Notes: generated by a model from the sequence alone, not told the origin. Counted from the stretch's first letter, positions 1 through 37,324 are shown. The stretch is DNA of 37,324 bases from Proteobacteria bacterium CG1_02_64_396 (GCA_001872725.1 MNWR01000062.1:1-37324), one strand, 5' to 3'. Made by a program: numbers and translations.

Positions 1-303
1 TGGAACAACAGATTCTCATCAGCATGGACGGACGGGGCCGGGCGCTGGACAACGTCTTCATCGAACGTTTGTGGCGCACGGTGAAGTACGAAGAGATCTA
101 CCTGTACGACCATGCCGATGGGGTGGCGCTGCACCAGGGGCTCGACCGCTACTTCCGGTTTTACAACACCGAGCGCCCCCACAGTGCCCTCGGCGGCAAG
201 ACCCCAGAACAGGTCCATCAAACCCACGGCGGAACCACCCACCGCCACTAACCGTTTACAAATTTTCGCCCCCAAACTGTCCAAGGAGTGGGGTCCACCC
301 CAC
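1..303 (+). mobile_element. Right-hand part of an IS3-family insertion sequence
   Basis: It comprises the transposase fragment plus the non-coding bases after its stop codon. A short perfect inverted repeat, GTGGGGT-CC-ACCCCAC, lies at 288-303. The element probably ends near the tggggtcca sequence around 289-297, since many IS3-family ends finish in CA. The left end is not in the window, so neither the terminal inverted repeat nor a target-site duplication can be confirmed. The right boundary is an estimate. Confidence 0.5.
3..251 (+). CDS. IS3-family transposase OrfB, C-terminal fragment (5' end outside window)
   Basis: The reading frame is open to the left edge, so this is the last ~82 residues of a longer protein. 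It carries the end of a DDE (rve-type) integrase core. Seen are S-M-D-G-R-G-R-A-L-D-N, then F-I-E-R-L-W-R-T-V-K-Y-E-E, in which the E of the ERLWR motif is the third catalytic acidic residue, then F-Y-N-T-E-R-P-H-S-A-L close to the C-terminus. This combination is typical of OrfB of IS3-family elements, which cut and join the insertion-sequence DNA. The first two catalytic Asp residues lie outside the window, so whether the element is intact cannot be judged. It ends about 150 bases from the end of the neighbouring minus-strand operon. Confidence 0.9.
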   Translation, partial: EQQILISMDGRGRALDNVFIERLWRTVKYEEIYLYDHADGVALHQGLDRYFRFYNTERPHSALGGKTPEQVHQTHGGTTHRH

Positions 304-341
304 AGGGCGGCAAACGCACAAGCGGTCCGGTAAGGGGCGAT

Positions 342-383
342 CCAACAAAAAAGCCCGGCCAAGTGGCCGGGCTTTTTTGTTGG
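342..383. terminator. Perfect bidirectional intrinsic terminator
   Basis: A 19-bp arm (342-360) pairs perfectly with 365-383 around an AAGT loop. The GC-rich core GCCCGGCC/GGCCGGGC is flanked by A6 on one side and T6 on the other, so it has the form of an intrinsic terminator in both directions. It lies 15 bases beyond the stop of the DUF3570-like gene on the minus strand and ends that operon. It also insulates the operon from the insertion sequence on its other side. Confidence 0.93.
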
Positions 384-398
384 TGCCAAGAACCGGGA

Positions 399-1721
399 TC
401 AGAACTTGAAGACGCCGGTAATGTTGAGCTGGTGCATCTGATATCCGGAGTAGATGTCGTTCTTCTGCGGATCGGTCTGCTGCTGGTATTCGTACCCAAC
501 CGAGATCGAGTCGACCACACCGGTGCTCCAATCGAACCAGGAGGTGTCCTCCCAGACGAAACCACGATCCGGCTCACTCGGCGTTTCGGCGGTGAAACCC
601 CAGGTGTAGTGGAGGCCAAACCGGATGGCGGTCAGGGCGCCTAACTTGTCGTCCCCGGTGTAGTACTGGGGCAGTCCCGTGGGGGTCACGGTCGTGGAAT
701 TGGCCGGAACCGACAACCCTTGTACCCAGAAATCGACCGCTTTTTGCGTCATGTAGCGCAAGCGGAATTCCATCATGTCGGACTCGCCCACCGGCTGGTA
801 CAGGTGGGAATCGACCGTATGACTGGTTAGCCCCCAATCGTCGGTGTAGTAGCGGTAGGCAACATGCAGCGCCGCATCCCAAGGCAGATGACGGGCCACC
901 TGAATGGCGTAGGCATCGCGGGAGCGGGTACCAGGCATCTGCTCGAAACGCCACTGCTGGGTGTCGCTCCAAGTGTTGTTGAGCGGCTGATAAATGTTGT
1001 TCACCGCACTACCGGCGGTGGGGAACAGGTAAATCAGGTAATAGGGATCGGCCAAGTAACCGTTCATGTTGCGATGATTCCAGACCAACTGGGCGATGGT
1101 CTCATCGTCGATCACCTGGGTCAGGTCGACGGTGTACGAATCGTTGTTCCGCGCCCGGTTGCCCTTGCCCTTGTAGTAGCCGATGGAGGGGGTCCAGTAG
1201 TCGCGACCGATCACCGCCGATACGCCCAGTGTGGTGTTGTGCAGATTGAAATCCCAGGTTAGGCCGGCATTGACGGTGCGGGCCACATAGTCGAGCTCTT
1301 TGGAGTACGACACGCCGTAGGTGATGTCTCCGCCATCGCCGATGGGTCCTTGAAGACCATGGGTCAGCTGGATGGTCGGGTTGTACCTGACTTCGTCAGG
1401 ACCCTCTTGCTCGCCGCCGCCCGAGGCACCCGAAAGGGTATCGATGCGGGTATTGGCAAAGCGGTCCACATGCCGCGAAGCGGCGGTGATGGCATCGATG
1501 GTTAAACCCAAATTCAGCGAGGAGGACTCGGCGTAGGGCTGAGTGATCGAGATCTTCGGGGTATAGATGTCGTTGCCGTGGTTGTCGGAGTAGATGAAGA
1601 AAGAGGCCTCTTCGAATCGCTCCCCTTCGGCCACCGCAGCCTGCGCCACGCCACTCATCGCCAGGACGGCGACACCTGCCAGCATCCAAGAGCGGGCAAA
1701 AGTCATCGGGATCAGTTGCAT
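399..1721 (-). CDS. DUF3570-like outer-membrane beta-barrel protein with a flavinylation-type motif
   Basis: A 440-residue exported protein. A signal peptide runs to about residue 28 (ending V-A-Q-A). The rest is rich in alternating hydrophobic/polar strands and aromatic residues and ends in Phe (T-G-V-F-K-F), as outer-membrane barrels do. Layout and neighbours match the DUF3570 family, usually found beside a DUF4266 lipoprotein and a TlpA-like protein. Residues 94-100 read D-T-L-S-G-A-S, which fits the D-x-x-[ST]-G-A-[ST] site where ApbE attaches FMN through the last Ser/Thr. The start at 1721 has GGAGG nine bases upstream and overlaps the preceding gene by 10 bases, suggesting translational coupling; Met6 is an alternative. 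It is the last gene of the operon, before the terminator at 342-383. The family's function is not known to me. Confidence 0.8.
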   Translation of the reverse strand: MQLIPMTFARSWMLAGVAVLAMSGVAQAAVAEGERFEEASFFIYSDNHGNDIYTPKISITQPYAESSSLNLGLTIDAITAASRHVDRFANTRIDTLSGASGGGEQEGPDEVRYNPTIQLTHGLQGPIGDGGDITYGVSYSKELDYVARTVNAGLTWDFNLHNTTLGVSAVIGRDYWTPSIGYYKGKGNRARNNDSYTVDLTQVIDDETIAQLVWNHRNMNGYLADPYYLIYLFPTAGSAVNNIYQPLNNTWSDTQQWRFEQMPGTRSRDAYAIQVARHLPWDAALHVAYRYYTDDWGLTSHTVDSHLYQPVGESDMMEFRLRYMTQKAVDFWVQGLSVPANSTTVTPTGLPQYYTGDDKLGALTAIRFGLHYTWGFTAETPSEPDRGFVWEDTSWFDWSTGVVDSISVGYEYQQQTDPQKNDIYSGYQMHQLNITGVFKF

Positions 1722-1939
1722 CCGCAGCCCCCTCCCTCTTCGCCGATACCGCCGGCGGCCCCTTCCCGGGATTCGAAGGTGTGATTTTCAAAGGCGCCCC
1801 GCTGGGGCGACTGACCAAATTGCATTTGGGGTTGCGCCAAAATTTCGCGCTCGTAGGGCATCACGCGAGTCAGCAGATCGCAGCCCGTCGCCCCTACCAA
1901 AACCCCGGCCAACACCAGAGTCGTTGGAATGATTCGCAT
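1712..1939 (-). CDS. DUF4266-like small lipoprotein ending in GGGCGCN
   Basis: A 75-residue protein with a lipoprotein signal peptide; the lipidated Cys is probably Cys20 in V-G-A-T-G-C. The mature part is only ~55 residues. It carries an L-A-Q-P-Q-M-Q-F segment, an E-S-R-E-G-A-A-G-G segment and the extreme C-terminal tail G-G-G-C-G-C-N with a Cys-x-Cys pair (72 and 74). I recognise this pattern as the DUF4266 family, which commonly precedes a DUF3570 gene, as here, where the two overlap by 10 bases. A Cys pair exposed at the end of a flexible Gly tail suggests a redox or metal-binding role, perhaps with the TlpA-like protein just upstream; that role is inference. A GAGG ribosome site lies about 11 bases before the ATG. 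Confidence 0.82.
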   Translation of the reverse strand: MRIIPTTLVLAGVLVGATGCDLLTRVMPYEREILAQPQMQFGQSPQRGAFENHTFESREGAAGGIGEEGGGCGCN

Positions 1940-1981
1940 CGCTTGCCGTGCCTCGTATGAAAATGAACCGTCGAAACTCGG

Positions 1982-2479
1982 TTATTGACCCAACAGACTG
2001 CCAACCTCTTGCCGCAACACATCGTCCTCGCCCTCGTGGTACCCCTCGTGAACGAAACGAACCACCCCCGCCTGATCGATCACCAAGGTCGTCGGCATCA
2101 CCTTGACCCCGTACTCCTTGGCCATGGTGTGCTTGGGATCGGCAATCACCTGGAAGGAGACCCCGCCGACCTGCTCCAAGAACTTACGGGCCTTGTCGAT
2201 GTTGGTGTCGTTGTTGATCGCCACCATCACCACACCCTTGGCGGTTAGCTCCCGATTGAGCTGGGAGAACACCGGGAACGACTCCTTACAAGGGCCGCAC
2301 CAGGAGCCCCAGAAATCGAGGATCACCACCTTGCCCCTGAGGTTTTCGAGGTTGACCGAGGACTGGTCGATCCCGGGCAAATCGAAGGTGGGGGCGGTGT
2401 CGCCGGGGGAGATCGCCCAAGCGTTGGCAGCCACGGCGGCGGCCATTGCGATGCTGCCCAACACGGTTTTGATGTTCAT
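1982..2479 (-). CDS. TlpA/ResA-like periplasmic thiol-disulfide oxidoreductase
   Basis: A 165-residue exported thioredoxin-fold protein. The signal peptide ends near residue 22 (A-N-A-W-A). The active site W-C-G-P-C is at 60-64, with the usual cis-Pro at 129 (V-M-P-T-T). Length and layout match the AhpC/TSA-like TlpA subgroup, whose members usually reduce disulfides in the periplasm, for example in cytochrome c maturation or copper delivery. Here the neighbours are two lipoproteins upstream and the DUF4266/DUF3570 pair downstream, so its likely clients are operon partners such as the Cys-x-Cys tail of the DUF4266 protein (inference). The start has GGGAG seven bases upstream. The gap to the next gene is about 40 bases. 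Confidence 0.9.
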   Translation of the reverse strand: MNIKTVLGSIAMAAAVAANAWAISPGDTAPTFDLPGIDQSSVNLENLRGKVVILDFWGSWCGPCKESFPVFSQLNRELTAKGVVMVAINNDTNIDKARKFLEQVGGVSFQVIADPKHTMAKEYGVKVMPTTLVIDQAGVVRFVHEGYHEGEDDVLRQEVGSLLGQ

Positions 2480-2525
2480 GGGTGGCTCCCTTTATGTGAT
2501 TGGATTCAAAGCGATCTTGATTGAA

Positions 2526-3731
2526 TCAGTCGTCGTAACCGCCGCCGCTGGCACCAGTGGTGGCGTCGACCGGCTTCTGCTGCTTCTCGGCCCGTTCGAT
2601 GTCGACGAAGTAACGCTCCCCGGTTCCCTGTTCGTACCAGCCCAACAATTGGATGGCGCCCCCGGGTTGCGGTGCGGTGAATCCGGCCATGGTGCCCAGC
2701 GCCGTCAACACCGGCGCTGCACCGGGATTGGGGGCGGTATAAGTGGCTACCGTGGTGCCTACCGCATCGAGGAGCTGCAACTGCACTGGTGAACTCACCA
2801 CCGGATGGCTCCATGTCCCCGTCGTCATCGTCCAGCCCCATTTGGCACCATCCATCGTCCCATCCTCGGCATCGATCGCCAAACAGGTGGTGGCCGCCAT
2901 GATGTGCATGCTGGGGTTCATCCCCGCAAAGGGATCGGTTACCGGTGTCAACGCAAACCCCTTGGCCCAGTTCGTGAAATTGACCATCCAGTTGTTGTAG
3001 CCAGCATCGGTTGCGGGATTCGCAAACGGGATCTGCATCCCCGCCGCATTGGTTGCGCTTTTCACCGCAGCAGCGCCGAACGCCCACACCGAGGCATTGT
3101 AATTACCCTGTCCCACCTCAACCGTGGGATAGAGCTCCTTGGGGCTGGCCTGCAAACGACCGTAGGCGTAGCGGGAGGCCAGGGTGGTCAGCGGGGTCAG
3201 GTAGACCGTCACATGGCCGCTGCCATCGGCCGAGCCGGGAGGCACCGCCGCCGTCAGACCTGAATAGAAGACATTGGCGTTGGTCTGAACATTGTAGCTG
3301 ACCCCCTGCATGTGGTTGGCGGTCAGATCGACGGTGATCCCGGCATCGGTGTCGGTATAGGTCGCCGCAGTCACCCCGGTGCTCACCCCGTTCACGTTAC
3401 CGGGCTCCAAGGTGCGCACCACCATGGGGCGTTGAACCGGCGAGGTCAGATTGATAGTGAAAGCGCCGTAGGGGTCGGTGAAGGCATGACCCGATTCGGT
3501 GGCCAGGGTCTGTCCGTCTTTGGCGTTGATCTCAAACACCTGAACCTTGGTCCCCTGCAGCGGGATCATCGCCCCCGCAGTCGTCGCCCCAACATAGACA
3601 TGCCCGGTAATCTGGGTCGTCGCCGGACCAAACCAAGGGACCGCGCCATTGGTGATTTTGTTGTAGTTGCTCAGGCATCCAGCCAACAACAAGGAGGCAC
3701 CTGCCACCACCACCCATTTGCTCAAGCGCAT
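2526..3731 (-). CDS. Lipoprotein with C-terminal D-A-T-T-G-A-S flavinylation-type motif
   Basis: A 401-residue protein of no family I can name. It begins with a clear lipoprotein signal (L-L-L-A-G-C, Cys19), followed near residues 40-110 by a stretch resembling a carboxypeptidase-regulatory-like beta-sandwich (I-T-G-H-V-Y-V-G... F-T-D-P-Y-G-A-F-T-I). Most of the rest is Ala/Thr/Gly-rich and probably beta-rich. The last 13 residues are D-A-T-T-G-A-S-G-G-G-Y-D-D. D389-S395 fits the D-x-x-[ST]-G-A-[ST] signature where ApbE links FMN, and the Gly-rich tail resembles that of the DUF3570 partner (S-G-A-S-G-G-G). The ATG has GAGGA six bases upstream. It is the second gene of the operon, 31 bases after the first. 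I infer an envelope-anchored flavoprotein; nothing else in the sequence fixes the function. Confidence 0.78.
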   Translation of the reverse strand: MRLSKWVVVAGASLLLAGCLSNYNKITNGAVPWFGPATTQITGHVYVGATTAGAMIPLQGTKVQVFEINAKDGQTLATESGHAFTDPYGAFTINLTSPVQRPMVVRTLEPGNVNGVSTGVTAATYTDTDAGITVDLTANHMQGVSYNVQTNANVFYSGLTAAVPPGSADGSGHVTVYLTPLTTLASRYAYGRLQASPKELYPTVEVGQGNYNASVWAFGAAAVKSATNAAGMQIPFANPATDAGYNNWMVNFTNWAKGFALTPVTDPFAGMNPSMHIMAATTCLAIDAEDGTMDGAKWGWTMTTGTWSHPVVSSPVQLQLLDAVGTTVATYTAPNPGAAPVLTALGTMAGFTAPQPGGAIQLLGWYEQGTGERYFVDIERAEKQQKPVDATTGASGGGYDD

Positions 3732-3762
3732 CGCGATCCTCGTTTTCTCGTCAGATTTCTGT

Positions 3763-4641
3763 TTACCAAACCACCGTCACCGGAGCCGAGTAGGCGATGA
3801 TCGCCCCGACCGCATCTTTACCCACCACCGTGACGTCGTAGCTCGTACCGGTCGCGAAGGGGAAGGTCAACAGGGCGCCGCCAACCCCGCCCAAGAAGGT
3901 GGGAACAGTCACCCCAATGGCCCCTCCAGCGAACAAAGAACCCCGGTAATCGTAGATGTATGCGACAGGGGTGATCGTGCCGGTGGCCGTGAAGAAAAAT
4001 TCAACCCGACTGGGGGCAAGCGTTGTGCTGGTATTGGCCACCGCAAAGAAATGCGTTGCAGCCGCACCCAGATTGTTGAGGGGAGGCGTCACGGTCAGGG
4101 TGGCGGTCGCCGTCCCCGGAATGGTCGGAAGAGCGCCCACGCCGCTGCGCACCAAATTGACGGTTTCGGTTTTGGCCAGCACCGCCCCTTGGGCGGGGGC
4201 AAAGTCGATGGTCTCGGGAACGTAGCCGGCGGTGTACACCACGCCGCCTGCGGTGGTGGTCGTGGTTGCGTTGCTGCCAATGTCGATTTGAGCACGTGCG
4301 ATGGCGGTGTTGTAGGCGTAGGTCACCACCCCGCCCAGGGTCGTCGTGGCACTCGGCAGCCCCAGATGAGGCGCAACCACCGCAGCGCTCACTGCGGTGG
4401 CACTGTACGCGTCCATCGCCAACACCGTGGTGGTATAGGTGGTCGCAGCCACGGTGGTGGTGGTACCGGTGGTGGTACCAGTACTCACCCCCGAAGCGCT
4501 GGTCGTGCTGTCGTGATCCTTCCCATCATCATCGTCCCCTCCTTCGCTCCCCTCGCCCCCGATGGAGCATCCGGCCAGCAGGCCCACAGCCGCAGCCAAC
4601 ACCAAAGCCGAGAATTTGTGTGCGTTACGATGAGCGTTCAT
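3763..4641 (-). CDS. Thr/Ala/Gly-rich lipoprotein, first gene of the operon
   Basis: 292 residues from the ATG at 4641, which has GGAGG about five bases upstream. The frame is open further upstream, but the signal peptide starts here. The lipobox is G-L-L-A-G-C (Cys25). It is followed by an acidic linker with D-D-D-D, a Thr-rich stretch, and a long low-charge region that alternates like beta-strands and ends in V-T-V-V-W. I do not recognise a family. Residues 44-50 read D-S-T-T-S-A-S, one change (Gly to Ser) from the flavinylation-type motif of two other operon members; on its own this is weak. It is preceded by a possible sigma-54 promoter at 4721-4736 and by the regulator gene. Confidence 0.72.
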   Translation of the reverse strand: MNAHRNAHKFSALVLAAAVGLLAGCSIGGEGSEGGDDDDGKDHDSTTSASGVSTGTTTGTTTTVAATTYTTTVLAMDAYSATAVSAAVVAPHLGLPSATTTLGGVVTYAYNTAIARAQIDIGSNATTTTTAGGVVYTAGYVPETIDFAPAQGAVLAKTETVNLVRSGVGALPTIPGTATATLTVTPPLNNLGAAATHFFAVANTSTTLAPSRVEFFFTATGTITPVAYIYDYRGSLFAGGAIGVTVPTFLGGVGGALLTFPFATGTSYDVTVVGKDAVGAIIAYSAPVTVVW

Positions 4642-4720
4642 GGGTTCCTCCACGTTGAGGGGGCGAGCGCGGAAAAAATGCCGCAACTCACAGCGATTCA
4701 GCCCTACTGCCCTGTCGATG

Positions 4721-4736
4721 AACAAAACCCATGCCA
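4721..4736 (-). promoter_or_regulatory. Possible sigma-54 promoter of the lipoprotein/DUF3570 operon
   Basis: On the minus strand the bases read TGGCATG-GGTT-TTGTT. The sigma-54 consensus is TGGCACG-N4-TTGCW, so the -24 element and spacing fit, but the conserved C of the -12 GC is T. A start point about 12 bases downstream would leave a leader of roughly 70 bases before the ATG at 4641. It sits directly downstream of an NtrC-family regulator gene that keeps its sigma-54 contact loop. The -12 mismatch keeps confidence low. Confidence 0.35.
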
Positions 4737-4846
4737 ACGTATTTTTTGGAACAACTGCCGACGATAAGTCGTTGATTCCACACCACCCATACGTGTCTTT
4801 ACAGTACATCAGCGTGCCCTTGGTCACCCAGATGTGGGGTTTTTCA

Positions 4847-6220
<1,374 letters not shown>

Positions 6221-6295
6221 GGAATCTCCTTTTTATTGCCTGGAACGGGCCATGGGTGCCTTCGTTGGGCACCTTTTTGTTCAAACCGGACCGGG

Positions 6296-7963
6296 CTAGA
6301 CCTCAATGGCTGGGGGGGTTGCGTCCTCGGGGGGGTGCGCGGGCAGGTGAACCTTGAACAGGCTCCCCTCCCCCTCGCGACTGCTCAACTCGATACGTGC
6401 GCCGTGGGCGTGGGCGATTTCGCGGATCAGATGCAGGCCAATGCCGGTTCCTTGCGGTTTGCCCTCTTTCGAGGCCCCCTGCTCGAAGCGGCGGAAGATC
6501 CGCTCCTGATCGAGCTCTGAGATCCCAGAACCGGTATCGCCGACCTCGACCACCGCCCCCCCCCCCTCCTCGGGGGCGACGTGAATCCAGACCTTGCCGG
6601 TTTCGGTGAACTTGACCGCATTGCCCGCCAGATTGATGAGCACCTGCTTAATGCGATCCCGGTCGGCCATGATGGAACAGGGGGCTCCATCGGCGGTAAG
6701 GATCAGCCCCTTGTCTTGGGCCTGGGGCATCAGTAGGGCGCCGACCTCGTGAACCAAAGGCAGAAGGTTCAGCGGGTTGAAGCGCCACTCCATCTTGCCC
6801 GCCTCGATGCGCGACAGATCGAGCAAATCGTTGATCATGAAGGTCAACCGCTCCCCCTCGGCGGCGATGATCCCCGCCGCGTCGCGCAGGTCGTCGCCCT
6901 GAATGCGCCGTTCGAGTAAACGGGCAAAACCGACGATGGAGGTCAGGGGGGTGCGCAGCTCGTGGCTGACATTGGTCAAGAAGTAGGTCTTGAGCTGATC
7001 GATCCGCTCCAGTTGCCGGGTCGCCTCGGCCAGATCGGCGTTGAGGTTGGCCAGGTTGGTGTTGCGCTCGGCGAGCTCCTCCTCCTTGATTTGAATGTGG
7101 GTCCACTGGCGCCGCATCGCCTTGGCCAAATCCCCCAATTCGTCGCTGCGCATCACCGGCAATTTGGCAATGGAGGGACCATCCCAATAGCGGGCGCAGT
7201 TGGTCACCAGACCGAGCGGTTTGAACACCCGCCAACGTAGGAAGAAGAGCAGCAGCCCAATGGTGAACAGGGCAAGGGCGGCGATCATCTCAATGGTCTG
7301 TTCGATCAAAGTCCGGGCATCCCGTAGCGCCCCCCGGGAATGCAGCACCGCGAGGTACCCGGCATCCCCCAGTTGATACCACAGCTTTTGATCCTCCCCC
7401 TCGCGCCCCCCCAAATCGATGCGGACCTCCCGGTCGGGAAGTTGGCGGTATTGCTCCGGCACCTGGTCGGGAAAAGGGGCGGTCGACCAGAGCAGGGCAC
7501 CCTGGGCATCGAACATGGCCACTGGTGCGCCGAGGATTTGCCCCAGGTCCATCAATTTGCTGGCGTCGAGGGTTCGCTCAATGTGGTAGACCTTGGTGCT
7601 ACCGTTGGCCAGGGGGACCTCGGTGATGCGGGTAATGCCGTCGGTGGAGGCAACATATCGCTGGCTACGCCCTTGCGATTGGTCGCTCAAGGCGACGTTC
7701 ATCCCAAATTCGAGCCAGATTTTGCTCTCTTGCACCGATTGGGTGCGGGCCAACAGCAGCGCCGCCCGCCGGTCGAAGGACTCCTCTTCATCGATCCATT
7801 GGGTCAAGCCGTCCGAGAGGCTCGCCAAATGGGCGCGGTCCTCCTCATCGATGACCCCTTGGATCATCCAAGCCAAGACCAGCGCCGGAATCACCGCCAC
7901 CACGGCGATGGCCCCCAAAACGGGGGCCACGATCTGGAGCGACACGCTGCGCATCACGGCCAT
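6296..7963 (-). CDS. Membrane sensor histidine kinase, partner of the adjacent NtrC-type regulator
   Basis: 555 residues. One membrane segment lies at about 10-35, followed by a ~190-residue periplasmic sensing region (36-224) and a second membrane segment at about 225-243. A HAMP-like linker and coiled coil follow at about 244-325. HisKA carries the phosphorylated His334 in N-V-S-H-E-L-R-T-P-L. The HATPase domain shows the N box (L-I-N-L-A-G-N-A-V), G1 (D-T-G-S-G-I), F box (F-R-R-F-E-Q-G) and G2 (G-T-G-I-G-L). The double-Cache-like size of the periplasmic part suggests a small-molecule or envelope signal, but I cannot name the ligand. Met4 is an alternative start. It is transcribed just before the regulator, and a hairpin at 7987-8009 separates it from the FecR gene. 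Confidence 0.94.
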   Translation of the reverse strand: MAVMRSVSLQIVAPVLGAIAVVAVIPALVLAWMIQGVIDEEDRAHLASLSDGLTQWIDEEESFDRRAALLLARTQSVQESKIWLEFGMNVALSDQSQGRSQRYVASTDGITRITEVPLANGSTKVYHIERTLDASKLMDLGQILGAPVAMFDAQGALLWSTAPFPDQVPEQYRQLPDREVRIDLGGREGEDQKLWYQLGDAGYLAVLHSRGALRDARTLIEQTIEMIAALALFTIGLLLFFLRWRVFKPLGLVTNCARYWDGPSIAKLPVMRSDELGDLAKAMRRQWTHIQIKEEELAERNTNLANLNADLAEATRQLERIDQLKTYFLTNVSHELRTPLTSIVGFARLLERRIQGDDLRDAAGIIAAEGERLTFMINDLLDLSRIEAGKMEWRFNPLNLLPLVHEVGALLMPQAQDKGLILTADGAPCSIMADRDRIKQVLINLAGNAVKFTETGKVWIHVAPEEGGGAVVEVGDTGSGISELDQERIFRRFEQGASKEGKPQGTGIGLHLIREIAHAHGARIELSSREGEGSLFKVHLPAHPPEDATPPAIEV

Positions 7964-7986
7964 TGGGTTCTACCCTTGAATGGAAA

Positions 7987-8009
7987 GGGGCCCGGAAAAT
8001 CCGGGCCCC
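7987..8009 (-). terminator. GC-rich hairpin after the FecR-domain gene, probable terminator
   Basis: A perfect 10-bp stem (GGGGCCCGGA with TCCGGGCCCC) with a 3-base loop lies between the stop of the FecR-domain gene and the start of the kinase gene. On the minus strand it is followed by TTTCCATT, a short T-rich run. It could terminate or attenuate transcription from the upstream TPR/FecR operon, which would make the two-component pair a separate unit. Confidence 0.6.
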
Positions 8010-8027
8010 GTGAAGCCAACAAACCGC

Positions 8028-9014
8028 TCAATCGGGATCAAATCCGTACTTTTGCAGCTCTTCGAGCTCATGACGATCCTCGTCGTCCTCGTGGGCCTGC
8101 TCGGCATGATCACTGCTGTCGTGACTGCGCTCGAAGTGGCTATCGCCTCCTTGTTCGTGGTCGCCATGGTCGCCTTTCTTACCCTTGCCGGAGTCGCCAC
8201 CGTCGTCATGGTGGTCCCCATGATCGCCGCCCCGGTCACCGCCCCGGTCTCCGCCTTCACCATCGTCGCCGTGGCCCCCTTCAAACTCGTCGTGCTCGTA
8301 CCCTTCCCCGCCTTCACGAATCTCTCCGCCCTCGTCGCGACGATCCCGATCATGACCGATTTCGATCTCTTCACGGAATTGGTCGAACATCTCGGGCGAC
8401 ATCATGCGGGCTGCCAGAGGGGCATCGTGTTCCCCGACCATGGTGAATTCGTTGGCGCCGATCATCACGCTACTGGCCTCGTGCTCACCCTTTCCTCGAA
8501 CCTCAAGACGACCGCTGAGCAAGCCGAAGGTCGAGACGTGGGTCCCTTGAACATCCTCCACCGACGAAAGGATGTCGGTACCGCGCACCCCGGCAACCGC
8601 GGTCGGGGTTTCGATCTCGTACTTGGCGTTGGGATCGCGCACCTTGTTCACGATGATCCGGGCCTGGCCGAGGATCAGGTTGAGGTGGGTATCGGTAACC
8701 TGACCGGTTTGATTGACCTGATAACGGGATAGATCGATCTCGGCCCGCTGCCCCACAAAGAGGATTGAGCGGTCGACCATCACCAGTTTCAGACGCGCCT
8801 TACGCCCGGTGCGGAAGCGATCGCCCGAAAAAACCGGCTCGTCGTCGCTGACCGTGGCCCACAAGGCGTTCTCGGGATGCTGAACCTCGACCTCACCCCG
8901 CACCAACTCCACCTTGCCCACCACGAGGGGGGCTGCCCATACGGCGCTGCCGATCCCGACCATCGCGATGGTCAGAAACAACCGTTTTAGCACTGCATTC
9001 ATGACGATGTTCAT
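8028..9014 (-). CDS. Exported FecR-domain protein with long Asp/Gly/His-rich tail
   Basis: 328 residues from the ATG at 9014, chosen because GGAGGA lies about seven bases upstream and a signal peptide (ending A-V-W-A) begins there; upstream TTG and ATG codons at 9044 and 9038 are possible. A FecR domain covers about 45-170. Its signs are G-D-R-F-R-T-G followed by V-D-R-S-I-L-F-V-G, then L-G-Q-A-R-I-I-V and the hallmark T-P-T-A-V-A-G-V-R-G-T-D. FecR domains sense or anchor in the periplasm and are often paired with TPR/barrel proteins or large adhesins. The last ~110 residues are low-complexity and strongly enriched in Asp, Glu, Gly and His (runs such as G-D-H-G-D-H-H-D-D-G-G-D), unlike typical family members and suggestive of metal binding. 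It follows the TPR/barrel gene by 26 bases. Confidence 0.85.
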   Translation of the reverse strand: MNIVMNAVLKRLFLTIAMVGIGSAVWAAPLVVGKVELVRGEVEVQHPENALWATVSDDEPVFSGDRFRTGRKARLKLVMVDRSILFVGQRAEIDLSRYQVNQTGQVTDTHLNLILGQARIIVNKVRDPNAKYEIETPTAVAGVRGTDILSSVEDVQGTHVSTFGLLSGRLEVRGKGEHEASSVMIGANEFTMVGEHDAPLAARMMSPEMFDQFREEIEIGHDRDRRDEGGEIREGGEGYEHDEFEGGHGDDGEGGDRGGDRGGDHGDHHDDGGDSGKGKKGDHGDHEQGGDSHFERSHDSSDHAEQAHEDDEDRHELEELQKYGFDPD

Positions 9015-9040
9015 CGCTTGATCCTCCCAGGCCTTCATGC

Positions 9041-10546
9041 TCAAAACCGAATCCGCAGGCCCAGTTCATACTGTTGGTTTGAGTAACTGCGTGTGCTTAA
9101 GGTGCTCACATTGCGCCGCCACTCCACATGGGCATAGACACTGCCCTGATTGATCCCCCACAGGTCGGTCACCAAGGGCCGTTCGACAGCAAGCTTGGCC
9201 CTCAATCGCCGGTCCTGCCGTTTGATCCCCGAATTGAGGGTGCTGGCGGTCAGGTACTGACGAAAACGTCCATCGAGGATCAGGCTCATATCGATCTCGG
9301 CCGGTAGGGGCATCGCCCCGAACCCATACAGGCTCCCCTCGTAGTAGCGTTCGGCCTTCAAACTACGGTGCCGGTAGGTGGCGCTACCCCCAAGCTCCCA
9401 AATCGCGGTGTCGTACTCCCCAGCGCTGCGGGCAAATAGGGCGGCATCGTAGGTATTAAACGAGCTGAAGGTGGAATAGATCTCACGGGTTAATGAACCA
9501 CCCCAGACACCCCAGTCGACATCACGCCCGTAATCGATTTGATAGGCGTCGAGCAGCTTGGTCCCGCCGTAACGGAAGTGGTTGTACATCAAGCGGAAAC
9601 TACTCGTTCCCAAATCCCAATCGAGATTCAAGGCGTGATCGTCGACCCGCTGGGCGGCGTGGTTGCGATACAACTCCTGGTAGAAGTTGTAGCCGATGCG
9701 CAGCCCCCCATCGGGGACCGGAATCATCCGACTGCTCGCGCCAAAGCGGGTAATCCACGAATACCCTTTGAGCAACACCACCCCAGGGACATCGTTGATC
9801 AGGGTGATGTTGTTGTTGTAACTCAGCCCTTCGGCCAAAGAGGCCCGCAGGGCCGGCCAGCGCTGGTCGACCGCCGTCTTGAAGCGCAAAGCACGGGCCA
9901 AGAAGGCATCGGGGTCAGCCAAGATCGCCTGCAGATTGCGCCGCACCTCAAGCTCATCACCGTCTCGCCAGGCCAAAAGAGCCAAGTGGTAATGGGCGCG
10001 GGCGATGTCGTAGTACTCGGCATAGGGGGAATCGAGCACGGCCTCCCAGATGTGGCGGGCATCGGCTTTATCACGGGTCTTGCCGTAATTGATGGCGAGC
10101 AAACCGGCAATCTCGATATCGTCGGGATGACGGTCCAAGTAGGCCCGAAGGAACCCATGGGTCTCCTCTAAACGGCCCAACCGTTCCATGGCCTCACACC
10201 ACCATTGCAATCCTTCACGATCATCGGGATTCAAACCAAACGCCTGATCGAAGTAGTTCAACGCCTCTTCGGTCCGCCCCTCTTGATAGGCAATGATCCC
10301 CAAATAGCGGTTGGACTCGGCCACGTGGTCGCCCCGGGCGATCAACCCCTTGAACATCGGGATCGCCTCTTCAAATTCAATGAAGTGGTAGGCGTCGACC
10401 GCATCTTCAAAGGTGAAGGACTCGGGCAAAACCACCGGCTCCTGAGCCGTATTCGGAGCGCCCGTCCCCTCGGCGGCCACCCCGACGAGGGGGGCGCCGC
10501 CCAAGAGGGCGCTGAATAGCAAGATGGTTGTGGTTTTTTTCAACAT
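9041..10546 (-). CDS. TPR plus outer-membrane beta-barrel protein
   Basis: 501 residues from the ATG at 10546. The frame runs further upstream, but the signal peptide (M-L-K-K-T-T-T-I-L-L-F..., cleaved near V-A-A) begins here. Residues ~45-230 contain TPR helices (for example L-G-I-I-A-Y-Q-E-G-R-T-E-E-A-L-N-Y-F and A-F-G-L-N-P-D-D). Residues ~245-501 alternate as barrel strands with many Tyr/Trp/Arg and end in G-L-R-I-R-F, a typical outer-membrane C-terminus. This periplasmic-TPR/barrel plan resembles Slam-like (DUF560) and polysaccharide- or adhesin-export porins. I infer an export or surface-assembly role but cannot name the cargo. The gene has the best sigma-54 promoter in the window 86 bases upstream. 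The Shine-Dalgarno sequence is weak (GGAAA). Confidence 0.82.
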   Translation of the reverse strand: MLKKTTTILLFSALLGGAPLVGVAAEGTGAPNTAQEPVVLPESFTFEDAVDAYHFIEFEEAIPMFKGLIARGDHVAESNRYLGIIAYQEGRTEEALNYFDQAFGLNPDDREGLQWWCEAMERLGRLEETHGFLRAYLDRHPDDIEIAGLLAINYGKTRDKADARHIWEAVLDSPYAEYYDIARAHYHLALLAWRDGDELEVRRNLQAILADPDAFLARALRFKTAVDQRWPALRASLAEGLSYNNNITLINDVPGVVLLKGYSWITRFGASSRMIPVPDGGLRIGYNFYQELYRNHAAQRVDDHALNLDWDLGTSSFRLMYNHFRYGGTKLLDAYQIDYGRDVDWGVWGGSLTREIYSTFSSFNTYDAALFARSAGEYDTAIWELGGSATYRHRSLKAERYYEGSLYGFGAMPLPAEIDMSLILDGRFRQYLTASTLNSGIKRQDRRLRAKLAVERPLVTDLWGINQGSVYAHVEWRRNVSTLSTRSYSNQQYELGLRIRF

Positions 10547-10632
10547 GATTTGTTTCCAGTCCGACGGATGGGTGGCCTGCACTGCCCGACCACGAAGACT
10601 TAACCGCCACCTCCTGGTGACAAACACCCAAA

Positions 10633-10648
10633 AGCAAACCCCGTTCCA
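10633..10648 (-). promoter_or_regulatory. Sigma-54 promoter of the TPR/FecR operon
   Basis: On the minus strand the bases read TGGAACG-GGGT-TTGCT, one mismatch from the sigma-54 consensus TGGCACG-N4-TTGCW, with the invariant GG and GC in correct spacing. The start point would fall near 10622, giving a leader of about 75 bases to the ATG at 10546. It lies in the ~300-base divergent region between this operon and glnD (10547-10849). The rest of that region holds no gene that I can support and no clear sigma-70 promoter. The NtrC-type regulator encoded downstream is the obvious candidate activator. Confidence 0.65.
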
Positions 10649-10849
10649 AGTCCGCGACATGGGCAAGCCTCCTAGAAAAACCGGTTCGGGGCGACCGTCG
10701 CCGCCTTCGAAAAAGGCCGTTATCATACCCGTCGCCAGCGCCAAACCGATACCTTCTCGGCAACGAATTCCCCTTGGTTAGCTGCCCATTCCACCCGCCC
10801 CCTTTTCGGTCGCCATTGGCTCGACCGTTCGGCCTCCCCAAGGATGCCC

Positions 10850-13636
10850 ATGAAATCGCTGCGTTTTCGCAACACCATTTTCGACCGCGATGCCTTCGAT
10901 GCCGCCCTGCGGACCCTTGAACACGCAACCGGCCCCAGCGAATCGGATCGCCTGACCGCCCGCACCCAGGTATTGAAACTGGCCCAATCGACCCTCAAAG
11001 CGGGCAAGGATGAGATCCGCCGCCGCCTGACCCAGGGGGCCAACGGGCGGGTCGGGGTTAAAGGGACTACCTGGCTGATCGACGGACTGGTCATCGCCCT
11101 GTTTCACCACATCGAGCGCACCTGTAACCCCGAGGGGGTCTGCGAGGCTGCCTCGCAGATGACCCTGGTGGCGACCGGCGGCTACGGACGGGCCGAGCTC
11201 AACCCGATGAGCGACATCGACCTGCTCTTCCTCGTCCCCGAGGCGATCACCCCGACCATCGAGCAGGTGGTGCAGGGGCTGCTGTATTTGCTGTGGGATT
11301 TGAAGCTCAAGGTAGGGCATGCAGTGCGGACCATCCCCGAGTGTCTGGTCGCGGCGCAGGAGGAGATCCAAACCTTCACCGCCCTGCTCGAAACCCGCTA
11401 TCTCACCGGTCCCCAGCCCCTCTACGACCGTTTCTTCGCCACCTTTTCAGAGACGATCCACCCCGACGATTTCGCCTTTCCGCAGGCCAAAATAGAGGAG
11501 CGGATCGACCGCTTCCGCCGCTTCGACAAGGCGCTGTACATCAATGAACCCAACATCAAAGAGGGACCGGGAGGGCTGCGCGACATCCACACCGTGTGGT
11601 GGATCAGCAAATACATTCACCGGGTGCCATTGGTGAAGTTCCTGATTGGACGGGGGGTGTTCAGCGAAGAGGAGTACCGCACCTTCATCGAAAGCCGGGA
11701 CTTTTTGTGGCAAGTGCGCTCGGCGCTGCATTTCGTCACCGGACGGGCCGAGGATCGCCTGAGTTTGCAGGTGCAGCCGCTGGTCGCCGAACTGCTTGGC
11801 TTTAAAAATTCGCCCCGGCAAAGCGCGGTCAGCCGCTTGATGCGCCGGTATTTCTTCCATATCACCCGCATTCACCATCTAACCGACGTCTTTATCGAAT
11901 ATTTCGAACAGCAGGCCCACCCCGACACCACCAACCGCGTGCTCGACAACCTCTTTTGCGTGGTGGGGCAGAGGGTCAATCTGCGCCAACCTGCCTTATG
12001 TCCCATCGAAGAACCGCTGTGGATCATGCAGGCGTTTCGCTGGATGCAGATCGAAATGCTCCCCCTACACGCCGATCTGCACCGCCAGATCATCGCAGCG
12101 CTCCCCTTCGTTGACCGCCGGGTGCAGCTCGATCCCGGTAACAACCGGCTATTTCTTGAGATTCTCAAGGGAGAACGCTGGGTCGCCCGCACCCTGCAAG
12201 CGATGAACCGGGCCCGTTTTCTGGGCCGCTTCATCCCTGAGTTCGCCCGCATCGTCTGCCTAACCCAACACGACGGCTACCACGCCTTCACGGTCGACGA
12301 ACACACCATCCTGGCGGTGGAGCAGCTGCGCCACATCCGAATGGGGCAGCTGACCCAAGAATTGCCCTATTCCAGCCGGATCATGGCGGCCCTGGAGCGG
12401 CCCGAAATCCTCTATCTGGCGGTGCTCTTCCACGACATCGCCAAAGGCCGGGGGGGCGATCACTCGATCAAGGGGGCGGCCATCGCCCGCAAGGTTTGCC
12501 AGCGTATGGGGCTCGATAAAGAGGGGCGCGAGACGGTCGCCTGGCTGGTGCGCAACCATCTACTCATGGCCCACACCGCCCAGCGGCGCGACATCGACGA
12601 CCCGCAAACGGTGGTGGAGCTGGCCCAGCAGGTGGAGCACCCGCAGCGGCTCAGTCTGCTGCTGCTGGTGACGGTGGCCGACATCCGCGCCGTCAGCCCC
12701 AAGGCTTGGACCTCCTGGAAGGCTCAGCTGCTGCGCAACCTCTACGACTTCACCAACGAGGCGCTTAATCGGGGGGTGGCCGATCTGCTCGACACCGAAA
12801 AACGGGCCGAAGACAAACGGCGTCTGGTTGCCGACGCGGCGGTGCAACGGGGATTTTTGCGCAGCCAGGTCAACCACTACCTCAAGCGCTTCACAGCCCC
12901 CTACATGTTGCATTACACCGCCAGCCGGATTGTCGAACACATGTCGTTTTTGCTGGGGCGCCTCGAAAAAGAGATCACGGTTCATTTCGTGCAGCGCGAC
13001 CGGGAAGAGGTCACCGAGCTGTGGTGCTACAGCGCCGACTTCGCCGGGCTACTGGCCAAGCTTTGCCAGGTACTGGCCAGCCACGACATCTCGATCATCC
13101 AGGCCCATGTCCATACCTTGAAGACGGGGCACGCCTTCAACAGCATCGACGTGGTCGACGCCGCCACCGGCGGACCCATCGTGCGTTTGAACCGGCTCGA
13201 TAAGGTACGCCGCGATCTTGAAGCGGCCTTGACCGGCAAAGAGGTCAAACTCCCCACCCCGACTCAAGGCATCAAAAAGGGGCAGGGCTCCCCCTTCAAG
13301 GTGCGCCAGCACATCACCCTCGATTTCGAAACGTCCGAAGAGCACACCCTGTGCGAGGTGCAGACCCACGACTTCCCAGGTCTGCTCTACACCATCACCC
13401 ATGTCATCTCGGGGCTGGGACTGCAAATCACCACCGCCAAGATCGCCACCTACGGCGCCCGGGCCATCGACGTCTTTTACCTGCAAGAGGCGCAGTCCGG
13501 CCTGCCGATTCAATCCACAGCGCTTCAAGAGCAACTGGTGACTGAACTGAATCAAGCGCTCCTGGCTGCGGCCGAAATCGCCGGGGTGGGCGAGGCGATC
13601 ATCCAGGCCAGCGAGGAGGAGGAATACCCCCAATGA
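10850..13636 (+). CDS. glnD: Bifunctional PII uridylyltransferase / uridylyl-removing enzyme
   Basis: About 928 residues, full length for GlnD. It senses glutamine and adds or removes UMP on PII signalling proteins, controlling glutamine synthetase and nitrogen genes in the cytoplasm. The nucleotidyltransferase motif G-G-Y-G-R-A-E-L-N-P-M-S-D-I-D-L is at ~110-126. The HD phosphohydrolase domain includes V-D-E-H-T at ~483 and F-H-D-I-A-K-G-R-G-G-D-H at ~528. Two C-terminal ACT glutamine-binding domains lie at ~725-795 and ~838-905 (for example A-D-F-A-G-L-L-A-K and H-D-F-P-G-L-L-Y-T). I chose the second ATG (10850), which has AAGGA five bases upstream; the ATG at 10844 would overlap the ribosome site. 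Its stop overlaps the next gene's start by 4 bases. Confidence 0.97.
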   Translation: MKSLRFRNTIFDRDAFDAALRTLEHATGPSESDRLTARTQVLKLAQSTLKAGKDEIRRRLTQGANGRVGVKGTTWLIDGLVIALFHHIERTCNPEGVCEAASQMTLVATGGYGRAELNPMSDIDLLFLVPEAITPTIEQVVQGLLYLLWDLKLKVGHAVRTIPECLVAAQEEIQTFTALLETRYLTGPQPLYDRFFATFSETIHPDDFAFPQAKIEERIDRFRRFDKALYINEPNIKEGPGGLRDIHTVWWISKYIHRVPLVKFLIGRGVFSEEEYRTFIESRDFLWQVRSALHFVTGRAEDRLSLQVQPLVAELLGFKNSPRQSAVSRLMRRYFFHITRIHHLTDVFIEYFEQQAHPDTTNRVLDNLFCVVGQRVNLRQPALCPIEEPLWIMQAFRWMQIEMLPLHADLHRQIIAALPFVDRRVQLDPGNNRLFLEILKGERWVARTLQAMNRARFLGRFIPEFARIVCLTQHDGYHAFTVDEHTILAVEQLRHIRMGQLTQELPYSSRIMAALERPEILYLAVLFHDIAKGRGGDHSIKGAAIARKVCQRMGLDKEGRETVAWLVRNHLLMAHTAQRRDIDDPQTVVELAQQVEHPQRLSLLLLVTVADIRAVSPKAWTSWKAQLLRNLYDFTNEALNRGVADLLDTEKRAEDKRRLVADAAVQRGFLRSQVNHYLKRFTAPYMLHYTASRIVEHMSFLLGRLEKEITVHFVQRDREEVTELWCYSADFAGLLAKLCQVLASHDISIIQAHVHTLKTGHAFNSIDVVDAATGGPIVRLNRLDKVRRDLEAALTGKEVKLPTPTQGIKKGQGSPFKVRQHITLDFETSEEHTLCEVQTHDFPGLLYTITHVISGLGLQITTAKIATYGARAIDVFYLQEAQSGLPIQSTALQEQLVTELNQALLAAAEIAGVGEAIIQASEEEEYPQ

Positions 13637-14115
13637 GCCGCAACTATTGGTTATTCAAAAGCGAGCCCGACGCCTTTTCGCTGGACGACCTGCGCGTGAT
13701 GGGGCACGAGCACTGGGACGGGGTGCGCAACTACCAAGCCTGCAACATGCTGCGCGACGACATTCACGAGGGGGACGGGGTTTTGTTCTACCACAGCCGC
13801 ATCAAAGAACCGGCGGTGGTGGGGATCGCCCAGGTGGCCCGCAGCGGCTACCCCGACTTCACCGCCTGGAACCCCGAATCGAAATACTTCGATCCCCGCG
13901 CCAGCGCAGAAAAACCGGTGTGGTACATGGTCGACGTCGCCTTCGTGGCGCAATTGCCAACCCCGGTGACCCTAAACCAAATCAAGGGTCACCCCGCCCT
14001 GACCGACATGATGGTGGCCCGCAAGGGGAGCCGCTTGTCGGTTCAACCGGTTCGTCCCGAGGAGTGGCGGGCGGTGCTGGCGCTGGGGGGAATCGGGGTC
14101 GATCCACTGGGGTGA
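13633..14115 (+). CDS. EVE-domain protein (THYN1-like)
   Basis: 160 residues spanning a single EVE domain of PUA-like fold. It opens with W-L-F-K-S-E-P and D-G-V-R-N-Y-Q-A, followed by G-D-G-V-L-F-Y-H-S, E-P-A-V-V-G-I-A-Q-V, and the downstream Y-F-D-P-R-A and W-Y-M-V-D-V. EVE domains bind modified bases in DNA or RNA, and the stand-alone bacterial form is common but poorly characterised. Its ATG overlaps the glnD stop (ATGA), so the two are probably co-translated; I know of no functional link with PII control. AGGAGG lies about nine bases upstream, inside glnD. Confidence 0.92.
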   Translation: MSRNYWLFKSEPDAFSLDDLRVMGHEHWDGVRNYQACNMLRDDIHEGDGVLFYHSRIKEPAVVGIAQVARSGYPDFTAWNPESKYFDPRASAEKPVWYMVDVAFVAQLPTPVTLNQIKGHPALTDMMVARKGSRLSVQPVRPEEWRAVLALGGIGVDPLG

Positions 14116-14130
14116 ACCCCAAAAAACCGG

Positions 14131-14290
14131 CTCACGCGAAGCACGCGAAAGGCGCTAACCCGAATTTTTCATCACTATCGACAAGCTCCTACGCGATCAT
14201 CGGGCAAATTTATGAAAAATCCGGGCTAAAAACGGCAAAAAGCCAAAACCTCTTCCTGGGTTTTCTTCGCAGCTTCGCACGAGGCGCCTT
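14131..14290. repeat. Large imperfect palindromic intergenic element
   Basis: Most of the gap between the EVE gene and the dehydrogenase gene is an imperfect inverted repeat. The inner arms are 14156-14172 and 14212-14228 (T-A-R-C-C-C-G-R-A-T-T-T-T-T-C-A-T on both strands, 15 of 17 identical). The outer arms include GCGAAGC at 14136-14142 and GCTTCGC at 14272-14278. The left side also has short CGCGAA direct repeats. There is no coding frame. It looks like an interspersed palindromic (REP/MITE-type) element rather than a simple terminator. Confidence 0.55.
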
Positions 14291-14317
14291 TTACTTTTCC
14301 TCCCGCCGGAGTGACTC

Positions 14318-15196
14318 ATGTCCAATCTCAAAATCGGTTTTCTCGGCCTCGGCATCATGGGCCAGGCGATGGCCGCCAATCTCGTCAAGGGTGGCTTCAA
14401 GGTCACCGTCTGGAACCGCACCCCCGAGCGCTGCGCCCCCCTGGTCGCCCTGGGGGCCAAGCAGGGTAAAAACCCCAAGGCGGTGATCGCCCATTGCGAC
14501 ATCACCATCGCCATGCTGGCCGACCCCGCCGCCGCCCTTGAGGTGGTGATGGGCGAAGACGGGGTGTTGGAGGGGCTGGAGCCGGGCAAGGGGTACATCG
14601 ACATGTCGACCGTCGATCCCGACACCTGCGAGTACATTGCCGAGCTCTTCGAGGAGGCGGGGGGACGTTTCTTGGAGGCACCGGTTTCGGGCAGCAAAAA
14701 ACCGGCACAGGACGGCACCTTGGTGATTCTGGCGGCGGGCGACCGCACCCTGTTTGCCGACGCCGCCCCCCTGTTCGAGGTACTCGGCTCCAAGAGCCTG
14801 TTCCTGGGGCAGGCGGGTCAGGGGGCGCGGATGAAGCTGGCCGCCAACCTGGTCATGGGGGGGATGATGGCGGCGCTGAGCGAAGGGCTTGCCTTCGCCC
14901 AAGCGACGGGGCTTGAGACGGCCGGGCTACTGGATGTGCTCGATTCGGGGGCGATGAGCAACCCGATGTTCCGGCTCAAGGGTCCGCTGCTGACGGCAGG
15001 CAACTTCGCCCCGAATTTTCCGCTCAAGCACATGCAAAAAGATCTGCGCCTGGCGCTGGAACTGGCCGAGGAGCATGACCAGCCGATGCCGACCACCGCA
15101 GCGGTCAACGAAAGCTTCAAGCGGGCCAAGGCGATGGGGCTGGGGGATGATGACTTTTCGGCGGTGATCGAGACGGTGCGCGGCAAACAGCGGTAG
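14318..15196 (+). CDS. NAD(P)-dependent beta-hydroxyacid dehydrogenase (glyoxylate/succinic-semialdehyde reductase type)
   Basis: 292 residues, the usual length of the 3-hydroxyisobutyrate dehydrogenase family. The N-terminal Rossmann motif is I-G-F-L-G-L-G-I-M-G at 6-15. The family signature F-L-E-A-P-V-S-G-S-K-K-P-A is at 118-130. Catalytic Lys173 and substrate-binding Asn177 lie in G-A-R-M-K-L-A-A-N-L. The C-terminal helical domain includes F-P-L-K-H-M-Q-K-D-L. An Asn-Arg-Thr after the second strand (V-W-N-R-T) suggests NADPH preference, as in glyoxylate/gamma-hydroxybutyrate dehydrogenases. The exact substrate (glyoxylate, succinic semialdehyde, tartronate semialdehyde or 3-hydroxyisobutyrate) cannot be fixed from sequence alone. 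GGAG lies about seven bases before the ATG. The stop codon lies inside a REP-like hairpin. Confidence 0.92.
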   Translation: MSNLKIGFLGLGIMGQAMAANLVKGGFKVTVWNRTPERCAPLVALGAKQGKNPKAVIAHCDITIAMLADPAAALEVVMGEDGVLEGLEPGKGYIDMSTVDPDTCEYIAELFEEAGGRFLEAPVSGSKKPAQDGTLVILAAGDRTLFADAAPLFEVLGSKSLFLGQAGQGARMKLAANLVMGGMMAALSEGLAFAQATGLETAGLLDVLDSGAMSNPMFRLKGPLLTAGNFAPNFPLKHMQKDLRLALELAEEHDQPMPTTAAVNESFKRAKAMGLGDDDFSAVIETVRGKQR

Positions 15197-15216
15197 GAGG
15201 CGACCTTGTCGCCGAA
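15193..15216 (+). repeat. REP-like hairpin overlapping the dehydrogenase stop codon
   Basis: The bases read GTAGGAGGCGAC-CTT-GTCGCCGAA. A GTAGGAG head is followed by a perfect 6-bp hairpin with a 3-base loop, the form of RAYT-type REP sequences. The same head with a different stem recurs at 18867 and, on the other strand, near 16424-16450. It may also act as a terminator between the convergent genes at 14318-15196 and 15225-16292. Confidence 0.6.
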
Positions 15217-15224
15217 CATCCTTG

Positions 15225-16292
15225 CTACCGCATCCGCCAGGCGCTGATCCCCATCGCCACCACCCCGAGCAGGGCCATCGCCCCAAACTCGGGCAATAGG
15301 TGGACGATGTCGCCCCCCTTGAGGAAGACGTCGCGGATCACCACCAAGAAATAGCGCAGTGGATCGAGCAGCGAAAGCGCCTGAATCCAATCGGGCATGT
15401 TCCTGATCGGAAAAGCGAACCCAGAAAAGATCACCAGCGGCATCACGATAAAAACCGCCGAGATCATCGCCTGCTGCTGGGTCTGGGAATAACTCGAAAT
15501 CAGCAGCCCCAGCCCCAACGTACTGACCAAAAAGAGGACGGATCCAATCAACAGCGCCAGCGGCTGCCCCCTAAAGGGGACGCCGAAGCCCTCGATGCCG
15601 ATCCAGGTCACCAACCCCACGTCGAACAGCCCCACCGCCGCCACCGGCACCAACTTGGCCACGATCAGCTCCAGCCCCGAGATCGGGGTGACCTGCAGCC
15701 GCTCCAGCGTCCCCAGCTCCCGTTCGCGCACCACCGTCATGGCGGTCAGCAGCAGGGTGGCGATGGTGACGACGTTGGCGATGATGCCGGGGATGAAAAA
15801 CCAGCGGTCGCTCAGGTTGGGGTTGTACCAAGCCCGCTCCTGCACCGTGAGGGGTGGGGTCATTCCACGCGAGACGCTTTGACTGAAGATGTTGATCAGC
15901 TCCCCCAAAATCATTTGCGCCGAGTTGGCATCGGAGCCGTCGACCACGATGTGCACCTGACGGCTGGTTTCAAAGTCGGGGGGGAATTGCACGATGGCCC
16001 GAACAGAGCCGCCATCCAGGGCGACGGCGGCCAGCCCCAGCGCATCGAAGCTCTGGGGGTGGAAACGGTCGGTGGCGCCCATGGCGGCGATCAGGTCTCG
16101 GGTGAGCGAACTCCCCGCCCGATCGACCACCGCCACATCGGCATCGTTGACATCAAAGGTGGCTGCGAAGCCGAAGACGATCATTTGCAAAATGGGGGGA
16201 ATGACCACGAAGAAGCGCATCTTCGGGTCGCGAAGAAGTTGTTTGAATTCCTTGGCCATCAGGGCCGAGATGCGGCGCAGGCTGATCAGCAT
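15225..16292 (-). CDS. ybhR: ABC-2 exporter permease, YbhR-like
   Basis: 355 residues from the ATG at 16292, with GGAGGG seven bases upstream; the open frame continues upstream only through repeat DNA. There is one N-terminal membrane segment (I-P-P-I-L-Q-M-I-V-F-G-F-A-A), a ~130-residue extracytoplasmic loop with W-Y-N-P-N-L-S-D-R-W-F, and five C-terminal membrane segments. It has the E-R-E-L-G-T-L-E-R-L coupling helix that contacts the ATPase. This is the YhhJ/YbhR/YbhS class of type-2 permeases, which export drugs or cations with an HlyD-like periplasmic partner. It is the last gene of the exporter operon. About 290 bases of repeat DNA separate it from the other permease. Confidence 0.88.
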   Translation of the reverse strand: MLISLRRISALMAKEFKQLLRDPKMRFFVVIPPILQMIVFGFAATFDVNDADVAVVDRAGSSLTRDLIAAMGATDRFHPQSFDALGLAAVALDGGSVRAIVQFPPDFETSRQVHIVVDGSDANSAQMILGELINIFSQSVSRGMTPPLTVQERAWYNPNLSDRWFFIPGIIANVVTIATLLLTAMTVVRERELGTLERLQVTPISGLELIVAKLVPVAAVGLFDVGLVTWIGIEGFGVPFRGQPLALLIGSVLFLVSTLGLGLLISSYSQTQQQAMISAVFIVMPLVIFSGFAFPIRNMPDWIQALSLLDPLRYFLVVIRDVFLKGGDIVHLLPEFGAMALLGVVAMGISAWRMR

Positions 16293-16580
16293 GGACGCCC
16301 TCCCCCGATCGCGCCGAGGGCGGCCTGTCCTCGCACCGGGTAAGAGACGCTGGAGGCTCGCCCCCGAGCCGAGGTTTGATCCCCTGGTCCCTTGGGTGAA
16401 TAGCGCACGGTCCCCGGCTCCGAAATCGCCCAGAGGACCGGGCTCCCACACCCGAGATGACCGGTTGAGATTCTTGTAGGAGCCCATTGGCGCTCACCCT
16501 GAGCCTGTCGAAGGGCGGGCGATTGGGAGGCAAGAGCCGCTCCTAAACCTAGGCCAGTTCGTTGCGACCTCATCTCCCCC
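16293..16580. repeat. Repeat-filled gap between the two permease genes
   Basis: There is no gene here. A minus-strand copy of the REP-like unit lies at about 16424-16450 (its reverse complement reads GGGAGCCCGGTCCTCTGGGCGAT). A further GTAGGAGC head at about 16475 pairs with GCTCCTA near 16538-16545 at the other end of a ~70-bp imperfect palindrome. That palindrome contains a TGAGCCTGTCGAAGGG segment of a kind I have seen in many unrelated genomes. It interrupts an otherwise tightly packed operon. Confidence 0.6.
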
Positions 16581-17687
16581 TCACCCCGCCAGCCCCAACC
16601 GCTTGGCCTGCTTGAGCACCGCCAGCAGCAACACCAGCCCCAACCCCGCCAACATGGCGGTCTCCCACCACAGAGCCAACGGCGAGAGCCCCTTGAGGAA
16701 GATCGCCTTGGTCAGGGTGACGAAGTGCCGGGGTGGCAAAATCACGGTGAGCCACTGCAACACCTTGGGCATGTTGGCGATGGCGAAGATGAACCCCGAG
16801 AGCAAAAAGGCGGGGAGGAAGGTCGAGACCAGTGCCACCTCGGCCGCCGCCATCTGCTGCCCGGTAACGATGGAGATCAGCAACCCCTGCAACATCACCA
16901 CCACCATGAAGATGGCCGAAACCGAGATCAATCCGGCAAACGAGCCGCGCAGCGGCACATCGAAGAGCCAGACGGTGGCCGCCACCGCAATCGCCACGTC
17001 GACCATGCCGATGACGAAATAGGGGACCAGCTTGCCCGCCACGAACTCCACCCGGGTCAGAGGGGTGGTGCGCAGCAGATCAAGGGTTCCCTGCTCCTTC
17101 TCGCGGGCGACCGTCAGGCTGGTCATCAGCGCCCCGATCACCGCCATCACCAACACGATGGTCCCCGGCAGGATCGCGGTACGGGAATCGGCCGCCTCGT
17201 TGAACCAGACCCGGGGGCGCAGATCGATGGCGGCGGCAGGCGCCACCTCGGCGGCATAACTTGTGAGGAGTAGCTCGACAAACTGGCGCAGCAGCCGGGC
17301 GGTGTTGGCGTCGTTGCCGTCGAGCAGCAGTTGCACCTGGGCATGACCGTTTTGCAGATCGCGGGCGAAGTTGTGGGGGACGATCACTCCGGCCCAGAGC
17401 TTTTCACTGTGCATCGCCGCTTCCAGATCTTGACGCGACGGATAACGGGCCACCTCGAAGGTCTTGGCCCCCTCCAGGCGGGCTGCCAAATCGCGGCTGA
17501 CCTGATCCCCATCCTCGATCACCACCCCGATGGGTGCATCCTTCAGATCGAGGCTGATGGCGTAGCCGAAAAAGAACAGCAGCATCACCGGCATGATGAT
17601 GATCAGCGCCAGGGAGCGGCTGTCGCGCAGCATGTGGCGCCACTCTTTGTTGGCGACGGCGGCGATGCGCCGGGGGTTCAGGATCAC
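16581..17687 (-). CDS. ybhS: ABC-2 exporter permease, YbhS-like
   Basis: 368 residues from a GTG start that overlaps the ATPase stop codon by 4 bases (GTGA). The first membrane segment is L-A-L-I-I-I-M-P-V-M-L-L-F-F-F-G-Y-A. An extracytoplasmic domain follows, ending W-F-N-E-A-A-D-S-R-T-A-I-L-P-G. Five further membrane helices include the conserved V-A-R-E-K-E-Q-G-T-L-D-L-L-R-T-T-P coupling region. It is a close match in plan and motifs to E. coli YbhS and forms a heterodimeric channel with the YbhR-like protein (known for the family). The substrate is unknown; drug or cation efflux is typical. Confidence 0.88.
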   Translation of the reverse strand: MILNPRRIAAVANKEWRHMLRDSRSLALIIIMPVMLLFFFGYAISLDLKDAPIGVVIEDGDQVSRDLAARLEGAKTFEVARYPSRQDLEAAMHSEKLWAGVIVPHNFARDLQNGHAQVQLLLDGNDANTARLLRQFVELLLTSYAAEVAPAAAIDLRPRVWFNEAADSRTAILPGTIVLVMAVIGALMTSLTVAREKEQGTLDLLRTTPLTRVEFVAGKLVPYFVIGMVDVAIAVAATVWLFDVPLRGSFAGLISVSAIFMVVVMLQGLLISIVTGQQMAAAEVALVSTFLPAFLLSGFIFAIANMPKVLQWLTVILPPRHFVTLTKAIFLKGLSPLALWWETAMLAGLGLVLLLAVLKQAKRLGLAG

Positions 17688-18625
17688 GATTCATCCCCTT
17701 CCATGATGGAGACGAAGAGGTCCTCCAGATCAGCAGCCACCCCCCCACCCCCCGAGCAATCGATCCCCGCCCCTCGCAAGGCCGCCACCGCCTGGGTCGT
17801 GCACTCAACCGGATCGCACCCCTCACGCAGCCGCACCTTCACCCCCCCCACCTTGGGAATCGCCTCGATCACCTGGGGTATGGCCAGCAAGGCGGCCAGA
17901 GCGCGGCGGGGTTCGCTGGTGTGCAACTCGATCAGCGGGGTCGGCAGGGGGTGGGCGGCGACCTCCTCGAAGCGTCCCTCGATCACAATGCGGCCCCGGT
18001 GCATCAGCGCCAGCCGGTCGCAAAAGCGGGCCTCATCCATGTAATGGGTGGTAACCAGCACCCCCATCCCGGCGGCGGCAAAGTCGTAGATCAACTCCCA
18101 GAAGCGTTGCCGCGCCAGGGGATCGACCCCCGATGTTGGCTCGTCGAGAAAGAGAACCTGGGGCTGGTGGAGCAGGGCGGCGGCGAGCGACAGACGCTGG
18201 CGGTAGCCCAGCGGCAGATTCCCGGCCATCTGCCCTTCGGCCTTGGCTAGGTGCAGATGGTCGAGCGCCCAGGCAATGCGCTCGCGCCCCTGGGTACGAC
18301 TCAGGGCGTAGAGCCCCGCTTGCAACTCCAGGTTTTCCCGCACACTCAGCTCGGTGTAGAGGGAAAAGCGCTGGGCCATGTAGCCAATGCGGGCGCGGGC
18401 GCGGCGGGGGTGGCGGTTGATGTCGACCCCCGCCACCTGCAAATCGCCGGAGCTTGCGGGGAGCAGGCCGCAGAGCATGCGGATCGAGGTGGTCTTGCCC
18501 GCCCCGTTGGCGCCAAGCAGGCCGAAGACCTCGCCGGGGGCGACGTGCAGGTCGACGGCGTCGACCGCGACGAAATTGCCGAAGCGGCGGGTCATCCCCT
18601 TGGCGGAAATAACGGGGGTCGTCAT
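17684..18625 (-). CDS. ybhF: ABC exporter ATPase, equivalent to the C-terminal half of YbhF
   Basis: 313 residues. Walker A G-A-N-G-A-G-K-T-T is at 38-46, the Q-loop is in G-Y-M-A-Q-R-F-S-L-Y at 81-90, and Walker B with catalytic Glu (L-F-L-D-E-P-T-S-G-V-D-P) ends at D161-E162. The ABC signature is L-P-L-G-Y-R-Q-R-L (137-145) instead of LSGGQ, the same variant seen in the second half of E. coli YbhF. This identifies it as that half. In E. coli both ATPase domains are one protein; here the other half is a separate gene 518 bases upstream. AAGGA lies eight bases before the ATG. It is translationally coupled to the YbhS-like permease. Confidence 0.9.
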   Translation of the reverse strand: MTTPVISAKGMTRRFGNFVAVDAVDLHVAPGEVFGLLGANGAGKTTSIRMLCGLLPASSGDLQVAGVDINRHPRRARARIGYMAQRFSLYTELSVRENLELQAGLYALSRTQGRERIAWALDHLHLAKAEGQMAGNLPLGYRQRLSLAAALLHQPQVLFLDEPTSGVDPLARQRFWELIYDFAAAGMGVLVTTHYMDEARFCDRLALMHRGRIVIEGRFEEVAAHPLPTPLIELHTSEPRRALAALLAIPQVIEAIPKVGGVKVRLREGCDPVECTTQAVAALRGAGIDCSGGGGVAADLEDLFVSIMEGDES

Positions 18626-19143
18626 GGGTTCATCCTTGAATCCCCTCTCTCCAAACTTGGGGAGAAGGTTAGGGTGAGGGGGGGTGCAGGGGGGGTGCAG
18701 GGGGGCAATATCGCGCCAACGTCAGCCACGTCGCCACGCGGGACGAAGTCCCCAAGATCGATACCTTCGCCCGCGCGGCCGCCCCCTCACCCCGACCCTT
18801 TCCCCCTGAGGGGGCGAGGGGGAAAAGCGCCGTCATGCCTTTGTGAACCAGCCGCTCAACAGGGGTGTAGGAGCCCGGTCCTCCGGGCGATGCAAACGGA
18901 TCGACACACAAGATCGCCCCCCGTTGGGTCGTGTCGCACCCCCATCCGACCAAGCCTTCGGCCACTCTCGCATCGCCCGGAGACCGGGCGCCTGCGCGCG
19001 CGGGTGGGATGGTGGCTTTCAAGGGGGGAAACGCCGCCCGTAACACAACCAATAAACCGATCAACTGAAGTAATTTTTCAATCACTTGCAATGTTACCCG
19101 CAGGTAACGCTTCATCTGCATACGCCCCGATCCAAAACCCCTT
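18626..19143. repeat. Repeat-rich DNA between the two ATPase genes
   Basis: 518 bases with no gene I can support. There are two inverted-repeat pairs. In the first, a C-rich/G-rich unit at about 18643-18683 (CCCCTCTCTCC...GGTTAGGGTGAGGGG) is matched in reverse at about 18785-18832 (CCCCTCACCCCGACC...). In the second, REP-like units at 18867-18893 (GTAGGAGCCCGGTCCTCCGG then GCGATGC) and 18970-18992 (reverse orientation) form a ~126-bp palindrome. A GGGGGTGCAG direct duplication lies near 18680-18705. The remaining ~150 bases before the N-half ATPase stop are unremarkable and somewhat AT-richer. Confidence 0.65.
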
Positions 19144-20061
19144 TTACCCCCCATATCCCCCCCCGTTTTCACGACTCAAACGGAACAGGGTCGCCTCGTG
19201 CAGGGTGGGTGAAGCGGGGGCAACGGTGAGGGTGGGATCGAACGCAGTCAGCCGCTGCGCCACCCCATCCCCTTGAGCCCACACCGTCAGGCTCGTGCCG
19301 GAGGGAAAGACCGCCAACACCCCTGGCAGATCGGCCATCATCCCCCGCCGCTGCCGGATCCCCTCCCCCTCCACCTTGAACATGACGGCGCCGGGGGTGG
19401 CGACCAGCTCGCCCGGCAGCCCCTGCCGGGTCAGACGGCCCCCCTCCAAAATCCCGACCCGATCACAGCGTTCGGCCTCCTCCATGCTGGCGGTGGCGAC
19501 CAGCAGCGCCACCCCCTCCTCGCGCAGCCCCTCCAGCAGACGCCAGAAGGCGCGCCGCGCCAGGGGATCGACCCCGGTGGTCGGCTCGTCGAGCAGGATG
19601 GCGGCCGGTTCGTGGATCAAGGCGCAGGCCAGGGCAAGTTTTTGCTTCATCCCCCCCGACAACTGCCCCCCCCGTCGCGCCTCGAATCCGGCCAACCCGG
19701 TACGGTCCAGCAAATCGGCGATCCGCTCGGTGGTCTCGCTGTCGCTCAGACCGTGCAGATCGGCAAAGAAATAGAGGTTTTCGAGCACGGTAAGATCGGG
19801 GTAGAGACCGAACCCCTGGGGCATGTAGGCGAGTTTGGCGCGGGCCTCGGAGGCGGTGGGATCGACCCCAAGGATCAAAACCTGACCCTCATCGGCCTTG
19901 CGCAGTCCGGTGGCGACCTGAAGCAGGGTCGACTTACCCGCCCCGTCGGCACCGACCAGTCCGTAGAGTTCGCCGGGGGCGACCTGAAGATCGAGCCGGT
20001 CGAGGATGGTCGCCTCGCCGATACGCACGGTGACCGCAGCGAAGGCGATGGCGGCGGTCAT
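19144..20061 (-). CDS. ybhF: ABC exporter ATPase, equivalent to the N-terminal half of YbhF
   Basis: 305 residues. Walker A G-A-D-G-A-G-K-S-T is at 37-45. The Q-loop region Y-M-P-Q-G-F-G-L-Y-P-D-L-T-V is at 79-92. The signature L-S-G-G-M-K-Q-K-L-A-L-A-C is at 134-146, and Walker B I-L-L-D-E-P-T-T-G-V-D-P has D158-E159. The G-x-D-G-A-G-K and L-S-G-G-M-K-Q-K-L features are those of the first half of E. coli YbhF. It powers the exporter together with the other ATPase. No clear Shine-Dalgarno sequence precedes the ATG. The upstream 175 bases are palindromic repeat DNA, so its expression may depend on readthrough from the YbhG-like gene. Confidence 0.9.
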   Translation of the reverse strand: MTAAIAFAAVTVRIGEATILDRLDLQVAPGELYGLVGADGAGKSTLLQVATGLRKADEGQVLILGVDPTASEARAKLAYMPQGFGLYPDLTVLENLYFFADLHGLSDSETTERIADLLDRTGLAGFEARRGGQLSGGMKQKLALACALIHEPAAILLDEPTTGVDPLARRAFWRLLEGLREEGVALLVATASMEEAERCDRVGILEGGRLTRQGLPGELVATPGAVMFKVEGEGIRQRRGMMADLPGVLAVFPSGTSLTVWAQGDGVAQRLTAFDPTLTVAPASPTLHEATLFRLSRENGGGYGG

Positions 20062-20236
20062 GCGACGATGCCGGGGGCGTACGGGAGAGGGATTGCCGCT
20101 GCCGACGCCCGGAAATCCCCCCCGACACCCCTTTGAAAAGGGGAGGGTTGGGGAACGGCAGAGGAACTCCCCCCTTTGAAAAAGGGGAGTCGGGAGGGAT
20201 TCTCAGCCCTTCCGCTCACCCCCCGCGCCACCACCC
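20062..20236. repeat. C-rich palindromic repeat pair between adaptor and ATPase genes
   Basis: Two related units in opposite orientation occupy about 20112-20200. Each has a CCCCTTTGAAAAGGGG-type core (20128-20143 and about 20171-20187) flanked by AAATCCCCCCCGACA on the left and GAGTCGGGAGGGATT on the right. The pair can fold as one long hairpin or as two. This kind of C-run/TTTGAAA/G-run repeat is common between genes in proteobacterial genomes. There is no coding frame. Confidence 0.6.
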
Positions 20237-21226
20237 TCACCCCCGTACCCCCCCCACCGGCGCGAGCTCCACCTCCACCGGCATCCCGATCTTCAAGATT
20301 CCGTCGGGATTGGGGACCTCGATCTTGATGCGGTAGACCAGACCGACCCGCAGCTCCTGGGTCTGGACCGCCTTGGGGGTAAATTCGGATTGGTCGGCGA
20401 TGAAGGCGAGCCTGCCTTGGAAGGGATGGGGCTGACCGTCGACCTTCACCGTCGCCCCTTGCCCCAGCTTGACCCGCCCTAGGTCGGGCTCGTTGAGGTA
20501 GGCGCGGATCCAGGGGTGGGCCAGGTCGGCCAGGCGCAACACCGGTTTGCCAGGGGCGACGACCTCACCCACCTCGCTCAGGTCGGCGCTGACGATTCCG
20601 GCGACCGGGGCCATCAATACCGTCTGATCGAGGCGGCGCTGCGCCTGCTTAAGCCCGGTTTGCGCCCCATCAAGCCGGGAACGGGCCCGGTCGATCTCCT
20701 CTTGCCGTGGCCCCGCCTTGAGCAGTTGCAGCGCCTGGGTGGCACGGGCCACCTCGGCTTGGGCGCTGGTGTACTGGGTTTCGGATTGGTCGAGTCGCTC
20801 CCGGCTGGCGCTGGCGCTCATGGCCAGATTGCGCAGTCGTTCCCGGTCGGCTTTGGCCAGCGCGAAGACGGCCCGGGCTTTATCGAGGGCCGCTTGGGCC
20901 ATGGCGAGCTCTTCGGGGCGGGCGCCGGCCAGCATTTGATCCAGCACCGATTGGGCCTCGCGAACTTGGGCCTGCATCTGGGCCAGCGCCAATTGGGCGT
21001 CTCGGTCGTCGAGCCGAACCAGCACCTGCCCCGCTGCCACCGTTTGCCCCTCGTGCGCCTCGATGGCTTTGATCCGCCCTGGGATTTCAAACCCCAGTGC
21101 CGACTCGTGCACCTCCACCGTGCCGGAGCAAACGATGGCGGCGGCGTTCGTGGAGGGGGACCAGGGCCAGTCGCAACCGGTCAGGAGGGGGGGGATGAAC
21201 AAAGCGGCCAGCAACCAACGGGGCAT
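20237..21226 (-). CDS. ybhG: HlyD-family periplasmic adaptor, YbhG-like, predicted lipoprotein
   Basis: 329 residues from the ATG at 21226, with GGAG about six bases upstream; an upstream in-frame extension lacks signal-peptide features. The start encodes a signal with lipobox L-L-T-G-C (Cys18), whereas E. coli YbhG has an uncleaved membrane anchor. A barrel-sandwich half (G-R-I-K-A-I-E-A-H-E-G-Q-T-V-A-A-G-Q-V-L-V-R-L-D) is followed by a long Ala/Gln/Glu/Arg-rich coiled-coil hairpin (~75-195). The second half of the sandwich (M-A-P-V-A-G-I-V-S-A) and a beta-barrel (P-F-Q-G-R-L-A-F-I-A) follow. It links the inner-membrane ABC exporter to an outer-membrane channel. It is the first gene of the operon and divergent from lexA. 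Confidence 0.9.
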   Translation of the reverse strand: MPRWLLAALFIPPLLTGCDWPWSPSTNAAAIVCSGTVEVHESALGFEIPGRIKAIEAHEGQTVAAGQVLVRLDDRDAQLALAQMQAQVREAQSVLDQMLAGARPEELAMAQAALDKARAVFALAKADRERLRNLAMSASASRERLDQSETQYTSAQAEVARATQALQLLKAGPRQEEIDRARSRLDGAQTGLKQAQRRLDQTVLMAPVAGIVSADLSEVGEVVAPGKPVLRLADLAHPWIRAYLNEPDLGRVKLGQGATVKVDGQPHPFQGRLAFIADQSEFTPKAVQTQELRVGLVYRIKIEVPNPDGILKIGMPVEVELAPVGGVRG

Positions 21227-21315
21227 CGCAAACTCCAGTGGTGTTCGGGCGGTGAACGGCAACCCCATCTTGACCCATCCGCCGAGGGGTTGCATCCCCT
21301 CAGCGGATGGGCTAT

Positions 21316-21343
21316 GTTCACTCATGTTCACCTATTAAGAACA
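21316..21343 (+). promoter_or_regulatory. Candidate LexA operator in the lexA / exporter divergent region
   Basis: Between the divergent adaptor and lexA starts lie two ATGTTCAC units exactly 10 bases apart (GTTC at 21316 and 21326). The second forms an inverted pair, TGTTC-N9-GAACA, ending at 21343. A further CGGT-ATAC-ACCG palindrome lies at 21345-21356. LexA genes are usually self-repressed, so one of these is probably the operator. The spacing matches neither the E. coli CTGT-N8-ACAG box nor the alphaproteobacterial GTTC-N7-GTTC box exactly, so the assignment is tentative. Confidence 0.4.
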
Positions 21344-21365
21344 ACGGTATACACCGAGGTCTGTC

Positions 21366-22004
21366 ATGCCGATCCCCGCGCCCCGCCAAATCAAATTGCT
21401 CGATTTTCTGCGCCGCCAACAAAGCGAAACCGGCCAAGCCCCTTCGTATCGCGAGATCGCCGAGGCGATGGGCTGGGCCTCGACCAACGCGGTTTCTAAG
21501 GCGCTCAAAGAGCTTGAGAATGAGGGGCTGATCCGCCGCCTGCCGGGGCGCAACCGGGCCATTCAGGTGATGGGGGGTGAACACGCCGGGCAGGTGCGGT
21601 TGGTCGGGAGTATCGCGGCGGGCCGTCCCATCGAGGCGATTGAAAACCCCGACTGGATCGAAATCCCCCCCTTCATGATGGGGCGGAGCGATACCTACGC
21701 GCTGACAGTGCGGGGCGATTCGATGTGCGAAGACGGCATCCTCGACGGCGACATCGTCCTGGTCGAAAGCCGTTCGGTGGCCGAAAACGGCGAAATCGTC
21801 GTCGCCCTGATCGACCGGGAAGAGGCGACCCTCAAACGGTTTTACATCAAAGGGGGGCAGGTCACACTGATCCCCGCCAACAGCACGATGGCCCCCATGC
21901 ACTACCCCGCCGACCGGGTGACCATCCAAGGGGTGGTGATCGGTCAAATGCGCAGCTATCTGGGGCCACAGCCCTATATCAGCGCCGGGAGGTACGGACG
22001 ATGA
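21366..22004 (+). CDS. lexA: LexA, SOS-response repressor and self-cleaving protease
   Basis: 212 residues, full length. The N-terminal winged helix (1-68) includes S-Y-R-E-I-A-E-A-M-G-W-A-S-T-N-A-V-S-K-A-L as the DNA-reading helices. The C-terminal S24 peptidase domain has the cleavage site Ala85-Gly86 (I-A-A-G-R-P-I), nucleophile Ser119 in R-G-D-S-M and general base Lys157 in A-T-L-K-R-F-Y. All residues for RecA-stimulated self-cleavage are present. GAGG lies six bases before the ATG. The stop overlaps the next gene's ATG (ATGA), so LexA and the ImuB-like protein are probably made together and induced by DNA damage. Confidence 0.97.
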   Translation: MPIPAPRQIKLLDFLRRQQSETGQAPSYREIAEAMGWASTNAVSKALKELENEGLIRRLPGRNRAIQVMGGEHAGQVRLVGSIAAGRPIEAIENPDWIEIPPFMMGRSDTYALTVRGDSMCEDGILDGDIVLVESRSVAENGEIVVALIDREEATLKRFYIKGGQVTLIPANSTMAPMHYPADRVTIQGVVIGQMRSYLGPQPYISAGRYGR

Positions 22005-23122
22005 ACACCCATGTTGCCGCCATCGCCTTTCCCGATTTGCCCCTGGCCGCCCTCAAGCGCAAGGGGATCGATGTTCACCTTAAGGCGACCGCTGTCATTC
22101 AAGGGGGGGTGGTGATTTGGGCCAACGCCTCGGCCCGCCGCCTGGGGGCGCTCCCCAGCACCCCGCTGGCGGCTTTGCCTTCGGTGGTGGCCTGCCACCG
22201 CCGCGCCAAAGATTTCGAGGCCCAGATCAAGGCCGAGATCGGGCAAAAACTGCGCGAGCTCACCCAGCGGGTCGAGGAGGACGGCGAAGGTTGGATCATC
22301 GACTTTTCCCAGTCCGAACCGGTCGTCGCACCGGCGCTGACCTTCGATCGACTCTGGCGCGATCTGGCCGATTTGAGCGGGGTCTTCCCGGTCGGCGGCT
22401 TGGGGCCCAACCGTTTGGTCGCTCAGGTGGCCCGAGGGGCGGCTTTGTCGGCGGGAAGTGGCTGGTTGCGGGTGATGCCGGGGGGGGAGGCCCGCTTTAT
22501 GGCCCCGCTTTCGATTGATTTGCTGCCCCAGTTAAACGGCGAGGACCGCACCACCCTCAAGCAGGCGGGAATCGCCACCATCGGTGACATCGCCTCCACC
22601 TCCGCCGCCCGGCTGGTTGCCCTGTGTGGCCCCCAGGCGATGGGATGGCGGGCGCTCAGCCGGGGGGTCGACCCCAGTCGTATCGAGATGGAGCCGATCC
22701 CCCCTTCGCTGGGCCACCGATTCTTTCCCGAAAACGGCGACGACATGGCTGCCGTGCAGCGTCGGGTGGTCGAAATCTGCCGCGCCTGGCATGCCGCCCT
22801 TCAAGCCGAAGGGCTGGCCCCCTCCACCCTGCATCTTGAGATCGTCGATCGGGATGGACTGCAACGCAGCCGCATGATCCGCCTGCCCCAGCAGCCGCTG
22901 GGTCCGGTCGACCTGACCCTGTTGGTGGTGCGCGAATTGGAACGGTTGGGGCGGGGGATGGGGGTGTGGCGAGAGGTTGTCCTTGAGGTCGCCGACGCCG
23001 AGGTGCCCGACCGCGAGGCGACCTCGTGGCATGAGGGGCAAATGGGGAGTGAGGGGCGTCGTGGTGGGCATCGCCAGCGCAAGGGGGGGGCGGTGTTGCC
23101 CTTGGTGCAGGGGCAGTCGTAA
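22001..23122 (+). CDS. ImuB-like protein: Y-family polymerase fold without catalytic residues
   Basis: 373 residues from the ATG overlapping the lexA stop, with GGGAGG eight bases upstream. The plan follows Y-family polymerases. Position 6-13 (A-A-I-A-F-P-D-L) aligns with the H-I-D-M-D-A-F metal site of DinB but lacks both Asp residues. G-E-G-W-I-I-D-F-S (95-103) aligns with D-E-A-F-L-D-I-S but has lost the metal-binding Asp. Residues 165-225 (R-F-M-A-P-L-S-I-D-L-L ... A-G-I-A-T-I-G-D-I-A ... C-G-P-Q-A) match the thumb/helix-hairpin-helix of ImuB, and a little-finger domain follows. ImuB is an inactive, clamp-binding hub for DnaE2 mutagenic synthesis. Here no imuA or dnaE2 is adjacent, and no clear clamp-binding motif was found. 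The inferred role is an SOS-induced accessory factor. Confidence 0.75.
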   Translation: MNTHVAAIAFPDLPLAALKRKGIDVHLKATAVIQGGVVIWANASARRLGALPSTPLAALPSVVACHRRAKDFEAQIKAEIGQKLRELTQRVEEDGEGWIIDFSQSEPVVAPALTFDRLWRDLADLSGVFPVGGLGPNRLVAQVARGAALSAGSGWLRVMPGGEARFMAPLSIDLLPQLNGEDRTTLKQAGIATIGDIASTSAARLVALCGPQAMGWRALSRGVDPSRIEMEPIPPSLGHRFFPENGDDMAAVQRRVVEICRAWHAALQAEGLAPSTLHLEIVDRDGLQRSRMIRLPQQPLGPVDLTLLVVRELERLGRGMGVWREVVLEVADAEVPDREATSWHEGQMGSEGRRGGHRQRKGGAVLPLVQGQS

Positions 23123-23157
23123 CGGGGGCCGAGTGGCCAATCGGGAGCGTCGACGTT

Positions 23158-23175
23158 GGGGGCTGCTCAGCCCCC
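23158..23175. terminator. Hairpin between convergent genes, possible terminator
   Basis: GGGGGCT-GCTC-AGCCCCC forms a perfect 7-bp GC-rich stem in the 54-base gap between the ends of the ImuB-like and LOG-family genes. There is no T-run on either strand, so termination is only a likely role. Confidence 0.35.
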
Positions 23176-23176
23176 C

Positions 23177-23878
23177 TTACGGCACCACCTTCTTGCCAAA
23201 ACGATTGGAGGTCATGCTGGTGGTGCGACCGCCGTTGCGCTCCCGCCAGAGGCGGTGTTTGTTCATGATCTCGACCACCTCTTTAGGATCGTCGGTCACG
23301 TTGATGAGGTTGCAATCCTCTTTGGCGATCATCCCCATCGGCACCAGCACGTCGTCCATCCACTTGAGCAGTCCGCTCCAATACTCCGAACCGAACAGCA
23401 CCAGTGGCATGGGCTCAACCTTCATGGTCTGCATCAAGGTGAGCGCCTCGAAAAACTCGTCCAGGGTGCCGAAACCACCCGGCATACAGACATAGCCCAT
23501 CGAGTACTTCACGAACATCACCTTGCGGGCGAAGAAGTAGCGGAATTCCAAGGAGAGGTTTTGGTACTTGTTGGGGTTTTGTTCGTGGGGCAACTCGATG
23601 TTCAGCCCCACCGACATCGCCTCGTTTTTGATGGCGCCGCGGTTGCCCGCTTCCATGATGCCGCCGCCGCCACCGGTGATGATGGCAAAGCCGTTTTTCG
23701 AAAGCAGGTCGGCAACCTGCACCGCTTTTTTGTAGTACTTGTCGCTCGGTTTGGTCCGAGCCGAACCAAAGATCGAAACGGCGTAACCGATGTCGGACAG
23801 CTCCTCGAACCCCTCAACGAACTCCCCCATGATGCGAAAGATCCGCCAAGACTCGCTGCCGCGAAAATCATCGACCAT
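23177..23878 (-). CDS. LOG-family (TIGR00730-type) nucleotide phosphoribohydrolase
   Basis: 233 residues from the ATG at 23878 (AGAGG eight bases upstream); the open frame extends upstream antisense to dinB, which I reject. It is a Rossmann-like fold with the two family motifs: G-G-G-G-G-I-M-E-A at 69-77 and P-G-G-F-G-T-L-D-E at 133-141, plus Arg118/Lys119 in A-R-K-V. Members hydrolyse AMP or cytokinin riboside monophosphate to the base and ribose 5-phosphate. Bacterial copies are housekeeping-like nucleosidases (PpnN/YgdH relatives) or of unclear role. It sits convergent to lexA-imuB-like and divergent from dinB, so its placement in the damage cluster may be incidental. Confidence 0.9.
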   Translation of the reverse strand: MVDDFRGSESWRIFRIMGEFVEGFEELSDIGYAVSIFGSARTKPSDKYYKKAVQVADLLSKNGFAIITGGGGGIMEAGNRGAIKNEAMSVGLNIELPHEQNPNKYQNLSLEFRYFFARKVMFVKYSMGYVCMPGGFGTLDEFFEALTLMQTMKVEPMPLVLFGSEYWSGLLKWMDDVLVPMGMIAKEDCNLINVTDDPKEVVEIMNKHRLWRERNGGRTTSMTSNRFGKKVVP

Positions 23879-24013
23879 GGGACTGACCTCTAGATTTGCC
23901 GTAGGTGAAGGTAAAAAGCTTGGTTGCTGGGCTATCCCCCAAGCATGGATGAACCGCCCCCTCCCCTTCAAATCCTTTTGCCGCCAGCAAACGACCGTTG
24001 AAGGGGGATTCCC

Positions 24014-25105
24014 ATGACCCGACGCATCCTGCACATCGACATGGATGCCTTTTACGCCTCCGTGGAGCTGCTGCGCCGCCCCGACCTCAAGGGCAAGCCG
24101 GTGGTCATCGGCGGCCCCGGTGGGGCGACGGCGCGGGGGGTGGTTTCGACCGCCACCTACGAGGCACGCGAGTTTGGCATCCACTCGGGCATGGCGCTGA
24201 AGACGGCGCACCGCCTTTGTCCGCAAGCGGTCTTCCTCCCCACCGATTTTGTCGCCTACCGGGCCGCCTCCACCCTGATCGGCGAGGTTTTGCAGGGGTA
24301 CAGCGATCTGATTCAACCGCTGGGGCTCGACGAGGCCTTCCTCGACATCAGTCACGACCCGACCCCCTCCGACCTGCTGGGGGGCAAGCTCAAACGGCAG
24401 GTGTTCGAGTCGACCGGCCTGACCGGCTCGGTGGGAATCGCCCCCAACAAACTGTTGGCCAAGATTGGATCCGACCTCGAAAAACCGGATGGGCTGACGA
24501 TCTTGAGCCTGGAGGATGTCCCCCAACGCATTTGGCCCTTGGCGGTACGCAAACTCTGGGGGGTGGGACCGCGCACCGCCGAGATCCTGCACACCATGGG
24601 GATCAATACCATCGGCGATCTGGCGGCCCGTCCGGTTGATGTTCTGGTCGACCGCTTCGGCCCCAGCCACGGCCACTACCTGAGCCGCGCCGCCCATGGG
24701 TTGGACGACACCGAACTGAGCACCGACCGGGAGCCCAGGTCGATCAGCCGGGAGACCACCTTCGACAGCGATGTTGGGGATTGGCAAACCCTGGCAAGTG
24801 CCCTGGCCGAGCAATGCCGGGATGTGGTGGCACGGATGCAGCGCAAGGGGTACCGCTGCCGTTCGGTGGGGATCAAACTTCGGCTGGCCGACTTTTCGAC
24901 CTTCACCCGAGCCGTGACCCTGCACACCCCGAGCGAAGATCTAGAGACGATCCGCAAGAGCGCCTTCGCCTGCCTCAAGCGGGCGCCGCTGACCCAAAAG
25001 GTGCGACTGGTCGGAATGCGGGTCGCCGCCCTGATGCCCCGCGATGCCGTCCACCACCTGCGTGCCGCTCCGGTTTTGCCTGGTTTTGAATCCTTCGCCC
25101 CGTGA
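24014..25105 (+). CDS. dinB: DNA polymerase IV (translesion, Y-family)
   Basis: 363 residues. The catalytic metal site H-I-D-M-D-A-F-Y-A-S-V-E includes Asp9. The second catalytic pair is Asp106-Glu107 in L-G-L-D-E-A-F-L-D-I. The steric-gate region, S-x-x-Y-E-A-R-E-F-G-I-H-S-G-M, the thumb hairpin W-G-V-G-P-R-T-A and the little finger are all present, so this enzyme should be active, unlike the ImuB-like neighbour. The usual C-terminal Q-L-x-L-F clamp motif is not evident. AGGGGGA lies about seven bases before the ATG. I see no copy of the lexA-upstream GTTC pattern in the 135-base gap before it, so SOS control is unproven. Confidence 0.95.
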   Translation: MTRRILHIDMDAFYASVELLRRPDLKGKPVVIGGPGGATARGVVSTATYEAREFGIHSGMALKTAHRLCPQAVFLPTDFVAYRAASTLIGEVLQGYSDLIQPLGLDEAFLDISHDPTPSDLLGGKLKRQVFESTGLTGSVGIAPNKLLAKIGSDLEKPDGLTILSLEDVPQRIWPLAVRKLWGVGPRTAEILHTMGINTIGDLAARPVDVLVDRFGPSHGHYLSRAAHGLDDTELSTDREPRSISRETTFDSDVGDWQTLASALAEQCRDVVARMQRKGYRCRSVGIKLRLADFSTFTRAVTLHTPSEDLETIRKSAFACLKRAPLTQKVRLVGMRVAALMPRDAVHHLRAAPVLPGFESFAP

Positions 25106-25126
25106 CCTTTGTCGAGCGTTCCCACC

Positions 25127-25756
25127 ATGACCCCTCTCCCATCCGCGACCCCTTCCCCCATCCGCGCCGTTTTGTTCGACTACGGCGGAGTGATCGCCGA
25201 AGAGGGATTCCGGGCTGGACTTTTTGCTCTGGCGGGCCGACAGGGTTTGGACCCCATGACCCTGCTGCTGGCTGGCGCCGATGCGGTTTATTCCAGCGGA
25301 TTTGTGCTGGGGCAGGCCGATGAACGCAAATTCTGGGCGCAGCTACGGGAAGAAACCGGCTTGCAGGGGAGTGACGAGGCGCTGACCGGGGAGATTCTCC
25401 CCCGCTTTACCCTGCGTCCGGCCATGCTCGACCTGGTGGCACAGCTAAAGGATCGGGGTTTGCTGGTGGGGATTTTGAGCGACCAAACCGACTGGCTTGA
25501 ACGTCTTGAAGTCCGCGATCGCTTCTTTCACCACTTCGACCGGGTGTTCAACTCGTGGCACTGGGGCAAGGGCAAACGGGATGTCACCTTCTTCACCGAG
25601 GTCGCAGCCGACCTGGGTTTGGCGCCCGGTCAGATCCTCTTTATCGACGATCTGCCAGGGAATGTGGCGCGGGCGCAGCAGGCGGGGATGCGGGCGATCC
25701 TCTACCCCGAGGAGGGGGGGATCGCGGGGTTGGTCGAGGCGGGGCTAAGGGGGTGA
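25127..25756 (+). CDS. HAD-superfamily hydrolase, epoxide-hydrolase-N / YihX-like type
   Basis: 209 residues from the ATG at 25127; a TTG at 25109 is possible, and neither has a strong ribosome site. Motif I is L-F-D-Y-G-G-V with nucleophile Asp18. Motif II is L-S-D-Q-T, motif III is the Lys in W-G-K-G-K-R-D, and motif IV is F-I-D-D-L-P-G-N. The Gly in place of the second Asp of motif I is normal for the YihX-like subgroup (D-F-G-G-V), which includes sugar-phosphate phosphatases. A helical cap lies at about 30-90. It starts 21 bases after dinB and is probably co-transcribed with it. The substrate is unknown. Confidence 0.85.
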   Translation: MTPLPSATPSPIRAVLFDYGGVIAEEGFRAGLFALAGRQGLDPMTLLLAGADAVYSSGFVLGQADERKFWAQLREETGLQGSDEALTGEILPRFTLRPAMLDLVAQLKDRGLLVGILSDQTDWLERLEVRDRFFHHFDRVFNSWHWGKGKRDVTFFTEVAADLGLAPGQILFIDDLPGNVARAQQAGMRAILYPEEGGIAGLVEAGLRG

Positions 25757-25763
25757 GGTTTCC

Positions 25764-26780
25764 CTAAAACCCCCACCGCACATACCCGTACGGCCCCCGG
25801 AATTCGGTACGAAAGTCCCCCAGCATGGCGTAGGTCCCCGAGGCGCCGAAGGTCGCTTCGAAACGCTGGTAGCGATAGCCCCAGCCCAGCTTGAGGATGT
25901 TCCTCCCCCCGAAGCGCCAGGTCTCATCGGCGCCGAATTCCGCCTCTAAGTGCCAGGCAGTGCCCCTATCCATCAGGCTTTCGCCCGCACCGATGAAGCC
26001 CCCGGTGCGCAAGGTGGCGGTGGTCTGGTCGAGGAAGGCGCCGGTGGGTTGAACGAGGCCGTACCCCGCCTTGACCCGGTAGCTCAGGTGCACCCCCTCG
26101 GTGTCACGGATGGGGGGCGGCTCGCTCTGGAAGAGGGCCTGAATGAAATGGCCCCGATAGGCCATCTCTTGGAACCCGGCGATCACGGCGGTGTTGGGGC
26201 TGGCGGTGTTCACAACGTAGAGGTCCTGGGGAATGGCGTAGCCGACGTAGCGGTAACCGAGCCCCCAGCGCCCGGCGTAGATCAGGTTGGCCTCCTGATC
26301 GTTATAGATCGACTCGAAGGTGCCAGTGCCGGTCAGGCCGGCGTTGTTGGCCCCGATGATGACCCCCGAAAAACTCCCCTGGGTGCGGCGGTATTGAAAT
26401 TCGAGATTGGGGAGCAGATCGACCACATCGATGGCCATTTTGAGGTACGTCACCGCCTTGGCCCCGTCACTCCCCCCCTGAGCCTGCTGCACGTAGTCGA
26501 TCCCGGTGCGCAGCCACTTCCAGCCGAACTTGGCCCGTCCCTCGTAAGCGGGGGCGTCGGCGATGGCGTAGTCGACCTTGATGGCATTGGTGCCGAAACG
26601 GTTGGCCGCCAAACTCGACTGCTTCCAGTCGGCCCACCACGCCACCGCCTCGACATCAGCCCACAGCCCCGGCGCCGATTGAAATTCACGCACCACCTCG
26701 CGGCCGACATCGGCAGCGGTGAGGTCGGAGGAGTCGGCATAGGTCAACCCTGCGCCCAACACCCCCACCCCCATGGCCAT
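25764..26780 (-). CDS. Predicted outer-membrane beta-barrel protein downstream of the giant gene
   Basis: 338 residues from the ATG at 26780. Its short signal (G-V-G-V-L-G-A-G-L-T-Y-A) lacks a basic N-region, so an upstream GTG at 26816 giving a longer signal is a real alternative. The mature part is rich in Tyr, Trp and Gly with alternating strands (for example F-G-W-K-W-L-R-T-G-I-D-Y and L-K-L-G-W-G-Y-R-Y-Q-R-F) and ends in Y-G-Y-V-R-W-G-F, typical of outer-membrane barrels. I do not recognise a family. It follows the giant protein's stop by about 50 bases on the same strand, so it may be co-transcribed with it, perhaps as an anchor or porin. Confidence 0.72.
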   Translation of the reverse strand: MAMGVGVLGAGLTYADSSDLTAADVGREVVREFQSAPGLWADVEAVAWWADWKQSSLAANRFGTNAIKVDYAIADAPAYEGRAKFGWKWLRTGIDYVQQAQGGSDGAKAVTYLKMAIDVVDLLPNLEFQYRRTQGSFSGVIIGANNAGLTGTGTFESIYNDQEANLIYAGRWGLGYRYVGYAIPQDLYVVNTASPNTAVIAGFQEMAYRGHFIQALFQSEPPPIRDTEGVHLSYRVKAGYGLVQPTGAFLDQTTATLRTGGFIGAGESLMDRGTAWHLEAEFGADETWRFGGRNILKLGWGYRYQRFEATFGASGTYAMLGDFRTEFRGPYGYVRWGF

Positions 26781-26833
26781 CCACCTTCCCCAACAAGGGC
26801 TATATGCAAACAACACGTTCCCCCCCCAGCCCT

Positions 26834-29800
26834 TTAATTGAGCGTCAATTTTCCGCCCACCACCATCTGCGAATCGACCTTCAGGGTCAGATTGCCTCCA
26901 TTCCAGGTATAGGTGTTGTATAGGGGATCGCCATCCAGGACGACCTCGGTCCAAGGGCCACCGCTGACGACGGCTGCATCGCTGACATCACCCCGAATCC
27001 AGAAGGTATGACGGTCGCTGTCCATCATCTGCCGCATACGGGTGGCATTGATGACGATGGTTTCGTTCGAGTTGATGCCGGTCGGCTCGCCGACCTTCCT
27101 CAGGTTGATCATCTCAAACCCGGTGAAGGTATTGGGCAACTTGTTGGCAGCCGTGAAATCGACCGTGCCGGTGCCGTAATAGAACTCCAGGCTGTCGAGA
27201 CCACGACCGCCCACATATTTGCCGGTGGGCACCCCTGCCGCGTAGAAGGCCACGGTGTCGATGGATCCGGCATTGATCAGAATTTTGTCGTCCCCCTGAC
27301 CGCCGAAGATGAAGTCGGGCGCGGTCACCACATTGCCGGTGTCATTGCCTTGCAGCAGGTAGTAGTAGGCCGAACCGGAAATACCACCGCTGTTGCCGTC
27401 GTTGCCGCTGGTTCCGTAATAGTTGCGGATGCCGCTGAAGTCGTTGCCGTAGATCAGGTAAGCCCGGCCCACGGTGCTATTCCCAAGCGCATATCCTCTG
27501 GCCCCCAACAACAGATCGGCAAAGCCATCTCCGTTCCAATCGGTCCCACCCACGATTGCAGAGCCGAGATCCTCGTCGGGGAAGGTTCCTTGAACGGTGA
27601 AGCCTTGGCTCGGGGTGATTTGGGTGACGTCCAACGTCGCCCCGGCGACGCTGCCGCCATAGAGCATCGAGACCTGATCCAAGCCGGTTGTGTAGAGGGA
27701 AGAGCCCATTGCGATGTCGTCCCTGCCATCGCCATTGATATCGCCCACCATGGCCACCTTATCGCCAAGAGTCATTGCGGCGCCGTTGAGGGTGGATCCC
27801 AGAATCGTAAAGCCGTTGGTTCCATCCAAGGGGGTTGTACTCAAATCCAAGCTGGCGAACGTTGCCGACCCGTATACGACATCGACACAGCCGCCACCAA
27901 GGTAGAGCGTCATGCCAATGGTCGTCTGGGCCGACGATGCACCGATGACCAGGTCGCTGTAGCCGTCGCCGTTGATATCGCCCCCGCCGGCAACGCTGAT
28001 CCCAAAATAAAAAGAATAGGTCTCGGGCAGGATGGTCCGGACGGTCGGCGTTACTCCGGGTGCGAGCGCTGCGCCCCCTTGAACCAGATAGACCTTTCCG
28101 TGAAAGACGTTCTCGTATTGAGCCCCGATCACGGCATCGGCGTACCCATCGCCATTGACGTCGCCCGCCGTCGCCACCGAAACGCCGAATTGGCCGTTAT
28201 TGATCGACGCACCATAGAGTTCGATGCTGTTGGCGGCGCTCAACGCGGCGCTGGAGGGGCTGGCCGCACCAAAAATAATGTTGGCGCGTCCGGCATCGGC
28301 GTTGGGGCCGACATCGACAAATGGTGTCCCGGTGACGATGTCGTCCCAACCATCACCATTCATGTCTCCCGCAAAGGCCACGGATTGACCCAGCCGGTCT
28401 TGCGCCAGCGCACCGCTGAAGGTCACGCCATCGGCTGCGGTCATGGTGGTCACGTTGAGTACCCCGGCAGTACCGATGGTGGAAACCCCGGCGACGTGGG
28501 GTTGACCGTAGATCACCAGCACTTGGCCCTCGTAGGTGTTGGTTCCAAATCCACCCACACTGAAGAAGGGGTCGCCGATCAACACATCGTCGTATCCGTC
28601 ACCGTTGAAATCCCCGCAACTGGGTGAGAAAGACAGGCCATAACTCAGCAAGCCATCGATGGCGACCGTCGTTGTGCCGTCGGGGGTCGCAAGATCAAGC
28701 GCCGCCAGGGTTTTGGCCGCATTGGCCTGACCGAACACGATGTTGGCCCTGTAGCCGGCGCCATACCCACCCGTCACCACAAAGTCCTCGAAGCCGTCTG
28801 CGTTGAGATCCCCGGCTGTTCCTACGGCGTAGCCGATGGGATACCACCCACTGGAGGCATCCAAGGTTGAAACCTTCTCTGGATCGAGCTGCGTCAAATC
28901 GATGGTGTTGTCGTGAATGGTGACGGTACCGCTTGCCGTGGCCACGATGGCGTTGGAGGGGCTGGAAAGATCGAGCGTGAACTGGGCGTCGGGTTCGAAT
29001 TGGGGATCCTTGACCAAGGGGACCACCACCTCATGAACCAACTCGCCCAGATAAAAGGTTAGGGTGCCGCTTTGCCCGGTGTAGTGGGTGCCGTCCAGGG
29101 CGGTTCCGTCAGTCGTGGCGTATTGCACCGACGAGACATACAGCCCGTTGTCCCGCGCCACCCGAATCCGAACCTCGCCCTTGTCTTCGTTCACCGCCAC
29201 GTCCTGAACTACGATGCTCGGATAGGTCGGCATATGAGCATCGACCCACAGCGAAACATCCCCCAGTGAAAGCTGATTGGCCCCCTGCGGCATCCCGTAC
29301 TGAGTTCCCAAGTCGCCAATCAGACCGGCTGGCGTCGTGGTGGCGCCCGCCGTTGATGCACTCCAGCTTTCGGCGCCAAAATCGATCTTGTCGTCCGCAC
29401 CGGCGGCAACAATCACGACGCCTCGATCCGATTGCCGATTGAGCCAGCGCGCCGTATTGGCATCGAGGACGACCTGATTGGCGGCGGTGCCGCCAAAATC
29501 GATGATTTCGATCCCCCGAATTTGCTCCGGCCTCAAAGCCGTCAAATCCAATATCGTATCGGCCTGGTCGAACACCAGGCGATCCAGACCCGCTCCCCCG
29601 TCGACCCGGGCAAAGTCGGTCCCCGTCACGTGAATGACGTCGCCGCCCGGACCGCCGGTGATGACATCGTTGCCGCCACCCCCAATGAGGGTTTCATTCC
29701 CTCCCGCCCCCTTCATGACATCCCTGCCCGCAGTTCCGGCTCTGGTTTCGTTCGCGGCGACCAAATGGGTGATCTGATTGGTCAGGTTGTTGCCGTAGAC

Positions 29801-32800
29801 AAGGTAATTGACCGAACGGCTCTCATTGGAAAACGCCACGTCGGGATAGCCGTCACCATTGACGTCTCCGGTTGAGGTGACATAGGTCCCAATCTTGGGG
29901 AGCAGCACCTGGCCGGTGATGGCATAACCGTTGGAACCGTCGAGTCCACTGGCGTAACTCACCCCCGGCAAAGAGGCTCCTCCGTAGAACACGAAGACCT
30001 CGCCGACATTGGCTGCCACCGCATCCGACCCCGGCGCCCCCACCACGATATCGTCGAAACCATCGGCGTTGAGATCGCCGGGGGATGCCATTCCTTGACC
30101 AAAATAACTCAATGAACCGCCATGGTCGCCGACGTAACGAACGCCGAGCCCCGTAGCATACAAATCGGTTGCTAGGTCGATGGTGCCAACCGCCTCAAGA
30201 GCGGGCCCGCCCCAAATCGCGGCGACATCTCCTTGCCAAGAGCTGCCGTATCGACCGCCGATCAACAAATCGCTGTAGCCGTCGCCGTTGATATCGCCAT
30301 GCGACAGGGCATCACCGGACCAGTTGTAATAGGCGCCCGAAATCGTCACCCCCGCCGAAGTCGTTAAATCGATGGTTCCGGGCAAGGTTGGCGCGCCGTA
30401 GACCAAGTAGACCTTCCCGGCATAGCTACCGCTCGCGGCAATCGCCGTGTTCTCGCCGATCATGAAGTCGGCATAGCCATCGCCATTCACGTCGCCCGCC
30501 GCGCTCAGATCGCTTCCCAGCGATGTAGAAGAGGCCACGTTCAACTGTATCCCCTGCCCAGTGCCAGAAATCGCGTCCAAATCGATGGGGGTCGTCGTGG
30601 AAAGATGGCCTCCATACACCAGATAGGCGCGATCCGATTGCGCGTTTTTTCCGATCAACAGGTCGGGATAGCCGTCGCCATTCACATCGCCAACCACCCT
30701 GATGTTGTTGGCCATGTAGGCGCTGGCGGTCGTCCGCCCAATCTTGGTCACCCCGGTTGCGCTTGAAATATCGACATCGACCGGCGAGGCGGAGCCGTAA
30801 ATCACGTAGATGCCCCCACCATACGAGCCCACCACACTGGCATAAGGGGCTCCGACAATGATGTCGCTGTAGCCATCTTGATCGATGTCGGCCCCGGCGA
30901 TGGCCGCCCCCAATCTTCCGTAACTTCCATGGGTGATGACGATGTAATCGCTGCCCGGGGTCATGGCGGCAACATCGACGGCTCCGTAGACCCCCAAGCC
31001 GGGTTTTCCGAAGACCACAAACACCCGCCCTTGGTACCCATTAAAGGTGCTTTCACTCACGGCAAAGTCGTCGTAGCCGTCGCCGTTGACATCACCCACA
31101 CCGGCAATGGGACGGTCATCCCAATAACCCGCCGTCGTCATGGGCACCTTGGCCCCGTTGACGCCGGTAAGAACGTTCAAATCCAGGGGTTCGTAGGTGA
31201 TCGTTCCCTGTGCCTCGACGTTCGACTCGAATGCCCCTTGAAGGTTGACGATGTTCAAGAAAAAGGTCTCGTCGGCCTCGGGCAATTGATCGACGGAAAT
31301 GGGGACCGTGATTTGATGGGTCGATGCAAGCCCAGGAGGAATCGATACTTGACTTCCCCGGACGCGCTGATAATCCAGATCGACCCTGGCCGATCCATCG
31401 GAAGTGACATAGTCGAAAACGACGGGATCGTTGGGATGGTCTGCAATGCTGACGTAAAACACGGCATTGCTTCCCTCCGTCACCGCAATGTTGCCCACCG
31501 AAATCGTGGGTGTAGCGGGGTTCTCGACAATCTTGAGGGACGGCAAAACCTTCACGTCCACCGAGGTCGAGGGGGTGCCCGCGCCATTCGATGCGGTCAG
31601 CAAGATGCTGTAGGTTCCCGAAATGGATGGCGTGAAACCGATCGTCTGTTCCGTTCCACTCAGGCTCTGCGTACTACCGACCGGTTGCGCCGTAATCTGC
31701 CAGTTATATTGGGCATCTCCATCGACGTCGTTGGTATTGGAGGCATCCAATAAAACCGTCTGCCCCAAGGCCACCGATGAGGGTGCTTGGAGATCCACTG
31801 CGATGGGGTCGGCCACAGCTGCAACCTCGACGGTCAAGGCCACCGTTGCAACCTGATCGACAGTGGTTGCCGAAATGGTCAACGTAGCCAAACCGTGCAG
31901 GTTCGCCGCAGAATCCAGCCGCAACTCCCCCGTCACCGCGTCGATGGCATAGTCGCTGAATAACGACGGCGCCGCAGGGTCGGACACGAAGGTATAGACC
32001 ACGTTTTCGATGGCGTAGGTGATCGCCTCGCCGTTGGCGTTATGGGCAGCCAACGTTCTGTAACCCACACCAAAATCCTCATTCAGATTCCAAATCGCGC
32101 TGCTTCCCAAGTCGAACTTGGGGGCATAGTCCACCGCCAAAACCAAGCTGAAGCTCTTGACCGTAGCGCTGGTTGCACTGTCGGTCGCGGTCAAGGTGAC
32201 CGCGGGGGTGTCGGTGCTCAAAGGCAACGTCACCACGCCGCTGGCATCGATCAGCCCCGGCTGGTTGGAAGACCAAGTGACCGCGGTGCCGCGTGTCAGG
32301 ACCGTCGGCAGGTTGAGGTTGTAGCGGATGGATGCAGCGGTGTCGTTCTGTCCCTGAATCGTGGCGAAGGTCAGATGATCGCGGTCGTAGGCAAAGTTGG
32401 TCTTGGACAGTGCGATGGTCTCCACCAGAACGAGCCCTTCATTGCCGACGATGGTGACGTTGATCGTCCGGCTGGTGTAGTCGGCACTGGCCGGAGTCAA
32501 AACCAACCGATAGTTACCCGCCGTCACCCCGTTCAGAGTGAAACTGCCATCCACCGCCGAGGTGGTATTCCCCAGGGTCGTTCCGGTTTGATCTTTCAGG
32601 CTTACCGTCACCCCGGAATGATCGCTCCCCTCCTCCAGATTGAGGGTTCCGCTGAGCTGGTTCACCGCCAAAGACAGGGTCTGAGTTGTTCCGGCCGTCG
32701 TCACCACCACGTTCGCAACCTGCGCGTTGCCATAGCCCGACTTTTGAGCCGAGAGGGTGTAGGTTCCGGCGATCACTCCGGTGATCGCGACCTGGCCAGT

Positions 32801-35800
32801 GCCGTCGGTGGCGGTGGTGGCGGTGTAGGTGTGGTTGGCACTTTGCAGGGTCACGTCGACCGCACCCAACTTGTTGGTGCCATCGTCGGTGGTCACGGCG
32901 ACCGTCCCGGCGTTCAGTGTCAGGGTCTGCGTCGTGGCCGTGAGCTGATCGCCCTGGCTCAAGTTGTACCCAGCGGTGTCGGCCACCGCGATGTAATCGG
33001 CCAGCGAATAATCGATCTGGGTGTAGTTGGCGGCAGGCACCGTTTTCTGCCATTGCCCCAAGGCATTGGTCACCGTGGTGTAGCTGTTGGTATTGGTGTC
33101 GGTCAGGGTGACCAGGATCCCCGAGTGGTCGGTGGCGCCGCTTTTGGTGGCGACCCCCGACAACACCCCCTGATTGCGCGCCAGGGTAATGGGGCTGAGC
33201 AGGGCGTAGTTCTGGTCGACCAGGATGGTCACCGGGATCGTCTGGGTGACATACCCCGGCGCGCCGACCTGAAGCTGATAACTCCCCGACCCCACCCCAA
33301 AGAAGCTAAACGCCCCGGTCACCGCATTGATGGTGGCGTTGGGAATGGCGGTCCCCAGCAACTGCAACGAGATGGGGGAATAATCGCTCGCCCCCAGCAA
33401 CATGGCGGTGCCGGTCAGGGTCAGGCGGCTGAGGGCGATGGGGGCGCCCAAGGTCGTGGTGGCCCCTGAGGTCACCGTGATGGCGGTTTGGCTCGCCGAG
33501 GCGTGATGCCCCGCCGCCACCGTCAGGGTGGCGTTGGTCGAGACCGGAACCCCGGTCACGGTGAAGGTGCCATTGCCCGCCGAGATGGCGGTCGCGCTAC
33601 CCAATGCGGTCGAAACCACTATGGTGGCGTTGGCGATGGGGGCGCCCAGATCGTCGACCACGCTACCGGCAATGCTGCCGGTCGCCGGAAGCAAGGTGCG
33701 AATGCCGACACGGGTGGTGGCGGCATTGGCCACCAGATACCCAGAGGTGTCGTTCGCGGTTAGGAAACCGGTCTTAGCGAAGGTCACCGAGGCGACCGAA
33801 CCGGCTTGAACGTCAAGCTGCCAATAACCTGAAACATCGCTCGTGGCCGCCACCCCGGAGGCGGTCACCGTCACCCCGGAATGATCGTTCTGACCCGAAA
33901 GGACCACGTACCCGCTCAAGGTCCCTTTGGCGGCCTGCAAGGTCACCGTACCCGGCACCGCATAAGTGACGATGCCGTCGACCACAGCGACCGGAATCGT
34001 CTGGGTGACGAAGCCCGATTGGCTCAAGGTCAGGTTGTAGTTGCCCGGTTCGATCCCAGCCACGTTGACGACACCGATGTTCCCCACGCCGTTGGTCACC
34101 GTACCGAGATAACTCCCCGCACTACCGCTCAACATGGCGCTCACCGCTGCCGTGGTGCTGCCGTCGGCCATCGCCACGGTCCCGGTCAGCATCCGCTGGG
34201 TCAAGGTGACATTGATCGCAGCGGGACTGGTCACCGTCGCCCCGGTGCCGGGGTCGACGCTCACGCTCACCGTCAGCGCTTGGCTCAAATAGCCGGGGGC
34301 AGAGACGGTCAGGGTGCGGGTGCCGGTCGGCACCCCGGTGACCGTGAATGCCCCCGCCGAGGCCAGGGCGGTGTGGCCCAGACCGTCGCTAACGGTGGCG
34401 CCCGATGGCGAAACCGTGCCGCTCACCGAAACCGCCTTGGCGGTCATGGAGCTCGTGCCCAAATCGACCGGGGTCGCCGAGGCGATGACGGCGGGGGTGC
34501 CGGCCGAGACCGCCGCATCGGCCAGGGTCACGTAGTCCGAATGGCCGTACTGCACCGAGGTGACACTCCCCTCGGGCAGGATCAAGAGCCAAACCCCGGT
34601 CGGATCGGTGGTGGTGGTGACGCTTCCGGCAGGGCCGGTGGCAGTCACGACGACGCCGCCGTTTTCCACCGCATTGGGCAGCACCACCCGACCGGTCAGG
34701 GTGCCGGTGGCAGCGGCCAGGGTGATCGTGCCGGGCAGGGTGTAGGTGGCGACGCCGTCGACGATGGAGACCGGAATCGTCTGGGTGACAAAGCCCGCTT
34801 GGCTCAGGGTCAGGTTGTAATTGCCCGGCTCGATCCCGGCGACGCTCAGGGTGCCGATGTTTCCGGCGCCGTTGGTGACCGAACCGGTGTAGGTGCCGGC
34901 GGAACCGGAGAGGGAGACCACCATCCCGGCGGTCGTAGTGCCGTTGGCCATTGCTACGGAGCCGGTCAAGGCGCGCTGGGTTAGGACAACGTTGATCGCA
35001 GCGGGGGTGGTCACCGCAAGGCCGCTGACCGGATCGACACTCACCGTCACCGTCACCGCCTGGCCCAGGTAGCCGGGGGCGGTCACGGTCAGGGTGCGGG
35101 TGCCGGTCGGCACGTTAGCCACCGTAAAGGCGCCCGCCACGGCGGTGGAGGTATGGCCCAGGCCGTCGCTGACGGTGGCGGTTGCAGGGGTCACCACGCC
35201 GCTGATTGATACCGCCTTGGCGGTCAGCGATGTGCTCCCCAGATCGACCGGGCTGTTTGAGGCGATCACGGCGGGGGTGCCCACCGATACCGCCGCATCA
35301 TTTTGGGTGACGTAGTCGGCGTGGCCGTACTGCACCGATTCGATGTTCCCCTCGGGCAGGGTCAGCAGCCAAACCCCGGTCGGATCGGTGGTGGTGGTGT
35401 AACTACCGGCAGGACCGGTAGCGGTCACGACGACCCCTCCGTTCTCGGTCGCATTGGGCAGCACCACCCGGCCGGTCAGGGTGCCGGTGGCCGCTTGCAG
35501 GGTGATCGTGCCGGGCAGGGTGTAGGTGGCGACGCCGTCGACGATGGAGACCGGAATCGTCTGGGCGACAAAGCCCGATTGGCTCAGGGTTAGGTTGTAG
35601 TTGCCCGGCTCAATGTTGGCGACGAGCAGCGCGCCGGTATTGCTGATCGGATCGTGCACCACCGACCCGGAATAGGTGCCGGGGGCGCCGCTCAGGGATA
35701 CAACCACCCCGGCGGTGGAGGTGCCGTTGGCCATCGCCACGGCGCCGCTCAAGGCGCGCTGCGTCAGAGCGACGTTGAGCACGCCGGGGGTGGTGATCGC

Positions 35801-37324
35801 CAGGCTGGTGACCGGATCGACATTCACCGTCACGGCGACCGTCTGGCTCAGGTAACCGGGGGCGGTCACGGTCAGGGTGCGTTGCCCGGCGGAGACCCCC
35901 GCCAGGGTAAAGCTGCCCGCCACGGCGGTGGTGGTGTGGCCCAGACCGTCGCTGACGCTGGCGGTCGCGGGTGAAACGGCGCCGCTCAGCGAGACCGTTT
36001 TGGCCACCAGGGTGACCACCCCTTTGTCGACCGGGGTGGCCGCAGAAACCGCGACGGTCGCGGCGTCGCTCTGCCCCACGTAATCGGCGTGGCTGTAGCC
36101 AATGCCGCCGGTGTAACTCCCCTCAGGCAGGTTCAAAGCCCACTGCCCCACCGGATCGGTGGTGGTGGTTTGCCCCCCCAGCGAGACGAGCACACCGCTG
36201 TTGTCGGCCGCGCCCGGCAGCACCACACGACCCACGACCGAGCCGATGGCGGGATCGAGGACGATGGCGCCGGGGGCGGTGAAGGTGCCGGTGTTGTTCA
36301 GCACCGTGATGGTACGGGTTTGGGTGACAAAGCCGGTTTTGCTGGCCTGAATCTGATAGGCGCCATCGACCACGCCGCTGAAGGTGAAGGCTCCGACTGC
36401 GTTGCTGGTGGTGGTGAGGTTGATTCCCCCGCCCCCGCTCAGGGTCAGGGTCACGCCGCTGTGGTTCACCGCCCCTCCCCCCAGGTTGACGGTGCCGGTC
36501 AGGGTCAAGGCGGTCAGGGCGATGGGGGTGGCGCTCAGATCGGTGGTGGCACCGGTCGTCACCGTCGCGGCGGCGACCCCGGTGGTGAAGCCGCTCTTGA
36601 TCGCGGTCAGGGTGCGGCTGCCGACCGGGCTGCTTAAGGTAAATACCCCGCTGGCGTTGGTGGTGGCGGCGTTGCCCAGATCGTCGGCAACGCTCACCCC
36701 GGCCAGCGGGGTGGCGCCGTTTTGCACCAAGCCGGTGATCGTCCCGGTGTTGCGGGTGAGCGTCAGCAGGCCGGTGTCGGTGGTCTGACTGGCCGTGACG
36801 GTAAGGCCGGTTTTCGATCCCGCCGCATAGTCGGCGTGGGTCACGGCGATTTGATAGGCGCTGCCTGCCTGCACGTTGGTGGCCCAGACGCCGGTGGCGT
36901 CGGGAATCGCGGTGGCCAGGGTGGTGGTTCCAGCGCTGTTTTTCACCGTCACGCTGGCCGCTGCGTAATCGGTCGCGCTCCCCTTCGCCAAAGAAACCCG
37001 CCCTTGCAAGGTGCCGTAGGCGGTATCCATCGCCAGGGTCGGAGCGGTGGTGGCGGTTTGATCGGGCACCACCACGGTGAGGCTGCGGGTGGCGTAGCCG
37101 GTCTTGGCAAAGCTCAACGCGTAGGTGCCGGGATTCAGGCCGTTGAAGGCATAAGCGCCCAAGGCGTCGGTGGTCGCGGTGGCGCCGGAGCTGGCCACGG
37201 TGACCACCACCCCGGAAAGGGACGCGCCGCCGGTGGTGGCGGTGACCGCGCCCGACAGGGTGCGCTGGGTCAAGGCGATGTTACCGACGGAGGTCGCGGC
37301 GCCGTGGGTCACGGCGGCGGTCAC
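26834..37324 (-). CDS. Giant multidomain surface/secreted protein (carboxypeptidase-regulatory-like, Calx-beta, FG-GAP, RTX-like), N-terminus outside window
   Basis: About 3,496 codons are visible; the frame is open to the right edge, so start and signal are missing. In order (numbering from the edge): 1-1635, serial carboxypeptidase-regulatory-like beta-sandwiches, with L-T-Q-R-x-L-[ST]-G-x-V units repeated every 260 residues in part; ~1640-1735, a divergent bacterial Ig-like domain; ~1740-1840, cadherin-like; ~1840-1928, PKD-like; ~1940-2045, Calx-beta; ~2050-2520, seven FG-GAP repeats; ~2525-2575, RTX-type Gly-Gly-x-Gly-x-Asp; ~2700-2808, a second Calx-beta; ~2815-3300, seven more FG-GAP repeats; then an RTX-like G-G-Q-G-D-D segment and C-terminal domain. 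Calcium-binding Asp/Asn are plentiful. It is probably a secreted adhesin-like protein, perhaps type I secreted; no secretion genes are in the window. Base composition resembles the neighbours. Confidence 0.93.
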   Translation of the reverse strand: MTAAVTHGAATSVGNIALTQRTLSGAVTATTGGASLSGVVVTVASSGATATTDALGAYAFNGLNPGTYALSFAKTGYATRSLTVVVPDQTATTAPTLAMDTAYGTLQGRVSLAKGSATDYAAASVTVKNSAGTTTLATAIPDATGVWATNVQAGSAYQIAVTHADYAAGSKTGLTVTASQTTDTGLLTLTRNTGTITGLVQNGATPLAGVSVADDLGNAATTNASGVFTLSSPVGSRTLTAIKSGFTTGVAAATVTTGATTDLSATPIALTALTLTGTVNLGGGAVNHSGVTLTLSGGGGINLTTTSNAVGAFTFSGVVDGAYQIQASKTGFVTQTRTITVLNNTGTFTAPGAIVLDPAIGSVVGRVVLPGAADNSGVLVSLGGQTTTTDPVGQWALNLPEGSYTGGIGYSHADYVGQSDAATVAVSAATPVDKGVVTLVAKTVSLSGAVSPATASVSDGLGHTTTAVAGSFTLAGVSAGQRTLTVTAPGYLSQTVAVTVNVDPVTSLAITTPGVLNVALTQRALSGAVAMANGTSTAGVVVSLSGAPGTYSGSVVHDPISNTGALLVANIEPGNYNLTLSQSGFVAQTIPVSIVDGVATYTLPGTITLQAATGTLTGRVVLPNATENGGVVVTATGPAGSYTTTTDPTGVWLLTLPEGNIESVQYGHADYVTQNDAAVSVGTPAVIASNSPVDLGSTSLTAKAVSISGVVTPATATVSDGLGHTSTAVAGAFTVANVPTGTRTLTVTAPGYLGQAVTVTVSVDPVSGLAVTTPAAINVVLTQRALTGSVAMANGTTTAGMVVSLSGSAGTYTGSVTNGAGNIGTLSVAGIEPGNYNLTLSQAGFVTQTIPVSIVDGVATYTLPGTITLAAATGTLTGRVVLPNAVENGGVVVTATGPAGSVTTTTDPTGVWLLILPEGSVTSVQYGHSDYVTLADAAVSAGTPAVIASATPVDLGTSSMTAKAVSVSGTVSPSGATVSDGLGHTALASAGAFTVTGVPTGTRTLTVSAPGYLSQALTVSVSVDPGTGATVTSPAAINVTLTQRMLTGTVAMADGSTTAAVSAMLSGSAGSYLGTVTNGVGNIGVVNVAGIEPGNYNLTLSQSGFVTQTIPVAVVDGIVTYAVPGTVTLQAAKGTLSGYVVLSGQNDHSGVTVTASGVAATSDVSGYWQLDVQAGSVASVTFAKTGFLTANDTSGYLVANAATTRVGIRTLLPATGSIAGSVVDDLGAPIANATIVVSTALGSATAISAGNGTFTVTGVPVSTNATLTVAAGHHASASQTAITVTSGATTTLGAPIALSRLTLTGTAMLLGASDYSPISLQLLGTAIPNATINAVTGAFSFFGVGSGSYQLQVGAPGYVTQTIPVTILVDQNYALLSPITLARNQGVLSGVATKSGATDHSGILVTLTDTNTNSYTTVTNALGQWQKTVPAANYTQIDYSLADYIAVADTAGYNLSQGDQLTATTQTLTLNAGTVAVTTDDGTNKLGAVDVTLQSANHTYTATTATDGTGQVAITGVIAGTYTLSAQKSGYGNAQVANVVVTTAGTTQTLSLAVNQLSGTLNLEEGSDHSGVTVSLKDQTGTTLGNTTSAVDGSFTLNGVTAGNYRLVLTPASADYTSRTINVTIVGNEGLVLVETIALSKTNFAYDRDHLTFATIQGQNDTAASIRYNLNLPTVLTRGTAVTWSSNQPGLIDASGVVTLPLSTDTPAVTLTATDSATSATVKSFSLVLAVDYAPKFDLGSSAIWNLNEDFGVGYRTLAAHNANGEAITYAIENVVYTFVSDPAAPSLFSDYAIDAVTGELRLDSAANLHGLATLTISATTVDQVATVALTVEVAAVADPIAVDLQAPSSVALGQTVLLDASNTNDVDGDAQYNWQITAQPVGSTQSLSGTEQTIGFTPSISGTYSILLTASNGAGTPSTSVDVKVLPSLKIVENPATPTISVGNIAVTEGSNAVFYVSIADHPNDPVVFDYVTSDGSARVDLDYQRVRGSQVSIPPGLASTHQITVPISVDQLPEADETFFLNIVNLQGAFESNVEAQGTITYEPLDLNVLTGVNGAKVPMTTAGYWDDRPIAGVGDVNGDGYDDFAVSESTFNGYQGRVFVVFGKPGLGVYGAVDVAAMTPGSDYIVITHGSYGRLGAAIAGADIDQDGYSDIIVGAPYASVVGSYGGGIYVIYGSASPVDVDISSATGVTKIGRTTASAYMANNIRVVGDVNGDGYPDLLIGKNAQSDRAYLVYGGHLSTTTPIDLDAISGTGQGIQLNVASSTSLGSDLSAAGDVNGDGYADFMIGENTAIAASGSYAGKVYLVYGAPTLPGTIDLTTSAGVTISGAYYNWSGDALSHGDINGDGYSDLLIGGRYGSSWQGDVAAIWGGPALEAVGTIDLATDLYATGLGVRYVGDHGGSLSYFGQGMASPGDLNADGFDDIVVGAPGSDAVAANVGEVFVFYGGASLPGVSYASGLDGSNGYAITGQVLLPKIGTYVTSTGDVNGDGYPDVAFSNESRSVNYLVYGNNLTNQITHLVAANETRAGTAGRDVMKGAGGNETLIGGGGNDVITGGPGGDVIHVTGTDFARVDGGAGLDRLVFDQADTILDLTALRPEQIRGIEIIDFGGTAANQVVLDANTARWLNRQSDRGVVIVAAGADDKIDFGAESWSASTAGATTTPAGLIGDLGTQYGMPQGANQLSLGDVSLWVDAHMPTYPSIVVQDVAVNEDKGEVRIRVARDNGLYVSSVQYATTDGTALDGTHYTGQSGTLTFYLGELVHEVVVPLVKDPQFEPDAQFTLDLSSPSNAIVATASGTVTIHDNTIDLTQLDPEKVSTLDASSGWYPIGYAVGTAGDLNADGFEDFVVTGGYGAGYRANIVFGQANAAKTLAALDLATPDGTTTVAIDGLLSYGLSFSPSCGDFNGDGYDDVLIGDPFFSVGGFGTNTYEGQVLVIYGQPHVAGVSTIGTAGVLNVTTMTAADGVTFSGALAQDRLGQSVAFAGDMNGDGWDDIVTGTPFVDVGPNADAGRANIIFGAASPSSAALSAANSIELYGASINNGQFGVSVATAGDVNGDGYADAVIGAQYENVFHGKVYLVQGGAALAPGVTPTVRTILPETYSFYFGISVAGGGDINGDGYSDLVIGASSAQTTIGMTLYLGGGCVDVVYGSATFASLDLSTTPLDGTNGFTILGSTLNGAAMTLGDKVAMVGDINGDGRDDIAMGSSLYTTGLDQVSMLYGGSVAGATLDVTQITPSQGFTVQGTFPDEDLGSAIVGGTDWNGDGFADLLLGARGYALGNSTVGRAYLIYGNDFSGIRNYYGTSGNDGNSGGISGSAYYYLLQGNDTGNVVTAPDFIFGGQGDDKILINAGSIDTVAFYAAGVPTGKYVGGRGLDSLEFYYGTGTVDFTAANKLPNTFTGFEMINLRKVGEPTGINSNETIVINATRMRQMMDSDRHTFWIRGDVSDAAVVSGGPWTEVVLDGDPLYNTYTWNGGNLTLKVDSQMVVGGKLTLN
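27470..28850 (-). repeat. Second set of seven FG-GAP repeats (integrin-like propeller)
   Basis: Seven copies of a G-D-x-N-x-D-G-[YFWR]-x-D-[ILVFA] motif lie near 28790, 28580, 28340, 28130, 27950, 27710 and 27510, about 180-240 bases apart. Each is preceded by F/Y-G-x-A type strands. Seven is the number needed for one closed integrin-alpha-type beta-propeller, each blade carrying a DxDxDG-like calcium loop. Confidence 0.88.
29600..29760 (-). repeat. RTX-type nonapeptide repeats inside the giant gene
   Basis: The encoded segment reads G-R-D-V-M-K-G-A-G-G-N-E-T-L-I then G-G-G-G-N-D-V-I-T-G-G-P-G-G-D-V-I-H-V. These are about three tandem G-G-x-G-x-D-x-[LIV]-x calcium-binding repeats of haemolysin type, followed by an R-V-D-G-G-A-G-L-D-R-L stretch. 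A similar, shorter segment (G-G-Q-G-D-D-K-I-L-I) follows the second propeller near 27270-27310. Confidence 0.85.
29790..31140 (-). repeat. First set of seven FG-GAP repeats (integrin-like propeller)
   Basis: Seven G-D-[VI]-[ND]-x-D-G-[YF]-x-D motifs lie near 31090, 30870, 30670, 30480, 30280, 30060 and 29850, spaced about 190-230 bases. Typical examples are G-D-V-N-G-D-G-Y-D-D-F-A-V and G-D-L-N-A-D-G-F-D-D-I-V-V-G. The set follows a Calx-beta domain and precedes the RTX-type repeats, the same order as in the second set. Confidence 0.88.
33930..36240 (-). repeat. Tandem 780-bp coding super-repeat (about three copies)
   Basis: Corresponding positions recur at an exact 780-base offset: the GACCGGAATCGT motif begins at 33989, 34769 and 35549, and the bases around it are nearly identical in the last two copies. 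Each unit encodes 260 residues made of three beta-sandwich subdomains with landmarks T-L-T-G-R-V-V-L-P-N-A, V-S-D-G-L-G-H-T, L-T-Q-R-A-L-[ST]-G and E-P-G-N-Y-N-L-T-L-S-Q. The copy nearest 33930 and the continuation beyond 36240 are more diverged. The high DNA identity points to recent duplication or gene conversion. Confidence 0.9.

Follow-up and report, generated by a model that had tools for sequence, protein, structure and literature searches.

On balance, we read a minus-strand gene cluster in Proteobacteria bacterium CG1_02_64_396 as a DUF3570/DUF4266/thioredoxin-type system for electron transfer in the envelope, served by ApbE in trans and with an orphan lipoprotein, LipoA, as a flavin carrier. 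The system itself belongs to a known kind, to whose ApbE substrates LipoA would add a new variant. Gene content, motifs, conservation of the DUF3570 sites, a barrel prediction, and the presence of ApbE, Rnf, and DsbD in the genome, all observed or computed here, form the basis of this reading. Within the window (the whole stretch of DNA analyzed, 37,324 nucleotides), the genes run in the order histidine kinase, NtrC-type regulator, lipoB, lipoA, TlpA-like thioredoxin, DUF4266, and DUF3570 (Table 1). The last five most likely constitute a single operon, in which the DUF4266 and DUF3570 genes overlap and 46 bases separate lipoA from the TlpA-like gene. As in other DUF3570 systems, a thioredoxin-like gene (CGPC) and a DUF4266 lipoprotein gene (GGGCGCN tail) lie beside DUF3570, here between it and lipoA, as an earlier sequence-only reading of this DNA had noted. 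The codon-position GC of lipoA resembles that of its neighbors, and this measure speaks for both lipoA and lipoB being real genes. LipoB gave no Pfam match over the cut-off and contains neither a flavinylation motif nor a heme motif; a DNA match resembling the motif, at 4552-4571, was discarded because it is not in the lipoB frame. Judged by its position, the NtrC-type response regulator is probably the operon's regulator. A candidate sigma-54 site ahead of lipoB (4736-4722) was rejected: it is weak, and matches in the promoter scan were no commoner than chance (36 found versus 44 expected). At the other end, the hairpin at 345-383 is probably the operon terminator, placed ahead of a transposase fragment.

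Table 1. Features of the DUF3570 cluster and its surroundings, with positions counted from the first letter of the window
Feature	Position	Strand	Basis or detail
Sensor histidine kinase	6296-7963	-	Pfam
NtrC-type sigma-54 response regulator, directly upstream of lipoB	4847-6220	-	Pfam
LipoB, orphan Thr/Ala-rich lipoprotein, 292 aa	3763-4641	-	Lipobox LLAGC; GGAGG before ATG
LipoA, orphan lipoprotein, 401 aa, candidate ApbE substrate	2526-3731	-	Lipobox LLAGC, Cys19
LipoA tag DATTGAS, residues 389-395 of 401	2547-2567	-	In-frame translation; shuffle test
TlpA/ResA-like thioredoxin, signal peptide and CGPC	1982-2479	-	AhpC-TSA 5e-27, Redoxin 1e-26; ResA model E=1e-29
DUF4266 (PF14086) small lipoprotein, C-x-C tail GGGCGCN	1712-1939	-	Pfam E=2.3e-21
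DUF3570 (PF12094) outer-membrane beta-barrel, 440 aa	399-1721	-	Pfam E=3e-48, 165 bits versus cut-off of 25
DUF3570 site 1, DAITAAS, residues 76-82, Ala for Gly	1476-1496	-	Alignment of 85-96 homologues
DUF3570 site 2, DTLSGAS, residues 94-100	1422-1442	-	Canonical; final Ser in 90% of 96 homologues
Hairpin with T-run just 3' of the DUF3570 stop	345-383	-	Fold -36.8 kcal/mol, z -5.9, 0/200 shuffles as good
Integrase-type transposase, C-terminal fragment, contig end	3-251	+	Read from translation

Two proteins of the operon match the motif D-x-x-[ST]-G-A-[ST] in frame, DUF3570 with DTLSGAS and LipoA with DATTGAS, just where the sequence-only reading had placed them. For DUF3570, that reading was correct about site 2 but missed site 1, in which Ala stands for Gly. 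The conservation on which it had made its proposal depend was borne out for DUF3570 by the homologue alignments. Across 96 aligned sequences, site 1 follows the consensus D76-x-x-[ST]-[GA]-A-[ST]82, with D76 at 88%, A81 at 89%, and S82 at 82%, whereas the residues of site 2 (D94 to S100) other than the final Ser are less conserved. By this alignment, site 1 is the family's more conserved site. At least one [ST]GA[ST] is present in 66 of 85 aligned DUF3570 sequences, and the window protein carries its motifs at the conserved positions, canonical at site 2 and as AAS at site 1. The window protein shares Ala at site 1 with Sulfurimonas, Aquificaceae, and Manganitrophus sequences, in which site 2 mostly reads GAS or GAT; in Chlorobiaceae sequences, kin of the tested Chlorobium protein, SGAS or TGAS aligns at both sites. 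That tested protein, from Chlorobium luteolum, is flavinylated by ApbE at two sites, and both serines had to be mutated before flavinylation vanished (PMC8238504). Replacement of Gly by Ala in the motif cuts flavinylation to about half (review, PMC12052999). We predict that the window barrel is very probably flavinylated. A flavin-bearing DUF3570 barrel had initially been presented as new; flavinylation of a family member does stand on experiment, but the novelty does not, because Meheust et al. published this half of the finding in 2021 (PMC8238504).

An exported ApbE, which the proposed modifications call for, was found in the genome (2.94 Mb, 98.5% complete). The single apbE (E=2.9e-84) lies outside the DUF3570 cluster, on another contig (C48), and given its lipobox (LVAGC), the enzyme is probably exported. 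Its neighbors, recognized by eye, are what we take to be a gshA-like gene and a gene for a NusG_II-like domain. Rnf genes are present on contig C102, so ApbE has at least RnfG, which reads DQFTGAT, as a client. RnfD reads DTVTSAS, with Ser at the Gly position; RnfD is modified in other organisms, and if it is modified here as elsewhere, then ApbE tolerates change at that position. A DsbD protein is encoded on contig C38.

To place this arrangement among its relatives, we collected 80 named DUF3570 loci and 30 same-phylum loci, about 110 neighborhoods together. Within 4 kb of the 80 named loci, a TlpA-like gene was found at no fewer than 60, DUF4266 at no fewer than 27, and apbE at no fewer than 66, all of which are lower bounds, given that diverged proteins of the window served as queries and that short contigs were common. 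The statement in the sequence-only reading that DUF3570 and DUF4266 genes occur near apbE therefore holds generally but fails for this cluster. One could suppose that apbE was lost at a mobile-element insertion beside DUF3570, leaving a decaying remnant in which neither protein is now flavinylated. In favor of this, the transposase fragment lies 150 bases past the DUF3570 stop, at the spot that apbE occupies in most loci, and the window DUF3570 is on a long branch and lacks Gly in site 1. The Ala-form site, however, is also widespread among Sulfurimonas and Aquificaceae that retain apbE in their clusters. Decay is further made improbable by the intactness of all five genes, by the strong hairpin that closes the operon ahead of the mobile element, and by a working-looking ApbE in the genome that must serve RnfG.

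The assignment of DUF3570 as an outer-membrane barrel, also made in the sequence-only reading, agrees with structure prediction. An AlphaFold model built with a 96-sequence alignment has 16 main strands (pLDDT 80.6, pTM 0.81), the protein ends in Phe, in line with the C-terminal aromatic residue expected of an outer-membrane barrel, and Foldseek searches with the model returned OmpG, FadL, TonB-dependent receptors, and porins (best E 3e-8). No barrel is mentioned for DUF3570 in the flavinylation literature searched. With strands numbered from the N-terminus, both flavin sites fall in the model where strand 3 ends and in the loop between strands 3 and 4 (residues 80-109, of which 83-103 are modeled with low confidence). 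The long loops 3-4, 7-8, 9-10, 13-14, and 15-16 all lie on one face of the model, loop 14-15 being the exception. Given that outer-membrane barrels keep their termini in the periplasm and their long loops outside, this face would be the cell exterior. The 40 most conserved residues are unevenly spread: 33 belong to the long-loop face, in its loops or in the upper third of the strands, and 2 to the opposite face. Those at the long-loop mouth are mostly at in-facing positions as judged by hydrophobicity, and the same measure gives lumen-facing parity for the conserved runs S140-E142-D144, R290-Y292-D294, and R322-M324-Q326 (position 324 is Met in the window protein and Tyr in most homologues). 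The model thus places the flavin sites, together with a conserved lumen-facing polar pocket, probably at the exterior mouth of the barrel. An exterior flavin site would mean that ApbE must act before barrel insertion. We consider this predicted exterior placement the most interesting point of the analysis.

LipoA carries its motif at the very end of the protein, where six residues (GGGYDD, with GGG reaching 2538) separate it from the stop. No match to LipoA was obtained in Pfam, NCBIfam, or PDB sequences, and Pfam and NCBIfam detect no known ApbE-substrate domain in it, whether FMN_bind, DUF2271, or other. Searches of 100 relatives, 399 phylum genomes, a genome-contig scan, and plasmids yielded no homologue; four weak matches (E 0.004-0.008) were dismissed as chance, and the one read fully (L104) is an unrelated short-chain dehydrogenase. 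AlphaFold did not predict a fold for LipoA alone (pLDDT 31). What the protein does have is D-x-x-[ST]-G-A-[ST] in an exported context. When built into engineered proteins, a terminal tag of seven residues suffices for modification by ApbE (PMC12052999), and the LipoA tail is therefore a chemically competent site. We lean slightly toward LipoA being flavinylated, which would make it a candidate new ApbE substrate.

Alternatively, the barrel alone is flavinylated; the tail of LipoA would then match by chance, or simply be flexible and rich in Gly and Ser, and LipoA would be a structural or binding lipoprotein of the operon. This is a serious possibility, though not the one we expect. LipoA is rich in Ala, Thr, and Gly, and shuffling the mature protein reproduces the motif somewhere in 0.74% of cases but within the last 20 residues in only 0.03%, a test that was made after the fact and is to be weighed accordingly. 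When the whole genome was scanned for the pattern at the DNA level, 65 matches turned up, versus 38 for a reversed control; decoding the frames left about a dozen in-frame sites in addition to RnfG. Several of these carriers look cytosolic or unrelated, and because some are Ig-like or cytosolic-looking, the motif alone is weak evidence. Position and context nevertheless speak against chance. The LipoA motif lies 6 residues from the C-terminus and the next nearest among the decoded sites 41 residues. For the extended form D-x-x-[ST]-G-A-[ST]-G-G, the genome has true coding sites in DUF3570 and LipoA only, one in each; the two proteins have GASGGG in common, and lipoA shares an operon with a proven substrate family. 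A parallel is missing from the related clusters, in that none of the roughly 110 DUF3570 neighborhoods encodes another lipoprotein with a C-terminal motif.

Another gene occupies the corresponding position in some of these clusters. In 12 Sulfurimonas, Aquificaceae, and related loci, a diheme lipoprotein with two CxxCH motifs is encoded directly upstream of TlpA. Flavin and cytochrome modules substitute for one another in respiratory systems (PMC8238504), and by analogy LipoA could be a flavin substitute for the diheme lipoprotein. The replacement of heme by flavin is a positional analogy only, because the DUF3570 tree does not group the window protein within the diheme-lipoprotein clade; we do not claim descent from such a cluster, the window DUF3570 being a long, isolated branch.

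Taking LipoA as a flavin carrier, we infer the following direction of electron flow. Reducing power would cross the inner membrane, possibly via the genome's DsbD, and reduce the TlpA-like thioredoxin, which would pass it by thiol exchange to DUF4266 at its C-x-C tail. The FMN bound covalently to the DUF3570 barrel would then take the electrons and hand them over at the outer membrane. LipoA, with its DATTGAS tail flavinylated by the genome's ApbE, would act as a mobile or anchored one-flavin carrier from the gene slot given to the diheme lipoprotein in related clusters. If the DUF3570 flavin sites are exterior, the family becomes a candidate heme-free outlet, which bears on the open question of how electrons, in the absence of multiheme cytochromes, pass across or to the outer membrane. 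The fullest version of this idea is tentative and, in our estimation, rather unlikely: DUF3570 as a heme-free electron outlet with its flavins in the conserved exterior-mouth pocket, loaded before insertion, and a flavin-tagged LipoA in place of the diheme lipoprotein. The C. luteolum protein was expressed in the 2021 study, which makes the outlet idea testable. If LipoA does bear a natural C-terminal flavin tag without a flavin fold, ApbE substrates need no dedicated domain, and many may therefore have been overlooked.

Clusters of DUF3570, DUF4266, thioredoxin, and ApbE were described as "DsbD systems" by Meheust et al. in 2021 (PMC8238504). The present cluster resembles them in its DUF3570 with sites, its DUF4266 C-x-C tail, its TlpA-like thioredoxin, and an exported ApbE in the genome. 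Unlike them, it has apbE and dsbD elsewhere, and two orphan lipoproteins, one of them ending in the motif, and a two-component system lie upstream. The Sulfurimonas and Aquificaceae clusters likewise have a lipoprotein gene directly upstream of tlpA-DUF4266-DUF3570; their product carries two CxxCH motifs, whereas LipoA has none and carries a flavin motif instead; the likeness shown here is one of gene slot. FMN_red proteins, too, have a C-terminal extension that is unstructured and bears predicted flavinylation sites (mSystems 2024, PMC11334425). There, however, the extension accompanies an established flavin-binding fold encoded next to apbE, while LipoA has no recognizable fold and is not encoded beside apbE. 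A further likeness to the LipoA tail is the flavin-tag of Tong et al. (2021), as PMC12052999 presents it: a seven-residue D-x-x-[ST]-G-A-[ST] at the end of a protein that ApbE can modify. That tag was engineered; LipoA appears to bear a natural one.

A protein resembling RTX proteins and carrying DSVSGAS in its N-terminal domain lies within or adjoining the DUF3570 cluster in two Burkholderiales (loci L091 and L086). The remaining matches in the same two genomes begin only from residue 55 onwards, and a search of 399 genomes of the phylum returned a single weak match. It may be a further ApbE substrate, or the likeness may be mere RTX-repeat resemblance. The window itself contains a DPGTGAT match within the minus-strand open frame of ~3500 residues at 26837-37324, where it is probably a repeat feature.

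Features discussed, with coordinates in the window or in the named locus
Feature	Location	Strand	Remark
Open frame	window 26837-37324	-	Runs off contig; Ig-like-looking repeats
Transposase fragment	window 3-251		Contig end
RnfD	L016 122-1219		Source genome
RTX-like protein	L091 2759-3583	+	DSVSGAS; Burkholderiales
RTX-like protein	L086 7482-8966	-	DSVSGAS; Burkholderiales

RnfD of the source genome has DTVTSAS, not SGAT, at the expected flavin site. Among other DUF3570 loci, 12 (L018, L019, L022, L024, L025, L027-L031, L040 and L041) encode a diheme lipoprotein of the QGWHFQGRDCLxCHN type immediately upstream of tlpA-DUF4266-DUF3570; in several of these, an additional heme lipoprotein gene precedes it, as does a CcdA-like gene in Aquificaceae. 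The transposase fragment in the window occupies the position held by apbE in most DUF3570 clusters.
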